From: an uncultured Elusimicrobia bacterium
GTDB taxonomy: Bacteria > Elusimicrobiota > Elusimicrobia > UBA1565 > UBA9628
Assembly (NCBI GenBank): GCA_903830945.1
Contig: CAIKVT010000024.1
Coordinates: 1-64,000 of the forward strand
Direction of reading: 5' to 3'
Length of the DNA: 64,000 nucleotides
In this document: piece after piece, positions 1-64,000 of the stretch
Layout of the letters: each line of letters starts with the position of its first letter
Position numbering within the stretch: the stretch's first letter is position 1
Translations under genes and position numbers: made by a program
The notes under the pieces: model-generated
Told to the model about the DNA's origin: nothing
Databases searched by the model: none
The model's input: only the letters and a program-made list of their open reading frames with translations

Positions 1-25
1 CCTGCCGGCGGGCGACCGATTTCAC

Positions 26-37
26 CCCCTTAAGGGG
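26..37. repeat. 12-bp perfect palindrome upstream of mnmE
   Basis: The 12 bases CCCCTTAAGGGG read the same on both strands and lie 26 bp before the mnmE start. The first 63 bases hold no gene I can support. The palindrome could be an operator or the foot of a hairpin for a gene left of the window. No T-tract follows, so a terminator is not supported. Confidence 0.35.
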
Positions 38-63
38 AGGGAGCCGTTTCCGTTTGTCTTAGG

Positions 64-1443
64 ATGCCAATGCCGCCAACCGACACCATTGCCGCCATAG
101 CCACGCCGCCCGGCTCCGGGGCATTAGCGATCGCACGAGTCAGCGGAGCGGACGCCTTGCGCGCAACCGCAGTCGTTCTCGGCCGGACCGGCGACACATT
201 ATCGCCCCGACAGGCGTCGGTAGCCGTGGCCCGCGACCAAGACGGCGACATCGACCAAGTGGTGGCTCTCTATTATCCGGCGGCGCGGAGTCCCACGGGC
301 GAAGACTTGGTGGAACTGACCTGCCACGGCTCCGTCTACATCCAAAGACGCCTGCTCGCGGCTCTGCTCAAAGCGGGGGCCCGAACGGCGCGCCCGGGAG
401 AATTCACGCAGCGGGCGTTTTTAAGCGGCCGCCTCGACCTCGCCCAGGCCGAGGCCGTCTGCGACCTGATCCACGTGGGCACGCGATTGGCTCACCGCAG
501 CGCCCTCTTTCAACTGGAAGGCGGCCTTTCCAGGTCCGTAGCCGGCCTGCGCGCACCGATCCTCGAGTTGCTGACGCACCTGGAAGCCTGCCTGGACCAT
601 CCGGATGAGGACATCCTGCCCCTGCCCGGGGTGCAGGCCCAGTCGCGACTGCGCCTGCTGGCCGTTCCGGTCGCTCGGCTTGCAGACACCTTCCGGACGG
701 GCCGCATCCTGCGCGACGGACTGCGCATCTGCATAGTGGGCCGCCCCAACGCCGGAAAATCGAGCCTTTTGAACGCCTTGCTGGGCAGTGAGCGCGCCAT
801 CGTCTGCGCCGAGCCAGGCACCACACGCGACACCATAGAAGAACCCTGCGACCTGGCCGGCCTGCCGACGGTCCTGGTAGACACCGCGGGCTTGGACCAT
901 GACTCACGCAGCACCGCCGACGCAGAGAGCCTCCAGCGCACTAAGCGCGCCTTGCGCGCCAGCGACCTGGCCTTGCTGGTCATAGACGGCTCGCGGCCGG
1001 TGGAAGCTGAGGACGAAGCCTCGCATCGCCGCGTCATGGAATCATCGACCGCTGAAGGCAGGCCGGTCATCACCGTACTCAACAAAGCGGATCTGCCGCG
1101 ACGCGCAGTTCCGGGCCCACGAGTCTGCACCGTCTCAGCATTGCAGGGCACGGGCATAAACGAACTCAAGCTCCTCGTTAACGAACGCCTGGGCCGGGAC
1201 TCGGGCAGTCCCGCGGAGTCGGGCGCGACAATCACTTGCGAACGCCATCACCAAGCCCTTCGGCACTGCGCCGCGGAGTTGGAACAGGCGGCGCTCTGCG
1301 TCGGCCGCCATCCCGAGCGCTGGGAAGAACTCTGCGCCCGACATCTGCGCGAGGCCCTGGCGGCATTGGATGACATCACGGGGCCCTCCGCCGACAACGA
1401 GGTGCTTGACGGTATATTCTCACGGTTCTGCGTAGGGAAGTAG
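64..1443 (+). CDS. mnmE: tRNA uridine-5-carboxymethylaminomethyl(34) synthesis GTPase MnmE
   Basis: MnmE works with MnmG (3822-5570 here) to install the cmnm5 group on the wobble uridine of certain tRNAs. The 459 aa match the usual family length. The N-terminal formyl-THF-binding domain begins with DTIAAIATPPGSG. The G domain shows GRPNAGKSS (G1, near residue 224), DTAGLD (G3) and NKAD (G4). The protein ends in FCVGK, the C-terminal Cys-containing box typical of MnmE. ATG at 64 is the first start. ATG at 70, preceded by AGGA, is equally possible and aligns slightly better with known N-termini. The next gene starts 8 bp after the stop, so they are probably cotranscribed. Confidence 0.96.
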   Translation: MPMPPTDTIAAIATPPGSGALAIARVSGADALRATAVVLGRTGDTLSPRQASVAVARDQDGDIDQVVALYYPAARSPTGEDLVELTCHGSVYIQRRLLAALLKAGARTARPGEFTQRAFLSGRLDLAQAEAVCDLIHVGTRLAHRSALFQLEGGLSRSVAGLRAPILELLTHLEACLDHPDEDILPLPGVQAQSRLRLLAVPVARLADTFRTGRILRDGLRICIVGRPNAGKSSLLNALLGSERAIVCAEPGTTRDTIEEPCDLAGLPTVLVDTAGLDHDSRSTADAESLQRTKRALRASDLALLVIDGSRPVEAEDEASHRRVMESSTAEGRPVITVLNKADLPRRAVPGPRVCTVSALQGTGINELKLLVNERLGRDSGSPAESGATITCERHHQALRHCAAELEQAALCVGRHPERWEELCARHLREALAALDDITGPSADNEVLDGIFSRFCVGK

Positions 1444-1451
1444 GAGGCCGC

Positions 1452-1817
1452 ATGACGACGAAGAAAACCAAGAGCCAATCAAAGAAGTCGGCGGAGAGCA
1501 AAATCCAGACGCATACGGCCGAGGGTCTCAAGACCCCGGTCGCGGAAATCACGCTCGAACAGCAGATCATCGGCGCGACCTTCTTAGGCAAGGTGAGGAA
1601 CTATTTCTCCGACCTGCACGTCTTCGCCGTGAAATTGGAGGCAACTCTGGCCCTGGGCGACACGATCCGCATCAAGGGACATACCACGGACCTGACCCAG
1701 AAGGTGGAGCACATGCAAGTCGACCACCTTAACGTGCAGAGCGCCTCCCCCGGCGAGGCCGCCGCCATCCAGGCCGCCGACCAGGTACGCTTCGGCGACG
1801 CCGTCTACAGGGTCTGA
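1452..1817 (+). CDS. small translation-elongation-factor-like beta-barrel protein
   Basis: This 121-aa protein has a Lys/Ser/Thr-rich, probably disordered N-terminus (about residues 1-35). A single compact domain follows, containing GKVRNYFSDLHVFAVKLE, LGDTIRIKGHTTDL and a late VRFGDAVYRV. That arrangement resembles the EF-Tu domain-2-like barrel found in translation factors and at the C-terminus of U32 peptidases, where GDTIRIKGHTTD is characteristic. No GTPase or peptidase domain is present. The gene sits 8 bp after mnmE and 4 bp before a transporter gene. Its function is unknown. RNA or ribosome binding is an inference from the fold resemblance and the basic tail. Confidence 0.75.
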   Translation: MTTKKTKSQSKKSAESKIQTHTAEGLKTPVAEITLEQQIIGATFLGKVRNYFSDLHVFAVKLEATLALGDTIRIKGHTTDLTQKVEHMQVDHLNVQSASPGEAAAIQAADQVRFGDAVYRV

Positions 1818-1821
1818 GAGG

Positions 1822-3081
1822 ATGCCCGCGACCGAAGCGGAGGATCCGTCCTGGTCGGTGGACCCGGCCCTGGCGCGCAGGGTCCTGGTCCTGCTGCTGA
1901 GCGTCAACCTGCTCAACTACGTTGACCGGCAGGTGCTCTATGCCCTGCTCCCCGCCATCCAGAAGGATTTCGCCCTGAGCGACGCGCAAGCCGGCAGCCT
2001 GGCCTCGGCCTTCATGGTGGTCTACATGCTGGCGGCCTTGCCCATCGGCTATCTCGCGGACCGGGGGAGAAGGCGGCTCTGGATCTCGGCGGGCATAGGG
2101 CTCTGGAGCCTGGCCACGGCGGCTTCGGGCGTGGCCCGCGGCTTCGCTCAACTTTTCACCGCCCGCGCCACGGTCGGGATCGGCGAATCGTGCTACGGGA
2201 CGATCTCTCCGTCCTTCGTGGCCGAACACTTCCCGCCCCAGAAGCGAGCCTTCGTGCTGGCGCTCTTCTCCATGGCCATCCCAGTGGGCAGCGCCCTGGG
2301 CTACGTGGCCGGCGGGGCGCTGGGACAGGCCTGGGGCTGGCGCAACGCGTTCTATCTCGTGGGCTTGCCGGGCCTGGTGTTGATGGTCTGGTCGCTGCGC
2401 CTACGCGAGCCTGCGAAGACCGCGGCACCATCCGTTCGGGAGCCGCGGTCGCCCGTGGCATCATACTTGGACTTGTTCCGCGTGCCGAGCTTCACTTATG
2501 TGACCTTGGCTGGAGCGGCCATGACTTTCACCTTGGGAGGCTTGGCGGTCTGGATGCCGAGTTTCTTCAGCCGGCGTTGGGGCATGAGTCTGGGAGAGGC
2601 GGGGACGACCTTCGGAATGATGACGGTGATCGCCGGCGGGATGGGGAGTCTTTGCGGAGGCTGGATCGCGGACCGGGCCCTGCGCTGGACGAGCCGCTCC
2701 TACTTCTGGGTATCCGGCCTGGGCTATGTAGCGGGCCTGCCATTGGCCGCGGCCGCTCTCCTGGCCCCGGATCAGCGGCTCTGCGTGGCCGCGATGTTCC
2801 TGGCGGAGTTCTTCCTTTTCCTCAACATGGGCCCGATCAACGCGGTCATCGTATCCGTGACCAAACCGCAGACGCGGTCCATGGCCTTTGCCGCCAACAT
2901 CCTGGTGATCCATGCCTTGGGCGATGCGGTCTCGCCGACCTTGATCGGGCTGGCCTCCGACCGCTGGGGGCTGACGCCGGCCTTGCTGGCGGCGTGCGGG
3001 GCTTTGGCTCTGGCCGCGGGCTTCTGCTTCTTGGGCCTGCGGCACTATGATGCCGACGCCGGGAGGATCGGAAATGCTTAG
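1822..3081 (+). CDS. MFS transporter, spinster-like
   Basis: A 419-aa polytopic inner membrane protein with about 12 hydrophobic segments. The first segment is followed by NYVDRQVL, and the loop between TM2 and TM3 carries YLADRGRRRLW, the major facilitator superfamily signature. The N-terminal half looks like the spinster-type family (NLLNYVDRQVLYALLPAIQKDF). The substrate cannot be predicted. AGAGG directly precedes the ATG. The 3' end overlaps the next gene by 8 bp, which suggests translational coupling. Confidence 0.88.
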   Translation: MPATEAEDPSWSVDPALARRVLVLLLSVNLLNYVDRQVLYALLPAIQKDFALSDAQAGSLASAFMVVYMLAALPIGYLADRGRRRLWISAGIGLWSLATAASGVARGFAQLFTARATVGIGESCYGTISPSFVAEHFPPQKRAFVLALFSMAIPVGSALGYVAGGALGQAWGWRNAFYLVGLPGLVLMVWSLRLREPAKTAAPSVREPRSPVASYLDLFRVPSFTYVTLAGAAMTFTLGGLAVWMPSFFSRRWGMSLGEAGTTFGMMTVIAGGMGSLCGGWIADRALRWTSRSYFWVSGLGYVAGLPLAAAALLAPDQRLCVAAMFLAEFFLFLNMGPINAVIVSVTKPQTRSMAFAANILVIHALGDAVSPTLIGLASDRWGLTPALLAACGALALAAGFCFLGLRHYDADAGRIGNA

Positions 3082-3829
3082 ACGGATCGGGACGCTTGCC
3101 AAGATATTCCTAACCTCGCCTTCGCGCGCCGTGGAGGCGTCCCGGGACGAAAAGAACCTGGCGCCCTGCCTCTGGATCTACGCGGCCTTCACTGTGGCCA
3201 CGATGCTGTTCTTCATGCTGAAGCCCGGCGATTTCCCGGACCAGAGCGCTGCCTATCCGCACGAGTTCTGGTTCAAGGTGATGCTATGGCAGCCGCCCCT
3301 GGAAGCCGCCTGGCTGGCGGGCCTGCTGGGTCTGGCGGTGTGGTTCAGGCAGGGGTCCTTACCCGTGAGACTGGCACTGGCAGTGGTCTGGACAGCGGCG
3401 CCCTTGGGCCTGTCGGTCTATGCGGTCGCGGGGACGAATACGGACATCGCCCACTGGGCCCTCGGCCTGGAAGCTTTAGCCTTGGTCCTGTTCGTGCCTC
3501 TGTGGCGCCAGCTGAAGCGGAGCGAAGCGCTGCCGGTGGCGATCTTCATGCTGAGCGTCAACATCATCGGCATCGTGATGCTGGCGCCCATGGTCCTGGC
3601 CACGCTCCTGCGCAGCTCGAACCTGTTCACGGCGACCCAGGTGGTGGGAGGGTTCTGGATCCTCGGCTGGGGGACCATGGGTCTGCGCCAGTTGACGGGC
3701 CTGCGGCTGCCGCGGGCTTTCATGGCCGTGCTCTTGTCCATGTTCTTCCAGATTTATGTAGCCCTGGCCTTGAATCTCCTAGGCTTGCTGTCCAAGACCA
3801 TCCTGAAGGCGCTCGTCTTCTATGCCTGA
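3074..3829 (+). CDS. Yip1-family integral membrane protein
   Basis: A 251-aa protein with a short cytoplasmic N-terminus ([20 protein letters not shown]) and about five or six hydrophobic segments, laid out as in the Yip1 domain family. That family has no well-defined bacterial function. I chose ATG 3074 because GGAGG lies 8 bp before it and the N-terminus then matches the family. An in-frame ATG at 3047 lies inside the upstream gene. The 3' end overlaps mnmG by 8 bp. Confidence 0.72.
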
Positions 3830-5570
3830 GACCCGCGCGGCCCACGACGTCATCGTGATCGGCGCCGGCCACGCCGGCTGCGAGGCGGCCCTGGCTGCGG
3901 CGCGCCTTGGCTGCCGGACCCTCCTGCTCACCCAGAACCTCGACACCATCGCCAAGATGTCGTGCAACCCCTCGGTCGGAGGCGTGGGAAAAGGCCAGCT
4001 CGTGCGCGAGCTTGACGCCTTGGGCGGGGAGATGGCCAAGGCTACGGACCGCTCCGGCCTCCAGTTCCAGACCTTAAACCGCAGCCGCGGGGCGGCGGTG
4101 CGCTCCCCGCGCGTGCAATGCGACAAAGCCCTCTACCATCTCGCCCTCAAGCAAGCCCTGGAAAGACAACCCGGCCTTGAGCTGCGCCAGGACGAGGCCG
4201 CCCGCCTCATCCTCGATGATTCCGGCCTCCAAGGAGTGCTCAGCACCCGAGGCATCCGCTATGAGAGCCGCGCCGTCATCCTCACCACCGGCACCTTCTT
4301 GAACGGCCTCATCCACATCGGCCTCAAGACTTTCCCTGCCGGCCGCTGCAGCGAGGCTCCGTCCGTCGAGCTCCCCGCGGACCTGCGCCGCCAGGGCTTT
4401 GAGATCGGCCGCCTCAAGACCGGCACGCCCCCGCGCCTCAATTCGCGCACCATCGATTACTCCCGCTGTGAACTCCAACTCGGAGATGAGCCGCCGACGC
4501 CGCTCTCGCATTTCACCGAGCGCATCGCCAACAAGCAGCTGGCCTGCGCCATCACCTACACCAACGAAGCGACCCACTGCATCATCCGGGACAACCTGCA
4601 CCAGGCCCCGCTCTACTGCGGCCGCATCAAATCCATCGGGCCCCGCTATTGCCCGTCCATCGAGGATAAGGTCGTCAAGTTCCCGCACAAGGAGCGCCAC
4701 CAGCTCTTCCTGGAACCGGAGGGTTTCAACACCCTGGAGACCTATGTCAACGGCCTCTCCACCAGCCTGCCCGAGGACGTCCAGCTGGCCTTGGTGCGCT
4801 CCATCCCCGGCCTGGAGGCCGCCGAGATCCTGCGCCCCGCTTACGCCATCGAATACGACTACTGCCCTCCCACGCAGTTGGATTCCACGCTGCAGACCAA
4901 AAAGATTCCCGGCCTCTATTTCGCGGGCCAGATTAACGGCACCACGGGCTATGAAGAGGCCGCTGCCCAGGGATTCATCGCCGGAGTCAATGCCGGCCGC
5001 CAGGTGCAAGGCCTCGAGCCTTTCAGCCTCGCCAGAGACGAAGCCTATATCGGCGTGCTCATAGACGACCTCGTGACCAAGGGCATAGACGAGCCCTACC
5101 GCATGTTCACGGCCCGCGCCGAGTACCGGCTCACGCTGCGCTCGGACAATGCGGACCTTCGGCTCATCGAGAAAGGCTTCCAACTCGGGCTCATCCCGGG
5201 CGAGGCCTACTCCAGGTTCCTGCGCTACAAAGACGCGGTGGGGGGGAGTTTGGCGAGCCTGGATGCGGAGCTCGCCCCCTGGTCCCAAGGCACGGCCCGC
5301 GCCCAACGCGAGACCGAACTTGCCTATGCCGGCTACATCCGGCGCGAGCGCCAGGCCGCGGAGAGAATGCGCAAATGGGAGAACGTGCCCATCCCCCGTG
5401 GTCTCGACTACTCCAAGATACCGACTTTACCTCCCGAGTCCCGCCAGAAGCTAACCAAGGTCACGCCCCGGACCCTGGGTCAGGCCGGCCGCATCCCTGG
5501 GGTCACACCCTCGGACATGCAGATCCTTTGGGTCTGGTCAGAGAAAGAGCGCAGGCGCGGCGCCAAATGA
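3822..5570 (+). CDS. mnmG: tRNA uridine-5-carboxymethylaminomethyl(34) synthesis enzyme MnmG
   Basis: MnmG is the FAD-dependent partner of MnmE in wobble-uridine modification. This 582-aa protein has the N-terminal FAD-binding [15 protein letters not shown], then [20 protein letters not shown]. It also has [13 protein letters not shown], which carries a conserved family cysteine, and [16 protein letters not shown]. The C-terminal helical MnmE-binding region is present but somewhat shorter than in E. coli (about 629 aa). The gene starts inside the end of the Yip1 gene and overlaps rsmG by ATGA. Confidence 0.97.
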
Positions 5571-6241
5571 CCAATAAGAAGAACGCGTCTTGCGCCCTTC
5601 AGGAAGCCGCTGCCGGCTGGGGATTATCCCTCAGCCAAGAACAAATGGCCCAGATCGACCGATATATAAATGAGCTTTTGACTGCCAACCAGAAGACCAA
5701 CCTCACCGCGGACACCGACCCGGATGTCGTCCTGCTCAGACATATGGCCGACGGCTTGGCCGCGACCGGGTTCCTTATAAAGGAAGTGCCCAAGCCTGCC
5801 CCCAGAATACTCGATCTGGGCGCTGGCGGCGGCTATATCGGAATGGCCATAAAGATCGCCTGGCCACAGGCTCAGGTCATGCTCATGGAGTCCCTGGAAC
5901 GCAAATTCAGGTTTCTCAATGCCATGGCTGTGCGCTCCGGCCTGCCCGGCCTCACCGTGGCGCTCCGCCGAGCAGGGAAGGAGGGGGGGCGAGGCCCGGA
6001 GAAAGATTTCGATGTGGTCGTGGCCAGGGCCCTGGCGCCTCTGCCGGAAGCCCTCGACCTGGCTCTGCCCTTAGCGAACCCCGAAGGCCTCGTCCTCATC
6101 TTCCAGAGCGCCGCTCCAGACCCGGAGGAGCACGGCCTGCGGCGCGTACTGGCGCGCCACGCCGCGAGATTGTTAAAGTCTATCCCGTACCGCCTGCCCC
6201 GGGAGGACCGGGATCGGCACCTCGCGCTGTTCGGCAGCTAA
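5567..6241 (+). CDS. rsmG: 16S rRNA (guanine-N7) methyltransferase RsmG
   Basis: RsmG methylates N7 of the guanine at about position 527 of 16S rRNA using SAM. The 224-aa protein shows [24 protein letters not shown] and the SAM-binding [20 protein letters not shown], then [22 protein letters not shown], all typical of the GidB family. ATG 5567 overlaps the mnmG stop as ATGA, so translation is probably coupled. Linkage to mnmE and mnmG is common near bacterial replication origins, but no dnaA, parA or parB is visible here. Confidence 0.95.
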
Positions 6242-6261
6242 AAAGCGAACTTAATAATACC

Positions 6262-7416
6262 GTGGACGTCCTACTCCGACTCCGAGTCCTCATCTGGATC
6301 GTCCTCCTAAGCCTCTGGGGCGTCATGGTCTACCAATACCTGGGCGAAGAGGAAGCCGAGGACCGGATGCACAAGGTGGTGAGCCCCTACACCAACCCCT
6401 TGCCCGCGCAGACCGTCTTTCCGGAACAAACACCGCCCGCGTTCAGACAGGAGCCATTGGACCATGCCGAAGTCGTGCCTCCCAGCGCCTCGGATGAATC
6501 ATCGGCGGCCATGGCGCCGCCGCCCTCAGGGCTGGCGCCTTCCTCGCTGGGCGGAGTCCGCGCCCCCGACTATATCCGCGGCCCTGCATCCGATGCAACC
6601 GCTCCCCCGCCGTCAGAGCCTGGCGTGACGGTCGCCCCGCCACCCGCTGCCGCGCCACCGGCCGAAGCCCCTCTGCCCGTGGGCTTCGTCAAACGATTCA
6701 CGCGCCACTTCACCGTCTACTCGGAGAGCGCGCCACCCTCGCCCGAATTTCTGGAACTCCTGGAAAACCTCCACGGCAACCTCATGCTGGACCTGGCGCC
6801 CTTCTCCCCCTGGGCCAAGGACGAACGGGTTCTCATCTTCCTCTTCCAGAACCAGAACACCTATCGCGACATGACCGGCCGGCCGGCCTGGTCCGGCGGC
6901 GCCAGTTCAGTGCCCAAGCGCAAGATCTATCTTTACGAGAGCGCGGAGTTGCCGGGCATACTCGCCCACGAGCTCTGCCACATCTACTACGACAACTTCT
7001 ACGCCGGCGGCCGGTCTGACCCGCTCTGGCTCAGCGAGGGGATGGCGACCCTGATCCAGATCGAGCGCGGCCAAGCGCGGCCCGTCTGGCTGCGCGAGAA
7101 CCTCCAGGTCCTCGAACGCGGGGGGGGATTCACTCTCGACGACCTCATAGTCATCTCCGCCACCAAAGGCATGAGCGACGCCCAGGTGCGCCTGTGGTAC
7201 GCGCAATCCTACAGCGTCGTGCGTTTCCTGATCCGCACGCAGTATAAATCATCCTTCTACAAGTTCTCGCGCTATCTGCGAGAAGGCCGCTCCATGACCG
7301 AGTCGCTCTACCGCGCCTACGGCATGCCTTACAACCGCGTCAAAGCCCTCGAGTACGCCTGGCGCTACGAGATCACCACCAACCGACTCTCCCGCCTGAC
7401 GGCCGCGCAGCCGTAG
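6262..7416 (+). CDS. membrane-anchored gluzincin metallopeptidase (peptidase MA-like)
   Basis: 384 aa starting with GTG. A TM segment at about residues 9-25 (VLIWIVLLSLWGVMVYQYLG) is followed by a long Pro/Ala-rich linker to about residue 135, and then a catalytic domain. The zinc motif is HELCH (H236, E237, H240) with a downstream glutamate in LSEGMA (E259), the gluzincin arrangement of peptidase MA-family proteins. The domain should face the periplasm. The substrate is unknown, and placement just before the cell wall cluster suggests an envelope role only weakly. The gene starts 20 bp after rsmG. Confidence 0.75.
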   Translation: MDVLLRLRVLIWIVLLSLWGVMVYQYLGEEEAEDRMHKVVSPYTNPLPAQTVFPEQTPPAFRQEPLDHAEVVPPSASDESSAAMAPPPSGLAPSSLGGVRAPDYIRGPASDATAPPPSEPGVTVAPPPAAAPPAEAPLPVGFVKRFTRHFTVYSESAPPSPEFLELLENLHGNLMLDLAPFSPWAKDERVLIFLFQNQNTYRDMTGRPAWSGGASSVPKRKIYLYESAELPGILAHELCHIYYDNFYAGGRSDPLWLSEGMATLIQIERGQARPVWLRENLQVLERGGGFTLDDLIVISATKGMSDAQVRLWYAQSYSVVRFLIRTQYKSSFYKFSRYLREGRSMTESLYRAYGMPYNRVKALEYAWRYEITTNRLSRLTAAQP

Positions 7417-7454
7417 CACACGCTCTCCGATTCGGCCTAGGACCCAATTGGGCC

Positions 7455-7483
7455 TTGACAGAATAGGTCTTTTGACCTACAAT
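7455..7483 (+). promoter_or_regulatory. sigma-70-type promoter of the mraZ/dcw operon
   Basis: TTGACA at 7455-7460 is a consensus -35 hexamer. TACAAT at 7478-7483 is a near-consensus -10, and the spacer is exactly 17 bp. The predicted transcript starts near 7490, giving a leader of about 58 nt that contains the MraZ operator. A 10-bp palindrome (CCCAATTGGG, 7443-7452) abuts the -35 on its upstream side. Confidence 0.85.
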
Positions 7484-7492
7484 CTAGCTCCC

Positions 7493-7540
7493 AGTGGGGA
7501 AAAGTGGAAATGAGTGGAATGAGATGTAGAAAAGTGGGAG
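7493..7540 (+). promoter_or_regulatory. MraZ operator: five GTGG-type repeats at 10-bp spacing
   Basis: Five direct repeats share GTGGRAA-like cores, with their T at 7495, 7505, 7515, 7525 and 7535, exactly 10 bp apart. The fourth, GATGTAG, is degenerate. MraZ proteins are known to bind TGGG- or AAAGTG-type repeats with 10-bp periodicity upstream of their own gene. The array lies between the -10 and the mraZ start. Its last repeat (AGTGGGAG) also serves as the ribosome binding site, so bound MraZ would sit across the initiation region. Confidence 0.85.
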
Positions 7541-7547
7541 AATACGC

Positions 7548-7997
7548 GTGACCCTGCTCATCGGCCGCTACGAATACGCCCTCGACGACAAGAACCGCCT
7601 GGGCATCCCGCCCAAGTACCGGGAGATGCTCACGCAGGAGAAGGCCAAGAGCGTCTTCGTCACCAGCGGCAGAGAAGGCTGCCTCTACTTCTATCTCCCC
7701 TCACAATGGAACCAGCTCGTGACCAACAATATGCAGGCCTTCTCCATGCCGGACAAGGAGAAGGAGCGCGCCGTCAAGCGCAAGTTCTTCTCTGAAGCCG
7801 CCGAACTCGAGCTCGACAGCGCGGGGCGCATACTCGTACCCCAGTATCTCAAAGTCCACGCGGGCCTCAAGAGCCAGGTCCTGATGCAGGGCGCCGGCGA
7901 CCGGGCGGAGATATGGGACAGCCGCCGCTGGCAGACCTACGAGAAATCAAAGATCGAACCGGCCTACCGCTCGGTCAGCAAGAGCATCGAGCTATGA
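7548..7997 (+). CDS. mraZ: transcriptional regulator MraZ
   Basis: A DNA-binding regulator of the division and cell wall cluster. The 149 aa contain two SpoVT/AbrB-like halves: the first begins LIGRYEYALDDKNRLGIPPKYREML, and the second contains ELDSAGRILVPQYLKVHAGL. The second half carries the conserved D-x-x-G-R-I pattern. Translation starts at GTG with GGGAG 7 nt upstream. The gene is first in the operon, under a consensus promoter with its own operator repeats. Its stop overlaps rsmH by ATGA. Confidence 0.97.
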   Translation: MTLLIGRYEYALDDKNRLGIPPKYREMLTQEKAKSVFVTSGREGCLYFYLPSQWNQLVTNNMQAFSMPDKEKERAVKRKFFSEAAELELDSAGRILVPQYLKVHAGLKSQVLMQGAGDRAEIWDSRRWQTYEKSKIEPAYRSVSKSIEL

Positions 7998-8932
7998 CCA
8001 CCACTTTGGAGCGTCCGGTCTTCCTGATCAGAGAACCTATGGAATACGAACACGAACCCGTCCTTCTCGAAGAGGTGCTGCGCTATCTCATCAGCGAGAC
8101 TGCGGGCTTCTATCTGGACGCGACCCTGGGCCTCGGCGGCCACGCCGAGGCCATCCTGCGCAAGATATCGGCCCAAGGCAGGCTCCTGGGATTGGACATG
8201 GACCCCGAGGCCTTACACGCCGCCGGAGAGCGGCTGAAGGCCCACCCCGGGCAATTCCGGGCGGTCCGCGCCAACTTCCGCACCTTGGGCCAAGTTTTAG
8301 AGGCGGAGAAGTTCTTCCCCTTGGCCGGAGCCCTCTTCGACCTAGGGGTCAGCTCCATGCACTTCGATAAGCCCGAGCGCGGCTTCAGCTTCGCCCTCGA
8401 GGGCCCTCTTGATATGAGACTCTCGCCGGATAACACCCTGACCGCCGGCATGATCGTGAACAACTGGCCCGCGGAGCAGCTGGCGCTCCTGTTCAAGGAG
8501 TTCGGCGAGGAGCCCGCGGCCAACCACATCGCACGCGCCATCGCTCAACGCCGCCAGGAGCGCCCCTTTGCGACCACCACCGAGCTGGCCGGCTACATCG
8601 CGGGACTCCTCCCGCGCGGCCGGACCCATGCGGCGACGCGGACCTTCATGGCGCTGCGCATCGCGGTCAACGCGGAGCTCGAGAACCTCACCCGCGGCCT
8701 GGAAAGCGTCCTGCCCTATCTGATGCAGGGCGGCCGCATCGCGGTCATTAGCTTCCATTCTCTCGAAGACCGCATCGTCAAAAACATCTTCTCCTCATTC
8801 GTTGAGCAAGGCGTTTGCAGATATCTAGATAGCGCGGGGGGCAAGTCCGCACTCACACCCTCGGTCGAAGAAGTAGCCCGGAACCCCCGGGCGCGCAGCG
8901 CAAAACTCAGGATCGTGGAGAAACTCTCATGA
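7994..8932 (+). CDS. rsmH: 16S rRNA (cytosine-N4) methyltransferase RsmH
   Basis: RsmH methylates N4 of 16S rRNA C1402 using SAM. It is 312 aa from ATG 7994, which overlaps the mraZ stop. A later in-frame ATG at 8039 (MEYEHEPVLLEEV) is the alternative and matches typical N-termini. Motifs include FYLDATLGLGGHAEAIL (SAM binding), ALFDLGVSSMHFDKPERGFSF, and the C-terminal RIAVISFHSLEDRIVKN. The gene is in its standard position after mraZ. The stop overlaps the following 58-aa ORF as ATGA. Confidence 0.97.
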   Translation: MTTTLERPVFLIREPMEYEHEPVLLEEVLRYLISETAGFYLDATLGLGGHAEAILRKISAQGRLLGLDMDPEALHAAGERLKAHPGQFRAVRANFRTLGQVLEAEKFFPLAGALFDLGVSSMHFDKPERGFSFALEGPLDMRLSPDNTLTAGMIVNNWPAEQLALLFKEFGEEPAANHIARAIAQRRQERPFATTTELAGYIAGLLPRGRTHAATRTFMALRIAVNAELENLTRGLESVLPYLMQGGRIAVISFHSLEDRIVKNIFSSFVEQGVCRYLDSAGGKSALTPSVEEVARNPRARSAKLRIVEKLS

Positions 8933-9105
8933 AAAGCCAAGCAGCGTTGAGCGGTTCGTCCTTCGGTCTAGCTGCGGTCATGCGTCTCGACAACACCGTA
9001 GGTTTTCTACAAGACCGGGAGGAGACGATAGATATCGCACCCATCGTCCCGATCGGCAATTCCGGCTATATCTGGCGCAAGGCATTCCACAGGAGGTGCG
9101 CTTAG
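8929..9105 (+). CDS. 58-aa hypothetical ORF between rsmH and ftsL
   Basis: A short reading frame starts at ATG 8929, overlapping the rsmH stop as ATGA, and ends at TAG 9103-9105, eight bases before the hairpin array. The product begins MKSQAALSGSSFGLAAVM and ends WRKAFHRRCA. It has no obvious TM segment and no family I recognise. The coupled start argues that it is translated. It may be a genuine small protein, or the remains of an original ftsL 5' end separated from the rest by the repeat array. It is not in the ftsL frame. Confidence 0.4.
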   Translation: MKSQAALSGSSFGLAAVMRLDNTVGFLQDREETIDIAPIVPIGNSGYIWRKAFHRRCA

Positions 9106-9112
9106 CAACGTT

Positions 9113-9371
9113 TTGGCGGGCGCCCACTCGGCGGGGCGCCTGCCAACGATCTGGCGGGGACTCACTCGGCGGAGTCCTCGCCAAAGATATGGTGGGGGCC
9201 CACTCGGCGGGGTCCCCACCAAAGATCTGGCGGGGACTCACTCGGCGGGGTCCTCGCCAAAGATATGGTGGGGCCCACTCGGCGGGGTCCCCACCAAAGA
9301 TCTGGCGGGGACTCACTCGGCGGGGTCCTCGCCAAAGATATGGTGGGGGCCCACTCGGCGGGGCTCCCACC
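9113..9371 (+). repeat. array of seven tandem hairpins between rsmH and ftsL
   Basis: Seven imperfect palindromes start at 9113, 9152, 9190, 9228, 9266, 9303 and 9341, a period of 37-39 bp. Each has the identical 10-nt loop CACTCGGCGG flanked by 10-12 bp stems. Units 2, 4 and 6 have a TGGCGGGGACT-type 5' arm, and units 3, 5 and 7 a TGGTGGGG(G)CC arm. The 3' arms change to match, so pairing is kept, with a few G-T pairs. Unit 1 has a third stem (TTGGCGGGCGCC). Spacers are 5-6 nt and alternate AAGATA and AAGATC. No stop codons interrupt two of the forward frames. There is no Cas gene, and nothing resembles unique CRISPR spacers. Confidence 0.93.
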
Positions 9372-9436
9372 GAGGATTTAGAGTTAATGGTAGAATGTTT
9401 CTGGCCTCCGCCAGCGCAATTGCAGCGGAGCCTCTC

Positions 9437-9850
9437 GTGAGTCAACGTCTGCATGCAGATACCCAACGGCGCCGAGTCTATTGGTTCGTCGCTACCGGGA
9501 TATTCCTGATGGCCCTGGTCTGGCAACACGTCGAGGCCACCCGTCTGGGCTACCGCGTCGAAAGCGCCCGGCAGCATATCCTCGCCATACGGTGCTCCAA
9601 CGGGGCATTGCGCATGCAGCTGGAAACCATACTATCCCCGGCCAATCTTGCCGCCCAAGCCAGGGGCCGTCTGGGCATGACGCTGGCCACGCCGCAGTCT
9701 TTTCGCAGCAGCGACGCAACGACCGCCACGACGTCACGGACAGGCTTTCTTTACCGCCTGATCTCGCGGACGCGCCGCACCTTGCGGGAGTGGAAAACAC
9801 TCACCCTCCAGGCACGCCGCCTCCCAAGGCGCCGCTCACTCACAGGCTGA
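9437..9850 (+). CDS. ftsL: cell division protein FtsL-like
   Basis: A small bitopic division protein that, in known systems, joins FtsB/FtsQ and activates FtsWI. This 137-aa product has a cytoplasmic stretch, one TM segment (VYWFVATGIFLMALVWQHV, about residues 18-36) and a periplasmic coiled-coil-like part. The periplasmic part includes LETILSPANLAAQARGRLGM, a pattern common in FtsL. GTG 9437 is chosen because GGAG lies 6 nt upstream. ATG 9395 is a possible earlier start, and the frame stays open back through the hairpin array to 9113. Assignment rests on topology and position between rsmH and ftsI. Confidence 0.82.
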   Translation: MSQRLHADTQRRRVYWFVATGIFLMALVWQHVEATRLGYRVESARQHILAIRCSNGALRMQLETILSPANLAAQARGRLGMTLATPQSFRSSDATTATTSRTGFLYRLISRTRRTLREWKTLTLQARRLPRRRSLTG

Positions 9851-9860
9851 GGCCAGCGGC

Positions 9861-11594
9861 GTGGACCTGCATGCACGCCTATCCGCGGTGGCCGTGCTTT
9901 GCCTCCTGCCCCTGGCTCCGCTCACCGTCCGCCTGGCCCACCTCCAGGTGATGCAGCACAACCGTATCGAATCAAAGGTCGAAGTAGAAGTCCTGCGCAC
10001 CATAGAAGAATCCATCCCGCGTGCCGATATCCAAGACCGCCGCGGCCGCCTGCTGGCCAAATCCGTCCCATACTGGTCCTGTTTCGTGGGACGCTCACGA
10101 CTGCCCGTTTCTCGTCAAGCCCTAGCCGGCGAATTGGCGCGTCTGCTGAGCATGACCGAGGCAGATGTATCCCGCCGACTGCAAGGCCAGGACCGCGAGC
10201 GAGGGATCAAAAACGATCTCGAACCCGCAGAACTCATCGCGCTCTCCCAAGCCAGGCTCGCAGGAAAACGGCTCACAGAACACGGCGTGGGAGTACGGCT
10301 GAACTACCGACGCTTCTACCCCAACGGAGACCTCGGGCGCAGCGTCCTTGGCCTGGTCGGGGCCGAACAGAACGGCCTCTCGGGCTTGGAACTCACCTTC
10401 GCAGAGCGTCTCAAGGGACGGCCGCGTCGTCTCGCCTACGTCCGCGACGGGTCCGGCCACGCCATCTACCGCAGCGCCGAAAGTGCCGCCGAATCGCCCC
10501 AACCCCTGCGCCTCACCATAGACCGCGACGTCCAGTTCCACGCCGAGGAAGTCCTGCGCCAGGCCGACGAGCAGTTCCATGCCAAGGGCGGCACGATCGT
10601 GGTTCTCGACCCGGACACCTCCGAAGTCCTGGCCATGGCGGCGGACCCCGCCGACCCTCTGAGAAATGTCGTAGTCCAGGATACCTACGAGCCCGGATCG
10701 ACTTTCAAGATGGTCACCGCCGCCGCCGCGCTCAACGAATCCCTAGTCAAGGAGTCCGATACCTTCTTCTGCGAGAACGGCACTTACGAGGTATCGCCCG
10801 GCGTGTTCATCCACGACCATGAACCGGCCGGGACCTTGAATCTCCAAGGCATACTCGAGCATTCTTCCAACATCGGCGCCGCGAAGGTCGTCGAGCGAGT
10901 CGGGGCCATGCGTTTCTACCGCTACAGCCGCGCCTTCGGCTTCGACATCAAGACCGGGGTCTCCCTGCCCGGCGAGACCGCGGGGGAGATGAAGCCTCTG
11001 GCCGGGCTCACACGCGTGGTCCTGGCCGCCTCATCCTACGGCTATGGCATCGGGGTCAGCGCCTTGCAGGTGGCCAACGCGTACAATGCCGTGGCCGGCG
11101 GCGGCCTGCTCAGCGAGCCGGCCGTCGTCTGCGACGACGGCGAGCCGGGAAGCGCCGCCCTTGAGGGGCAGGCGTTCTCCTTCCCCGCAGAAAGCCCCGC
11201 GACCCCGTGCCGCCGACCGGTCCGCGTACGCCGGGTCATCTCCGAGGACACGGCCCGGACCCTGTCACGGATGCTGGAAAGCGTCGTCGAGAACGGCACG
11301 GGCACGAGCGCGCGAATCCCAGGCTACCGCGTCGCAGGCAAGACCGGCACGGCCCGAAAAGTGGACCCCCGCACCAGGAAGTATTCGAGCAACGCCTACA
11401 TGGCCTCCTTCGTGGGCTTCCTGCCCCTGAGCCGGCCGCGCTGGACAATTCTGGTCGTCATCGACGAACCCAAAGGCCAGTACTACGGGGCCCAAGTCGC
11501 GGCGCCGGTCTTCGCCCAACTCGGCCGCCGGCTGCTCGCCATGGCCGGGGTTCCCCCAGACCAACCCGCGGCCCTCGCCGTCCTGCGCCCTTGA
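9861..11594 (+). CDS. ftsI: peptidoglycan D,D-transpeptidase FtsI (PBP3-like)
   Basis: The septal class B penicillin-binding protein that cross-links peptidoglycan together with FtsW. The 577 aa have an N-terminal TM anchor, a dimerisation/pedestal domain with IPRADIQDRRGRLLA, and a transpeptidase domain. The active-site motifs are STFK (S280), SSN (S335) and KTGT (K494). About 25 residues near 425-450 (DDGEPGSAALEGQAFSFPAE) look like an insertion and coincide with the dispersed repeat at 11142-11189. GTG is the best available start. The stop overlaps murE as TTGA. Confidence 0.95.
   Translation: MDLHARLSAVAVLCLLPLAPLTVRLAHLQVMQHNRIESKVEVEVLRTIEESIPRADIQDRRGRLLAKSVPYWSCFVGRSRLPVSRQALAGELARLLSMTEADVSRRLQGQDRERGIKNDLEPAELIALSQARLAGKRLTEHGVGVRLNYRRFYPNGDLGRSVLGLVGAEQNGLSGLELTFAERLKGRPRRLAYVRDGSGHAIYRSAESAAESPQPLRLTIDRDVQFHAEEVLRQADEQFHAKGGTIVVLDPDTSEVLAMAADPADPLRNVVVQDTYEPGSTFKMVTAAAALNESLVKESDTFFCENGTYEVSPGVFIHDHEPAGTLNLQGILEHSSNIGAAKVVERVGAMRFYRYSRAFGFDIKTGVSLPGETAGEMKPLAGLTRVVLAASSYGYGIGVSALQVANAYNAVAGGGLLSEPAVVCDDGEPGSAALEGQAFSFPAESPATPCRRPVRVRRVISEDTARTLSRMLESVVENGTGTSARIPGYRVAGKTGTARKVDPRTRKYSSNAYMASFVGFLPLSRPRWTILVVIDEPKGQYYGAQVAAPVFAQLGRRLLAMAGVPPDQPAALAVLRP
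11142..11189 (-). repeat. dispersed structured element, ftsI copy (reverse orientation)
   Basis: Read on the minus strand, this stretch contains GGGGAAGGAGAACGCCTG, followed by a short hairpin (GCCC, loop CTCAA, GGGC). The block GGAGAACGCCTG is identical to priA copy A. The minus-strand translation would give GKENACPS, as in PriA, but here the element lies antisense to the gene and encodes LEGQAFSFPAE instead. It falls in a variable loop of FtsI. The second hairpin of the element is poorly kept in this copy. Confidence 0.65.
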
Positions 11595-13093
11595 AGCTCT
11601 CCGAACTCCTGCGCCATGCCCGCGCCCTGCGCGTCGCGGGTCCGACCGACACCGAGGTACAAGACCTGCGCCACGACTCGCGCGCGATCCGGCCGGGAGA
11701 CCTGTTCTTCGCACTGCCCGGCTCCAAGACCGACGGCAACCGCCACGCGCGCCAAGCCGTGGCCGCCGGCGCGGTCGCGGTGGTCAGCGAGCTCGAGCCT
11801 CCGCCCGCTCCGGTGAGCCTGCCGGCCGCCTGGATCCAGGTTTCAGATGCGGCCCTGGCCATGGGCCGCATGGCGGACGACTTTTTCTGCCATCCCTCCG
11901 GGGCGCTGACCGTCGTAGGCGTGACCGGCACCAACGGAAAAACCACCACGACCTACTTCCTTGAGTCCATCATCAGGGCCGCCGGAGGCAGGCCAGGAGT
12001 GGTCGGCACCGTCGACTACCGCCTGGACGGCCGCGCCATCTCCGCCGCCCCCAACACCACGCCGGTGGCCTTGGAACTGCAACGCCTCCTGGCGCGATTC
12101 CGCGACGCGGGCGCCACGTTGGCGGCTCTGGAGGTCTCCTCGCACGCACTGGCTCTCAAACGCGTGGAAGAGCTCTCCTTCGACGCGGCCGTCTTCACCA
12201 ACCTTGCCAGCGACCACCTGGATTTCCACAAGACCCGGGATGGATATCTGGAAGCCAAGCTCCACCTCTTTGAGCTGCTCACCAGGCCCGGCACAGCCAA
12301 ACCCCGCAGATTCGCGGTCATCAATGCCGACGACCCGGCCGCCCGGGCCGTAATCCGGGCCGCGGCCGGCTCAAAAATAGTGCTCTACGGCCTCCAAGCC
12401 GAAGCCCAGGTCCGTGCCGCAGACCTGAAGATGGATGCTCGCGGGACCCATTTCAACATCCTGTGGGAAGGAAGGCGCCTGCCGGCGCGCATCTGCCTAA
12501 CCGCGCAGCACAACGTCGCCAACGCACTCGCCGCAGCCGCCGCGGCGCTGTCCTTGGGCTTCCCGGAAGAAGCGATCCTCCAGGGCCTCTGCGCCCTGGA
12601 GAGCGTTCCCGGCCGGCTGGAGCCTATAGAGGCCGGCCAAGACTTCACGGTCCTGGTGGACTACGCCCACACAGCCAGCGCCGTGGAGACGGTACTGGGC
12701 CACCTCGCCCAAGTCCCGCATCGGCGCCTCATCACGGTTTTCGGCTGCGGGGGGGACCGCGACCGCTCCAAGCGCGGCCCCATGGGGGTCGCGGCTTGCG
12801 GCCGCAGCGACTTCGCTCTGCTGACCAGCGACAACCCCCGCTCCGAAGATCCCCTGGCCATCATCGCCGACATCGAGGCCGGATTGCGGACGGCAGGCCT
12901 AAAAAATTATAAGATTGAACCAGACCGCAGCCGGGCCATCGCTCTGGCCGTGAACATGGCTGGCCCCGAAGATATCGTTCTCATCGCGGGCAAGGGCCAT
13001 GAAGCCGTTCAGTTGCTCAAGGACCGCGCCGAGGCCTTCGACGACCGGGAGGCCGCCCGCGAAGCATTGCGCAAGCGAAACTCGAAAAGATGA
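11591..13093 (+). CDS. murE: UDP-MurNAc-tripeptide synthetase MurE (meso-DAP type)
   Basis: A cytoplasmic Mur ligase adding the third amino acid of the stem peptide to UDP-MurNAc-L-Ala-D-Glu. The 500 aa start at TTG 11591, which overlaps the ftsI stop as TTGA. The N-terminal domain has LRHDSRAIRPGDLFFALPG. The ATP site GTNGKTTTTYF has its lysine at residue 117. VDYAHTASAVE, FGCGGDRDRSKR and DNPRSEDP (D414-P419) follow. The DNPR motif is the known signature for meso-diaminopimelate as substrate. Next in the operon is murF, overlapping by ATGA. Confidence 0.96.
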   Translation: MKLSELLRHARALRVAGPTDTEVQDLRHDSRAIRPGDLFFALPGSKTDGNRHARQAVAAGAVAVVSELEPPPAPVSLPAAWIQVSDAALAMGRMADDFFCHPSGALTVVGVTGTNGKTTTTYFLESIIRAAGGRPGVVGTVDYRLDGRAISAAPNTTPVALELQRLLARFRDAGATLAALEVSSHALALKRVEELSFDAAVFTNLASDHLDFHKTRDGYLEAKLHLFELLTRPGTAKPRRFAVINADDPAARAVIRAAAGSKIVLYGLQAEAQVRAADLKMDARGTHFNILWEGRRLPARICLTAQHNVANALAAAAAALSLGFPEEAILQGLCALESVPGRLEPIEAGQDFTVLVDYAHTASAVETVLGHLAQVPHRRLITVFGCGGDRDRSKRGPMGVAACGRSDFALLTSDNPRSEDPLAIIADIEAGLRTAGLKNYKIEPDRSRAIALAVNMAGPEDIVLIAGKGHEAVQLLKDRAEAFDDREAAREALRKRNSKR

Positions 13094-14460
13094 AACTAGA
13101 GATGACGTGGGACGAGCTGGCTCGGGCCGCGGGAGGCAAACTCCTGCGCGGCGATCTGGGCCGGGGTGTTGGTCCCATCTGTACGGACACCCGCACCCTC
13201 CAGGCGGGAGATGTCTTCTGGGCGCTCCAGGGCCCGCGATTCGACGCCCACGATCTGCTCACCAAGGACCTGGCCGCCAAGGCCTCGGGCTGGATCATGG
13301 CCCTGGGCAGGCTGCCGCCGTCCACCGCCGCCCCGGACCACGTCGTAGTCGTCCCGGACACCCTCAAAGCCCTGCAGGCCCTGGCCGCCCATCATCGCCG
13401 CCGCTTCGATATCCCGATAGTCGGCATCACCGGCTCCAACGGCAAGACCACGACCAAGGAAATGCTCCTTTGCATCTGCCGGCGCGTGGGAGCGACTTGC
13501 GCCACCTTGGGCAACCACAACAACCAGATCGGCGTGCCCCTCTCCGTTCTGGAGCTGACCGAGGAACACCGCTACGGCATATTCGAGCTAGCCGATTCCA
13601 AACCGGGCGATATCGCCGAGGTGGCGCGCATCGCGCACCCGACACTCGCGGTCATCACCAATCTTGGGCCCGACCACCTGGAGTTCTATGGGACCATGGA
13701 AAAGAACTTCCAGACAAAGGCCGAGCTCATCGAAGCATTAAGAGAAGAAGGCCAAGCAGTCATCAATATCGATGACCCCTGGCTGGCAGGCTTGGAACCC
13801 CGCCTGGGCAGCCGCGCCGTAACCTTCGGCACTAATGCGCGCGCCCGGGTGTCTCTGGCCGGAGAGGGAGAGCTCATCATCGACCGCCACCGCGTCAAAG
13901 TGGCCCTGCACACCTTCGGACTCCTGTCCCGCTACAACGCGGCTGCGGCCGCGGCTGCGGCCTGGGCCCTGGGCATCCCGCGGGAAGCCATCCGGAAAGG
14001 CCTGGAAGACTACCGGCCGGCGCACTGGCGAATGGAGCCCATGCGCCATGCCTCAGGCTGCTCGGTCATCTTCGACGCCTACAACGCCAACCCGGCCTCC
14101 ATGCGGGCCGCCATCGAGGCCTTCTGCGAGGAGTTCTCCAAGCAGGCGAAGGTGCTGGTGCTGGGAGACATGCGGGAGCTCGGCCCGGAATCGACCCGGT
14201 TCCACAAGGAGCTCGGCGAATGGCTAGCGACTTTGCCCTTGAGCGCGGTCTATCTCGCAGGCCCCGAGATCCAGCCCACTTTCCAGGCGCTCTCCGACGC
14301 CAAGCCAGGCTTCCGAGTCCGGCACGGCTCGGCCCCCGAGGCCTGGCTCGCGGACCTGCGCCGCGACTGCGCCAAGGGGACTGCCGTGCTGTTCAAGGCA
14401 TCCCGCGCCATGCGCTTCGAGGACGTCGCCGCGGACCTGCAGATGCAAGCGATCTCGTGA
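13090..14460 (+). CDS. murF: UDP-MurNAc-tripeptide--D-Ala-D-Ala ligase MurF
   Basis: The Mur ligase that attaches D-Ala-D-Ala to the tripeptide precursor in the cytoplasm. The 456 aa start at ATG 13090, overlapping the murE stop. Motifs include DTRTLQAGDVFWALQG in the N-terminal domain, the P-loop GITGSNGKTTTKEM, GNHNNQIGVPLSVLEL, and the central NLGPDHLEFYG. The C-terminal domain has FDAYNANPASMRAAIEAF and VLGDMRELG, both typical of MurF. The protein is full length and no key residue appears lost. Confidence 0.96.
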   Translation: MKLEMTWDELARAAGGKLLRGDLGRGVGPICTDTRTLQAGDVFWALQGPRFDAHDLLTKDLAAKASGWIMALGRLPPSTAAPDHVVVVPDTLKALQALAAHHRRRFDIPIVGITGSNGKTTTKEMLLCICRRVGATCATLGNHNNQIGVPLSVLELTEEHRYGIFELADSKPGDIAEVARIAHPTLAVITNLGPDHLEFYGTMEKNFQTKAELIEALREEGQAVINIDDPWLAGLEPRLGSRAVTFGTNARARVSLAGEGELIIDRHRVKVALHTFGLLSRYNAAAAAAAAWALGIPREAIRKGLEDYRPAHWRMEPMRHASGCSVIFDAYNANPASMRAAIEAFCEEFSKQAKVLVLGDMRELGPESTRFHKELGEWLATLPLSAVYLAGPEIQPTFQALSDAKPGFRVRHGSAPEAWLADLRRDCAKGTAVLFKASRAMRFEDVAADLQMQAIS

Positions 14461-14467
14461 ACCAGAG

Positions 14468-15553
14468 ATGCTCCACTATCTAGCCTCCCTGCGGCCCCTC
14501 TGGGGAGCGCTCAACGTCTTCCAGTACATCACCTTCCGGGCCGGAGGCGCGGCGCTGACCTCACTGGCCGCCTCGCTGCTGCTGGGGCCGCGGCTCATCA
14601 AGTCGCTGCGCGCCCGCAAGATCGGACAGGTCCAACGCACGGACGGGCCCCAGAGCCACCTCAGCAAGCACGGCACCCCCACCATGGGCGGCTTGCTCAT
14701 CTTCCTCACTTTGGCGGGCTCGGCCCTGCTCTGGATGCGCTGGGACAACCGCTTCACCTGGCTGCTGCTGGGCGTCACCGTCATCCTGGCCGCGGTCGGC
14801 TTCTGGGACGACTACGCCAAGCTCGTCCTCAAGGACCCGCGGGGCATCCCTTCGCGCACCAAGTTCATCGTGCAAGTGGGTCTGGCCCTGGCCGTGGTCC
14901 TATATTTGGCGGTATCTCCGCCCAACGCACAGTTCTCCACGACCGTCAACGTCCCCTACGCCAAAGAGCTCTTCTGGGACCTGCGCACCCTCTACTTCGT
15001 CCTGGCCGCGCTCATGATCGTGGGCTCCTCCAACGCCGTCAACCTCACCGACGGCCTCGACGGACTCGCGGCGGGCAGCATCATCTCCTGCGCCATCACC
15101 TACGGGGCCTTCGCCTACGTGTCCGGCAACGTCAAGTTCGCGGCCTACCTGCGCATCATCCACGTCGAGGGCGCGGGAGAGATCACCGTTCTACTGGCGG
15201 CCCTGGCCGGCGCCTGCCTAGGATTTTTATGGTTCAACTCCTACCCGGCCCAGATGTTCATGGGCGACACCGGCTCGCTCTTCCTGGGCGGCATCATCGC
15301 CGTGGTCTCGCTGTGCGTCAAGCAGGAGCTCCTGCTGCCCGTCGTGGGCGGTGTCTTCGTCGTGGAAACGCTCTCCGTCATCCTGCAGATGAGCTCCTAC
15401 AAGCTGCGCAAAGGCAAGCGCATCTTCAAAATGGCCCCGCTGCATCATCATTTCGAGTTGATCGGGGTGGCCGAGCCCAAGGTCACGGTACGGTTCTGGA
15501 TCGTGAGCATCGTGCTCATGCTCGCGGCCCTGGCCTCCCTGAAGATCCGATGA
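14468..15553 (+). CDS. mraY: phospho-N-acetylmuramoyl-pentapeptide transferase MraY
   Basis: An integral membrane enzyme making lipid I from UDP-MurNAc-pentapeptide and undecaprenyl phosphate. The 361 aa have about ten TM segments. Signatures are QRTDGPQSHLSKHGTPTMGG, the Mg-binding GFWDDYAKLVLKD, SSNAVNLTDGLDGLA, MGDTGSLFLGG and the late FKMAPLHHHFELIG. The gene starts 7 bp after murF, and the 3' end overlaps murD by ATGA. Confidence 0.97.
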   Translation: MLHYLASLRPLWGALNVFQYITFRAGGAALTSLAASLLLGPRLIKSLRARKIGQVQRTDGPQSHLSKHGTPTMGGLLIFLTLAGSALLWMRWDNRFTWLLLGVTVILAAVGFWDDYAKLVLKDPRGIPSRTKFIVQVGLALAVVLYLAVSPPNAQFSTTVNVPYAKELFWDLRTLYFVLAALMIVGSSNAVNLTDGLDGLAAGSIISCAITYGAFAYVSGNVKFAAYLRIIHVEGAGEITVLLAALAGACLGFLWFNSYPAQMFMGDTGSLFLGGIIAVVSLCVKQELLLPVVGGVFVVETLSVILQMSSYKLRKGKRIFKMAPLHHHFELIGVAEPKVTVRFWIVSIVLMLAALASLKIR

Positions 15554-16914
15554 GCTTCATCCCCAAGGCGTACCGCGGCAAGACAGCGGCCATCCTCGGC
15601 CTGGGGAAATCCGGGCTGGCGGTCGCGCGGCTGCTCCAGGGAAAGGGCTTCAAGGTCTTGGTCAGCGACAAAAGGCCCCGCAAGGATGTCAAAGCCGCGC
15701 TCGGCCGCCTGGCCGCCCGCGTCCACTATGAAGGGGGCGGCCACAGCGCCCACCTGCGCAAGGCCGCCTTCGCGGTGAAGAGCCCGGGCCTGCCCTCCGG
15801 CGCGCCCATCCTGGCGGAGCTGCGCGAGGCTCACGTCCCCGTCTTCAGCGAGCTGGAGACCGCCCTGGCCTTCTGCGCCACATCCGACATCATCGCCATC
15901 ACGGGAACCAACGGCAAGACCACGACCACGGCTCTATGCGCCGAGATCTTCCGCGCCGGCCTGCCGCGCGGCCGGCGCGCCCTGATGGCCGGCAACATCG
16001 GCACGCCGGTCTCCGAAGCGGTCCAGCAGGCCAAAGGCAAGGACGCACTGGTCCTGGAGGTCTCCAGCTACCAGCTCGAGGACAGCCGCTCCTTCCATCC
16101 CCGGGCCGCAGCCTTGCTCAACATCACCACTGACCACGTCGACCACCACGGCAGCATGCAGGCCTACATCGAGGCCAAGGTCAAGGTCTTTAACGAGCAG
16201 CGAGAGGATGATTTCTGCGTGTTCAACGCGGAGGACCCCTTGGTCCGGAAACTCTCGCGGCGCTGCCATTGCCGCCGGCTCTATTTCGGCGGGAAGGGCG
16301 CCTACAGCCATGCCTGGGTCGAAGGCGGGAAGATCAAGGTCCGGCTGCCCGGAGAAAAACCCGCGGCCTTCGTCCCTCCCTCCCTGCCCGGAGCCCACAA
16401 TCTAGAGAACGCCATGGCCGCGGTCCTGCTCGGCCTGGGCTGGGGCCTCAAACCCATGGCCATCCAGAAAGCCCTCAAATCATTCCGGGGCGTGCCGCAC
16501 CGCCTGGAAGAGGCGGGCACGGTACGCGGCATCCGCTGCGTCAACGATTCCAAAGCCACCAACGTGGACTCCACCATGGTGGCGCTCAAGACATTCTCTC
16601 AGAAGAGCGTATTGCTGATCCTGGGAGGCCTGCACAAGGGCAGCCCTTACAACCCCCTGCAGTCACTCATTGGATCCGTGGTCAAGGGCATACTGACCAT
16701 CGGCAGCGCCGCGGCCAAGGTGGAGGATGACCTGAGCGGCCTGGCGCCCATCTTCCCCTGCGGGGACCTCAAAACCGCCTTCGCAACGGCTCTTGATATC
16801 GGGGCCCCGGGAGATGTGCTCCTGCTTTCGCCGGCCTGCGCTTCCTTCGACCAGTTCCGGGACTTCGAGGACCGCGGCGACCAGTTCAAAGCCCTGGTCA
16901 AAGCCGCCAGGTAA
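15550..16914 (+). CDS. murD: UDP-MurNAc-L-alanine--D-glutamate ligase MurD
   Basis: A cytoplasmic Mur ligase adding D-Glu to UDP-MurNAc-L-Ala. The 454 aa start at ATG 15550 in the mraY stop overlap. The N-terminal Rossmann-like domain has AAILGLGKSGLAVARLL, the P-loop is AITGTNGKTTTTALC, and LEVSSYQLEDSRSFHPRAAALLNITTDHVDHHG follows in short conserved blocks. The C-terminal domain has CVNDSKATNVDSTMVALK and LLLSPACASFDQFRDFEDRG, which are diagnostic for MurD. Confidence 0.96.
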   Translation: MSFIPKAYRGKTAAILGLGKSGLAVARLLQGKGFKVLVSDKRPRKDVKAALGRLAARVHYEGGGHSAHLRKAAFAVKSPGLPSGAPILAELREAHVPVFSELETALAFCATSDIIAITGTNGKTTTTALCAEIFRAGLPRGRRALMAGNIGTPVSEAVQQAKGKDALVLEVSSYQLEDSRSFHPRAAALLNITTDHVDHHGSMQAYIEAKVKVFNEQREDDFCVFNAEDPLVRKLSRRCHCRRLYFGGKGAYSHAWVEGGKIKVRLPGEKPAAFVPPSLPGAHNLENAMAAVLLGLGWGLKPMAIQKALKSFRGVPHRLEEAGTVRGIRCVNDSKATNVDSTMVALKTFSQKSVLLILGGLHKGSPYNPLQSLIGSVVKGILTIGSAAAKVEDDLSGLAPIFPCGDLKTAFATALDIGAPGDVLLLSPACASFDQFRDFEDRGDQFKALVKAAR

Positions 16915-16917
16915 CCC

Positions 16918-18093
16918 TTGCGGCGCAAGAACCCGAACGACTACGCGCTTCTGGCCCTCATCCTGGTGCTCCTTCTCGGCGGCCTGATCATGATCTTCTC
17001 CGCCAGCGCCAGTGTGGCTGAGAAAAAGTTTGGAGCGCCGTGGTTCTTCTTCAAGCGCCAGTTGCTCTGGGCGGTTCTGGGCTTAGGCGCCATGAGGTTC
17101 TTCAGCCGCCTCAACTACAACCGGCTCAAAGAGTGGGTCTGGCCGGTCTTCTTCATCACCGCCGTGACCCTCGGGGCGGTGCTGCTGGCCCCAGCCAGGG
17201 AAAACGTCCACCGTTGGCTGCCCTTGGGACCCTTCACCTTGCAGCCTTCGGAGTTCGCCAAGTACACGGCCGTGCTGTTCTTGGCCTATTACCTGGACCG
17301 CAGGCACTCGCAGGCCGCCTCGCCAGTCCGAGGATTGGTGGTGCCGGGCGTGGTGGTCTCGGTGCTTCTGCTGCTCATCGCGGCGGAACCGGACCTGGGC
17401 ACCCCGATTTTGATCTTCAGCGTAACGGTCCTACTGCTCTGGCTGGGCGGAGGCAGGCTCCTCTACCTCCTGGGGGCCGGGGCCCTGGCCGTGCCCGCGG
17501 TGGCGCTCGAAATACTCCGTCATCCCTATCGGCTGGCGCGCGTCGTCCATTATGTCTCCACCCTGCGCGGCGGCTCCGAGGCCAGCTATCAACTGGAACA
17601 GGCCGTCCTGGCAGTGGGCTCTGGAGGCTGGCTGGGCAAGGGCATCGGCGCCTCAGAGCTCAAGCTCGGCTACCTCCCGACTCCGCATACGGATTTCATC
17701 TTCCCGGTGATCTGTGAGGAACTGGGACTCGTGGGAGCTCTGGCGCTCTTAGGGCTCTTCGCGGCGTTTCTAATACGGGGCTTGCGTGTGGCCAGAAGCG
17801 CGCCTAACCTCTTCGGGTCCCTGCTGGCCGCAGGCATCACGCTCACCATCTGTCTGCAGGCCTTCATCAACGCCTGCATGTCCATCGGCCTGCTGCCCAC
17901 AAAGGGCATGCCCATGCCCTTCATCTCCTACGGCGGCTCATCGCTTCTCGTGACCTTATGCGCAGCCGGCGTCCTGCTCAACATCTCTCGGCAGTCCTCG
18001 CTGCACTCGCGCTACACGGCGCACGGGCCGCCATCGGTGAGCAAGGACGGGCCGTGGTCAGGCGCCGGGGGCCTGCCTGGGCGGAACCCATGA
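16918..18093 (+). CDS. ftsW: SEDS peptidoglycan polymerase FtsW
   Basis: A SEDS-family glycosyltransferase that polymerises lipid II at the septum with FtsI. The 391 aa start at TTG, 3 bp after the murD stop. About ten TM segments are visible. Conserved features include FSASASVAEKKFG after TM1, PLGPFTLQPSEFAKY, AAEPDLGTPILI, and the C-terminal LLPTKGMPMPFISYGGSSLL. The position between murD and murG supports FtsW over RodA. The C-terminal tail overlaps murG by ATGA. Confidence 0.95.
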   Translation: MRRKNPNDYALLALILVLLLGGLIMIFSASASVAEKKFGAPWFFFKRQLLWAVLGLGAMRFFSRLNYNRLKEWVWPVFFITAVTLGAVLLAPARENVHRWLPLGPFTLQPSEFAKYTAVLFLAYYLDRRHSQAASPVRGLVVPGVVVSVLLLLIAAEPDLGTPILIFSVTVLLLWLGGGRLLYLLGAGALAVPAVALEILRHPYRLARVVHYVSTLRGGSEASYQLEQAVLAVGSGGWLGKGIGASELKLGYLPTPHTDFIFPVICEELGLVGALALLGLFAAFLIRGLRVARSAPNLFGSLLAAGITLTICLQAFINACMSIGLLPTKGMPMPFISYGGSSLLVTLCAAGVLLNISRQSSLHSRYTAHGPPSVSKDGPWSGAGGLPGRNP

Positions 18094-19253
18094 GCGAGCG
18101 CGTCGTCTCTTCCGGGAAAGGAGAGAGCCAGCCCTCCAGGGACGATACGCCCAAACGCATCGTCATCGCGGCAGGGGGGACCGGCGGACATTTCTATCCG
18201 GGCCTCGTCCTGGCCCAGACCCTCCGACAGCGCGGCTGGCAGCCGCTGATGCTCGTGCGCGTCGACGACCCGGCCCTGTTTCGACTCGAGGCCGAAGGCA
18301 TCCCGGCGGTACCGCTCGATCTCCAAGGTCTCTCCCGCCGTCCCGGGCCCGGTTGGGCCTTGTTCTCCTGGAAACTGGCCCGCTCTCTGCGCCTGGCCGG
18401 CCGCATCCTGCGTGACTTCAAGCCCGACGTCGCAGTCGGCATGGGAGGCTATCTGACCTTCCCGGCCGCATTCGCGGCCCGGCGGCGCGGCGTGCCCTGT
18501 GCGGTGCACGAGTCCAACGCGGTCCTGGGCCTAGCCAATCGCGCCAGCGTCGCCTTGGGCGCGACACTGCTGCGCGGTCTGCCTCCGGCGCCAGGCGAAG
18601 CAGCCGGGCAGCTCACCGGCACCCCAGTGCGTCCCACGCTCTGGTCTCCGGCAGACGCCGCCGCGGCCCGTCGGGACCTGGGGCTGGAACCCGGCCTTCC
18701 CACAGTCCTGGTCTTCGGCGGCAGCCAAGGCGCCCGCGGCATCAATCAGGCAGCGCCAACGGCGCTGGCCCAGGCCGCGTCCGTCATCGCCGGAGGGATC
18801 CAGGTCCTCCACCTGGCCGGCTTCAAATCGGCCTCTGAGGTGACAGGCCTCTACTCCAAAGCCGGATTCGCGCAAGCGCACGTCAAGGTCCTGCCCTATC
18901 TCGATTCCATGGAAAAAGGATACGCGGCGGCGGACCTCGTCGTCAGCCGCGCCGGAGCCAGCACGATTGCGGAACTCGCCGGCCTGCGCAAGCCGGCCAT
19001 ACTCGTTCCTTATCCACACGCCACCAGACGCCATCAAGACGCCAATGCGGCTCTGCTCGCCGCGGCTGGAGCCGCCCGGATCGTGCCCGAGGCCGAGCTG
19101 GACTCTCGCTTGGCCGTAGAACTGCGCAGCGCATTGGCCTCGCCGGCCGGCCTGCGGGACATGGCCGCCGCCTACGGACGGCTCGGGCTTCCCTGCGGCG
19201 CGGATGCCGTGCGGCGCCTGGCCGATGCCATAGAGAGGATATCCCTACGATAA
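18090..19253 (+). CDS. murG: UDP-GlcNAc:lipid I N-acetylglucosaminyltransferase MurG
   Basis: A peripheral membrane GT28 enzyme converting lipid I to lipid II. The 387 aa from ATG 18090 include an unusual N-terminal extension of about 25 residues before the family start RIVIAAGGTGGHFYPGLVLA. Most of that extension is encoded by a copy of the dispersed structured element (18109-18151). Further motifs are VGMGGYLTFPAAFAARRRGVP, HESNAVLGLANR, VFGGSQGARGIN and SRAGASTIAELAGLRKPAILVPYP. This is the last mur gene here; surE follows instead of murC, murB or ddl. Confidence 0.95.
   Translation: MSERVVSSGKGESQPSRDDTPKRIVIAAGGTGGHFYPGLVLAQTLRQRGWQPLMLVRVDDPALFRLEAEGIPAVPLDLQGLSRRPGPGWALFSWKLARSLRLAGRILRDFKPDVAVGMGGYLTFPAAFAARRRGVPCAVHESNAVLGLANRASVALGATLLRGLPPAPGEAAGQLTGTPVRPTLWSPADAAAARRDLGLEPGLPTVLVFGGSQGARGINQAAPTALAQAASVIAGGIQVLHLAGFKSASEVTGLYSKAGFAQAHVKVLPYLDSMEKGYAAADLVVSRAGASTIAELAGLRKPAILVPYPHATRRHQDANAALLAAAGAARIVPEAELDSRLAVELRSALASPAGLRDMAAAYGRLGLPCGADAVRRLADAIERISLR
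18109..18151 (+). repeat. dispersed structured element, murG copy
   Basis: TCCGGGAAAGGAGA (18111-18124) is identical to the start of priA copy A read on its coding strand. A GCC and a small hairpin (CCCT, CC, AGGG) follow, and then GGGACG. The second hairpin is lost. The element forms the N-terminal extension of MurG (SGKGESQPSRDDTP), in a reading frame different from that used in PriA copy A. Confidence 0.65.
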
Positions 19254-19999
19254 AAAAACGACTGCGCATACTCGTGACCAACGACGACGGAATACATGGC
19301 CCGGGCCTGCGGCCCCTGATCGCGGCCATGCAAGGCCTGGGAACCGTGGTCGCCGTGGTCCCGGACCAGGAACGCTCCGCGGACAGCCACAGCCTGACCC
19401 TGCACAAACCCATCCGCGTCTACCGCATCGCCGACGGCATCGTCACGGTCAGCGGCAGCCCGGCGGACTGCGCCCGCTTCGGAGTGCTCAGAGAGATGAA
19501 GGGCTTGGTGGACTTGGTCGTCTCCGGCATCAACCACGGCTACAACCTGGGGGAGGACATCATCTACTCCGGGACCGTAGCCGCGGCCCGGGAAGCGCGC
19601 ATTCTCGGGATACCGGCCGTCGCCTTCTCCCAGGACCCGGGCCAGCGCTCCTACGAGGCCGCAGCCGCGTTCGCCCGGGATCTGGCGCGCCAGATCCTCA
19701 GCCGAGGCCTGCCCCCGGGCGTCATCCTCAACGTGAACTTCCCCAAGCCCCGGCGTGAAGGATTCCGGGGCGCCCAAGCCGCGCGCCTAGGCCAACGCAT
19801 CTATTCCAACAGCATCGACCGGCGCTCCGACCCCCGGGGCCGGACCTACTATTGGATGGGCGGCAGCCGGGCGCGCTGGGTAAAACTCCCGGGCACCGAC
19901 GTGGCCGCTGTCGCGGCCGGCCGGATCTCGGTGACGCCCCTGCACCTCGACCAGACCGACCGCCCCATGCTCGCGGCCCTCAAGGGATGGCGCTTCTAG
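19250..19999 (+). CDS. surE: 5'/3'-nucleotidase SurE
   Basis: A metal-dependent nucleoside-monophosphate phosphatase. The family N-terminus is a beta strand ending in the catalytic Asp pair, and here the frame reads KKRLRILVTNDDGIHGPG. The first standard start codon, GTG 19274, would begin at TNDDG and remove that strand. The frame upstream has no ATG, GTG or TTG near by, but GAGAGG (19233-19238) is well placed for ATA at 19250, which overlaps the murG stop. I therefore extend to 19250 (249 aa), with CTG 19262 as another option. Other motifs are SGSPADC, VVSGINHGYNLGEDIIYSGTV and SVTPLHLDQTD. The 3' end overlaps capA by 13 bp. Confidence 0.9.
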   Translation: MKKRLRILVTNDDGIHGPGLRPLIAAMQGLGTVVAVVPDQERSADSHSLTLHKPIRVYRIADGIVTVSGSPADCARFGVLREMKGLVDLVVSGINHGYNLGEDIIYSGTVAAAREARILGIPAVAFSQDPGQRSYEAAAAFARDLARQILSRGLPPGVILNVNFPKPRREGFRGAQAARLGQRIYSNSIDRRSDPRGRTYYWMGGSRARWVKLPGTDVAAVAAGRISVTPLHLDQTDRPMLAALKGWRF

Positions 20000-21030
20000 G
20001 ACACGGCTGCGCGGCCCTCGGCGCGGCGCTCTGGCTCGCCGGCACGGCACAGGCTCAGCAGGCTTCCACGGCCGCCGCCGTCACGGCGTCCAGTGAAGCC
20101 GCAGTCGCCACCCTCACCGCGGTGGGCGACATCCGCCTCGACGGTCCTGTCGGAGAGATCATCCGGCGCGACGGGGCGGCCGCGCCCACGGCGGCCGTGC
20201 GGGACCGGCTGCAAGCCGACATCGTCTTCGGCAATCTGGAGTGCCCGCTGACCCAAGGCGGTGTCCGAGCGCTGGGCAAGACCTGGACCTTCCGCGCACC
20301 GGCGCGCAGCCTGGAGGCGCTCAAGGCCGCGGGCTTCAACCTCCTCAATATCGCCAACAACCATGTCATGGACTACGGCCCGCAAGGTTTCCGCGACACC
20401 TTGGCGGCGTTGGAGGCTGCGGGCCTGCCTTTCATCGGCGGGGGCAAAGACCGCGCCGAGGCGGAAAGACTCCGCGTGGTCGAGGTCAGGGGTCTGCGGG
20501 TGGGATTGATTGGATTTACGTCCACCTTCCCGGAATCTGCTTGGGCCGGACCGAGCAAGCCAGGCGTGGCCTACAGCGATTATGACCGCGCGGGGGGGCT
20601 CATCCGGCAAGCGCGAAGCCTCTGCGACGTACTGGTCGTATCCTTCCATGGCGGCACGGAGCTGGCCGTCGAGCCTAACGACGTGCAGAAGGCGTTCGCG
20701 CGCCTGGCCATCGATGCCGGCGCCGACGTATTCCTCGGCCACCATCCGCATGTCATCCAGCCGATGGAGATCTACAAGGGCAAACCGATCATCTATAGCC
20801 TGGGGAACTTCCTTTTCGTCTCGCCACACTCCGAGACGCGCCTGACCGTCGCGGCCCGCATCCGGCTCTCAACCAGCGGAGTCGAGAGCATCGACTTCCT
20901 GCCCCTGGACACGGACTGGGGGCGTCTTATCCCGGCCACCGCGGCCCAGCGCGCGGAGCTCTTGAGCGCCTTGGACCGCACCGGGGCGATCAGCGCGCAG
21001 CCGCAGAAGTTCCGGTTCGTCGAACCATAG
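19987..21030 (+). CDS. CapA-family metallophosphatase-like exported protein
   Basis: 347 aa with an N-terminal signal peptide (HGCAALGAALWLAGTAQAQ). The PGA_cap/CapA fold is recognised by TAVGDIRLDG, DIVFGNLECPLTQGG, NIANNHVMDYG, VVSFHGGTE, FLGHHPHVIQPMEIYKGKPIIYSLGN split over several blocks, and the conserved Asp, Asn and His metal ligands they contain. CapA proteins are linked to poly-gamma-glutamate or capsule synthesis in Bacillus, but most relatives are uncharacterised. Polymer involvement is not implied here because no capB or capC is present. The gene is translationally linked to surE and ends the long dcw-derived operon. Confidence 0.85.
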   Translation: MALLGHGCAALGAALWLAGTAQAQQASTAAAVTASSEAAVATLTAVGDIRLDGPVGEIIRRDGAAAPTAAVRDRLQADIVFGNLECPLTQGGVRALGKTWTFRAPARSLEALKAAGFNLLNIANNHVMDYGPQGFRDTLAALEAAGLPFIGGGKDRAEAERLRVVEVRGLRVGLIGFTSTFPESAWAGPSKPGVAYSDYDRAGGLIRQARSLCDVLVVSFHGGTELAVEPNDVQKAFARLAIDAGADVFLGHHPHVIQPMEIYKGKPIIYSLGNFLFVSPHSETRLTVAARIRLSTSGVESIDFLPLDTDWGRLIPATAAQRAELLSALDRTGAISAQPQKFRFVEP

Positions 21031-21031
21031 G

Positions 21032-21913
21032 CTATTGGCTGGACATGGACATCTGCTGACGGCAGGCGTCCAGCAGGTCATGGGAATGCCCGCGCAGGCA
21101 GCGCACTAGAGACGCGGGGTTGGCCTTCTCCTCGTTGCAGAACATGCCTATCTCTCCGCCGCAGGCCTGCAAGAGGGCCTCCATGTCGGGCTTGTCGGTC
21201 TTAAAACGGCGGGAACCAGCCGCAACCGCGACGCCGCTCTTGACCGTGCAATAGGCCCCGAACGACACGTCCTGCGCGGATGTGTGCAGAGAACCGAGGT
21301 GCTCGAGTTCCCTGCGCAGACGCTGCAGCAAGGCCGCCTCTGGCTGGCCCTGCCGGGCGGCAATCTCGAAGGATGGCGTGACGTCGGGATGCAAGGTCAC
21401 CTGCACCGAGACCTGGCAGTCCCGTCCACTGTCGGCCAGCACGGCCTGGGCCTTCTTGAACACCCAGCCCGCGTAGGTACCCAAGGTCTGACTAGGGACG
21501 TTTTTCTCGGCCACGGGAGCCGCGGTAAGCAAGACGACCCGAGCAAGCGCGACCTTCTCGCCGCTGACGGCGCGCGCCTCGCTGAAGGCATGGTCCAAAG
21601 CCCACTGTGCCCCGAGGCCCGCAGGATCCGCCCCCGCGGGAGCCTTGGACCCATGACCGCCGAACATCCACAGGGCACCTGAGACGATGAGCAAGGTAGC
21701 CGACGCGGCGCCGACGACGACTACGATCTGACGCCAAGGCAATGAGGGGGACTTCACCGGGATCGGCTGCTGGCGCTCCAAAGTGAGCTTCGGCGCAGGC
21801 TGAGCCGGCGCCGACTCAAGCGCGGCCGATTCGATTTTCAGGAGCACCGAATAACAGCCGAGGCAGCACACCGCGTCATCAGGATTCTCGTTGTTGCATT
21901 TCGAACAGCGCAT
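21032..21913 (-). CDS. zinc-ribbon, single-TM protein with Cys-rich C-terminus
   Basis: 293 aa starting at an ATG with a strong GGAGGT 6 nt upstream. The N-terminus is a zinc ribbon (MRCSKCNNENPDDAVCCLGC). A Pro-rich stretch and one TM segment follow (about residues 65-88, IVVVVGAASATLLIVSGALWMF). The remainder should be periplasmic and ends with ACGGEIGMFCNEEKANPASL and VRCLRGHSHDLLDACRQQM. The Cys spacing recalls the cysteine-rich repeat of Golgi apparatus protein 1, which also occurs in bacteria. No function is known to me. The gene converges on capA with a 1-bp gap and diverges from aspS. Confidence 0.6.
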   Translation of the reverse strand: MRCSKCNNENPDDAVCCLGCYSVLLKIESAALESAPAQPAPKLTLERQQPIPVKSPSLPWRQIVVVVGAASATLLIVSGALWMFGGHGSKAPAGADPAGLGAQWALDHAFSEARAVSGEKVALARVVLLTAAPVAEKNVPSQTLGTYAGWVFKKAQAVLADSGRDCQVSVQVTLHPDVTPSFEIAARQGQPEAALLQRLRRELEHLGSLHTSAQDVSFGAYCTVKSGVAVAAGSRRFKTDKPDMEALLQACGGEIGMFCNEEKANPASLVRCLRGHSHDLLDACRQQMSMSSQ

Positions 21914-21938
21914 GGCGCACCTCCGCGAAGGCTGCTTT

Positions 21939-21944
21939 ATTATA
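21939..21944 (-). promoter_or_regulatory. -10 element of the zinc-ribbon protein gene
   Basis: A perfect TATAAT on the minus strand lies 25 bp before the ATG, so the transcript would carry a leader of about 19 nt containing the GGAGGT site. No good -35 is visible. This leadered layout contrasts with the apparently leaderless divergent aspS promoter, whose -35 begins 22 bp away. Confidence 0.5.
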
Positions 21945-21965
21945 GCGCTTCTGGAATTCCTCAAG

Positions 21966-21995
21966 TTGACGTCTGACACCGCACTTAGATACCAT
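21966..21995 (+). promoter_or_regulatory. aspS promoter, predicted leaderless
   Basis: TTGACG (21966-21971) and TACCAT (21990-21995) are separated by 18 bp. The -10 ends six bases before the aspS ATG at 22002, so transcription should begin at or within a base or two of the start codon. There is no Shine-Dalgarno sequence upstream of the ATG. Confidence 0.75.
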
Positions 21996-22001
21996 CATCG
22001 C

Positions 22002-23837
22002 ATGGACCTCGAGCTCCTGCGACGCACCTCGGTCTTTAACGCCCCGCCCACGGCCCTGCGCACCCATGGCTGCGGCGGACTCAATGCCGAGCACGCCGGA
22101 GAGACCGTGCGGCTGGCCGGCTGGGTGAACTCCCGGCGCGATCACGGGGGAGTCTATTTCCTAGACCTGCGCGACCGCTCGGGCGTGGTCCAGGTCGTGG
22201 TCAACCCCGAGGAAGTCGAAGCCTTCCTGGCCGCGGGCAAGCTCGGCAGCGAACACGTCATCGGCGTGGAGGGGACGGTCCGCTTGCGGCCGGAAGGCAT
22301 GAAGAACCCCAAGCTCCCCACCGGCGAGGTCGAAGTCAAAGCCCAGGCTCTCAAGGTCCTCAACACATCCAAGACCCTGCCCTTCGAGGTGGACGAGCGC
22401 ACCACGGCTCTCGAAGAGACACGGCTCAAGTACCGATTCCTCGACCTGCGTCGCCCGCCCATGCTGGAGAGCCTGGTCCTGCGCCACCGCGTCAGCCAGG
22501 CCGTGCGCCGGGCCTTGGATGGCGAAGGCTTCCTGGAGATCGAGACCCCGATCTTGACCAAGGCCACTCCGGAGGGCGCCCGCGACTTCATCGTGCCTGC
22601 CCGTCTGAATCCCGGCAACTTCTACGCCCTGCCCCAGTCGCCCCAGATCTTCAAGCAGATCCTCATGGTGAGCGGAGTGGACCGCTATTTTCAGTTAGCG
22701 CGGGCCTTCCGCGACGAGGACCTGCGCTCGGACCGCCAGCCCGAGCACACGCAGATCGACCTCGAGATGTCCTTTGTCGATGAATCCGACGTGCATTCCC
22801 TGACGGAGCGGATGCTCAAGACCGTATTCCTGGAGACCATGGGATCGGAACTCGAGACCCCGTTCCCCAGGCTCGAATACGCCGATGCCATGCAGCGCTA
22901 CGGCTCAGACAAGCCGGACCTGCGCTACGGCCTTGCCATCGAGGACTGCACCGAGCTCTTCAAGGACTCGGGCTTCAAGGTCTTCGGCGAAGCCGCCCGC
23001 AACGGCGGAGTGGTGCGCGCGCTCTCCGTGGCCCGCGAGTTCTCTCGGGCCGATATCGACAAGCTCACCGACCTGGTCAAGAAGGGCGGGGCCAAGGGCC
23101 TGGCCTGGCTCAAGTGGGACGGCTCGGCCTTCAGCGCGCCCATCGTCAAGTTCCTGGAGCCGGAAAAGCTTTCGGCCTTGAAGGAGCGCTTTCAACCAAA
23201 GCCCGGGCATCACCTGTTCTTCGCCGCGGACAAGGCGCCGGCCGCGGCCCTGTGCCTGGGCACCCTGCGCAAGGAGCTCATCACGCGCCTCAAGCTGCCA
23301 CCGAGCCGGCCCTGGCATTTCTCCTGGGTGACGCGCTTCCCTCTGCTGGAGTGGGCGACCGAGGAGAACCGCTGGACATTCACCCACAATCCGTTCACCT
23401 CGCCCCTGGAAAGCGACCTGCCCAAGCTGGACAGCGACCCGGGCGCCGTCCTTTCGCACCAATACGATCTCGTCTTGAACGGGGTGGAGATCGCCTCCGG
23501 CTCGATGCGCAACCATCGCGCCGAGGTCCAGCGCAAGATCCTGTCGCTGATGGGATTCTCCACGGAGGCGCAGGAGGCGCAGTTCGGGCTCCTGCTCAAC
23601 GCTCTCGATTTCGGCGCGCCGCCGCACGGCGGCGTCGCCCTGGGCCTCGATAGGCTGGTGGCGCTCATGCGGGGGGTCGACTCCATCCGCGAAGTCATCG
23701 CCTTCCCCAAGACGGCGAAGGGGACCTGCCTCTTGAGCGACGCGCCCGGTCCGGTGGACGCCAATCTCCTCAAAGAGCTGCACATCAAGCTCGACGTGCC
23801 GCCCACGATGCGCGCTCCGGATCAGACCGCGGCCTAA
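22002..23837 (+). CDS. aspS: aspartate--tRNA ligase
   Basis: A bacterial-type class IIb aminoacyl-tRNA synthetase charging tRNA-Asp. The 611 aa have the N-terminal OB fold (GWVNSRRDHGGVYFLDLRDRSG). Class II motif 1 lies around EIETPILTKATPEGARDF, and motif 2 includes FYALPQSPQIFKQILMVSG and FRDEDLRSDRQPEHTQID. The bacterial GAD insertion comes next, then WVTRFPLLEW and motif 3 in GVALGLDRLVALM. Whether it also mischarges tRNA-Asn cannot be judged from sequence alone. The ATG appears to be the 5' end of the mRNA. The next gene starts 4 bp after the stop. Confidence 0.97.
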   Translation: MDLELLRRTSVFNAPPTALRTHGCGGLNAEHAGETVRLAGWVNSRRDHGGVYFLDLRDRSGVVQVVVNPEEVEAFLAAGKLGSEHVIGVEGTVRLRPEGMKNPKLPTGEVEVKAQALKVLNTSKTLPFEVDERTTALEETRLKYRFLDLRRPPMLESLVLRHRVSQAVRRALDGEGFLEIETPILTKATPEGARDFIVPARLNPGNFYALPQSPQIFKQILMVSGVDRYFQLARAFRDEDLRSDRQPEHTQIDLEMSFVDESDVHSLTERMLKTVFLETMGSELETPFPRLEYADAMQRYGSDKPDLRYGLAIEDCTELFKDSGFKVFGEAARNGGVVRALSVAREFSRADIDKLTDLVKKGGAKGLAWLKWDGSAFSAPIVKFLEPEKLSALKERFQPKPGHHLFFAADKAPAAALCLGTLRKELITRLKLPPSRPWHFSWVTRFPLLEWATEENRWTFTHNPFTSPLESDLPKLDSDPGAVLSHQYDLVLNGVEIASGSMRNHRAEVQRKILSLMGFSTEAQEAQFGLLLNALDFGAPPHGGVALGLDRLVALMRGVDSIREVIAFPKTAKGTCLLSDAPGPVDANLLKELHIKLDVPPTMRAPDQTAA

Positions 23838-23841
23838 AGCC

Positions 23842-25266
23842 GTGGCTCGGCCAAAACGATCGGCCATCTGGCTACTATCGGCCCTGCTGGTCCTCGGTCT
23901 AGGCTGGCTGGCGATATGGGGCCGCCGACATCGTGTTCCCGTCGCCCTGAACACCAGCGCAATTCCTGAGGGCGTTCGGAACGCGGCTGCCAAACGCGCC
24001 CCCATCCCGCCGGCTGGATCGGCGCTGGCCCCCGCAAGGCCGAATATCGCTGCCCGGCCGACGATCCCGCTGCACAAGGAACTCATCCCGAAAGACATCG
24101 AGATCGTGCGCTGCTACTATGCCCAGACGGTCGTTGCGCCGGGCACGACTTTCGGCTTCGACATCAACGGCTCCGGCTTCACCGAGGAGTTCCAGAAAAT
24201 GATCAAGGTGGAGCTGGAGAACGCCCCTATCCGGGCCAAGAACCTGCGGCTGGTCACCGCCAACCAGATACACGGCGACATGGAAGTCGATTCCGACGCC
24301 CCGACCGCGCTGGTCTATCCCCGCGTCCTCATCAAGGGTCTGCCGGTATTCACCGCCCCGGACCCTTTCGGGGTCGTGCGCAAAGGCGACGTCCTGACCA
24401 TCATCTTCACCGCCGAGTCGGAGAGCGGCAGCGCCGGCCGCTTCCAAGTCATCACCAATCTCGACGAGGGGCTCTTCCGAGAGTTCCGCATAGAGCCCAG
24501 CACTCCCGGGCTGCGGATCGTCGATCTCGCGCCGCATCTGCCCTTCATCATCGAAGGGACGCTGCTCATGACGCAGTCCCTGGCGAGCGGCGGCTACGGC
24601 CTGGCGATCAAGATCGGCGCGCGGAAAGTTTTCCAGCGTGACGGCCTGATCCAGATCGTGCAGCCAAACGTGGGTCCCAGCGGCTTCGTGCAGGGGATCC
24701 GCGCGGAGGAGCCGTATCACCGCCCGGGAGACGACATCACGGTCTCCCTGGAGGGCGTCAGCTTGAGCCCCCGGGATGCCGAGCTGATCCAGGCCATCGT
24801 AGACGGCTTCGACATGGGCCCAAGCTCCATCACCTACATCTCGGGAAACCGCTTGCGGGTGTCGTTCCACTGCCCCCGGACGGCTCCCGAGGGCTCCTAC
24901 GGCGTGACGGCCAAGCGCGTCGACGGCCGGATGCTCTATCAGCGCCCGGACGTCTTTTGGATCGTGCCGCCGGACTGGATCGCCGGCGTGCAAGCCGCCT
25001 CGGCCTTGCAACCCGGCGCCAGAGGCGGCTTGCGCATTCTGGGACGGGATTTCTCCGCCGATTTTGAAAAGCTGCTCACGATTGCAGTCGATGAGCCGGG
25101 TATCGGCATCTCAGGACTCCGGCGGCTCGACGACCGGTCCCTGGCGGCCGACATCTCCATCAGCTCGACAGTGTCCGCCGGGGACTACTGGCTGCACTTG
25201 AGCGCTCGCGGCCGGAAGATCGACCCACCCCACGGAAGCATCATCAAGGTCGAAAAAGAGCCTTAA
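23842..25266 (+). CDS. membrane-anchored hypothetical protein with repeated Ig-like (IPT/TIG-type) segments
   Basis: 474 aa starting at GTG. One N-terminal TM anchor (IWLLSALLVLGLGWLAIWG) leads into a Pro/Ala-rich linker and a beta-rich exported region. Several stretches resemble one another, such as VVAPGTTFGFDINGSGFTEEF near residue 95 and ALQPGARGGLRILGRDFSADF near residue 390. The pattern of P-G-x3, beta strand, GxxF is common in IPT/TIG folds, so I infer three or four such modules. No enzymatic motif is visible. Placement 4 bp after aspS suggests cotranscription but not function. Confidence 0.6.
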   Translation: MARPKRSAIWLLSALLVLGLGWLAIWGRRHRVPVALNTSAIPEGVRNAAAKRAPIPPAGSALAPARPNIAARPTIPLHKELIPKDIEIVRCYYAQTVVAPGTTFGFDINGSGFTEEFQKMIKVELENAPIRAKNLRLVTANQIHGDMEVDSDAPTALVYPRVLIKGLPVFTAPDPFGVVRKGDVLTIIFTAESESGSAGRFQVITNLDEGLFREFRIEPSTPGLRIVDLAPHLPFIIEGTLLMTQSLASGGYGLAIKIGARKVFQRDGLIQIVQPNVGPSGFVQGIRAEEPYHRPGDDITVSLEGVSLSPRDAELIQAIVDGFDMGPSSITYISGNRLRVSFHCPRTAPEGSYGVTAKRVDGRMLYQRPDVFWIVPPDWIAGVQAASALQPGARGGLRILGRDFSADFEKLLTIAVDEPGIGISGLRRLDDRSLAADISISSTVSAGDYWLHLSARGRKIDPPHGSIIKVEKEP

Positions 25267-25275
25267 GGACGACCC

Positions 25276-25302
25276 GCAGATCCGGCAGATCCGGCAGATT
25301 CG
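25276..25302 (+). repeat. 9-bp sequence repeated three times
   Basis: GCAGATCCG occurs at 25276-25284 and 25285-25293, with a one-base variant (GCAGATTCG) at 25294-25302. The run lies just upstream of a TATAAT box, in the 94-bp gap before the signalling operon, and could be an operator. It may equally be chance slippage. Confidence 0.5.
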
Positions 25303-25322
25303 CTCCAAAGGAATTTTGGTAT

Positions 25323-25328
25323 TATAAT
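25323..25328 (+). promoter_or_regulatory. -10 element for the signalling operon
   Basis: A perfect TATAAT lies in an AT-rich dip (about 25306-25336) 32 bp before the TTG start of the binding-protein gene. A -35 is not convincing: TTCGCT is the best candidate at an 18-bp spacing. It overlaps the last copy of the 9-bp repeat, so a protein on the repeats could act as activator or repressor. Confidence 0.5.
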
Positions 25329-25360
25329 CCTTACTAGGCGTAGGACTTAGCTCCGGGGTA

Positions 25361-26665
25361 TTGCTTACGAAAACGACACTGCTACTGATCGCGGCCGCGG
25401 CGCTGCAGCTTGCCTGCAAAGCCGCAGCGCCTCCTCCCATCAAGGTCGGCGTCCTGCATTCCTTCTCCGGCGTCATGGCCGCCAGCGAGAAACCGGTCGC
25501 GGACGCCGTCCTCCTAGCCGTGGAAGAGATCAACAAAAGCGGCGGGGTTCTGGGAAGACCGATCGAGCCTGTCGTGGCGGATGGCCGCTCCGATCCCAAT
25601 GTTTTTCAGAAAGAAGCCGAGCGGCTCATCACGCAGGAGCATGTCGCGGTCATTTTCGGCTGTTGGACCTCGGCCAGCCGCAAGGCAGTCAAACCGATCG
25701 TTGAAAAATACAATTCACTCCTTTTTTATCCCGTCCAGAATGAAGGGCTGGAACAATCTCCGAACATCATCTATATCGGGGCGTCGCCCAATCAGCAGCT
25801 GATCCCGGCCGTAGTCTGGGCCAAGGACCATCTGGGCAAGAGATTTTTCTTAGTCGGCTCTGATTATGTTTTTCCCAGAGCGGCCAACGCCATCGCCAAG
25901 GACGTGCTGCGCTACACCGGAGGCCAAGTCGTAGGCGAATACTATGTTCCGCTGGACGGCAAGGATTTCACGAAGATAGCGGAAGCGATCAAAAAATCAA
26001 AATCGGACGTAGTTTTAAACACCATCAACGGCGACAGCAATATCTATTTTTTTGAGGCTTTGCATGAAGCCAGACTCCCTTCATCGAAAATAGCGATATT
26101 CTCGCTGAGCCTGGATGAAAATGGGATCGACTCGATCCAGAAGCGCTTCCAGGCCCATCATCCCAAAGAAGCCGCGCATTTTTTCAAGGAGCATCTAGCA
26201 GGCACTTTCGCCTGCTGGAACTATTTCGAAAGAATCGACAATCCGCTGAATGCGGCCTTCGTTGATAAATTTAAGAAAAAGTACGGCAGGAATTACAGGG
26301 TCAGCGATCCCGCAGAGGCCGCTTACATCGGGGTCAAGCTATGGAGCCAGTCCACCGCCGAATACGGAAGCATCGAGAATCCTGATGAGCTCCTGAACCA
26401 TCTAACCCACCTCAGCCTGCCGGCTCCCGAAGGCGTGGTCACCATCGACAAGAACAACCATGCGCGCAGGACAATCCGGATCGGCAGGCTCAACGAGACG
26501 GGAAGTTTTGACATCCTCTGGACTTCCAAGTGGCCAATAACCGCCTCCCCGTATCCTATCTTCAGGACAACGGCCTATTGGAACGACTTACTCAACCGAC
26601 TTTATCAGGGATGGAACGGCCAATGGGCCGCGGCGGCGCAAGGCCGTTCCGGGGATGGACGATGA
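25361..26665 (+). CDS. urea/short-chain-amide-type substrate-binding lipoprotein
   Basis: 434 aa with a lipoprotein signal peptide (lipobox LQLAC, Cys19), followed by a type I periplasmic binding fold like UrtA, FmdD or AmiC. Motifs are KVGVLHSFSGVMAASEKPV, AVEEINKSGGVLGRPIEPVVADGRSD, VAVIFGCWTSASRKAVKPI and the late EGVVTIDKNNHARRTIRIGR. No ABC permease or ATPase gene is adjacent. The gene overlaps a sensor kinase gene by ATGA. A receptor role feeding that kinase is therefore more likely than transport; this is inference. Start is TTG 25361. Confidence 0.85.
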   Translation: MLTKTTLLLIAAAALQLACKAAAPPPIKVGVLHSFSGVMAASEKPVADAVLLAVEEINKSGGVLGRPIEPVVADGRSDPNVFQKEAERLITQEHVAVIFGCWTSASRKAVKPIVEKYNSLLFYPVQNEGLEQSPNIIYIGASPNQQLIPAVVWAKDHLGKRFFLVGSDYVFPRAANAIAKDVLRYTGGQVVGEYYVPLDGKDFTKIAEAIKKSKSDVVLNTINGDSNIYFFEALHEARLPSSKIAIFSLSLDENGIDSIQKRFQAHHPKEAAHFFKEHLAGTFACWNYFERIDNPLNAAFVDKFKKKYGRNYRVSDPAEAAYIGVKLWSQSTAEYGSIENPDELLNHLTHLSLPAPEGVVTIDKNNHARRTIRIGRLNETGSFDILWTSKWPITASPYPIFRTTAYWNDLLNRLYQGWNGQWAAAAQGRSGDGR

Positions 26666-28695
26666 CGTCTATCTGGAGATCGCCGATTTTCCGGAGCCTG
26701 TTCGTGCGCTTTCTCTTGGCCGCGATCATGCCCCTGTTCACCCTAAACGCCATCACCGACCATCTTTTGTCCCGCTCTTTACAAACTCACATCCAGAACA
26801 AGCTCATCGCCATAAGCGACGCCAGGTCGGTCTTTATCGACGCGCAGTTGACCTCCATCGCGGAATTCACCACGGCAAGGGCCATGCTGCCGACGACCAT
26901 CGCGGCTTTCAGGGAGTTCGACGCCGCCTTTAAGAAAGCAGGCATCCACAGCGAAGACTATCAGGCCCTCGATTCGCGATACCGGGATTATTTTCAGCAG
27001 TATCTCGACATCCACGGCTACCTGCATGATCTGCTGTTCATCTCGCGGGCGGGAGACATCATCTTTACCGTTAAGCACGAAAATGATTTGGGAGAGAACA
27101 TCCACGGCGCCCTTCTAAAAAACACTTCCCTCTCTGATCTCGTCGACCAGGTCCAGCACACTTTCAGCGCGGAGATCTCGGATTTAAAATTCTATCCCCC
27201 TACGCATGCCCCCGCCTTGTTCGTCGCCGCCCCTGTCTTCATCGATGAGAGTCTGTCCGGGACACTGGTCACGCAAGTGAAAAATGAGTTCCTTAATGAT
27301 TTTTCCAGGGATTATTCAGGTCTGCCAAAAACAGGAGAGTTCACTTTCGCCGCACAGATCGGAAATAATCCGACTTATACCACGCCATCTCGATTGCAGC
27401 CCACTGCGCCGTTGAGCCGTCAGGTCCATATCGGCGCACCTATCTCCCTGCCCTCGCAGGCGTGCCTGCGCGGAGAAAGCGGCATCGGGTTGACGCGGGA
27501 TTACAGAGGGGTAACCGTCCTGGCCAGATGGCAGCATATCCCGCGGCTGCGCTGGGGCATGGTCGTCAAGGCGGACGTTGATGAGCTTTTCGCCCCATTG
27601 AAAATATTAAGAATAAGCATGTGGAGCATCTGCTTGCTCATGAGCGTGACCATCACCACAATCGCGCTGCGCGCGGCCAGGAGCATCGCCGAACCTATCA
27701 ATGAATTGAAGCGGGGAATCAAGGCCGTGGGCCGCGGGAATCTTGATTACAGGACAAAGCTGCAATTGGACAATGAGCTAGGCGAGCTATCCATGGCTTT
27801 TGACAAGATGACGGAGGACATACAAACTCAGATAAAAATCCGCATGGCTCTGGAAAAAGATATTGCCGAACGGATGCGGGTTGAAGAAATTTTGACGCTG
27901 CGGAACAAAGAGTCTAAGGAGACCGAGTCCGCCTTGATGAACATCCTTGAAGACCTCGACAAATCTCAATCGACCCTTCAAAAGAACAATATGACTCTTG
28001 TATCATTGACGGAGAATCTGACAAGATCGAATCAAGAGCTTGAGGATTTCGCCTATATCGTCTCTCATGACTTAAAAGCGCCTTTGCGCGGCATCTCCTC
28101 GCTGTCCACATGGCTCGCGACCGACTATGCGGACAAACTAGACGACGAGGGCCGGCATCATTTACAGCTTTTGCAGCAGCGCGCGATCAAGATGGACCAG
28201 CTGATCAACGGGATCCTGCAGTATTCCCAAGTGCAAAGGAAACAGGAAACTCACCTGTCCATGGACCTCGACGGCCTCCTCGACGAGGCGCTTGAGTTGG
28301 TGGCGCCGCCCCCGGGCATCCGGATCATCCGGACCAGCCAACTGCCGCGGGTCAGATGCTCACCGACCCGCATCCAGCAAGTCTTCCAAAACCTCGTGGA
28401 CAATGCCATAAAATACATGGGGAAGGAGACTGGGGAGATCAAGATCAGCTGCCTGGACAAAAATGACCATTGGCAATTTTGCGTGGAAGACAACGGCCAG
28501 GGCATCGCCGAGAAGCATTTTGATAAAATATTCAAGATCTTCCACACCATCGAGACTCCCGGCCAGAAGCAGAGCACGGGCATCGGGCTGGCGTTGGTGC
28601 ACAAAGTGGTCACGCTCCATGGAGGAAAGGTGTGGGTGGAATCGCAGTTGGGAGCCGGAAGCAAGTTCTTCTTCACGCTCCCGAAAACGGCGTAG
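26662..28695 (+). CDS. sensor histidine kinase (extracytoplasmic sensor, HAMP, HisKA, HATPase)
   Basis: 677 aa from ATG 26662, overlapping the binding-protein stop. TM1 (about residues 10-35) and TM2 (about 315-335) flank a periplasmic domain of some 280 residues, probably Cache-like. HAMP follows (IAEPINELKRGIKAVGRGNL), then a coiled coil. The HisKA box DFAYIVSHDLKAPLRGI places the phospho-histidine at H469, of the type common in phytochrome-related kinases. The ATPase domain has NLVDNAIKYMG, EDNGQGIAEKHFDKIFKIFH and STGIGLALVHKVV. It lacks a receiver. The neighbouring response regulator (29616) is the likely phosphate acceptor. Confidence 0.92.
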   Translation: MTSIWRSPIFRSLFVRFLLAAIMPLFTLNAITDHLLSRSLQTHIQNKLIAISDARSVFIDAQLTSIAEFTTARAMLPTTIAAFREFDAAFKKAGIHSEDYQALDSRYRDYFQQYLDIHGYLHDLLFISRAGDIIFTVKHENDLGENIHGALLKNTSLSDLVDQVQHTFSAEISDLKFYPPTHAPALFVAAPVFIDESLSGTLVTQVKNEFLNDFSRDYSGLPKTGEFTFAAQIGNNPTYTTPSRLQPTAPLSRQVHIGAPISLPSQACLRGESGIGLTRDYRGVTVLARWQHIPRLRWGMVVKADVDELFAPLKILRISMWSICLLMSVTITTIALRAARSIAEPINELKRGIKAVGRGNLDYRTKLQLDNELGELSMAFDKMTEDIQTQIKIRMALEKDIAERMRVEEILTLRNKESKETESALMNILEDLDKSQSTLQKNNMTLVSLTENLTRSNQELEDFAYIVSHDLKAPLRGISSLSTWLATDYADKLDDEGRHHLQLLQQRAIKMDQLINGILQYSQVQRKQETHLSMDLDGLLDEALELVAPPPGIRIIRTSQLPRVRCSPTRIQQVFQNLVDNAIKYMGKETGEIKISCLDKNDHWQFCVEDNGQGIAEKHFDKIFKIFHTIETPGQKQSTGIGLALVHKVVTLHGGKVWVESQLGAGSKFFFTLPKTA

Positions 28696-28703
28696 GGACG
28701 AAC

Positions 28704-29588
28704 ATGCAGAATGAAACCGGTTTTGCCATCGGGAAGCTCCACGAAGCCCTCCTGGAGGCTTCGCTCGACGGGATACTCTTCGTCGCTGCCGACGGCCGCA
28801 TCGTCACGTTCAACAAACGCTTCACGGACATGTGGGGCATCTCACCCGACTTGATACAGAGCCGCAGCGACCAGCGCGCCCTGGATTCGGTGCTCGCCAA
28901 ATTGGCCGACCCCGACTCCTTCCTGCGGAAAGTCAAGGACCTGTATGCCAATGCCGTCGAAACAAGCCGCGACGAAATCCTATTGAAGGACGGCCGCGTC
29001 TTCGACCGCTACTCAGCGCCGGTCCCTGTCCCGGGCGGCACGACTGCCGGAAGGATATGGTTCTTCCGCGACATCACCGCGAGCAAGAGACTCGAGACGG
29101 AACTAAAACGCGCTCTTACGGATTGGGATAGAACCTTTGACAGCATGCCGGATATGGTCTTCATCCAGGATATGGATTTCCGCATCATGAAATGCAACAA
29201 AGCCTTTGCCGACGCGGTGAAGATGAGACCCGAAGAAATCATCGGGAGAAAGTGCTACGAATTATTGCATAAACGTGATTCTCCCTGGCCGGAGTGCCCC
29301 TTTGAAAAAACCAGGAAAGACAGCCTGTGCCACACCCAAGAAGTGAATGACCCCGCCATCGGCCTGCCGCTGCTCGTCACCACTTCGCCCATGCTCGATG
29401 ACCAGGGCAAGCTCATCGGCTCCGTGCACATTGCCAAGGATATCAGCGGAATAAAAAAAATCTACATGGATCTGGAGCAGAAAGTCCGCGACTTGCAACA
29501 ATTCCAAAAGATCACGCTCGGCAGGGAAACAAAGATGATCGAACTAAAAAAAGAGATCGAGGAGCTTAAAAAAAAGACCGGACCTTGA
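28704..29588 (+). CDS. tandem PAS-domain protein without output domain
   Basis: 294 aa. PAS 1 spans about residues 12-130 (LLEASLDGILFVAADGRIVTFNKRF within it). PAS 2 spans about 140-255 and carries the Cys-containing RKCYELLHKRDSPWPECPFE pattern seen in many PAS domains. A C-terminal coiled coil rich in Lys and Glu ends the protein. No kinase, cyclase or receiver domain follows. It starts 8 bp after the sensor kinase and probably acts as a soluble signal input or adaptor. Translation starts at ATG 28704. Confidence 0.82.
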   Translation: MQNETGFAIGKLHEALLEASLDGILFVAADGRIVTFNKRFTDMWGISPDLIQSRSDQRALDSVLAKLADPDSFLRKVKDLYANAVETSRDEILLKDGRVFDRYSAPVPVPGGTTAGRIWFFRDITASKRLETELKRALTDWDRTFDSMPDMVFIQDMDFRIMKCNKAFADAVKMRPEEIIGRKCYELLHKRDSPWPECPFEKTRKDSLCHTQEVNDPAIGLPLLVTTSPMLDDQGKLIGSVHIAKDISGIKKIYMDLEQKVRDLQQFQKITLGRETKMIELKKEIEELKKKTGP

Positions 29589-29615
29589 GAATCCAAAAAG
29601 ACAAAGGGGGAATAG

Positions 29616-30023
29616 ATGACTACAACTCACACAATCCTGCTGGTTGACGACGACGAGGTGGACATCATGGCGGTAAGCCGCGCCCTCAAAGAGCTCAACG
29701 TGACAAACCCGGTCGCCGTCTGCCGCAACGGCAAGGAAGCTCTGCAATGGCTCAAGACCCATCCCAAGCCCGGGCTGGTCCTTCTGGATCTGAGGATGCC
29801 CGTGATGGACGGCTTGGAATTTTTGGCCAATGCTAAAAACGACCTGAACCTCAAGACAATCCCGGTCGTAGCGCTGACGACCTCGAAGGAGGAATCGGAC
29901 CGGATCCAGGCGTTTAATCTGGGGATCGCCGGCTTCATGGTCAAACCCGTGGACCCCAAGCTCTACCTCTCGGTCATAAAGACCATTTCGATCTATTGGC
30001 ATACGAGCGAACTGCCGTATTAA
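29616..30023 (+). CDS. single-domain response regulator (Rcp1-like)
   Basis: 135 aa forming one receiver domain with ILLVDDDEVDIMAVSRAL (acidic pocket), phospho-acceptor D58 in LVLLDLRMPVMDG, Thr in ALTTSKEESD and Lys in GFMVKPVD. The sequence is of the type found beside phytochrome-like kinases (Rcp1). It has no DNA-binding domain, so its output is probably protein-protein contact or phosphotransfer. A GGGGGAA ribosome site precedes the ATG. It is the plausible partner of the kinase at 26662. Confidence 0.92.
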   Translation: MTTTHTILLVDDDEVDIMAVSRALKELNVTNPVAVCRNGKEALQWLKTHPKPGLVLLDLRMPVMDGLEFLANAKNDLNLKTIPVVALTTSKEESDRIQAFNLGIAGFMVKPVDPKLYLSVIKTISIYWHTSELPY

Positions 30024-30052
30024 AAGAGGACAGCAGCCGTAGGGAGCCTATC

Positions 30053-31198
30053 ATGCAACCGAACGCCGCGCCGGAAAAGAATCCCACAAACCGGATCAAT
30101 GTATTGCTCCTCGAAGACGACGAGGTGGACGCGAAATGGGTGCAGCGCGCGCTGAAGGATTCACCGACATTCCGCTTGACCTCCGTCGGCACCGTGGCCG
30201 CAGCGCTCGAATGCCTAAAATCGAGGGACTTTGACGTTATCCTCAGCGACTTGCACCTCCCGGACGGCTCCGGATTGGATATTTTCAACGCTTTGATAAA
30301 ACAAAGCCCACAAGCCCCGGTGGTCTTGCTGACCGGAAGCATCCTGAACGAACATCACGCCATGGAAGCCATCCACCAAGGCGCCCAAGACTATCTGATC
30401 AAAGGACAGGTGGATCAACGCGCCCTGATCCAGGCCTTGAATTACGCCATGGAAAGAAACAAACTTATGCTGATGCGGGATCATTTCGTCCACGTCGTCA
30501 GCCATGAATTGAAGAACCCGCTCAACGCCCTGCAGCTCTCCATCACCATGGTCAAAGACGGCATAATCGTGGATGCCAAAGAGAAGAAGGAAGCCCTCCA
30601 AGTCGCCCTCAACTCCATCGGCCGACTCGTCAGGACGACCCAGACTCTTTTGGATCTGGCCAGCATGGAATCGCGCAAATATTCTTTTCAGCAAGCGAAT
30701 TTCAGCCTCAATGCGCTGATCGAAGAGATGAAGCAATTGTTCCACCGAGAGATCGAGGGCAAGGGCCTGTCTTTAAAGACGATCGTGCCTGATCGTGATG
30801 TCGAGATATTCGCGGACCGCGATCAGCTCGCGCGGGTTTTTACGAACCTCATCCACAACGCGCTGAAATTCACCCAAAAAGGGCAGATCAGCATCCGCGC
30901 GGATGACCAGGAGGATAGCATCCGCTGCAGCGTGGCCGACACCGGGACAGGGATCGCGCCGGAAGATATACCGAAGCTTTTTCGGAGATTCAGCCGAACG
31001 GGAAAAACGAACACCACGCAGGGGACGGGCCTGGGCCTCTCCATTTGCAGGGAGATCCTGGAGGCGCATCAGGGAAGGATCTGGGCGGAAAGCGCACCCG
31101 GCGCAGGGGCGTGCTTTATCTTCACGATCCCCAAAGCCGCGACGCCGGCCGCTGTCCCCGCGGCCTCGGAAGGATCCACACATGCCCGACCAGCATAA
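30053..31198 (+). CDS. receiver-histidine kinase hybrid
   Basis: 381 aa, cytoplasmic. An N-terminal receiver (VLLLEDDEVDAKWVQRAL, phospho-acceptor D66 in ILSDLHLPDG) is followed by HisKA (FVHVVSHELKNPLNALQL, H151) and an ATPase domain (LIHNALKFTQKGQ, DTGTGIAPEDIPKLFRRFSR, GTGLGLSICREIL). The REC-first order fits a relay step: input phosphate on D66 would tune a kinase acting on a further receiver, possibly the one fused to the pilus ATPase next door. ATG 30053 has GGGAG 7 nt upstream. The 3' end overlaps the next gene by 17 bp. Confidence 0.92.
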   Translation: MQPNAAPEKNPTNRINVLLLEDDEVDAKWVQRALKDSPTFRLTSVGTVAAALECLKSRDFDVILSDLHLPDGSGLDIFNALIKQSPQAPVVLLTGSILNEHHAMEAIHQGAQDYLIKGQVDQRALIQALNYAMERNKLMLMRDHFVHVVSHELKNPLNALQLSITMVKDGIIVDAKEKKEALQVALNSIGRLVRTTQTLLDLASMESRKYSFQQANFSLNALIEEMKQLFHREIEGKGLSLKTIVPDRDVEIFADRDQLARVFTNLIHNALKFTQKGQISIRADDQEDSIRCSVADTGTGIAPEDIPKLFRRFSRTGKTNTTQGTGLGLSICREILEAHQGRIWAESAPGAGACFIFTIPKAATPAAVPAASEGSTHARPA

Positions 31199-33446
31199 GT
31201 TTATAGACGAATGGCTTCTGCGCGCCGTCCAGGACCTCCCCGGGGTGACTCCCACAGTCGTGGCTGCCGCTCGTTCGACCGGAGAACGATATCTGGCCCA
31301 AGCCCTCATAGCCGCCGGCCTGGCTACCCGCGAATCCGTAGCTCGGGCGCTCCAATCCGCCTATCACATAGCCTGGATAGACCTCGAGGCCGCCGCCGTC
31401 GAAAGGACCGCTCTTCCCTTTATTCCTGAAAAACTCTGCCGCCAGCATACCGTCATCCCCGTTTCCGCGGACAACACGGAGATCATCGTCGCCATGGCCA
31501 ATCCCCTCGACCAGGATGCCTGGGCGGACATTCAGGCCGCCGCCGGACGCCGGCCGGTCCCGCAGTACTGTGTTCGGGACCGCATCGAGCGCCTGATCAC
31601 CGAATTCTACTCCCCGGACGCCATCATCAGCGACCTGCTGGATCAGTTCCAAGATGACCAGGCGACCGTTGAGATCCTAGAGGGAATGGATCCCGCGGCC
31701 GTGGAGAGCAACGCCAAGGATATCCGGGCGCCCGTCATCCGCCTGGTCAATACCATCATCGTCAAGGCCGTCAAGATGCTGGCCTCGGATATCCACATCG
31801 AACATGAAGAGCGCAACAGCGCGGTCCGATTCCGGATCGATGGAGTCCTGTGCCATATCATGACCCTGCCCAAGTCTATCGCGGCCACGGCCGTGGTCGC
31901 GCGCATCAAGATCATGGCGGACCTTGACATCGCCGACCACCGCACTCCCCAGGACGGCCGGGCCAAGCTGCGCGTCGGCGCCGCGGACATCGGGCTGCGG
32001 GTCTCGACCTTGCCCACGAGCTTCGGCGAGAAAGTCGTCATGCGCATCCTGGACAAGCGTTCCGCGGAGGTCCCTTTCGACCAGCTGGGCTTCAAGCCGG
32101 AGCTGGCCGCCAAGGTACAGGCGCTTCTGCAGACAGACAGGGGCATCTTCCTGGTCACCGGGCCCACCGGCTCCGGGAAAACCACGACCCTCTACTCGAT
32201 CATCAACAACCTGCGCTCCGAGGGCACCAACATCGTCACGGTGGAAGACCCCATCGAATACAAGCTCATCGGCATTAATCAGGTGCAGGTCCACGAGAAG
32301 GCGGGGCTCACTTTCGCAAGCGTGCTGCGCTCGGTCCTGCGTCAAGACCCGGACATCATACTGGTCGGGGAGATCCGCGACCGTGAGACCGCGGACATCG
32401 CTTGTCAAGCGGCCCTCACCGGCCACCTGGTCCTGAGCACCCTGCACACCAACGACACCCTTTCAACGATCACGAGGCTCGCGGACATCGGCTTAGAGCG
32501 CTTCAAGATCGCGCCTGGGCTCATCGCCATCACCGCGCAGAGGCTTGTCCGGAAACTCTGCCCCGCTTGCCGCGTGCCGGACCGGAGACCACACCATCCG
32601 AAAGCGAGCGAGCTCCTCAGGAGTCAAGGGCTAACCGACACCTATTTTGCGCCCAAAGGCTGCGCAGCCTGCGGAAATTCCGGTTTCAAAGGACGGATCG
32701 CTATCCTAGAACTCCTTACGGTGGATGCCGCGCTCAAGGATTTAATCACCTCCGGAGCCGGGGATGCCGCCCTGCGCCAGGCCGCGCTGACCTCGGGATC
32801 CCTCTATCCCTTAGCCGCGGATGCGGCATGGCACCTCTTTAACGGGGACGTATCGTTCGATGAGATATTGCCTTATCTTTCCCTTCCAGAAGTCCAGCCC
32901 GCCGCATCTGCCGTAATCGACCAGGATTTTCCAGCGGCGCCCGCAGCCCTCCCCACCCCGCCGACTCCGATAAAGGTCAAGCCGCGCATCCTAGTGGCCG
33001 ATGACGAGAACGGCCTGCGCATGCTCACCCGCAAGGTCCTCGAATCGAACGGCTGTGAAGTGGAAGAGGCCGCGGACGGCCAGGAAGCCATGGCGCGTCT
33101 CAAGTCGCAGACCCCGGACCTGCTGCTCCTGGACCTCCACATGCCCCGTCTTGACGGCTATGGCGTCCTACGCGCGCTGCGCCAGACTATCGGTCTGACC
33201 GGGCTGCCGGTCATCATTTTATCGAGCATGTCCAACGCGAGCAGCCAGGAAGAAGCCTTTACTTGCGGGGCTGACGATTACATCATCAAGCCTTTCGATC
33301 CGGTCCTGCTGATGGCCCGCATCCATGCCGTCCTGCGACGCCAAGAACTGACCGCGCCCCAGATTGCTGCGAGGTCTAAAGTGGTGGACGTGACAGGGAT
33401 CGAACCTGCGACCTCTTCCTTGCGAAGGAAGCGCTCTCCCAGCTGA
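31182..33446 (+). CDS. PilB/GspE-type assembly ATPase fused to a C-terminal receiver domain
   Basis: 754 aa. An MshEN/T2SSE N-terminal domain spans about residues 1-150. The secretion ATPase follows, with Walker A GPTGSGKTTTLYS (K333), the Asp box VEDPIEY, Walker B ILVGEIRDRETADIA, the His box LSTLHTND and the CPAC/CAAC zinc site. About residues 605-735 are a receiver domain with VADDENGLRML, phospho-acceptor D651 in LLLLDLHMPRLDG and Lys in YIIKPFD. Such ATPases power type IV pilus extension or type II secretion. The fusion suggests direct control by the upstream kinases. The last 20 or so codons run antisense through the tRNA-Ala gene, so the native C-terminus may be shorter. Confidence 0.9.
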   Translation: MPDQHKFIDEWLLRAVQDLPGVTPTVVAAARSTGERYLAQALIAAGLATRESVARALQSAYHIAWIDLEAAAVERTALPFIPEKLCRQHTVIPVSADNTEIIVAMANPLDQDAWADIQAAAGRRPVPQYCVRDRIERLITEFYSPDAIISDLLDQFQDDQATVEILEGMDPAAVESNAKDIRAPVIRLVNTIIVKAVKMLASDIHIEHEERNSAVRFRIDGVLCHIMTLPKSIAATAVVARIKIMADLDIADHRTPQDGRAKLRVGAADIGLRVSTLPTSFGEKVVMRILDKRSAEVPFDQLGFKPELAAKVQALLQTDRGIFLVTGPTGSGKTTTLYSIINNLRSEGTNIVTVEDPIEYKLIGINQVQVHEKAGLTFASVLRSVLRQDPDIILVGEIRDRETADIACQAALTGHLVLSTLHTNDTLSTITRLADIGLERFKIAPGLIAITAQRLVRKLCPACRVPDRRPHHPKASELLRSQGLTDTYFAPKGCAACGNSGFKGRIAILELLTVDAALKDLITSGAGDAALRQAALTSGSLYPLAADAAWHLFNGDVSFDEILPYLSLPEVQPAASAVIDQDFPAAPAALPTPPTPIKVKPRILVADDENGLRMLTRKVLESNGCEVEEAADGQEAMARLKSQTPDLLLLDLHMPRLDGYGVLRALRQTIGLTGLPVIILSSMSNASSQEEAFTCGADDYIIKPFDPVLLMARIHAVLRRQELTAPQIAARSKVVDVTGIEPATSSLRRKRSPS

Positions 33447-33457
33447 GCTACACGCCC
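33382..33457 (-). tRNA. tRNA-Ala (anticodon CGC)
   Basis: A 76-nt cloverleaf reads on the minus strand from GGGCGTG. The acceptor stem contains the G3-U70 pair that identifies alanine tRNAs. The anticodon stem CTTCC/GGAAG encloses TTCGCAA, giving anticodon CGC. The T arm is GCAGG-TTCGATC-CCTGT. The CCA tail is encoded. It lies antisense to the last 65 bp of the pilus-ATPase reading frame. Confidence 0.97.
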
Positions 33458-33511
33458 GGATATCGGCAACGCCGCGCCCGACCGACCGGCACCCGCTGCT
33501 GCGATGATGTG

Positions 33512-33517
33512 ATTATA
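33512..33517 (-). promoter_or_regulatory. possible -10 element for tRNA-Ala
   Basis: TATAAT on the minus strand lies 55 bp upstream of the tRNA 5' end, just after the mltG stop codon region. No convincing -35 is seen. Read-through from the mltG operon is the alternative source of the tRNA transcript. Confidence 0.35.
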
Positions 33518-33524
33518 CTACAAT

Positions 33525-34532
33525 CTAAGACTTGCCTGAACGCAGTCTCTTCTTCTCCTCCCGCAGACCACGCTTATAGGCCAGCTTAGCCTTAAGGTGC
33601 TCCTCCTGCGTGAGAAAGAATTTGTGTCCGCCGGTCAAATCAGCCACAAAAAACAGCGCGTCGCTCAAAGCGGGACGCAGGACCGCGCGGAAGGCGCCCA
33701 GGCCCGGGTTGCAGATGGGGCCAGGAGGCAGCCCGTAATGCACGTAGGTGTTGTAAGGGGAAGGGTTCTGCAAGTCCTCCGAGGTCAGACCCTTCTTCCA
33801 ATAGCCCAGGGCGTACTGGACCGTGGGATCGGCTTGCAGGCGCATACGGATGCGCATGCGATTGAGATAGACCGCGGCGACCATGGGCTGCTCGCTGGGC
33901 AGCACCGCCTCGCGTTCCACAATAGAGGCCAAGGTCACGGCCTGATGCAAAGTCAGGCGCGGTTTAGACTCGGCGCGCGTAAACTCCTGGGCCAGCCGCC
34001 GGTCGAATTCAACGTGCATGCGCTGCGCCACGCGAGAGGAATCCGTGCCAGGCTCAAAAGAATAAGTGGTGGGAAAGAGATAACCTTCCAGACGGTCGTT
34101 GGCGGCGATGCGCAAAAAGTCAGCGGCCGAACCTAACCCCGTTTTCTCCAGACGCTCGGCGATCTGCCGCGCGGTCCAGCCCTCGGGGATCACGACCTTG
34201 ACGCCGCCCGAACCCGCCGCCAAAGCCGACAGCAGGCGTCCAGGGAGCATCCGGCGCCTGAGACGATAGGCGCCGGGCTTGAGCCGTCGCCCCAGGCCGT
34301 AAGCCCGCGCCACGACGCGAAACATCAGAGCGCTGCGCACCACCCCTTTATCCTTGAGCACGGCCGCGGTCTGGCGCGCCGACTGCCCCACCGGGATGAC
34401 CACCTCGACTTCCTCTCCCGGCCAGAACAACCAGCCCATGCCCAGAACCGTCGCGACCAAAAGCAGCGCCAGCGTCCTGAGCGCGGCGGAGCGATGGCCC
34501 TGAGAGCCCTCAGGAAATGCTTTGGCTGTCAT
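33525..34532 (-). CDS. mltG: endolytic murein transglycosylase MltG
   Basis: An inner membrane lytic transglycosylase of the YceG family, which cleaves nascent glycan strands and helps set glycan length. The 335 aa have one N-terminal TM segment (LALLLVATVLGMGWLFWPG), a LysM-like region (IPEGWTARQIAERLEKTGL), EGYLFPTTYSF, the catalytic-region VTLASIVEREA, LQADPTVQYALG and the closing YGLPPGPICNPG. Length matches the family. It starts 27 bp after the FecR-type gene and ends 67 bp before the tRNA. Confidence 0.95.
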   Translation of the reverse strand: MTAKAFPEGSQGHRSAALRTLALLLVATVLGMGWLFWPGEEVEVVIPVGQSARQTAAVLKDKGVVRSALMFRVVARAYGLGRRLKPGAYRLRRRMLPGRLLSALAAGSGGVKVVIPEGWTARQIAERLEKTGLGSAADFLRIAANDRLEGYLFPTTYSFEPGTDSSRVAQRMHVEFDRRLAQEFTRAESKPRLTLHQAVTLASIVEREAVLPSEQPMVAAVYLNRMRIRMRLQADPTVQYALGYWKKGLTSEDLQNPSPYNTYVHYGLPPGPICNPGLGAFRAVLRPALSDALFFVADLTGGHKFFLTQEEHLKAKLAYKRGLREEKKRLRSGKS

Positions 34533-34559
34533 GGGCTGACTGGCGTGGTGATGGACAAA

Positions 34560-35444
34560 TCAGCTCCCCGGATGGCGCAGCTTTTCCCGGATGGCCCTCT
34601 TGCGTCTCTCCATCTTCTCCTGATCCGGCCGCAGGCCCATCCCCCGATTGCCATTTCTCCCATGCCTCGTCTGCTGCTCCTGCCTCTGCATCTTCTGGAA
34701 TCTCTGCGCGCGCGCCAGCTTCAGCCTCTGCAACATCTCGCGGCGCCGAGCGCTGCGCTGCTCGAAACCCAGGGCGCGCCAATCCCTACGCACGGCCTGT
34801 ACCCGCTTGCGCAAAGCCCTCATGAACTGACGCTGGCGCGCAAAACGCCTGAGCTGATAGGCCGACATGGGCCGCCCCCCACGCAGCACGCTCGTCTCCT
34901 GGTTCGCCTTGAGCAGTTCCGGCTGGCCCGTCTGACCCGAGACCGCCACCCGACCCTCATCGAAGACGCCCACGTGCGTCTGGTCAGGATGCGCGACGTC
35001 CACCTCGACACCGAACTCGGTACCGCGCACCGCGGCCACGGCCGCCGGCGTAACGATCCGGAAGTCGCCGCCGGTCATCAAAGTCTGGACCTTGGCCAGA
35101 AGGCTCCCAAGGGCCAGCGTCAGCACGCAGCCGCTCCGCTTGACCGAAGTGATGGTGAATTCGGAGTCAGCGCGCAGGCAGACGCAATGCTCGCCGGAGA
35201 GGGTGACCTCGGCGCTGGCGTCGGCGGCGGTCTTTATCCGGTCGCCCGCGACCAGAGGCATGTCCTTGTCACCCGGCACTCCGTCGGGCTCCTCAACTGT
35301 AAATACCGTGACCTCGCCTTTGACCTCGGTGAGCCGGGCCTCGTATTCCCCATCGGCCGGTTCGTGCGCCTGAACCGGGATCCAGGACCAGGCGCCGACC
35401 AACAAAGCCGTGAAAATGAAAATCTGCGATACCCTAGTGATCAT
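34560..35444 (-). CDS. exported FecR-domain protein with Arg-rich tail
   Basis: 294 aa from ATG 35444, with a signal peptide (IFIFTALLVGAWSWIPVQA). The FecR domain includes ARLTEVKGEVTVF, LVAGDRIKTAADASAEVTL and PAAVAAVRGTEFGVEVD, and is followed by GVFDEGRVAVSG. From about residue 200 the protein is extremely rich in Arg and Gln, with long basic helices, unlike sigma-regulator FecR proteins. No ECF sigma factor is nearby. ATG 35453 is an alternative start. ATG 35444 is preferred because TATAAT lies 7 bases before it. Confidence 0.8.
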   Translation of the reverse strand: MITRVSQIFIFTALLVGAWSWIPVQAHEPADGEYEARLTEVKGEVTVFTVEEPDGVPGDKDMPLVAGDRIKTAADASAEVTLSGEHCVCLRADSEFTITSVKRSGCVLTLALGSLLAKVQTLMTGGDFRIVTPAAVAAVRGTEFGVEVDVAHPDQTHVGVFDEGRVAVSGQTGQPELLKANQETSVLRGGRPMSAYQLRRFARQRQFMRALRKRVQAVRRDWRALGFEQRSARRREMLQRLKLARAQRFQKMQRQEQQTRHGRNGNRGMGLRPDQEKMERRKRAIREKLRHPGS

Positions 35445-35451
35445 CCGCATC

Positions 35452-35457
35452 ATTATA
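35452..35457 (-). promoter_or_regulatory. -10 element upstream of the fecR-type gene
   Basis: TATAAT on the minus strand ends 7 bases before ATG 35444, fitting a leaderless transcript if that start is used. No clear -35 is present (TGAAAT at 17-bp spacing). It lies in an AT-rich patch just after the priA stop. Confidence 0.45.
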
Positions 35458-35477
35458 ATAACTTTACGAAAGAGATT

Positions 35478-37502
35478 TCAGAACAAGTCGTACGGGTCCA
35501 CATTGACCTGCAGCCGCAAAGACTTTGGGCACGACCACTCCTGCACGCGGGCCAGCACGGCATCGAGAGCGCGTTCGGGGTCGGCCACCTTCACCAAGGC
35601 ATGATAGCGGAATCGTCCCCCGGCCTTGGGCAGGACCGCGGCGGCCGGGCCCACCACCTCATGGCCGCAGGGGGAGAGCGCCTCGCGCAGCGTCTCTACG
35701 GCGCTCGTCGCCGCGGCCGCCAGAGCCGCCTCGTCCTTGCCGGACCAGACCAGCCGCACCAGACCGCTAAAAGGCGGATAGCCCAACTCGCGGCGCAGCA
35801 CCAGTTCTTGCTCAGCGAACGCCGCGTAATCTCCCTGAAGCGCGCCACGCACCGCGATATGCTCAGGCTGCAAGGTCTGCAGGACCACCTCGCCGGCCTT
35901 GTCCGCCCGGCCCGAGCGCCCCGCGACCTGGGCCAGGATCTGCATGGTCCGCTCCGAGGATCGGAAATCCGGCATATGCAGCATGGTGTCCGCGTCCACC
36001 ACGCCTACCAGCGTCACCTGCGGGAAGTGGAAGCTCTTGGCCACGAGCTTGGTCCCCACGAGAATGTCGGCCTCGCCGCGGCGAAACGTGTCGTAGAGTG
36101 TGCGGTCGCCATCGCGCGCGGATAAAGTATCACGATCCATGCGCAGCACGCGGGCAGCCGGGACGAACCGGCGCAGTTCGGCCACCACCTTTTGCGTCCC
36201 CGTGCCCATCACGCGCAGGCTGGGGTTGGCGCATCGCGGGCAGTGCGCGGGCAATGGGCTCTGACGAGTACAGTGGTGGCAGCGCAGCACGAAGCCGGCG
36301 GGCATGGGCCCGCCGTCCCCGGAGGGGACTGGGAGTTCGTGCTGGATCTTAGCCACTCCGCAGGACGCGCAGCGGTCCACCCAGCCGCACTTGCAGCACA
36401 TCACCACGGTCGCATAGCCCCGCCGGTTGACCAGGAGGATGGTCTGCTCGCGACGGGCGAGCCGGTCTTGGATCTTGGCCAAGAGCTCCGGGGCAATAGC
36501 TCGGCCCGAGGGCAGCGGCAGGAGCGTGACCACGGGCTTGGCCGCGTTGGAGACGCGCTGCGGCATATCCACGAGCTGGACCTCTCCCCGCTTGACCGCC
36601 TGCCAGCTCTCCAAGGACGGCGTAGCCGAACCCAGGACGGTCACCGCGCCGCAAGCGCGCGCCCGGTGCAGCGCCACGTCGCGCGCGTGGTAGAGGGGGG
36701 ACTGCCCCTCCTGCTTGAAGGACTCGTCCTGCTCCTCGTCGAGGACCGCCAGGCGCAGGTCGCAGAAAGGCAGCAGCGCCGCCGAACGCGCGCCCACCAC
36801 CACGCGCACGACCCCGCGCCGGATAGCGAGCCAGGAGTGCCGGCGCTCCCGGTCCTTGAGCCGGCTGTGCCAAAGCACCACCGGGACCTTGAGCGAATCG
36901 CAGAATTCGCCGAAGAAGGGGCCGGTCAAAGAGATCTCCGGAACCAGGAAGAGCGCCTGGCCTCCAGCGTCGACCACCTGGCGGATAAGACGCAGGTAGA
37001 CCTCGGTCTTGCCCGAGGCCGGCACGCCGTAGAGAAGGAATGCAGCCGGATGTCGCTGCCTGAGAGCCTGGGAGATGGTGTCCAGCGCCTGAGCCTGCCC
37101 CGAAGTGAGTTCCCACGGCGGGCAAGGGCCCGCCGTCCCCGAAGGACAGGCGTTCTCCTTTCCCGGAGGAGGGGCAGGGATGGGTTCCTCGGAGGATTTC
37201 AGGAAGGCAGGCAGCACGGCCTTGACGCATTCGCCGATAGGAGCGCCGTAGCGTCGAGACATCCAAATGGCGCAGTCCAGAAGCTCCTCTGAAAGGACCG
37301 GTTCCCGATCCAGGACGCCAGCGACGGGTTTGAGCTTGTACGGAGAATCCCCGTCGAAGACGGAGAGCACGGTCCCGGTGCGCAGCCAGGCGCCGAACTC
37401 CACGCGGACACGCATCCCCGGCCGCACGTCCAGGCCGGAGGGCACCTGGTAATGGAAGCCCTTGCGAAGCGGCACGGGGAAGGCGACGTCGGCGATACGC
37501 AT
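35478..37502 (-). CDS. priA: primosomal protein N' (replication restart helicase PriA)
   Basis: A 3'-5' helicase that reloads the replisome at stalled forks. The 674 aa start at ATG 37502, which gives the family N-terminus MRIADVAFPVPLRKGFHYQVP; an earlier ATG at 37532 lies within udg. Motifs are the Walker A GVPASGKTEVYLRL, DEEQDESFKQEG, GSATPSLESW, and zinc cysteines in CCKCGWVDRCASC and CHHC/CPRC. AGRSGRADKAGEV belongs to the second RecA fold. Two insertions carry dispersed elements: one in the linker before the helicase core, the other at the tip between zinc-binding Cys pairs. Confidence 0.95.
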   Translation of the reverse strand: MRIADVAFPVPLRKGFHYQVPSGLDVRPGMRVRVEFGAWLRTGTVLSVFDGDSPYKLKPVAGVLDREPVLSEELLDCAIWMSRRYGAPIGECVKAVLPAFLKSSEEPIPAPPPGKENACPSGTAGPCPPWELTSGQAQALDTISQALRQRHPAAFLLYGVPASGKTEVYLRLIRQVVDAGGQALFLVPEISLTGPFFGEFCDSLKVPVVLWHSRLKDRERRHSWLAIRRGVVRVVVGARSAALLPFCDLRLAVLDEEQDESFKQEGQSPLYHARDVALHRARACGAVTVLGSATPSLESWQAVKRGEVQLVDMPQRVSNAAKPVVTLLPLPSGRAIAPELLAKIQDRLARREQTILLVNRRGYATVVMCCKCGWVDRCASCGVAKIQHELPVPSGDGGPMPAGFVLRCHHCTRQSPLPAHCPRCANPSLRVMGTGTQKVVAELRRFVPAARVLRMDRDTLSARDGDRTLYDTFRRGEADILVGTKLVAKSFHFPQVTLVGVVDADTMLHMPDFRSSERTMQILAQVAGRSGRADKAGEVVLQTLQPEHIAVRGALQGDYAAFAEQELVLRRELGYPPFSGLVRLVWSGKDEAALAAAATSAVETLREALSPCGHEVVGPAAAVLPKAGGRFRYHALVKVADPERALDAVLARVQEWSCPKSLRLQVNVDPYDLF
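36296..36339 (-). repeat. dispersed structured element, priA copy B
   Basis: On the minus strand it contains hairpin 1 (GTCCCC, loop TCC, GGGGAC) and hairpin 2 (CGGCGGG, loop CCCATG, CCCGCCG). Across the 26 bases of hairpin 2 and its flank it differs from copy A at one position. It encodes VPSGDGGPMPAG within the PriA zinc domain. The frame differs from that of copy A by one base. Confidence 0.8.
37116..37168 (-). repeat. dispersed structured element, priA copy A
   Basis: On the minus strand it reads CCGGGAAAGGAGAACGCC. A short hairpin follows (GTCC, loop TTCGG, GGAC), and then a strong hairpin (CGGCGGG, loop CCCTTG, CCCGCCG). It encodes GKENACPSGTAGPCPP in the linker between the DNA-binding and helicase parts of PriA. 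It is the most complete copy, together with the one in accB. Confidence 0.8.
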
Positions 37503-37503
37503 C

Positions 37504-38232
37504 TCAGGCGCGGGGTCCGCCCTCCAACTCATCCCTGAGAGCCTTCATGTCCTGCCAGACGAGCTTCTTGAGCTCGGGATCTCGCAGGAGGGCGGCCGGA
37601 TGATAGGTAGGCATCACCTGGACCGCCAGGTCCCCGTCGCGGTACTCGCCCCACAGGCCGCGCAGCCGGCCGATGGGCGCCTCGCTGCCCAGCAAGGTGC
37701 GAGCGGCCGCCTCTCCCAAGGCCACGATACAACGGGGGGCGAGTATGCGAATCTGCTCGACGAGGTATGGCCGGCAGGCCGACATCTCCTCGGAAGTAGG
37801 CAGCCGGTCGTTGCCGTGCGCCTCGGGCTGGTCAGGGTCCCCCATGGGACGGCACTTGACGATGTCGGCAATGAAGACCGCGCGGCGGGAGAGCCCGATG
37901 GCGGCGAGGATACGGTCAAGAAGCTCCCCGGCCGGACCCACGATAGGCTCGCCGCAGCGGTCATCTTCGAATCCCGGCCACTCTCCCACGAAGAGCACCC
38001 CAGCCTCGGGCGAGCCCGCCCCGGGGACCGCCCGCATCCGCGCGCAGCCCAAAGGGCAGCGCCGGCAAGAGCGCACGGCCTTGGCGACAGCTTCCAGGCG
38101 GGACTGAGCGTCGGCCGCCCCCGGCGAAGCGATAGCGACACCCTCCCGCGGGCGCAGGCCCCAACAGCAACGGGGAGACTGCTCGACGCGCCGGCGCAAC
38201 CGCCGGGTCAGTCCCAACAGTTCGTCAGCCAA
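37504..38232 (-). CDS. uracil-DNA glycosylase, family 4 (iron-sulfur type)
   Basis: Removes uracil from DNA. The 242 aa show the family 4 pattern: CRRCPLGCARMRAVPG with two Fe-S cysteines, VGEWPGFEDDRCGEPIVGPAG (active site), FIADIVKCRP, a later SACRPYL with the other Fe-S cysteines, and PTYHPAALLRDPELKK at the C-terminus. Start is TTG 38232, with a weak GAGGGG upstream. The stop lies one base before the priA start. Confidence 0.9.
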   Translation of the reverse strand: MADELLGLTRRLRRRVEQSPRCCWGLRPREGVAIASPGAADAQSRLEAVAKAVRSCRRCPLGCARMRAVPGAGSPEAGVLFVGEWPGFEDDRCGEPIVGPAGELLDRILAAIGLSRRAVFIADIVKCRPMGDPDQPEAHGNDRLPTSEEMSACRPYLVEQIRILAPRCIVALGEAAARTLLGSEAPIGRLRGLWGEYRDGDLAVQVMPTYHPAALLRDPELKKLVWQDMKALRDELEGGPRA

Positions 38233-38256
38233 GGCCCCTCGGCGCGGCAGCCCGTA

Positions 38257-38562
38257 CTAGGCCTTGGACTTCTTAGGACTGCCTTCCACGGCTGACGGTC
38301 CCGCGTCGGCGACAGCCGCAGGCAGCGCGGCGACAGCCTTACGCGCGTTCTTCCAGTCCACGACGCCGCTGAGCACGTCGTGCAGGGCCTTCTCCAGGAC
38401 CTCCATGGCGGTCAGGTGGCGGTTCTCCTCCCGGCGGTGCAGCTCCTTGGCCCAGAACGCCGCCAAGGGGATGGCCGAGTACTTGTCCAACTTATAATCG
38501 AGGATCAACTCCTCGACGGACTTATCCGCTTGCGGCTGGGACTTGGGCTCCTTCTTCGTCAT
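38257..38562 (-). CDS. rpoZ: RNA polymerase omega subunit-like protein
   Basis: 101 aa. The core LDYKLDKYSAIPLAAFWAKE, then ELHRREENRHLTAMEVLEKALHDVLSG, matches divergent omega subunits, which promote assembly of RNA polymerase around beta'. Position supports this: rpoZ directly follows gmk in many bacteria, and here the start lies 9 bp after the gmk stop. ATG 38562 has AGGAGGG 5 nt upstream. The C-terminal Ala/Pro/Lys-rich tail is not conserved in the family. Confidence 0.8.
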   Translation of the reverse strand: MTKKEPKSQPQADKSVEELILDYKLDKYSAIPLAAFWAKELHRREENRHLTAMEVLEKALHDVLSGVVDWKNARKAVAALPAAVADAGPSAVEGSPKKSKA

Positions 38563-38571
38563 CAAACCCTC

Positions 38572-39162
38572 CTAGGGCAATCCAAAAAACTCGCGTCGCG
38601 AAGTCTTGATGCTCTCCGCCGTGATGATGCATTCGATCTGACCGACCGCGGCCTCCAGATCATCGTTGACCACGATGTAGTCGTAGCGCTTGGCGGCTTC
38701 CAGCTCCACGTGAGCGTTGGCCAGCCGAGTCGCCGCGGACTGCGCATCCTCGTGCCGGCCGGCTAGGCGTTCTTTGAGCGCCTCCCAAGACGGAGGGAGC
38801 AGGAACACCATGACCGACTCGGGCAGCTTGCGTCGGATAGCGGCCGCGCCCTGCACGTCGATGGCCAGCAGCACCCACCGCCCCTCCTGGATCGAACTCT
38901 CGATGAAGTGCCGCGGCGTGCCGTAATAGTGGCCGTGCACCATGGCCCACTCCAGGAATTCGTGACTCCGGATACGGCGTTTGAAGTCCTCCTCTCCGAG
39001 AAACTGGTAGTGCCGGCCCTGCTTCTCCCCAGGCCGGGGCGCCCGCGTGGTGCAGGAGACGGAATAGCGCAGTTCCTTGCGGCGCTGCAGGAGCTTGCGG
39101 CAGACCGTAGACTTCCCCGTGCCTGAGGGTGCGGAGATGATGACCAAAGCGCCCTTGGGCAT
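38572..39162 (-). CDS. gmk: guanylate kinase
   Basis: Phosphorylates GMP to GDP with ATP. The 196 aa have the P-loop IISAPSGTGKSTVCRKLL, the GMP-binding SVSCTTRAPRPGEKQGRHYQFL, and EFLEWAMVHGHYYGTP, followed by LLAIDVQGAAAIRRKLP. All core residues appear present. It is the first gene of the minus-strand operon gmk-rpoZ-udg-priA-fecR-mltG. Confidence 0.97.
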   Translation of the reverse strand: MPKGALVIISAPSGTGKSTVCRKLLQRRKELRYSVSCTTRAPRPGEKQGRHYQFLGEEDFKRRIRSHEFLEWAMVHGHYYGTPRHFIESSIQEGRWVLLAIDVQGAAAIRRKLPESVMVFLLPPSWEALKERLAGRHEDAQSAATRLANAHVELEAAKRYDYIVVNDDLEAAVGQIECIITAESIKTSRREFFGLP

Positions 39163-39171
39163 GAGCAGAGG

Positions 39172-39201
39172 ATGTTATCACTTTTCCGCACGCGCGTGCA
39201 A
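39172..39201 (-). promoter_or_regulatory. gmk operon promoter
   Basis: On the minus strand, TTGCAC (39201-39196) and TAACAT (39177-39172) are separated by 18 bp. Only 9 bases lie between the -10 and the gmk ATG, so the leader would be about 2-3 nt. No Shine-Dalgarno sequence is possible in that space. Confidence 0.6.
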
Positions 39202-39279
39202 CCAAAATGGTTTCTCAATGTGTCGGCACATGACGTGCAACGGATTCCCAGATGCCGCCACGCCATCGCGCTCAAGGAT

Positions 39280-39296
39280 ATTTTCGGCGCGAAAAT
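39280..39296. promoter_or_regulatory. inverted repeat and -10 upstream of the DUF3467 gene
   Basis: ATTTTCG and CGAAAAT form a perfect inverted repeat around GCG. Directly after it, TAAACT (39299-39304) sits 7 bases before ATG 39312 and would be the -10 of a leaderless transcript. The repeat then covers the region between -10 and -35, a typical operator position. The intergenic stretch 39163-39311 holds this, the divergent gmk promoter and nothing else I can see. Confidence 0.5.
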
Positions 39297-39311
39297 GCTA
39301 AACTGGGCCTC

Positions 39312-39617
39312 ATGGAACAGGAATCCAAACCGGGACAACTCCAAGTGGACATCGACGACGCGACCGCGCGCGGCGTGTACGCCAATCTCGCGCTCATCAC
39401 CCACAGCGAGACCGAGTTCATCCTTGATTTCATCTTCCTCCAGCCACACTCGCCCAAAGCCAAGGTACTCACGCGCCTGGTCTCCTCGCCGGTACACGCC
39501 AAACGGCTCCTATGGGCGCTCAAGGACAACATCGAAAAGTACGAGGCGAGCTTCGGGGTCATCCCGGCCGGCGAGACCCCGGAGACCGCGCCGCCGCCCT
39601 CTGGAGTCTACCAATAA
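39312..39617 (+). CDS. DUF3467-family protein
   Basis: 101 aa, soluble. The sequence QLQVDIDDATARGVYANLAL, HSETEFILDFIFLQP, KVLTRLVSSPVHAKRLL and ALKDNIEKYEASFG is typical of the small DUF3467 family, which has no assigned function. The ATG at 39312 follows a TAAACT box by 7 bases and has no ribosome site, fitting leaderless expression. cinA begins 16 bp after its stop. Confidence 0.85.
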   Translation: MEQESKPGQLQVDIDDATARGVYANLALITHSETEFILDFIFLQPHSPKAKVLTRLVSSPVHAKRLLWALKDNIEKYEASFGVIPAGETPETAPPPSGVYQ

Positions 39618-39633
39618 GGTGAGGCATCGAGCC

Positions 39634-40908
39634 TTGAGTCGCTCGCAGCGGCCCGTCATTGAGCTCATCTGCGTCGGCACCGAGCTCCTCGACGGCCATG
39701 CCGATTCGCATCGCGCCGCGCTGGCCCTGCGCCTGGGCGCGGCGGGCCTGCGCCTCTCCCGCGAGGCCATCCTACTCGACGATGCCGACGCCCTGGCCGG
39801 CGTGGTGCGCGCGGCGCTGCGGCGCTGCGACGCGCTGATCGTGTGCGGAGGACTCGGCCCGACCTTCGATGACCTGACCCGCGAGGCCGTGGCCCGAGCC
39901 CTAGGCCGCGACCTCGTCTTCTCGCCCCGACTCTACGCCGACATCCGCCGCAAGTTCGCCCGATGGGGGACGAGGCGACCCCGGGAGAACCGGCGCCAGG
40001 CCTTCCTCGTGCGCGGAGCCGCGGCACTGGCCAACCGAGTCGGCTCGGCCCCCGGACAGATCATCGTCCTACCGCGTCCCAATGATTCGCCGCAGACCGT
40101 GGCGTTGCTGCCAGGCCCGCCCCGCGAGATGGTCCCCTTGCTGGAATCCGAGGTCATGCCGCGCCTGCGGCGGGCCTACGGGCGTGGGCTGCACGCCGCG
40201 ACCCTCGACCTCCACCTCTGCGGCCTGCCCGAATCCGCCGCGGACGAACGCCTCAAGCCCCTCACGAGACAGGCCGGGCCCGAGCTCGATTTCACCATCC
40301 TCGCCCACCCCGGCCAAGTGGATTTTCACGCCTTCGCGCGCTGCGCCAGCGCGCGCCGGGCGCGCGAACTCATCGCGCGCTGCAGGCGCCAAGCCTTGCG
40401 CCTGCTCGCCGGCCACGTCGTAGGCGATGGCTCCATGACCCTGGAATCTGCCGTGGGCAGACTCCTGCGACGCCGCCGGTTGACCTTGGCCGCGGCAGAA
40501 TCATGCACCGCGGGACTGCTCTGTGGCCGCCTGACCTCGGTGCCCGGAAGTTCCTCCTATTTCCGGGGCGGAGTCTTGGCCTATCACGACGCGGTCAAGC
40601 GCGGCCTACTCGGCGTCAAAGCCGAGACCTTGGCCCGACCAGGCGCGGTCTCGGCCGCCTGCGCCCGGGAAATGGCGGAGCGCGCCCGCCGCCTCATCGG
40701 CGCAGACGTCGGTGTCTCGATCACGGGCCTCGCCGGCCCCGGAGGAGGCACCGCCCGCAAGCCCGCAGGACTGGTTTTCACCGCCGTCGCCGGGCCGGGC
40801 GCCATGGTCGCGGTGCGCCGCTGGCAATTCCCAGGAGACCGGGAGGCCGTACGACAGAAGGCCGTGGCTGCGGCCCTGTGCCTGCTCTGGACCAGACTGC
40901 GCCCATGA
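39634..40908 (+). CDS. cinA: CinA-family protein (nicotinamide mononucleotide deamidase-like)
   Basis: 424 aa. The N-terminal MoCF/COG1058 domain has ELICVGTELLDGHADSHRAA and CGGLGPTFDDLTREAVARAL, then VALLPGPPREMVPLLE. The C-terminal amidohydrolase (PncC) domain has LTLAAAESCTAGLLCGRLTSVPGSS split over two blocks, FRGGVLAYHDAVKRGLLGV and VGVSITGLAGPGGGT. The family deamidates NMN and hydrolyses ADP-ribose-type compounds. TTG 39634 is chosen because GGTGAGG lies 9 nt upstream; GTG 39619 is the alternative. The stop overlaps the hybrid kinase start. Confidence 0.92.
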   Translation: MSRSQRPVIELICVGTELLDGHADSHRAALALRLGAAGLRLSREAILLDDADALAGVVRAALRRCDALIVCGGLGPTFDDLTREAVARALGRDLVFSPRLYADIRRKFARWGTRRPRENRRQAFLVRGAAALANRVGSAPGQIIVLPRPNDSPQTVALLPGPPREMVPLLESEVMPRLRRAYGRGLHAATLDLHLCGLPESAADERLKPLTRQAGPELDFTILAHPGQVDFHAFARCASARRARELIARCRRQALRLLAGHVVGDGSMTLESAVGRLLRRRRLTLAAAESCTAGLLCGRLTSVPGSSSYFRGGVLAYHDAVKRGLLGVKAETLARPGAVSAACAREMAERARRLIGADVGVSITGLAGPGGGTARKPAGLVFTAVAGPGAMVAVRRWQFPGDREAVRQKAVAAALCLLWTRLRP

Positions 40909-43307
40909 AAACCAAACCCAAGGCGAAGAAGTCCTCCGCAAATCCGTCAGGACGGCGTCGCATCCGCGCCGCCGCAACCCCGACGTTGGAGACTTTCGAA
41001 TCGTTCATCTCGCAAGCGCCGCTCATCATCTTCGGCCTCGACGCGCAAGGGCGCTTCACTTTCTCCACGGGCCGCGGGCTCGTCGCACTGGGCCTGTCGC
41101 CTGGTGAAGTGATCGGTCGCTCGGCCCTGGAGATGTACCAGAAGGCGCCCGACGTGCTGGCGGACCTGCGCCGGGCCCTGAAAGGGGAGGACTTCTCATC
41201 AGTAGTGCCGGTCGGCCAGCTCTGGTTCGAGACCTTCTACCGCCCCGTCTTCAACGCGGCCGGCAAGCTCAAGGCGGTCATGGGCCTAGCCCTGGATGTC
41301 ACGGCGCGCCAGCGCTCAGGAAAGAAAGCGGCAGAAGAAGTACGCGCCTCACAGGAGATGCTGAGACTCGTCCTGGACAACATCCCCCAGCGGGTCTTCT
41401 GGAAGGACCGGCGCTCGGTCTACGTCGGCTGCAACAAGGCTTTCGCCAGGGACACCGGCTACAACGACCCCAAAGAACTCATCGGCAAGGATGATTTCTC
41501 GATGGCTTCGGCCGCCACCGCCGACCGAGATCGCGCCGAGGACTCACAGGTGATGGAGACGGGCCTGCCCAAACTCAATTTCGAAGAGCCTCACATCCGC
41601 CAGGACGGCAGCCAGAGAGTCCTGCGGACCCACAAGATCCCGCTGCGCGACAAAGACGGCCAAGTGATCGGCGTGCTGGGCACCTACGACGACATCACGG
41701 AGCTTAAGAACGCGGAGCGCGCCCTGCGCCTGATGCATTTCGCCATGGAGCACGCCACGGATGCGGTCTTGTGGGCCGGCGAGGGCGCCCGCATCCGCTA
41801 CGCCAATCCCGCCGCTTGCCGCCATCTGGGCTACAGCGGGGAGGAGCTGCTCAAGCTGACTATGCCGGACATCGATCCGGATATCTCGCTGGAACAATGG
41901 CAGGCACAGTGGCAGAGACTGCAAAAAGAAGGCTCCCTCCATTTGGAGTCCCGGCATCGCGCCAAGGACGGCCGCCTCATGCCCGTGGAGATAACCATCA
42001 ACCACATCCGGTTCGAGGGCGAGGAGATCGACGTCTCCTATAGCCGCGACATCTCCGAACGCAAGCGCGCCGATGTGGAGCGCGCCCGCCTGCTCGAATT
42101 AGAGCAGACGGGCCGCGTCAACGCCGAGACCGCCAGTCGGGCCAAGGACGAGTTCCTGGCCATCGTATCCCACGAGCTGCGCACGCCCATGACCGCGATC
42201 CTGGGCTGGACCTGGTTGCTGCGCTCGGAAGACCTGAGCCCGCGCGAGCGCCAGCACGCCCTGGAAGTCATCGAGCACAACATGCAGCTCCAGAAGCAGA
42301 TCATCGAGGATCTCCTCGACATCTCCAGCCTGGTGCGCAAACGACTGACCCTGCACAAGCAGATCGTGGACCTCGGCGGAATCGTGACGGAAGCGGCGTC
42401 CGGATGCCAAGCCACAGCCCAGGCAAAGTCCCTGCGCTTGGTCTGCGAGCCGCAGATGGGGCTCTCAGTCGACGCCGACCCACAGAGGCTGCGGCAGATC
42501 TTCTGGAACCTCATCTCCAACGCCGTCAAGTTCACCCCGAAAGATGGAACGGTGACGGTGCTGCTCCGCCAGGAGGCGCAACAGGCTCTGGTCTCGATCG
42601 AGGACATGGGCCCCGGCATCAACCCGGATTTCTATCCCTACCTCTTTAAATTATTCCGGCAGCAGGAGGAATCCCTGACCCGGATGCATCGGGGCCTAGG
42701 GCTGGGGCTGGCCATCACTAAGCATCTGGTCGAACTCCACGGCGGGACGATTTCAGTCGAGCCGCCCGCTCCGGGTCGCGGATCGAAATTCTCCGTCACC
42801 CTGCCGCTAGCCGTACCGCAAGGCGAGAGTGCCGCCGCTCTCGCGAGTGCGGCGGAGGCCGCGCTCGATTTTCCCCGGCTCCTACATGGCGTGCGCATCC
42901 TGGTCGTAGACGACGACCAAGAAACCCTCGACATGCTGATCTCGGCGCTGTCCCACTGCGGCGCCAAGGCCCGGGGCGCCGCCACAGCCGCGGAGGGCTT
43001 CGCGCTCTTCACACAGGACCAGCCCGACGTGCTCATCTCCGACATCGCCATGCCCGACGAAGACGGCTATAGCCTGATCCGCCGCATCCGAGCCCTGAGA
43101 CCCGACCAAGGAGGACAGGTCCCGGCCGCGGCCTTGACGGCCTATGCCTCCTCCGAGGACCGCACCAAAGCCCTGCGCGCCGGGTTCCATATATACCTCC
43201 CCAAGCCGGTGGATCCGGCCGAGCTGATCACGGTCGTGCACACCTTGACAAAAATCCCCGGCACCTCGGCCAAACCGCGCCGCGGCAAACCCGACCGGGA
43301 CACTTGA
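40905..43307 (+). CDS. PAS-containing hybrid sensor histidine kinase
   Basis: 800 aa, apparently cytoplasmic with no TM segment. Three PAS domains occur at about residues 28-140, 150-270 and 275-395. HisKA follows (FLAIVSHELRTPMTAILGW, H423), then an ATPase domain (NLISNAVKFTPKDG, EDMGPGINPDFYPYLFKLF, GLGLGLAITKHLVELHGG). The C-terminal receiver has VVDDDQETLDML, phospho-acceptor D713 in DVLISDIAMPDEDG and Lys in YLPKPVDP. The start overlaps the cinA stop by ATGA, but a link with cinA function is not implied. The phosphotransfer partner is unknown. Confidence 0.93.
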   Translation: MKTKPKAKKSSANPSGRRRIRAAATPTLETFESFISQAPLIIFGLDAQGRFTFSTGRGLVALGLSPGEVIGRSALEMYQKAPDVLADLRRALKGEDFSSVVPVGQLWFETFYRPVFNAAGKLKAVMGLALDVTARQRSGKKAAEEVRASQEMLRLVLDNIPQRVFWKDRRSVYVGCNKAFARDTGYNDPKELIGKDDFSMASAATADRDRAEDSQVMETGLPKLNFEEPHIRQDGSQRVLRTHKIPLRDKDGQVIGVLGTYDDITELKNAERALRLMHFAMEHATDAVLWAGEGARIRYANPAACRHLGYSGEELLKLTMPDIDPDISLEQWQAQWQRLQKEGSLHLESRHRAKDGRLMPVEITINHIRFEGEEIDVSYSRDISERKRADVERARLLELEQTGRVNAETASRAKDEFLAIVSHELRTPMTAILGWTWLLRSEDLSPRERQHALEVIEHNMQLQKQIIEDLLDISSLVRKRLTLHKQIVDLGGIVTEAASGCQATAQAKSLRLVCEPQMGLSVDADPQRLRQIFWNLISNAVKFTPKDGTVTVLLRQEAQQALVSIEDMGPGINPDFYPYLFKLFRQQEESLTRMHRGLGLGLAITKHLVELHGGTISVEPPAPGRGSKFSVTLPLAVPQGESAAALASAAEAALDFPRLLHGVRILVVDDDQETLDMLISALSHCGAKARGAATAAEGFALFTQDQPDVLISDIAMPDEDGYSLIRRIRALRPDQGGQVPAAALTAYASSEDRTKALRAGFHIYLPKPVDPAELITVVHTLTKIPGTSAKPRRGKPDRDT

Positions 43308-43332
43308 CAGGAGCCGGGCCCGAAGCCACAAT
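43304..43332 (+). promoter_or_regulatory. promoter of the HEMTH protein gene, predicted leaderless
   Basis: TTGACA (43304-43309) and CACAAT (43327-43332) have a 17-bp spacer. The ATG at 43339 follows the -10 by six bases, so the transcript should start at or next to the initiation codon. No Shine-Dalgarno sequence is present. The -35 overlaps the stop of the upstream kinase gene. Confidence 0.8.
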
Positions 43333-43338
43333 ATCCCC

Positions 43339-44973
43339 ATGAGGGCCCCCACGCTCATGACCCGCCCTTGGCTGACCCTTCTCCCGCTGCTCCTCTGCCT
43401 CCCGGCCGGGGCGACACAGAGCTCCGGCGCTCCGGCGTCGGATGCGACTCGGCAGCAATTCCTGAGCCATCGGCCGGGAGAACCGCTGCTCGACGCGGCC
43501 GCCTTCCCGCTGGCTCGACAAGTCGAAGAGGGCTGCGAGCTTCCGTGTGCGTCTCCGGCCGAGACCATCGCCTACCTCAAGAAAGTTATGGACGCGGCAA
43601 CGGAGCTGAGCCTATCCGCGGCCGAATCGACCGCCGCCACGGTGCACTATGCGCCGCAAGGCGTCCCGCGCAAGAAGAGCTCGGCCGAAGCGGGGACGAC
43701 GAGCTTGGCTGGGGCCAAGCTGCGGCCGGACCTGAGCACTCGCCTTGACGCCAGAGCCTGGGACATAGCGACGGGCCTGGGGCTGGCGCGCTTCACTGCG
43801 GCCGAGGGAAGTATCGTGGGAGAGGACAACCGCTCTCCACTTCCAAAAGGGGCGGCCGCCCTCGACGTTCCGGTCCTCCGGGCCGCGCGTAAGGAAAGCG
43901 CCATCACGCGGTCTTCGCCCCCTGCCTTACAAGCAGGGGCCACTCCTATCGACCCAGCCACGATCGACAGCAGATTGGGGAAGAGCTTCAATGCCGATAT
44001 AGCCAAATACCCCACGGGAGCCGCTGTCCTGCGCGCCGTAGGCCAGCCGCCAGAACTCGTGATCAAAAAGATGGCCTCCCACGGCACCACCGCGGTTCAC
44101 AGCGGCAAGGGCTCCCACGAGCAGATTGCGATCAACGCCGACCTCGTCGCGGACATCGTCAGGCGCCTCGATCCTGGCGCCGCCAAAGTGAGCGACCTCG
44201 CCAATCCCGCCGAGCTGCGCCGCTACTTGGCCGCGCATCCGGCGCTGCTGCCGAAAGTGGCCGACGCCATGGACGCGTCCTACGTCCACGAGATGACCCA
44301 CGCGGCCCAATACCGCCGCAACGGCACCGGCTGGCTCAACGACTGGAAGAGCGGCTGGGTGGATATCTTCAACCGCGGCAAATACCCCGTTGAGATGGAA
44401 TGGGATGCCTTCGGCACGCAGAACCGATTCTTTCATGAGAAGGCCAAAGCCGATCCCTCCGTACTGCGCCTGAACGGACCTTTCCCCGACGACGTGATGG
44501 AGTACACCGACTACATCGACAACCTCACCAAATACCGTCGGGACAAGATCGCCCTCTACCAGGGAGAAGTCGACACGCTCGACAAGCTGCGCCTGCACAG
44601 CCGGGAAGAGAAGGGCTATTATCAGGCCGCGCTGGCCCGGGAGCAGAAGCAGTGGCCCAGACGCAGCGTCGAGGGCTTCACCCTCATGGCCCGCGGCTAT
44701 AACAGTCAGAACCTCCCGACCATGGGCCTGCCAAGTCTGCGGGCCGCCATCGACCGGGCCGCGCAGGGAAAGTTCCTGGAAGATATGCGCCCGGACCTGA
44801 CCGCGGCATTCAAGGAGGCGCTCTCCGGCATCGAGGCGCGCCTGGCCAAGGCCGAAGCGGACCAAAAGCCCTGGACCATCGGAGGATTGAGCATCACGCT
44901 CATCAAGTCCCTGAGCGCTGATCTCAAGGCCCCATTGCCGCCCCGCGTAGCGAAAGCCGTGAGCAAAAGATGA
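43339..44973 (+). CDS. secreted hypothetical protein with HEMTH zinc-type motif
   Basis: 544 aa with a signal peptide (WLTLLPLLLCLPAGATQ). The first 200 residues are low-complexity Ala/Ser/Pro-rich. The region from about 215 on includes SYVHEMTHAAQYRRNG, an HExxH motif (H317, E318, H321), then a possible third ligand in PVEMEWDAFGTQ (E352 or E354). This pattern suggests a zincin-type peptidase, but I do not recognise the family and activity is inference. It is followed by a lipoprotein gene overlapping by ATGA, so the two are probably made together. Confidence 0.6.
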   Translation: MRAPTLMTRPWLTLLPLLLCLPAGATQSSGAPASDATRQQFLSHRPGEPLLDAAAFPLARQVEEGCELPCASPAETIAYLKKVMDAATELSLSAAESTAATVHYAPQGVPRKKSSAEAGTTSLAGAKLRPDLSTRLDARAWDIATGLGLARFTAAEGSIVGEDNRSPLPKGAAALDVPVLRAARKESAITRSSPPALQAGATPIDPATIDSRLGKSFNADIAKYPTGAAVLRAVGQPPELVIKKMASHGTTAVHSGKGSHEQIAINADLVADIVRRLDPGAAKVSDLANPAELRRYLAAHPALLPKVADAMDASYVHEMTHAAQYRRNGTGWLNDWKSGWVDIFNRGKYPVEMEWDAFGTQNRFFHEKAKADPSVLRLNGPFPDDVMEYTDYIDNLTKYRRDKIALYQGEVDTLDKLRLHSREEKGYYQAALAREQKQWPRRSVEGFTLMARGYNSQNLPTMGLPSLRAAIDRAAQGKFLEDMRPDLTAAFKEALSGIEARLAKAEADQKPWTIGGLSITLIKSLSADLKAPLPPRVAKAVSKR

Positions 44974-45509
44974 ACCGGGTCCTGCCTGCGTCGCTGCTGG
45001 CCGCAATCCTTGCAGGGTGCGCCATGAAGACCGAAAAATTCGTCGCCTACACCTACGCCCCGGCCCGCTTCACGGCCGAGGTCCCTTCGGATTGGACGGT
45101 CATACCTAACCCGGCCGGCGACACACCCGGCACGCAGTTCCTCTCGCCAAAACCCAGCGGAGCCAGGGCCGTGCGTCCCTACATCTCGGTCGACTTCTAC
45201 ACGACCGACAACGCGCGCTACGCATCTCTCGCCGCCTGCCTCGTCGAAGGCACCCGGGAGCAGCCCGGCCGATCGCACGGCCCGATCGCGGCTATCCAGG
45301 TCGGCTCCTTGACGGGCCAAGAGTATACGCTGATTAGACCCCTGCCGCAAACCCCGCAATCCGCGCCCAAAGGCCGCCTCTCCGAACGCACCGTCCTGCT
45401 TTCGGTTGAGGACGGTTTTTATGAGCTCTGTTTTACGGCCCCAGAAGAGAGCACTGCCGCGCATGCGGAAGCCTTCAATCGTTTCCTGGAAACCTTCCGC
45501 CGCCAGTAG
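44970..45509 (+). CDS. small lipoprotein with PsbP/DcrB-like domain
   Basis: 179 aa. The signal peptide ends in a lipobox (AILAGC, Cys17). The mature part, with FTAEVPSDWTVIPNPAGDTP, FLSPKPSG, ISVDFYT, GQEYTLIRPL and ENGFYELCF-like DGFYELCFTAPEE, then FNRFLETFR at the end, follows the layout of PsbP/DUF1795-type domains found in many bacterial lipoproteins. No function is known. The gene is coupled to the HEMTH protein gene. Confidence 0.65.
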   Translation: MNRVLPASLLAAILAGCAMKTEKFVAYTYAPARFTAEVPSDWTVIPNPAGDTPGTQFLSPKPSGARAVRPYISVDFYTTDNARYASLAACLVEGTREQPGRSHGPIAAIQVGSLTGQEYTLIRPLPQTPQSAPKGRLSERTVLLSVEDGFYELCFTAPEESTAAHAEAFNRFLETFRRQ

Positions 45510-45524
45510 CCTCCGCCCGTTTCA

Positions 45525-45554
45525 TTGACACCCTCGACGAATAACTCCTATAAT
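45525..45554 (+). promoter_or_regulatory. rpsO-pnp promoter, predicted leaderless
   Basis: A consensus TTGACA (45525-45530) and consensus TATAAT (45549-45554) are separated by 18 bp. The -10 ends six bases before ATG 45561. The mRNA therefore should begin at the start codon of rpsO, and no ribosome site is visible. It is the strongest promoter by sequence in the window. Confidence 0.88.
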
Positions 45555-45560
45555 TCTCAC

Positions 45561-45827
45561 ATGATAACGAAAGAGAATAAAATTGATATCGTGAAGAAAT
45601 ACTCCAAAAAGAGTGGCGACACGGGCAGCCCCCAGGTCCAGGTGGCATTACTGACCGAGCGCATCAAGAGCATCTCTTCCCACCTTAAAGAGAACAAGAA
45701 GGATTACGCCACCCAAACCGGCCTCCTGAATTTGGTTGGACAGCGCCGCCGGCTTCTCGACTACCTTAAAAAGAAGGACTTGACCGCCTACGGCACCTTA
45801 GTCAAGCAGCTCGACCTGAGGAAATAG
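45561..45827 (+). CDS. rpsO: 30S ribosomal protein S15
   Basis: S15 binds the central domain of 16S rRNA and helps form intersubunit bridge B4. The 88 aa match the family length. Signatures are KKSGDTGSPQVQVALLTERI, LKENKKDYATQTGLL and the RRRLLDYLKKKD block. ATG 45561 is chosen because it gives the standard N-terminus (MITKENKIDIVKKY) and sits just after the promoter. A TTG at 45525 would lie within the -35. pnp follows by 2 bp. Confidence 0.97.
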   Translation: MITKENKIDIVKKYSKKSGDTGSPQVQVALLTERIKSISSHLKENKKDYATQTGLLNLVGQRRRLLDYLKKKDLTAYGTLVKQLDLRK

Positions 45828-45829
45828 CC

Positions 45830-48049
45830 ATGAGCGACTCCATCCAGAAGATCAGCCTGCAGGAGACTGTAGGCGGAAAGACCATCACGCTGCAGACCGG
45901 GACCATCGCCAAGCAGGCGGGCGGCTCCGTGACCGCGCACCTGGGCGACACAGTCACCCTTTCGGCGGCAACGGCCGCCTGGACCGCGAAGACCGGGGAC
46001 TTTGTCCCGCTGACCTCCGAGTACAGGGAGCGAACCTACGCCGCGGGCCGCATCCCCGGCGGCTTCTTCAAGCGCGAGACCCGGCCCCGCGAAAAAGAGA
46101 CCTTGACCGCGCGCCAGATCGACCGGCCCATCCGGCCGCTCTTCCCCAAGTCCTGGCGCTTCGAAACCATGGTGCACACCTTGGTCCTTTCCACGGACCT
46201 CCAGAACGACGCCGACGTGGTGGCCATCAACGGCGCCTCGGCGGCGCTCATGCTCTCCGACATCCCTTGGGCCGGGCCGGTCGCCGCCGTGCGCATCGCC
46301 CGGATCAACGGCGAGCTGGTGCTCTTCCCGACATTCGAGGAACGCGACACCGCGGAGATGGAACTCGTAGTGGCGGGCAAAAAAGGCGCGCTGCTGATGG
46401 TCGAAGGCAGCGCCAAAGAGGTCCCCGAAGAAGTCTTCACACAAGCCCTGGAAACGGCTTCCGCCGCCATCGAGAAGCTCTGCGACCTCCAGCTCAAGCT
46501 GGTCGCGGCCAGCGAAGCCGCCGGGCGCAAGATCGTCAAGCGCGAGATCGTCAAGGTGGAGCGGCCGGCCGCCGTGGTCGAATTCGTCACCAGGAAGATC
46601 CATGACGGGATCGTCGCGGTTTTGCATGCCAAGCATCCCACCAAGGAGACCTTCTCCGCCGCCGTCGATGCGGTCTGGGAGCCCGTGGTCGCAGAACTTC
46701 AAGCCATCACAGACCCGGCCTCGCCTCTCTTCGCAGGCCAGGCCCACGTCTCGGCCATCGCCGATGACATCCTGCACAAAGAAGGCCGCCGCGTCATCGT
46801 AGAGGAAGGCCTGCGGCCCGACGGCCGCAAGTTCGACGAGATCCGGCAGATCACCATCGACATGGGCGTCTTGCCGCGCGTGCACGGCTCGGTGCTCTTC
46901 ACCCGCGGCCAGACCCAGGCTTTGGTCACCGCGACCTTAGGCACCCCGGGCGACATGCAGGTCATGGACGAGTTGGAAGGCGAATACAAGGAGCGCTTCC
47001 TGCTGCATTATAACTTCCCAGGCTTCTCGGTCGGAGAATGCAAACCCGAACGCGGCCCAGGACGCCGCGAGATCGGCCACGGCGCGTTGGCCCGCCGGTC
47101 GCTCGCGGTCCTGCTGCCCGATGCGGAGCAGTTCTCCTACACCATCCGCCTGGTCTCGGAGATCCTGGAATCAAACGGCTCCTCCTCCATGGCCTCGGTC
47201 TGCGGCGGATCCTTGGCGCTCTTTGACGCAGGCGTGCCCATGAAGGCCGCCTGCGCCGGCATCGCCATGGGCCTGGTGCTCGAAGGCGAGAAGTACGCCA
47301 TCCTGACCGATATCGCTGGCCTCGAAGACCACAACGGCGACCTCGACTTCAAGGTGGCCGGCACGACCAAGGGAATCACGGGCTTTCAAATGGACATGAA
47401 AGTCGAGGGCCTTAAGCTCTCCATCCTCAAGGAAGCCCTGGAGCAGGCCCGCCGCGGCCGACTCTTCATCCTCGACAAGATGAACGCCGCCCTCGCCGAG
47501 CCGCGCAAAGAACTCTCCGTCTACGCCCCGAGGCTGCTGCGCTTGCAGATTCCGGTGTCCAAGATCGGGGCGCTCATCGGCCCCGGCGGCAAGAACATCC
47601 GCCGCATGATCGAGACCTACGGGGTCGAGATCGACGTTGAGGACGACGGCTCGGTCTTCATCGGAGGCGTGGAAGCTGACGGCTGCGCCAAGGCCCAGGC
47701 CGAAGTCGAGGCCTTGACCCTGGAGGCCGAGGTGGGCAAGATCTACAAGGGACGCGTGGTCTCCATCAAGGAGTTCGGCGCCTTCGTGGAGATCTTCCCG
47801 GGCAAAGAAGGGCTCCTGCACATCTCCCAGATCGACGTCAAACGCGTCGCCCGCGTGGAAGACGCGCTCCATGAGGGCGATGAGGTCGAGGTCAAGTGCC
47901 TCGAGGTCGACAGCGACGGCAAGATCCGGCTCTCGCGCAAGGCCGTGATCTCGCCGGGATCCGAAGGGACCTTGGAGCCGCGTCCGCCGCGCCGCGACGG
48001 CCCCGGCGGCCGACCGCGGCAGCGTGAAGGCGGCGGGAGGCGGCGCTAA
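45830..48049 (+). CDS. pnp: polyribonucleotide nucleotidyltransferase
   Basis: PNPase is a trimeric phosphorolytic 3'-5' exoribonuclease of RNA decay. The 739 aa have two RNase PH domains (the first with LTARQIDRPIRPLFP, the second with LRPDGRKFDEIR and SNGSSSMASVCGGSLALFDAGVP in separate blocks). A KH domain (IGALIGPGGKNIRRMIE) and an S1 domain (GRVVSIKEFGAFVEIFPGKEGLLH within it) follow. The C-terminal tail is Arg/Gly-rich. GAGGAAA precedes the ATG. The rpsO-pnp order is classical, and this mRNA is commonly subject to PNPase autoregulation in other bacteria. Confidence 0.97.
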   Translation: MSDSIQKISLQETVGGKTITLQTGTIAKQAGGSVTAHLGDTVTLSAATAAWTAKTGDFVPLTSEYRERTYAAGRIPGGFFKRETRPREKETLTARQIDRPIRPLFPKSWRFETMVHTLVLSTDLQNDADVVAINGASAALMLSDIPWAGPVAAVRIARINGELVLFPTFEERDTAEMELVVAGKKGALLMVEGSAKEVPEEVFTQALETASAAIEKLCDLQLKLVAASEAAGRKIVKREIVKVERPAAVVEFVTRKIHDGIVAVLHAKHPTKETFSAAVDAVWEPVVAELQAITDPASPLFAGQAHVSAIADDILHKEGRRVIVEEGLRPDGRKFDEIRQITIDMGVLPRVHGSVLFTRGQTQALVTATLGTPGDMQVMDELEGEYKERFLLHYNFPGFSVGECKPERGPGRREIGHGALARRSLAVLLPDAEQFSYTIRLVSEILESNGSSSMASVCGGSLALFDAGVPMKAACAGIAMGLVLEGEKYAILTDIAGLEDHNGDLDFKVAGTTKGITGFQMDMKVEGLKLSILKEALEQARRGRLFILDKMNAALAEPRKELSVYAPRLLRLQIPVSKIGALIGPGGKNIRRMIETYGVEIDVEDDGSVFIGGVEADGCAKAQAEVEALTLEAEVGKIYKGRVVSIKEFGAFVEIFPGKEGLLHISQIDVKRVARVEDALHEGDEVEVKCLEVDSDGKIRLSRKAVISPGSEGTLEPRPPRRDGPGGRPRQREGGGRRR

Positions 48050-48054
48050 GTCCC

Positions 48055-48624
48055 ATGGAAGCCAAGGACACCGGCCGTCAGGAAATCCGTCCGGCCGGTG
48101 CCTGCGGAACTTCCAATACCGCAGGCACCACTGCCAAGAATGACCCCCACGACGGAGTCCTGCCCAAGCTCAAGGAGGTCTACGGCTTCATGACCGAGCA
48201 CAACCTCGAGACGATCGAGGTGGAGGAGCCGGGATTGAAGCTCCGTCTGGTGCGGCGCGCGGCCCCGGCTCCGGCGCAGGTGCCTGTGCCCATATTCGTA
48301 GGAGGAGCGGCGCAACTCCAGGCCCCTTCCGGCGAGGGGAGGGCGACAAGCGCCTCCGGAGGCGACGGACCCATGCCCGTCGGCTGCGTGGCGGTCAAAT
48401 CCAGCATGATGGGTATCTTCTACCGGGCCCCCACTCCGTCGAGCCCGCCCTTTGCCAAGGACGGCGACAGCGTCAAACCCGGCCAAGTTTTATGCATCAT
48501 CGAGGCCATGAAGGTGTTCAACGAACTCAAGGCGGAGTTCGCCGGCACCGTGGTCAAGGCCCTGGCGGAGAACGGCAAGCCGGTCAAGGCCGGCCAGGAC
48601 ATCTTCTGGATCCAGCGGACGTGA
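48055..48624 (+). CDS. accB: biotin carboxyl carrier protein of acetyl-CoA carboxylase
   Basis: The carrier subunit that holds biotin for acetyl-CoA carboxylase in fatty acid synthesis. The 189 aa have an N-terminal segment (LKEVYGFMTEHNLETIEVEE), a variable linker (about residues 65-115), and the biotinyl domain with VKSSMMGIFYRAPTP, CIIEAMKVFNELKAE (biotinylated K153) and VKAGQDIFWIQ. accC is not adjacent. The linker contains a copy of the dispersed structured element, encoding SGEGRATSASGGDGPMPVG. Confidence 0.92.
   Translation: MEAKDTGRQEIRPAGACGTSNTAGTTAKNDPHDGVLPKLKEVYGFMTEHNLETIEVEEPGLKLRLVRRAAPAPAQVPVPIFVGGAAQLQAPSGEGRATSASGGDGPMPVGCVAVKSSMMGIFYRAPTPSSPPFAKDGDSVKPGQVLCIIEAMKVFNELKAEFAGTVVKALAENGKPVKAGQDIFWIQRT
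48326..48383 (+). repeat. dispersed structured element, accB copy
   Basis: Aligns over its length with priA copy A: a G/A-rich 5' block, a perfect 14-bp palindrome (CGCCTCCGGAGGCG) at the place of hairpin 1, then hairpin 2 as GACGG, a 7- or 8-nt loop with CCCATG, and CCGTC. Compared with the priA copies, the hairpin 2 stem has changed bases on both sides while staying paired. It is translated in the same frame as priA copy B. Confidence 0.7.
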
Positions 48625-48631
48625 CGCACAT

Positions 48632-48660
48632 GACGGCCAAGGCAAATCCTTATGGCCGTC
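48632..48660 (+). repeat. 8-bp inverted repeat between accB and ftsK
   Basis: GACGGCCA and TGGCCGTC are exact complements around a 13-nt loop whose AGG and CCT can extend the stem. It lies 8-36 bp after the accB stop. No T-run follows, so an intrinsic terminator is not supported. It may stabilise the upstream mRNA 3' end after processing, or gate ftsK expression. It also lies within a 25-codon ORF (48630-48707) whose stop overlaps the ftsK ATG. Confidence 0.6.
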
Positions 48661-48703
48661 AGTGCCATCGCGCTATCGCGCTCAGGCTCATGCCGGCGTC
48701 TCC

Positions 48704-50917
48704 ATGAGCCAACCCGTCTACCGCTACTACGCCAGGAACTCCCGCTCCTCCAAGAGCCGTCGTGCGCTGTGGGCGGCCCTGCGCTGGAGCTTGGCGTCGG
48801 GGGTCGCGCTCTACCTCTGCTGGCTGATTCTTTTCCCGACGCTTTCCGGAAAAATAGGACAGTGGGCCAACGAGCGATGTTTCCTGCTGCTCGGCAAAGC
48901 GGCCTTCCTCGTCCCGGTCCTCATCGGCAGCGGGATATACCGATACTTCAAAGAGGGCCGCCCTGTGGGGCTCATCGTCACGGGCGCCGCCTCTGTGACC
49001 TGTCTGTCCGCGGCCGCCGGCGTCCTGGCCGTCTCAGCGCATGTCTTCGCCAGCGCGCCGATGATCGCGGGGGGGGTACTGGGCAGCGGCCTGGGCGAAG
49101 GGCTTGCCAACGCGCTAGGAGGGTTCGGAGCCTTCCTGGCTTGTACGTCCATATTTTTCCTCACCCTGCAGGCGATCCTGGGCCTGCGGCTCTCTGTCGC
49201 GGCGGCGTGGATCGCGGCCATGGTCATGGATGATTTTCAAAAATGGCGGCGGTCGCGCCAGGAACTCAACAGTCGCCTGGAACGCGCCCCCAAGGGCGAT
49301 GGAGCGGTGAAAGACTCAGCCGCCGCACCTCGGCCTGCCCCGCCGGCCGAGCCGGTCAATGTCGTTGAGAACAAGCCGGCCCCACAGACACGAGAAGCAG
49401 GCGGGACGACAAAGCCCCGGAGACCGGCCAAAGCCGGCCAGTTCCAGGTCCCGCCACTGGATCTGCTCAGGCCACGCCCAGCCGAGGCCAACACGGGGAA
49501 ACCTCTTGAAAGCGAGATCAAGTCCGCCGTCCTCGCCCTGGAGCAGACCTTCAAGGATTTTAAAATCGAGGCCCGTGTCACGGGCTTCGCGCCCGGGCCC
49601 GTCATCACCCGCTACGAAGTGACTCCGGCACCCGGAGTCAAGGTCAGCGCTTTCGTCGCTCTCGCAAAGGATATCGCCCGAGCGCTCAAGGCCAAGGGCA
49701 TCCGCATCATCGCGCCCATCCCAGGCAAGGACGCGGTCGGCATCGAGATCCCCAACGCCAGGCCGGCCTTAGTGGTCCTGCGCGAGGTCTTGGAGAGTTC
49801 GGCCATGCCACCGGGCGCGCCGCTGCTGACCTTCGCCGTCGGCCTCTCAGCCTCGGGCGAACCGCTCTCAGCTGACCTGCAGAAGATGCCGCATCTGCTG
49901 GTCGCCGGAGCGACCAATTCCGGGAAATCGGTCTTCGTCCATTCCCTGATCCTATCCATACTGTACCGGGCGCGGCCAGACGAGGTCAAGTTCCTGCTCA
50001 TCGACCCGAAGCGCCTGGAACTGACTTTCTATGAGGGCGTCCCGCATCTCTTCGACCCCATCGTGCCGGCGGACAAGGTGACGGTGGTCACCAACCCGAA
50101 GGAAGCCGCCAATTCCCTGGCCAACCTGGTCAAGATCATGGAGAGCCGCTATCAGCGCTTCCAGCTCTACGGCGTACGCAATATCGACGGCTATAACAAG
50201 GAAGCCGACAAGCGGGGCGAACCAAGAGAGTATTTCATCGTAGTGGTCATCGACGAGCTCGCCGACCTCATGCTCGTGGCCGGCGGCAAGGTCGAAGACA
50301 ACATCCAGCGCTTGGCCCAGATGGCCCGGGCCGTGGGCATCCACATGGTGCTGGCCACCCAGCGCCCCTCCGTGGACATCATCACCGGCGTCATCAAGGC
50401 CAACCTGCCCTGCCGCGTGGCCATGCAGGTCATCTCAGGCGTGGATTCCAAGGTCATCCTGGACATCATGGGCGCCGAGACCCTGCAGGGCCGCGGCGAC
50501 ATGCTCTACCGCAACGCGGGCTCGCAGGTTCCGGAACGCTGCCAAGGCGCCTACGTCACCGAGGAGGAGATCAACCAGGTCGTGGCCCATCTGCGCGGCC
50601 AAGGAAAACCCGATTATCCGGAGCTCGAGACCATGCCCCGGCCGGGCGAGGCGGACCTCGCCTCCTTCGGCGTGACGGCGCTGGAGTTCTCGCAAGCCTT
50701 GAAGCTGGTGCTGGAGCGCCGCCGTGTGTCCCAAGACTTGCTCAAAAGCCAATTCGGCTCCTCAGCCCGGGCCACCAACATACTCAGCCTCCTGGAGGTC
50801 AAAGGCCTCATCCATAAGCCCGATGGCTCCAACCGCTGGGAAATCCATTTCGACGAGATCGAAGCCTGCCTGCGCGCCGATTTCCCGCAGGTCCCCATCA
50901 GCGAGGGGAAGCGTTGA
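48704..50917 (+). CDS. ftsK: DNA translocase FtsK
   Basis: A septum-anchored DNA pump for chromosome segregation and dimer resolution. The 737 aa from ATG 48704 have about four TM segments in residues 1-180, then a Pro/Ala-rich linker, the alpha domain, and the beta RecA domain with HLLVAGATNSGKSVFVHSL (K408), LLIDPKRLEL and IVVVIDELADLML. The late RPSVDIITGVIKANLPCR is diagnostic, and the C-terminal winged-helix gamma domain has DLLKSQFGSSARATNILSLL. GTG 48662 is an alternative start giving 14 more residues. It is coupled to lolA by TTGA. Confidence 0.95.
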   Translation: MSQPVYRYYARNSRSSKSRRALWAALRWSLASGVALYLCWLILFPTLSGKIGQWANERCFLLLGKAAFLVPVLIGSGIYRYFKEGRPVGLIVTGAASVTCLSAAAGVLAVSAHVFASAPMIAGGVLGSGLGEGLANALGGFGAFLACTSIFFLTLQAILGLRLSVAAAWIAAMVMDDFQKWRRSRQELNSRLERAPKGDGAVKDSAAAPRPAPPAEPVNVVENKPAPQTREAGGTTKPRRPAKAGQFQVPPLDLLRPRPAEANTGKPLESEIKSAVLALEQTFKDFKIEARVTGFAPGPVITRYEVTPAPGVKVSAFVALAKDIARALKAKGIRIIAPIPGKDAVGIEIPNARPALVVLREVLESSAMPPGAPLLTFAVGLSASGEPLSADLQKMPHLLVAGATNSGKSVFVHSLILSILYRARPDEVKFLLIDPKRLELTFYEGVPHLFDPIVPADKVTVVTNPKEAANSLANLVKIMESRYQRFQLYGVRNIDGYNKEADKRGEPREYFIVVVIDELADLMLVAGGKVEDNIQRLAQMARAVGIHMVLATQRPSVDIITGVIKANLPCRVAMQVISGVDSKVILDIMGAETLQGRGDMLYRNAGSQVPERCQGAYVTEEEINQVVAHLRGQGKPDYPELETMPRPGEADLASFGVTALEFSQALKLVLERRRVSQDLLKSQFGSSARATNILSLLEVKGLIHKPDGSNRWEIHFDEIEACLRADFPQVPISEGKR

Positions 50918-51714
50918 CGGCCATGAAGAGGTCCCGGATGAACCTGGCTGCGCTCGTCGCCCTGGCTCTAGCGCTTTCGGCCGCGGCCGCGCCAGAGTCC
51001 ATGGCGGCCAGCGCACGTCCGGATGGCCGTCAGCTCGGCGTCGCATCCGCGCCGCCGACCTCGCTGCCCCTCTATCCCGCCACCACCGAGACGCTCACGG
51101 TGCCTCTCATTCTGGAACGCTTCGAACGGTTCGACCGCGACCTACGCACGCTTTCCGCGGCCTTCCGTCAAACCGTGCACTCGGAAGACACCGGCCAGAC
51201 CCAAGCCGTGGCCGGGACTCTAGCCTACGGCAAGAAAGACCACCTGCGCATCGAACACCGGACCCCGGAGGCCCAGACTCTGGTCTGCGACGGCTCCCGG
51301 GTCTGGGTCTGGCGTCAGGCCAACGGCCAAGTCATCCGCACCAAGCTCGCAGAATGGAAGAGGTCCCAGCCCCTGGCTCAAGGTCTCCTGGATTTCGGCA
51401 ACTACGCAGAACTCCTGAAGCGCTACGCCGTGACGTTATCCACGGTCTCGGCCGCGTCGGCCGACGGCCACCGCAGCCTCACCCTTCTGCTCAAGCCCCG
51501 CCCGGCCGCAAGCCCGGAGGGGGACTTTCTCCTGACCCTGCGCCTCTCCACGCGCGATTTCTTCCCGTTCGACTCCGAACTGCGCATGGGTTCCGTCTCG
51601 GCACGCACCGTCTTCACCGATGTCCTCTTCAATCCGGAATTGGCACAGACCCAATTCCAATTCACACCGCCTGCGGGGGCGGACATCCTGGACTTCCCGG
51701 CCGCGCCGCGCTGA
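50914..51714 (+). CDS. lolA: outer membrane lipoprotein carrier LolA-like protein
   Basis: 266 aa with a signal peptide (LAALVALALALSAAAAPESMA). A LolA-type domain follows: LRTLSAAFRQTVHSEDTGQT, VAGTLAYGKKDHLRIEHRTP, VCDGSRVWVWRQANGQVI and LLDFGNY. LolA shuttles lipoproteins across the periplasm. The assignment fits the lipoproteins encoded nearby and its place after ftsK, a common order. Start TTG 50914 overlaps the ftsK stop; ATG 50923 is the alternative. Sequence identity to classical LolA looks low. Confidence 0.83.
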   Translation: MTAMKRSRMNLAALVALALALSAAAAPESMAASARPDGRQLGVASAPPTSLPLYPATTETLTVPLILERFERFDRDLRTLSAAFRQTVHSEDTGQTQAVAGTLAYGKKDHLRIEHRTPEAQTLVCDGSRVWVWRQANGQVIRTKLAEWKRSQPLAQGLLDFGNYAELLKRYAVTLSTVSAASADGHRSLTLLLKPRPAASPEGDFLLTLRLSTRDFFPFDSELRMGSVSARTVFTDVLFNPELAQTQFQFTPPAGADILDFPAAPR

Positions 51715-51717
51715 CTT

Positions 51718-52536
51718 ATGGACCAAGATCGACCTGCCGACCAGACTCCGATCCCTGCATCGGCATCGGCGCCCGCGCAGGAGGTCGGCACTGGCCTCAA
51801 GGAGACCCGCATCTCCCGCGGCTACACCCTGGAGTCGGTCTGCCAACGCACCCGCATCCCGCGCAAGTTTCTGGAAGCCCTAGAAGCCGGCCGCTTCGAT
51901 GACCTCCCGGCGCCGGTGTATCTGCGCAGTTTCCTGGCGGGCTACTGCGAGTACCTCGAACTCGACTTCCAGCCGCTCTGGGACAGGCTCCACCCCGCCC
52001 CGATCGTCAACGACTCCCCCGCGGGCGCCGATGCCGCGCCGTCCACCAGCGCGCTTCCTCATGATATCCCCGCGACAGCCGACGCATCCCCTGATGGCGT
52101 CCGTGCCGCCGGCGCTCCCGCGGCGTCACCCCTGGAAGCCTCGCCCCACTTCAACGCCCTCCTCTCCGCGCTGGGTGGCATCGTCCTCAGCCTCGCCTTA
52201 GCCCTGGCCCTGGTTTGGTGGGCCGCGCGCGGGCAAGTGGCCAAACTGCCAACCGAGGAAAGCCTTCAGCCGCAGGCGCTGCAGCCCATGCACCCCCTGA
52301 TCGGGCCGAAACTTGTCCTCATGTGCCGAGACGAGACCTGGGTCAGCGTCAAAGCCGACGGCGTCATCCTCTTCGCCGGCCGCCTCCCGATGAGCTCGCG
52401 GCAGGAATTCCAGGCCCGCAAACTCATCGTGCTGCGCACCCCGGTCCCCGCGAACCTAGCCCTCACCCTCAACGGCTCCCCCTACAGGCTTCCGCGGCCC
52501 GAAGAGACCGGGGAGTATCGGATAGTGTCCCCATGA
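51718..52536 (+). CDS. rodZ: RodZ-like helix-turn-helix membrane protein
   Basis: 272 aa. A cytoplasmic HTH_25 domain (GLKETRISRGYTLESVCQRT, IPRKFLEALEAGRFDDLP and VYLRSFLAGYCEYL) is followed by a Pro/Ala linker and one TM segment (LLSALGGIVLSLALALALVWW). The periplasmic DUF4115 domain has CRDETWVSVKADGVILFAGRL split over blocks. RodZ links MreB to the elongation machinery in rods; mreB is not in this window. The stop overlaps pgsA by ATGA. Confidence 0.88.
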   Translation: MDQDRPADQTPIPASASAPAQEVGTGLKETRISRGYTLESVCQRTRIPRKFLEALEAGRFDDLPAPVYLRSFLAGYCEYLELDFQPLWDRLHPAPIVNDSPAGADAAPSTSALPHDIPATADASPDGVRAAGAPAASPLEASPHFNALLSALGGIVLSLALALALVWWAARGQVAKLPTEESLQPQALQPMHPLIGPKLVLMCRDETWVSVKADGVILFAGRLPMSSRQEFQARKLIVLRTPVPANLALTLNGSPYRLPRPEETGEYRIVSP

Positions 52537-53102
52537 ACCTCGCCAACCAGCTGACCATGGCCCGCATCCTCATGGCCCTGGCCATGGTCCTCGCGCTCAT
52601 GCATGCCAACACGGGCTGGCACATCGCCGCCCTGGGACTCTACGCGGCCGCGCTCGTCACGGACTGGGTAGACGGCTATGTGGCGCGCCTGACAAACACC
52701 ATCAGCACCTTCGGCAAGATCGCCGACCCGATCGCGGATAAGATCCTCGTCCTGGGCGCCCTCATCGCCCTCATTGAAAAGCGGGCGCTCGACATCCCGC
52801 CGTGGGGGGTGTTCCTGATTGTAGCGCGAGACCTCTTGATCGGCGGGGTACGCACCCTCGCCGCGGTCCAAGGCAAGGTCATGGCCGCTGAGAAGTGGGG
52901 CAAATGGAAGATGGGCGTCCAGAGCGGCGCGGTGCTGCTCATGCTGGCCATCCTCGTCGTCATTGAAAACGTCGCAGACGCTCCGGCCTGGCTGGAGCGT
53001 CTGCCATACCCTCTTACCGTCCTCTGCGTCTTGCTCACCTGGATCAGCGCTTACTTCTATTACCGCCAAAGCCGCCGCATGATCGAGAATTCATGGGGCT
53101 GA
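52533..53102 (+). CDS. pgsA: CDP-diacylglycerol--glycerol-3-phosphate 3-phosphatidyltransferase
   Basis: The committed enzyme for phosphatidylglycerol synthesis in the inner membrane. The 189 aa start MNLANQLTMARILMA, and the CDP-alcohol phosphotransferase motif DG-x2-AR-x8-G-x3-D-x3-D is complete (WVDGYVARLTNTISTFGKIA then DPIADK). About five or six TM segments are visible. It is followed with a 10-bp overlap by pgpA, whose product acts next in the pathway, so the pair forms a two-step phosphatidylglycerol unit. Confidence 0.93.
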   Translation: MNLANQLTMARILMALAMVLALMHANTGWHIAALGLYAAALVTDWVDGYVARLTNTISTFGKIADPIADKILVLGALIALIEKRALDIPPWGVFLIVARDLLIGGVRTLAAVQGKVMAAEKWGKWKMGVQSGAVLLMLAILVVIENVADAPAWLERLPYPLTVLCVLLTWISAYFYYRQSRRMIENSWG

Positions 53103-53692
53103 ACCGCGGCGACCGCGCGGCGTCGAGCCCGGCAGAGCTGCCGTGCCGCACGCCCTCAAACAATGCCTTGGCGGACGGCGCGGCGGTCTGGCTTGCCACC
53201 GGACTCTATTTAAGCTATATTCCATCGACGTTATTGGACGCCATTCCCAGGGCGAAGTTCTTTGAGTGGACGCGTGGGCGCCGCTGGACCGGAGCGGGGC
53301 TGATGGGGACCGTCGAAGGCCTGATCCTGGCGCCGCTGTTGCCGGCGGCTCCTTTGCGGTTCTGCGCCTTCTGGGCCTGCGCCGTAGCGGTGGCTTGCTG
53401 GCTGTGCGACCGGGCGGAAAAAGCCTTCGGCGTACACGACGACCCGCGCATCGTGCTCGACGAGGTCGTCGGATTTTGGACGGCGATCGCCTTCCTTCCG
53501 CCGCGGCTGCCGGTCTGGATGGCCGCCTTCGTGCTGTTCCGGGTGCTGGACTCGTGGAAGTTGCCGCCTTGGAGTTGGCTGGAACGGCTGCCGGGCGGCT
53601 TGGGAGTGGTGGCCGACGACGTAGGCGCAGGCGTCGCGGCCAATATCGGCCTGCGCATCCTGCTCTGGTTCGTGCCTTGGTTCGGCCTGTGA
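53093..53692 (+). CDS. pgpA: phosphatidylglycerophosphatase A
   Basis: Removes the phosphate from phosphatidylglycerophosphate made by PgsA. The 199 aa contain the family blocks DDPRIVLDEVVGFWTAI and LPGGLGVVADDVGAGVAAN, with several TM segments between. The N-terminal 25 residues are not conserved in the family. An internal start is possible, but the ATG at 53093 is the one coupled to pgsA. The stop overlaps the next gene as GTGA. Confidence 0.9.
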   Translation: MGLNRGDRAASSPAELPCRTPSNNALADGAAVWLATGLYLSYIPSTLLDAIPRAKFFEWTRGRRWTGAGLMGTVEGLILAPLLPAAPLRFCAFWACAVAVACWLCDRAEKAFGVHDDPRIVLDEVVGFWTAIAFLPPRLPVWMAAFVLFRVLDSWKLPPWSWLERLPGGLGVVADDVGAGVAANIGLRILLWFVPWFGL

Positions 53693-54924
53693 AAAAGACG
53701 ATCACGGCGGTCATTGTCCTGCTCGGCCTGGGCGTCTCGGAGGCCCGAGCGCAAGTCGTGGGCATCTCCACGCAGCCGGTCGCCTTCGGGACCTCGACAT
53801 CGACCGTGGCCAACATGACGGCCTATCTAGGTAGCCGGATAGCCCGGGAACGCGGTCCGTGGGTGCTGGGCGAAGTCCTCTTCTTCTCCAAGGACCGCTT
53901 GGTCAGCGACTACTCCTGGCGCGAGGCCGTGCGCGGGCAGCGCGGGTCGCTCTACACCAACGCGGACATCGACTCCGACATCGAACGCCTCCTAGCACTC
54001 AAGAAATTCGACAAAGTGGAGGCCGAACTCTACACGATCCCGGGCGTTCCCGTACCGCCGGAATTCCAAGGCGTGGCGATCTCGACCTCCGAGGTGCGCT
54101 TGGTCTTCTCCATGACCGAGAAATTCGTGGTGGGCGCTTCGACCAAGGTGGTACGACCGCTGGCGCCCGCGGCCGTCTCCGGAGTCGTGCTCACCCCGAC
54201 GGCCTACCGGGGCGCGGGCCGCTACGCCACGCCGGGCATGGGCCTCGACATCAACGCGGCCTACTACATCGGCCGCCTCTACGGGGTCAACAACTATCCG
54301 CACACCTCGGCCAAGACCAACTACATCGACCGCCTGGGAGTCTGGCTGCTGACCGCAGACGGCAAGATGCAGGTCCAATCCGAGACCTCGCTGCGGCCGG
54401 CCATGGCCGTGGGCGTACAAGCCACCGCCCTGCTGCGCGACTCCCCGCAGCCGCAGATCAACCAGACCGCCACTCTCACGGTCAAGGCCTCCAACGGGAG
54501 TACCCAGATCCTCAGCGACGCCTACCTGGTGCTGAGCAAGAAATTCGGGCCGGCGCGCACGAGCGTGGGCGTCATGCAGGGAAACATCGGCAACCTGCCC
54601 GGAAACCTCTCCGAGTTCCTCACGCCTGAAGCCCTGAAATACTACCGAAACGGTCCCGGCGGGCTCCAGGGAGACCACAGCGGCACGGTCGTCAAGAGCC
54701 AGACCGTGCCCTTCGCCAGCTTCCTATTCATCCCCAAGCCCGCCTATCCGCTGGGAGTCGAGGTCATGAAGTTCAACGGCGCACCCCTGAACCCCTGGCT
54801 CATCAACTTCAAGGTGGGCTACTTCATCAAGCTCAACTTCGACGTGGCCTACCTCAAGTACGACGGGGGCTACGACGTGCTGGGCGTCCTGCAGTTCCGC
54901 TACAACTACTTCCCGCAGCGCTGA
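53689..54924 (+). CDS. outer-membrane-barrel-like protein with a POTRA-like segment
   Basis: 411 aa from GTG 53689. A signal peptide (ITAVIVLLGLGVSEARAQ) is followed by about 90 residues resembling a POTRA unit (GSLYTNADIDSDIERLLALK then FDKVEAELY). The remainder has alternating beta-strand patterns ending in an aromatic strand (GVLQFRYNYFPQR), as in outer membrane barrels. The single POTRA recalls BamA/Omp85 relatives, but I see no Omp85 signature that confirms membership. It is the last gene of the ftsK-lolA-rodZ-pgsA-pgpA operon and lies 8 bp from the end of a convergent gene. Confidence 0.6.
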   Translation: MKKTITAVIVLLGLGVSEARAQVVGISTQPVAFGTSTSTVANMTAYLGSRIARERGPWVLGEVLFFSKDRLVSDYSWREAVRGQRGSLYTNADIDSDIERLLALKKFDKVEAELYTIPGVPVPPEFQGVAISTSEVRLVFSMTEKFVVGASTKVVRPLAPAAVSGVVLTPTAYRGAGRYATPGMGLDINAAYYIGRLYGVNNYPHTSAKTNYIDRLGVWLLTADGKMQVQSETSLRPAMAVGVQATALLRDSPQPQINQTATLTVKASNGSTQILSDAYLVLSKKFGPARTSVGVMQGNIGNLPGNLSEFLTPEALKYYRNGPGGLQGDHSGTVVKSQTVPFASFLFIPKPAYPLGVEVMKFNGAPLNPWLINFKVGYFIKLNFDVAYLKYDGGYDVLGVLQFRYNYFPQR

Positions 54925-54932
54925 GCGGCCCC

Positions 54933-57182
54933 CTAAGGGTACCCCCGCCAACGCCGAGCCGCCCATTCGCAGAGCAGCAGAGCCAAGGCCGCAGCCAGCC
55001 ACAAGGGCGAGGCCCAAGGACGACGACGCCGGGTGATCTCTGACTGGCGCCGGAGGGGGGAGAGCTTCTCCAGCAAGGCTGCGGCGTCGCAAGCGGAGAG
55101 TTCGGTGAAGGTCCCGCCCGTGGCCTCGGCCACGCTGCGCAGCCACTTGCGGTCCATGGGGGCCTCGGGCGGCGCCTTGGCCCAATCAAAGCGAACCTCG
55201 TCTTCGCCCCAAGCTTTTCCCTGATAGCGCGCCGAAGCCTTGAGCCTGTGCGCGCCCGGCAAGAGCCCCGTCAACTCCACGGCATAGGTCCCCGGCCCGG
55301 TCTCCCGAGGCAGGACCTGGCGCGACTTGCCGTCCGGGCCCGTCCAGACGACCGTGATCTCGGTGGCGACCGCGGCCGCGGGAGCAAAACCCTCGTCAAA
55401 GACTCGCAGAGCGACCACGGCCGGCTCCCGTGAGGGCAGGCGATCCGGCAGCGGCGCGAACTTGACCTTGGAAAGCTCCAGGCTGCCGGTCAGGTACTGC
55501 ACGGCCCGGGTCCAGAACCGGCCATAAAATCCCGCGGTCCTCCAATCCAGGGCGCCGCCCAAGCGCCAGCGCCAGGTGGAATCCGAACTGACCAGCATGA
55601 CCTTGCCGCGTCCATAGTCGCGGATCGCGAACAGCGGCGCCGGCTCACCAGACTCCATACGCGCCTGGGGATGCGCGGCCAGCACCGTGGCCCCCGGCCG
55701 CGCGGCGACGAACTGTCCGTAGCCGTCGAGCTCCGGAAGAGCCTCCCAGGCCGCGCGGGACTGCTCGGGAGTATCGTAAAGCTGCACGAGCGGATGGTTC
55801 AGCGCCACGGGCTTGGCCCGGAACAGGCCGCCGATGAAATCCGGGACCCGGTTGGAAAGCTTGACCGGCAGGACCTCCTCCAGAGGCGTGCCGCGATAGC
55901 CGCCAAGACTGAAGGCATTCTCGCCGCCGATGACCAGCAGGGCACCGCCTTCGGCCACGAAGTTCCTAAGCGATTCAAGGTAGACCAGGGGAATCTGGCC
56001 GCGAAAGCGCTCGTAGGAGAAATTCTCCAGGATAAAAAGGTCGAACTGGCCGATGGTCTGGACGAAGATCTCCGAGGCCGGGAAAGGGATCAGCGAAAGC
56101 TCATTGTCGGCCACGAGCGTGGGATTCTCGGGATTGCGCAGGATGACGAAGGAGACCAGCTCGTGATTGGGATCAGCCTTGAGGAACTCGCGCAGGTTCG
56201 CGTACTCGGGACTGGGACGGCCGGCGAGGTACATGATCCGGTACTTCTGCCGGATGACCTCCATCCGGAAGTCACGACGAGCTTGGGCCGGAGCAACCCG
56301 GGCCTCCACGCGGTAGCTCTCGGAGCCCAAAGACTCGGCGGTGGCCGTGAATGTGGCGACCGTCGTCTCAAGGTCCGAGCGCAGCCGGAACTCCCGATGC
56401 TCCACCGTCTCCCAGCGCTCCCGGTCCGTCCGGCTCCTCTTGAGGAGGTCGAGTCCCAAGACCCGCCCACCCAGGTCCGAGGCCTCGACTGCGGCCTCTA
56501 CGCTGACGCGGCCGTGCAGGAATGCGAAATCCGGGGTCTTAAGATCCACGAAAGAGACGCCGCGCTCCCGCTGGGCGGGGCCCACGCCCACGACGTCCAC
56601 CGGCATGCGCAGCTCGGCTAAAGCTCGCTCGAGCTCCGGGTCCGACTCGGCGTTGCCGTCGCTGAAGAGCCAGGCCCGCTCCGGCCGCGACGGCTCAGCG
56701 CCGAGGGCAGGTCCTTGGTCGTCCATGACGTCGCGCAGAGCCGACGCCGGCCGCAGGCTGGCCGCCGAGACGGACAGGCCGGCCAGCTCGCTCCAGCCCG
56801 CCAGCCTGCGGCCGCGGTCGCAGAGCGCGTAGAACTGCGGCTCACAGCGCGCCTCCAGCGACCGGCGCCGGCTCTGCAGCCAGTCCAGGGCCGCCCGCAG
56901 GCGGCTGACCGAGCGCAGAAGCCCGCCGTTGCGTGAAGGCGCGGCCATCGGATGGCCGTCGTCGATGAGGACCAGCAGCCGCGGCTTGAAACTCTGCGGC
57001 TCGCTGATGGCCACGGTCGGCTGCAACGCCGCCAGAGCCAAGGCCGCGGCGGCCAGGACCCGCAGCGCCAGCAAGCCGCCGCGCGCCGGCGTACGGCGGC
57101 CATGCCAGAACACCGCGCCGGCCAGAACCAGCGCCGCCAGGGCTGCCGACCAACCGCCGCCCCACTCCAAGGAGAAGCTCAA
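54933..57182 (-). CDS. membrane VWA/glutamine-amidotransferase-like protein of a Bat-type cluster
   Basis: 749 aa. Two N-terminal TM segments are followed by a VWA-like region (RLLVLIDDGHPMAAPSRNGG and RAWLFSDGN). An amidotransferase-like region follows (LFILENFSYERFRG, FVAEGGALLVIGGENAFSLG, IRDYGRGKVMLVSSDSTW), then beta-rich modules and a C-terminal TM segment. The layout matches large proteins encoded next to BatA and DUF58 genes in many phyla, whose function is poorly known. The catalytic Cys of true amidotransferases is not evident. Start TTG overlaps the preceding stop. Confidence 0.72.
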   Translation of the reverse strand: MSFSLEWGGGWSAALAALVLAGAVFWHGRRTPARGGLLALRVLAAAALALAALQPTVAISEPQSFKPRLLVLIDDGHPMAAPSRNGGLLRSVSRLRAALDWLQSRRRSLEARCEPQFYALCDRGRRLAGWSELAGLSVSAASLRPASALRDVMDDQGPALGAEPSRPERAWLFSDGNAESDPELERALAELRMPVDVVGVGPAQRERGVSFVDLKTPDFAFLHGRVSVEAAVEASDLGGRVLGLDLLKRSRTDRERWETVEHREFRLRSDLETTVATFTATAESLGSESYRVEARVAPAQARRDFRMEVIRQKYRIMYLAGRPSPEYANLREFLKADPNHELVSFVILRNPENPTLVADNELSLIPFPASEIFVQTIGQFDLFILENFSYERFRGQIPLVYLESLRNFVAEGGALLVIGGENAFSLGGYRGTPLEEVLPVKLSNRVPDFIGGLFRAKPVALNHPLVQLYDTPEQSRAAWEALPELDGYGQFVAARPGATVLAAHPQARMESGEPAPLFAIRDYGRGKVMLVSSDSTWRWRLGGALDWRTAGFYGRFWTRAVQYLTGSLELSKVKFAPLPDRLPSREPAVVALRVFDEGFAPAAAVATEITVVWTGPDGKSRQVLPRETGPGTYAVELTGLLPGAHRLKASARYQGKAWGEDEVRFDWAKAPPEAPMDRKWLRSVAEATGGTFTELSACDAAALLEKLSPLRRQSEITRRRRPWASPLWLAAALALLLCEWAARRWRGYP

Positions 57183-59986
57183 GGGATCCCCATACGCATC
57201 TTCTGAAGCAGATAAGGCTGATGCACGGCATCCGACTTATAGCTGCCGGTCAGCGAATACATCAGGATGTCGAGGGTGAGCTTGCGCGCGTTATGACGCT
57301 GGGCCTCGCCACCGGGAAGGCAGGGCAGCAGCGGCCGGCCCAGGGCGTCCTTGACCCAGGCGCCCAGAAGGTCGTCGCGGGAATAGATTACGGCCGTGCG
57401 CTCACCCCAGGAGACCCCTTCCAGGGTCCCGCGCACCATGACCCGGCCCGCAGCCCCGCGCAGAAGGAAGAAGGTCTTGAAGACCACATGCTCACCCGGC
57501 AGCGGCTGGAGTTCGGACTCGGCCAGCACGTCCTTGAGCGTGCCGCGCACCCAGCGGTCGAAGGAGCTCATCGCCAGCCCCGAGGTATCCTCGATCCACA
57601 GCATCCCGCCCGCGGTCAGATAGGCGCGCAGGCGCCGCACGTCCTCGGCGTCGAGCGCCGGCGGGGCCTCGCGCCCCGCCAGGATGACCAGAGGGGAAGT
57701 GAATAGAGCCGGGTCCTTGAGCATGATGACGCGCCGCTCCGGCTCCACCAGGACGCTGGTCACCGTGCCCAGAAGCTGCAGCACCTCCGCGGGCGCGTCC
57801 GGATAGGGATCCCACGTCGAGCCGAGCTTCAGCTGGGTCCACACGAACCGGTCTCCCTGCTGAGCCGCGGCGGGCAGGCTCAGGCCCGCCAGCAAGAGCA
57901 CGAGAAAGAAAACGCGCGGCAGGCACATAAGCATCTCGACGACCAGGCAGGCGATCGCGGCCGCCAGAGCCATGCCGCGCGCTTCGCGGCCGCGCACCTT
58001 GGTCCAGAACTCATCCCGCAGCCGCTCCACGCTCAATTCCCGCCAGGGGGCAAACGCAGCCGGCGCCGGATCGCTTTCGCCGGCGCCGCGGTCGAGGTTG
58101 ACGGCGTAGACCCTGCCGCCGGTCTCATCCTCCATGACATAGAGTCCGGGCCTCGCCGTCTCGAAGTATTCCACCCGCCGGTCCTTGACCCAAAGCGTGG
58201 CGACGCGCCCCTCGGGAGAACGCACTCTCACCCGAGCCGGGGCCGCCTCCTGGCGCGTCCAGGTCCTGACGATAGGCTCTCCCACCTTGACGCTGAAACT
58301 CTCGATGGCTCCCGCGGGCTCGCGCAAAAGCGAAAGGACGGCGGACACCAAGGCGGTGAAAACCGGCTTGACCGGCAGGTTGCCGGAGACGGCGTCAAAC
58401 CCGGCTCCCCAGACCGCCACACGGCCGGCGCCATAGACGGCCGAAACCAAGAGCGGCGCGCCGGATGCAGTCCGCATCCAAACCTGGCCCCCCGGGCGCG
58501 GTGTCACGTCCAGGCGGCGCGTCAGCGCGACCTTGTCGAGTTCGAAGTCCCGCCAAGCCGAGGCTAGTGCGCCCGGCTCCAGACGCAGACCCCGCGCCGA
58601 CTCCGGCTCGGCGGCGGCGATCCGGACCGGGAGCCACGGCGACAAGCCGCCCAGGACGAGGGCCCCTTCGCGGCTGCCCGGAAACAGCCACAGCCCGCCG
58701 CCCCGGCGGACATACGCCTCCAGGGCCGCGGCCGCGGCGGCGGGAAGCGCCTGGATATCGGCCAACGCCACGGCATCGTAATCCGCCAGCCGCACCCCGG
58801 AAGAGCCGAGCCGGCCCGACTCCGCGAAATCCGCGTCCCATTCCAGGAGCCGCTTACCGGGCCCGGCGAAAAGGTCCTGCAGGAAATACCCGGCATGGGG
58901 CGAGCGCAAAAAAGCGGGGTCGCCGTAGAGGACCAGCAGCCGGCCGCGGCGCGGCTGCCGGAAGGAATAGTAATAGGCATCGTCGGCCGGCAGGGCGTCG
59001 GGGCGCAGCTCCACGTGGCCGGACCACGTCGGCGCCAAAGCGCCGACGCCCCGAGCGTCATCAGGAGATGCGTTGACGATCGCGGGAGCCGGCGCAGGCG
59101 CCGGCCGGCCCGCGGGCAAGGGCACAGACGAGACGGCCTCGCCCCGGCCCCGCAACGCCACGGCGCTGGCCCCCAGGCGCGTGCGCTCCTGCCACAGGTC
59201 CAAAGACGAGTCCGCCGGGGCCGAAGCCCATAGCGCGACGCGCAAGGCCGGCTGGTCGGAGGAGCCGGCGCGCTCCGGACGGGCGGAGAGCACCGTCGCG
59301 TTGAACGGAGGGGACGGCCAGGAGATGCAGTAAAGGCCGATCCCAGGCTCCGGCGGGGGCAAGACCCCGCGCAGCCCATGAGCCGCGCCATCGCTCAAGA
59401 GCAAGACGGCGCGAGCCCTACGAGAGCGCCCCAAAAAGGCGTAGGCCGCGCGCAGAGCGGGAGCGTAATCGGTGCCGCGCGAGCCCGGGAGGGAATGGTC
59501 GATGAGCTCCTGACAGGCACGCGGGCTCATCCAATCGAGCCCCGCGCCCTCCACGCGGTCGTTGAAAGCGGCGCAGGCCACGCGGTCGGAGGGCCGCAGG
59601 CTGCGCAGCAGCACATCCGCCGCCGCGCACGCCGCGGCCCAACGCGCGCGGCCCTGGCTCACCGCTCCCATCGAATAGGAGTCGTCCCAGAGCAGCACGA
59701 GGTCCACCCCGTCGCCGGCCGCGGCCCCGGGAGCCCCGCCGCCGCGCTGCTCCAGGACCGGTCCGGCATAGGCGGCGATCAGAGCCAGGACGACGGCGCA
59801 GCGGACCGCAGCAAGAAGCCATTGGCGCAGCCGGGTGCGCGGCAAGGCCTGGGCCTGGACCCGGCGCAGCAGGGTCAGATCCGAGAACTCCACCTTCCGG
59901 GCGCGGCGCCGGGACAACAGATGCAGGAGCAGAGGAACGCCCCCCAAGGGCAGGGCCCAAAGCACGGCCGGATTGGTGAAGGTCAC
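57179..59986 (-). CDS. BatA-type VWA protein fused to a DUF4159 domain
   Basis: 935 aa. The N-terminal BatA motif (FTNPAVLWALPLGGVPLLLH then LLSRRRARKVEFSDL) and a second TM segment lead to a VWA domain with DDSYSMG, a variant MIDAS-like motif in place of DxSxS. An amidotransferase-like beta region follows. Near residue 690 there are hydrophobic helices (ALAAAIACLVVEMLMCLP and FFLVLLLAGLSLPAAAQQ); the second looks like a signal peptide. After it comes a DUF4159 domain (FVWTQLKLGSTWDPYP, ITYLTAGG-like YLTAGGMLWIEDTSG, LTLDILMYSLTGSYKSDA). Two ancestral genes seem to have fused. GTG start overlaps the DUF58 stop. Confidence 0.78.
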   Translation of the reverse strand: MTFTNPAVLWALPLGGVPLLLHLLSRRRARKVEFSDLTLLRRVQAQALPRTRLRQWLLAAVRCAVVLALIAAYAGPVLEQRGGGAPGAAAGDGVDLVLLWDDSYSMGAVSQGRARWAAACAAADVLLRSLRPSDRVACAAFNDRVEGAGLDWMSPRACQELIDHSLPGSRGTDYAPALRAAYAFLGRSRRARAVLLLSDGAAHGLRGVLPPPEPGIGLYCISWPSPPFNATVLSARPERAGSSDQPALRVALWASAPADSSLDLWQERTRLGASAVALRGRGEAVSSVPLPAGRPAPAPAPAIVNASPDDARGVGALAPTWSGHVELRPDALPADDAYYYSFRQPRRGRLLVLYGDPAFLRSPHAGYFLQDLFAGPGKRLLEWDADFAESGRLGSSGVRLADYDAVALADIQALPAAAAAALEAYVRRGGGLWLFPGSREGALVLGGLSPWLPVRIAAAEPESARGLRLEPGALASAWRDFELDKVALTRRLDVTPRPGGQVWMRTASGAPLLVSAVYGAGRVAVWGAGFDAVSGNLPVKPVFTALVSAVLSLLREPAGAIESFSVKVGEPIVRTWTRQEAAPARVRVRSPEGRVATLWVKDRRVEYFETARPGLYVMEDETGGRVYAVNLDRGAGESDPAPAAFAPWRELSVERLRDEFWTKVRGREARGMALAAAIACLVVEMLMCLPRVFFLVLLLAGLSLPAAAQQGDRFVWTQLKLGSTWDPYPDAPAEVLQLLGTVTSVLVEPERRVIMLKDPALFTSPLVILAGREAPPALDAEDVRRLRAYLTAGGMLWIEDTSGLAMSSFDRWVRGTLKDVLAESELQPLPGEHVVFKTFFLLRGAAGRVMVRGTLEGVSWGERTAVIYSRDDLLGAWVKDALGRPLLPCLPGGEAQRHNARKLTLDILMYSLTGSYKSDAVHQPYLLQKMRMGIP

Positions 59987-60864
59987 GGCATCCTACGGCC
60001 CAGGAAGCGCGCCAAGTCCTCGTCCCAAGGGCGGTCGTTGTAGAAACTCATGTAGGATATGGCGGCACCGTGGAAGCCCGCCTCATAGAGCTTCTGCTGG
60101 CGCTGGAAGGCCGCCCGATAGGCGTCTTGAAGGGAGGACGCGTCGCAGTAAAGCTCCTGCCGGTCCTCCAGGCCCCGGAACAGAGTGGGCCCCGCGAAGC
60201 CGAAGTCCCTCTCGGCCGGATCGAGCACCTGCAAGACCATGAGCTCATGGCGACGCGCTTGCAGGGCCTTGACCACCTTAAGGATGGCGTCACAGTCTCC
60301 GAGGAGGTCCGAGATCAAAACGACCAAGGAACGACGGCGGATGCGGACGGCGGCGGCCTCCAGAGCCGCGGCCAGGTCGGTCTCGCCGCCGGCTTGGCTG
60401 CGCCCCAGCAGGCCGTCGAGGACCTCGAGCTGTCCGAAGCTGGTGCGGGGGGGGATGAACTCGCGGGGCTGCGTGTCGAAGGTCGCCAGGCCGACGGCGT
60501 CGCCCTCGGCGAGGACGAGGAAAGCGGCAGCCATGGCCAAGCGGCAGGCATTCTCCCACTTGGCCGGACGGCCGCCCGCGGCATAGGCCATGGATCCGGA
60601 AACGTCGAGAAGAACCATGCCGGTGAGGATGTTCTCGGATTGGTACTGGCGCACGTAGAAGCGCTCCTGGCGGGCGAAGACCTTCCAATCGAGAGCCTTG
60701 ATCTCGTCGCCGGGGACATAGGCGCGATGGTGGGCGAACTCATGCGAAATACCTCGGGCCGAGCTGCGATGACGGCCGGTCAGGTGGCCTTCGGCAGTTA
60801 TGCGGCGCAGGTTGAGGCTGAGGTTGCGCAACTTGGCCAGGGCGACGGGGTCAAGATAGCGCAT
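59983..60864 (-). CDS. DUF58 domain protein
   Basis: 293 aa, soluble. The family hallmark RHRSSARGISHEFAHHRAYV and PGDEIKALDWKVFARQERFY is followed by a VWA-like half with LLDVSGSMAYAAG and LVVLISDLLGD. DUF58 proteins normally accompany a MoxR AAA ATPase and Bat proteins, thought to act in chaperone- or stress-like envelope functions. No moxR lies upstream here. It is first in a three-gene minus-strand operon with GTGA and TTGA junctions. Confidence 0.9.
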   Translation of the reverse strand: MRYLDPVALAKLRNLSLNLRRITAEGHLTGRHRSSARGISHEFAHHRAYVPGDEIKALDWKVFARQERFYVRQYQSENILTGMVLLDVSGSMAYAAGGRPAKWENACRLAMAAAFLVLAEGDAVGLATFDTQPREFIPPRTSFGQLEVLDGLLGRSQAGGETDLAAALEAAAVRIRRRSLVVLISDLLGDCDAILKVVKALQARRHELMVLQVLDPAERDFGFAGPTLFRGLEDRQELYCDASSLQDAYRAAFQRQQKLYEAGFHGAAISYMSFYNDRPWDEDLARFLGRRMP

Positions 60865-60870
60865 GAGGGA

Positions 60871-60876
60871 ATTCTA
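60871..60876 (-). promoter_or_regulatory. -10 element of the DUF58 operon, predicted leaderless
   Basis: TAGAAT on the minus strand ends six bases before the DUF58 ATG, the same spacing as at rpsO and aspS. A -35 is not clear. The gap 60865-60940 to the next gene has no other feature. Confidence 0.5.
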
Positions 60877-60940
60877 CTAATATGAGCGTACGGGGCGCTT
60901 GCTGCGGCAGGAGGCTACCCTATATCATCTTTATGCGCTG

Positions 60941-61501
60941 CTATCGATCGACTTCCAGAGGTATTAAAAGCGGCGTCGAACTTTCATTGCTCTCGATGAG
61001 GGCCAGAATCCTCACAGGGCCGCCGCCCTGCGTTAGACCAGCCAGCTCGCGGGCGGCGGGATCGGTCCAGGAAATTTTCTTGGCAGCGTCTTGGCCGCAA
61101 TAGAAGGCCCCTTCCGGCCCGCGGGCGATTTCCCACAGCACGGGCTTGCCGGCCCATACCAAGGGATCGGCGGCGACCTCTTCATAGCTCAGCGGATGCT
61201 GCGCCACCCAGGCACGATAGGGAGCGCATGCTACGAATTGCTGCCGCCGATCCAAAAAGGCCTCGACCGACTCCACCCATTTTCCGACGTCGAGATAATA
61301 CGCCGAGAGCGCCAACAGCAGGGATACCCACAGCAAAGGGCTACCCCGGGACCGCTTAATTTCCGCGGGCGCGACGGGGCCGGAAGTATCCTGCTGCAGT
61401 CTTAAACCCTGGTCCGTGCACACATAGATCCGCGGCGGCGGGTCCGGCGGGCGGTTTTCAGAAGCAGGTCGTTCATGTTGATGATCCAGATTCGGACTCA
61501 T
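60941..61501 (-). CDS. single-TM hypothetical protein
   Basis: 186 aa. A hydrophilic N-terminus of about 50 residues rich in Pro contains IYVCTDQGLRLQQD. One TM segment follows (SPLLWVSLLLALSAYYLDVG), then a region with two Cys (FVACAPYRAW and GAFYCGQDAAKK). I do not recognise the family. The ATG follows a TACGAT box (61513-61508 on this strand) by six bases, consistent with its own leaderless transcript. Confidence 0.55.
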   Translation of the reverse strand: MSPNLDHQHERPASENRPPDPPPRIYVCTDQGLRLQQDTSGPVAPAEIKRSRGSPLLWVSLLLALSAYYLDVGKWVESVEAFLDRRQQFVACAPYRAWVAQHPLSYEEVAADPLVWAGKPVLWEIARGPEGAFYCGQDAAKKISWTDPAARELAGLTQGGGPVRILALIESNESSTPLLIPLEVDR

Positions 61502-61507
61502 ACGGCA

Positions 61508-61513
61508 ATCGTA
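61508..61513 (-). promoter_or_regulatory. -10 element of the 61501 gene, predicted leaderless
   Basis: TACGAT on the minus strand ends six bases before the ATG at 61501. It matches TANNNT and the spacing seen at other leaderless candidates. No -35 is convincing. Support comes mainly from the repeated spacing pattern. Confidence 0.4.
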
Positions 61514-61561
61514 ACTTACCAGACGGCACTGAAGCCAGGAGTTTCACAAGCATAAAATCGC

Positions 61562-61567
61562 TATACT
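61562..61567 (+). promoter_or_regulatory. -10 element of the M16 peptidase gene, predicted leaderless
   Basis: TATACT ends seven bases before the GTG at 61575. No ribosome binding site lies in between, and no clear -35 is found. Confidence 0.5.
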
Positions 61568-61574
61568 TGATTCC

Positions 61575-64000
61575 GTGAAGACTACCAAGACCTTCTTGAT
61601 TTTCTTGCTGCTGCTGCCGAGCCTGCTCTTAGCCGCTCCCCAGCCGGCTTTAGCCGGGGATTGGATGCCCAAAGCGCCGGAGCCTCTCGATAGGCCCTTG
61701 CCCTCGGACATGATGCAGACGACCATCCATCGCCTGCCCAATGGTCTGACCGTGTACCTCAGCCCCAACCATGAGGTGCCGCGCATAGCGGCCTGGATCG
61801 CGGTGCGCGCGGGCAGCGCGATGGACCCCGCCGACTCCACGGGCCTGGCGCATTACCTGGAGCACATGAATTTCAAGGGAACCACGTCCATCGGGACGCT
61901 GGACTACGCGAAGGAAAAGCCGCATCTGGACCGCATCACCCAACTCTATGAAGAGCATTTCCGCGCCCAGACTCCCGCGGAGCGCGAGCGCATCTATAAA
62001 GAGATCGACCGGGAGAACATCGAAGCCGAGAAATACGAGATCCCCAACGAGATGGATAAGATTTACCAGCGCCTGGGATTCCAGGGCTTGAACGCCTTCA
62101 CCTCCGACGAAGAGACCGTCTACCACGTGGATCTGCCGTCCAACCGCGCCGAGGCCTGGGCAAAACTCGAGTCCGAGCGCTTCGCGCACCCGGTCTTCCG
62201 CCTCTTCCAGAACGAGCTCGAAGTGGTCTACGAGGAGAAAAACCGCAGCCTGGACAACAGGGAGCGGCTCATTTCCGAGGCCCTCAACAAGCAGCTCTAC
62301 AAGCTCCATCCCTACGGCACGCAGACCACCATCGGGACCATCGAGCATCTCAAGAACCCCTCGCTGGCCCACATGTACGGCTTCTTCGACAGCTATTACC
62401 ACCCCAACAACATGGCGCTCGTGCTGGCCGGCGACTTCGACCGCCAGAAGATGCTCGATCTGCTCTCCAAGTACTTCGGGACCTGGCAGCCGCAAGCCAG
62501 GCCCGAGCCCCGGACTTGGCCCTTGCCCAAGCCGAAGGGCCGGGAGCTCGTGGAGGTCAAGTACGAGGCCGAGGAAAAGGCCATCATCGCCTGGCCCACG
62601 GTCCCGCGCGGGCACGCCGACGCCGACGCGCTCACGGTGCTGGACATGCTCATGGACAACTCCGCAGCCGGCCTCATCAACCTCGACCTCGTGCAGGCCC
62701 AGAAGGTCAAGGCCGCCGGTTCCGGTCCCAGCTTCTACAACGAGGCGGGCGACTGGAGCATGTGGGCGGTGACCAAGAAGGGGCAGACGCTGGAGGAGGC
62801 GGAGGCCCTGCTGATGGCCGAGGTGGCCAAGCTCAAAGCCGGGGCATTCCGCGAGGAAGACATCAAAGCCGTGATCACCAGCTTCGAGGTGTCCGAGAAA
62901 TCCAAGCTCGAATCCAACGAGGCCCGCGCCGCCGAGATGGCCGACTCCTTCGTGCATCTCGAGTCCTGGCCGGCCACGGCCGGGCGGCTCGACCGCCTGC
63001 GCCAGGTGACCAAGGCCGACGTCCTGCGGGTCGCCGATCTCTACCTGGGAGCGGACCGCGTGGTGGCCTTCCGGCGCAACGCCAAGCCCGAGATCCCCAA
63101 CATCGCCAAGCCTGGATTCGCCAAGGTGGACATCGATCCCGCGCGCGAATCGTCTTTCGCCAAGGAGATCTATGCCCTGCCGGCCCGGCTTTTACAGCCG
63201 CGCTGGCTCGCGGCGGGCCGCGACTACACGATCACGCCTCTGCCCTCCGGCAAGCTCTACGCCGCGAGGAACCCGTTCAACGACCTCTTCCAGCTCACCT
63301 GGGTCTTCGACCGGGGCCGGCGCCAGGAGCGTAGCCTCTGCGCCGCCCTGGACCTCCTGGAGCTTTCCGGCACGGGAGACATGAGCGCCGACGAGTTCAA
63401 GAAGAAGCTCTTCAGCCTGGGCACGAGCCTCAGCTACGGCTGCGGCGAATGGGATTCGAGCATTTCTTTGGCCGGGCTCGACTCCAACCTTTGGACCTCG
63501 CTGCGCCTGATGAACCAGCGTTTCGAGTCGCCTTACATCGCGCCGGACATGCTCCAGCGCATGGTCGATGTGAAGATCGGCGCCCACGCGGATGCCAAGA
63601 AGGATCCCGGCGCCGTTTACAACGCCTTGGGCAGCTTCGCCTTCCGCGGCCCAGACAGCGCGGTGCTCAACGAGCTCTCGAACCAGGAACTGCTGGCGCT
63701 GAAGTCCGATGGCCTGCGCCGCCTGATGCATGGGTTCATGGGCTTCCAGCGCCGCACCGCTTACGTTGGCAATCGCGAGCCCTCGGAGCTGGCCAAGCTC
63801 CTGGAAGATCCTGGCCGCAGCTATGAGGCTGCGCCGGCTCATACGCCGCTGCGCTATCAGAAGCCGGCCCAGCCCGTCGTCTACTTCACGCACCGCGACA
63901 TGGTGCAGTCGAAAGTCGGCGTGTTCGCGGCCGACGACATACTCGACCCGGAGCGCGCCGTCGATTATTCATTCTTCAACGACTACCTGGACGGCGGCAT
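61575..64000 (+). CDS. M16 family zinc metallopeptidase (incomplete at window edge)
   Basis: The reading frame is open from GTG 61575 through the right edge (808 codons seen). A signal peptide (TFLIFLLLLPSLLLAAPQPALA) exports the protein. The M16 inverted zinc motif HYLEH (H93, E96, H97) lies in STGLAHYLEHMNFKGT, with downstream glutamates in ELEVVYEEKN. A second, catalytically inactive M16 half begins around codon 540, as in pitrilysin-type proteins of 850-950 aa. Such peptidases degrade short peptides in the periplasm. No partner gene is visible within the window. Confidence 0.9.
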   Translation, partial: MKTTKTFLIFLLLLPSLLLAAPQPALAGDWMPKAPEPLDRPLPSDMMQTTIHRLPNGLTVYLSPNHEVPRIAAWIAVRAGSAMDPADSTGLAHYLEHMNFKGTTSIGTLDYAKEKPHLDRITQLYEEHFRAQTPAERERIYKEIDRENIEAEKYEIPNEMDKIYQRLGFQGLNAFTSDEETVYHVDLPSNRAEAWAKLESERFAHPVFRLFQNELEVVYEEKNRSLDNRERLISEALNKQLYKLHPYGTQTTIGTIEHLKNPSLAHMYGFFDSYYHPNNMALVLAGDFDRQKMLDLLSKYFGTWQPQARPEPRTWPLPKPKGRELVEVKYEAEEKAIIAWPTVPRGHADADALTVLDMLMDNSAAGLINLDLVQAQKVKAAGSGPSFYNEAGDWSMWAVTKKGQTLEEAEALLMAEVAKLKAGAFREEDIKAVITSFEVSEKSKLESNEARAAEMADSFVHLESWPATAGRLDRLRQVTKADVLRVADLYLGADRVVAFRRNAKPEIPNIAKPGFAKVDIDPARESSFAKEIYALPARLLQPRWLAAGRDYTITPLPSGKLYAARNPFNDLFQLTWVFDRGRRQERSLCAALDLLELSGTGDMSADEFKKKLFSLGTSLSYGCGEWDSSISLAGLDSNLWTSLRLMNQRFESPYIAPDMLQRMVDVKIGAHADAKKDPGAVYNALGSFAFRGPDSAVLNELSNQELLALKSDGLRRLMHGFMGFQRRTAYVGNREPSELAKLLEDPGRSYEAAPAHTPLRYQKPAQPVVYFTHRDMVQSKVGVFAADDILDPERAVDYSFFNDYLDGG

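Follow-up and report, generated by a model that had tools for sequence, protein, structure and literature searches.

The REP/BIME sequences, such as those between malE and malF, are tandem stable intercistronic hairpins with possible roles in 3′-end protection and differential expression; REPs are dispersed, conserved in their stem sequence and linked to RAYT. Several structured RNAs described in bacteria share one or another property with the locus studied here. The mraW RNA motif (RF01746) is a candidate structured cis RNA of Actinobacteria (PMC2864571) that lies in the 5′ region of mraW and is transcribed in Corynebacterium (PMC5784534). The STAXI motif is a small RNA structure found in tandem, usually in three copies, that has a pseudoknot and UUCG loops and lies near DNA-manipulation genes (PMC2864571), and the ANTAR/EutV antiterminator consists of two hairpins whose hexanucleotide loops carry A1 and G4 and which overlap an intrinsic terminator (PMC3369931). 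Within the division operon itself, the decRNAs of E. coli are stable RNA fragments that come from inside genes (PMC6156199), and the Burkholderia dcw operon has been described as one long message with no predicted internal terminator (PMC7761207).

Here, we have analysed a stretch of 64,000 nucleotides from an uncultured Elusimicrobia bacterium (the window), in which an array of seven hairpins lies at positions 9113-9371 of the forward strand. The sequence CACTCGGCGG occurs there in seven exact copies on the forward strand, at 9125, 9163, 9201, 9239, 9276, 9314 and 9352, the last of which ends at 9361. The spacings are 38, 38, 38, 37, 38 and 38 bp, so that the repeat period given in the first-pass annotation (37-39 bp) is right except for its upper value. 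When folded singly, every unit forms a hairpin of 11-13 bp (-22 to -28 kcal/mol, z = -2.8 to -4.9), with one bulge in unit 5, and the whole 341-nt region has a minimum free energy of -202 kcal/mol (z = -9.1), which bears out the earlier description of seven tandem hairpins with an invariant loop. The loop itself is shorter than the 10 nt first claimed: the terminal C and G of CACTCGGCGG pair with each other and leave 8 nt, ACUCGGCG, closed by a C-G pair, for which U-G is also found in relatives.

All seven units are on the forward strand. Unit 1 (9114-9145), composed of TGGCGGGCGCC-CACTCGGCGG-GGCGCCTGCCA, gives the top match in the genome (51.2 bits) to R1, the covariance model that we built of a single unit, and is the probable ortholog of the lone hairpin of other genera. 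Units 2 (9152-9183), 4 (9228-9259) and 6 (9303-9334) have stems of the C-G type, and units 3 (9190-9221), 5 (9266-9296) and 7 (9341-9371) stems of the T-A type; the bulged unit 5 is one base shorter and scores 36.2 bits with R1. That the alternation of the two stem types is real, as first described, is seen from Tandem Repeats Finder (TRF), which reports a period of 76 (93% match) beside one of 38 (81% match). The alternation is missing in relatives, e.g. G001, and is a local duplication of a 76-bp dimer, not a general rule; the proposed growth of the array from two paired units therefore applies to the window genome but not to relatives at large. Recent homogenisation of units can be seen, e.g. 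in the identical units 5-7 of G001 and in the 76-bp dimer of G000. The array is open in three frames because the unit has no stop codons, and it is not coding.

The assignments of the neighbouring genes agree with the location between rsmH and ftsL that was first given. The upstream cistron, rsmH (7985-8932, forward strand), matches TIGR00006 with E = 5e-86. The downstream cistron, ftsL (9437-9850, forward strand), likely starts at the GTG at 9437, with an ATG at 9386 as a possible alternative; it was called from its position, its size and a weak match to FtsL_Actino (E = 5e-6, under the cut-off), and its relatives share a conserved WQH[IV][QE]ATRLGY motif. The array is flanked on a larger scale by mraZ upstream and a gene for an FtsI/SpoVD-like transpeptidase downstream. 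At 7455-7537 on the forward strand, the mraZ promoter as read from the sequence (TTGACA at 7455, a 17-nt spacer and TACAAT at 7478) is followed by AGTGG repeats at 7493, 7503, 7513 and 7533, spaced by 10, 10 and 20 bp, which resemble MraZ boxes. MraZ was considered as a binder of the hairpins and rejected, as the stems are free in sequence and the window has no spaced pair of GTGGG.

The first description of this neighbourhood overlooked a conserved, unannotated ORF of 58 aa at 8929-9105 on the forward strand. Its ATG overlaps the stop codon of rsmH (ATGA), and it may be translationally coupled to rsmH. About 50 Elusimicrobiota genomes have it, as a single copy located at this junction, with differences concentrated at third codon positions, and its C-terminus reads GYIWRKAFHRR in the window and GYVWRRVFLKGK in relatives. 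A Pfam search with the small ORF gave no match, and structure prediction gave no confident fold (pLDDT 56). At the junctions of family f14 (L188, L190-L203 and L207), a related-looking ORF, MYPENIL...SPTKIFYLWEKHGIKRIELFSME, lies between rsmH and ftsL with no hairpins; judged by eye, its C-terminus FYLWEKH.IKRIELFSME resembles that of the small ORF, of which it is probably a distant homolog.

How widely the hairpins occur was first surveyed in 57 relatives, which were searched with the array and with RsmH before their junctions were read. The hairpin was found between rsmH and ftsL in most genomes of the window's family and order, and also in members of further families within the class. We then ran R1, the covariance-model search that the first-pass annotation had proposed, on 341 genomes of the phylum. 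There were matches at E ≤ 0.01 in 43 of them, and every strong match was at the rsmH-ftsL junction. Even the weak match in the AT-richer G064 (family f6) is located precisely at this junction. Together with junctions that the strict filters missed, the element is present in about 45 genomes, all of the named hairpin-bearing organisms being metagenome-assembled genomes, with about 145 units in a sample weighted toward the window's family. It occurs in at least six families (f1, the window's own, f2, f3, f4, f6 and f10), and the copy number at the junction, for which a comparison had likewise been suggested, varies from one to eight.

No convincing copy away from the rsmH-ftsL junction was found in any genome searched. 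In the window's own genome, the next R1 match after the array has E = 0.175, and there is no further copy. The candidates C1:8775 and C55:22694 match without a hairpin, G034:C110 is a partial hairpin off the junction, and the weak matches G225:C94, G229:C228, G007:C23 and G204:C195 lack the flanks and the position of the unit and look like chance. Matches to the pattern in actinobacteria (Nocardiopsis, Rugosimonospora) agree with nothing but the core used for the search and lack the long stem. The hairpin is absent from the five genomes of genus g6 and from those members of families f5, f7, f9, f12 and f14 that were sampled, and it is therefore dispensable over evolution. Comparison shows that the array is not private to the window genome and identifies it, at the level of sequence, as an old single-locus element of Elusimicrobiota, the phylum in which alone it appears to occur so far.

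To what extent pairing is kept was measured in an alignment of 41 distinct units, in which standard pairs fill 98.4% of the pair cells, compared with 75.0% after shuffling and 43-58% after sliding; since the units were picked for a CTCGGCG core and for pairing, these percentages are biased upward. Changes on both sides of a pair are not due to this choice, and they occur in 91 cells, compared with 17.9 in shuffles, and affect 10 of the 11 pairs. With one unit per genus from 12 genera, 99.2% of cells are paired and 16 are changed on both sides against 4.8, where the controls, here and above, are shuffles and slides without a correction for phylogeny. The loop behaves differently from the stem: CTCGGCGG is invariant across the 41-unit alignment, and in the wider set, which has the variants ACUCGGCG, UCUCGGCG, UUCGGCG, UCACGGCGC and GUCGGCGC, the core is mostly UCGGCG. 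By comparison, then, the element has a stem of 10-13 bp, free in sequence with its pairing kept, and an 8-nt loop with the near-invariant core (Y)UCGGCG. The suggestion that the structure is selected agrees well with these results, in that across many genera the homologous hairpins at this junction retain the loop and show covariation in the stem, and selection on the stem structure is strongly supported by the alignment. At the G020 junction (L063), the first hairpin past the small ORF has a perfect stem (GGCGGGTGG/CCACCCGCC) and has lost the conserved loop (AGAGGCCAA); it is a possible natural loop mutant.

The same observations speak to the idea that the array is a selfish or neutral tandem repeat, grown by slippage or of the REP/REPIN kind, or else an assembly artefact. 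The copy number of one to eight and the recent homogenisation of units would be expected of such a repeat, but a single locus is shared by dozens of independently assembled genomes, no copies are dispersed, the stems covary between genera, and transposases of the Y1/RAYT type are absent from the hairpin-bearing G004, G010, G017, G018 and G046. The conserved position and the covariation refute both a selfish repeat and an artefact, to which we leave almost no probability; that the unit might be confined to one genome or lack conserved pairing, as the first-pass annotation had allowed, is contradicted by the hairpins of the relatives.

An indication that the hairpin works in the mRNA came from its polarity. 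At the junctions, about 145 units are in the sense orientation and none is antisense. A G-U pair is tolerated in the sense RNA only; the mirrored A-C would be acceptable to an antisense RNA, and at the DNA level the two should be equally frequent. Inside the stems, imperfect pairs on the sense strand are G-U in 55 cases and A-C in 14, in a scan giving equal scores to G-T and A-C (binomial p about 7e-7, which overstates the evidence since related units were counted as independent). At the closing pair, the counts are 41 and 0, but the scan required this pair to be standard, so that only the interior counts are a fair test. The sense-only orientation and the excess of G-U over A-C suggest that the functional form is the mRNA strand, and the hairpin most likely acts as coding-strand RNA.

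Downstream of the array and ahead of ftsL, there is an extended -10 motif, TGGTAGAAT, at 9388-9396 on the forward strand (p = 0.004 against shuffles), which has no good -35. A motif of this kind (TGnTATAAT-like) is at the same place in most of the f1 genomes tested and is significant against shuffles in most of them singly, and it is a candidate internal promoter of ftsL; a stricter -35/-10 scan found nothing, and nothing like the extended -10 was seen at f2/f3 junctions. Because the motif is downstream of the array in f1, transcripts starting there would lack the array, and it is doubtful that all transcription of ftsL passes through the hairpins, as had been stated. The median copy number is 4 in genomes with the motif and 1 in those without it, although lineage and motif are confounded in this comparison. 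No intrinsic terminator, in which a U-tract comes after a GC-rich hairpin, was found within 9050-9500, and for want of a U-tract the array does not qualify as a terminator of the standard intrinsic kind.

The -10 motif in f1 raises the question of whether the units act as DNA, either as a cruciform or as a protein-binding array such as an operator of the ftsL promoter. The units are short, perfect inverted repeats around a constant 8-bp centre, recur with a period of 37-38 bp and in f1 lie close to this motif, which is what such an element might look like. However, all copies are oriented alike relative to the operon, the mismatches on the sense strand are G-U with few A-C, the free stem sequence leaves no duplex operator outside the loop, and the hairpin occurs without a promoter in f2/f3. 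We consider a DNA-level element, which the first-pass annotation had listed among candidate roles, very unlikely on account of the orientation and the G-U bias.

The position of the hairpins relative to their neighbours is fixed on one side only. Hairpin 1 begins 8 nt past the stop codon of the small ORF in the window, and 6-17 nt past it in 27 of the 32 genomes measured, whereas the gap before ftsL ranges from roughly 14 nt to far more than 100 nt. The order of parts is not the same everywhere: in G046 the small ORF comes after the hairpin and ahead of the next gene, in G052 and G064 the hairpin lies directly between rsmH and ftsL without a small ORF, and in f14 and g6 the small ORF is present without the hairpin. 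As each occurs without the other, it is unlikely that the product of the small ORF serves as a dedicated binder of the hairpin. Other hairpins are also found in the gap. The junction of G044 (L079) has a second, unrelated family with TCCCGAACCAACGCAGTCTGGATGTTCGAGACG-like repeats around the conserved hairpin, and G034, G035 and G043 (L085, L087 and L102) have a GC-rich inverted repeat, GGCCCCTCCCC...GGGGAGGGGCC, between the conserved hairpin and ftsL, from which the conserved loop is absent.

We argue, with about even confidence, that the array is an intercistronic RNA element that acts in cis and has been amplified in tandem, that a putative trans factor recognises its loop, and that it marks the boundary between mraZ-rsmH-small ORF and ftsL-ftsI-mur. 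The hairpins would work as RNA within the polycistronic mraZ-rsmH-small ORF-ftsL-ftsI message, the stem serving as a rigid presenter and the loop as the part recognised by a trans-acting protein or RNA. A ribosome leaving the small ORF would uncover hairpin 1, and the uncovered hairpins could keep the upstream mRNA's 3′ end in place, or else pause or attenuate transcription. As a result, rsmH with the small ORF and ftsL-ftsI-mur would be expressed at different levels, and the copy number would set the strength of the boundary. The separate extended -10 and the expanded array in the window's family fit a stronger boundary. This boundary or attenuator mechanism is an inference.

Would such a hairpin need its loop? 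A pure 3′-end barrier does not require a conserved loop, which counts against the boundary reading. In another proposal, the hairpins are passive 3′-end stabilisers between cistrons or U-less, Rho-assisted terminators, similar to the REP of malE-malF, and the loop is kept for hairpin stability only. The very stable GC-rich stems, their position just past a stop codon, the tandem copies and the unconserved stem sequence are all in line with this proposal. Against it, the 8-nt loop core is kept over families and GC contents as the stems diverge, the other terminator-like hairpins in the gap of G034, G035 and G043 do without the conserved loop, and this loop is neither a known stabilising tetraloop nor used again elsewhere in the genome. 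A purely passive role is therefore rather unlikely in our judgement.

Another weak point of the boundary reading is the layout in f2/f3 (e.g. G037, G039 and G041), G005 and G052, where only about 14-30 nt separate the end of the last hairpin from the ATG of ftsL and no promoter is seen in between; this layout is equally compatible with translational control of ftsL. In that case, a loop-specific protein attached to a hairpin near the start of ftsL would govern the initiation of ftsL(-ftsI) translation, and the direct apposition of hairpin and ftsL in G052 and G064 would be readily understood. On the other hand, many f1 arrays are tens of nucleotides or more away from the ftsL start with the -10 motif between them, and in G046 the small ORF intervenes. 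Control from the 5′ leader strikes us as rather unlikely.

Returning to the boundary reading, we looked for a partner of the loop in the operon and found no conserved complementary site, so that pairing of the loop with an operon target was rejected. A more specific version, which we put forward tentatively, is that a dedicated RNA-binding regulator reads (Y)UCGGCG and that the copy-tunable array sets the ratio of RsmH and the small protein to FtsL-FtsI. If this is true, division genes would be controlled at the RNA level with a dose that evolves through tandem duplication. In broader terms, the hairpins are probably an RNA switch or a boundary mark between division genes. An RNA element that covaries strongly, has a near-invariant loop and is placed exactly at rsmH-ftsL, at one locus per genome, points through its loop to a putative new binding factor, and its copy number of one to eight offers a natural test of how expression within the division operon depends on RNA structure.

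We would like to point out how the element differs from the systems introduced above. A search of 4227 Rfam families gave none above its gathering threshold, and the best hits are chance matches (e.g. 40.1 against 268). The mraW RNA motif is likewise a candidate structured RNA that acts in cis within the mraZ-mraW(rsmH)-fts cluster, but it belongs to the mraW 5′ region of Actinobacteria, while the present element lies past rsmH and mraW was not matched in the Rfam search. With the decRNAs the element has in common stable structured RNA pieces within the same operon; those are excised inside enterobacterial coding regions and form no tandem hairpins, and we know of no motif that the two share. 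STAXI, too, is a small RNA structure repeated in tandem, but it is a pseudoknot that carries UUCG loops and occurs close to genes for DNA manipulation, and it found no match here. The ANTAR target also has tandem hairpins with conserved loop bases to be read and stems that are free yet paired, although the loop here is the 8-nt ACUCGGCG instead of a hexaloop, the copies number one to eight and there is no terminator. A search for the ANTAR domain (PF03861) gave no match in the window's own genome, nor in the control genomes. REP/BIME sequences are alike in being tandem stable hairpins between cistrons, but the element has a single locus, free stems, a fixed loop and no dependence on RAYT, and the dispersed copies and the conserved, RAYT-mobilised stem of REP/REPIN are not found. 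What it does have are the covarying stem and the syntenic position of a structured cis-acting RNA, and on sequence grounds it is a new family of intercistronic cis-acting RNA, unusual in its tandem, loop-invariant form.
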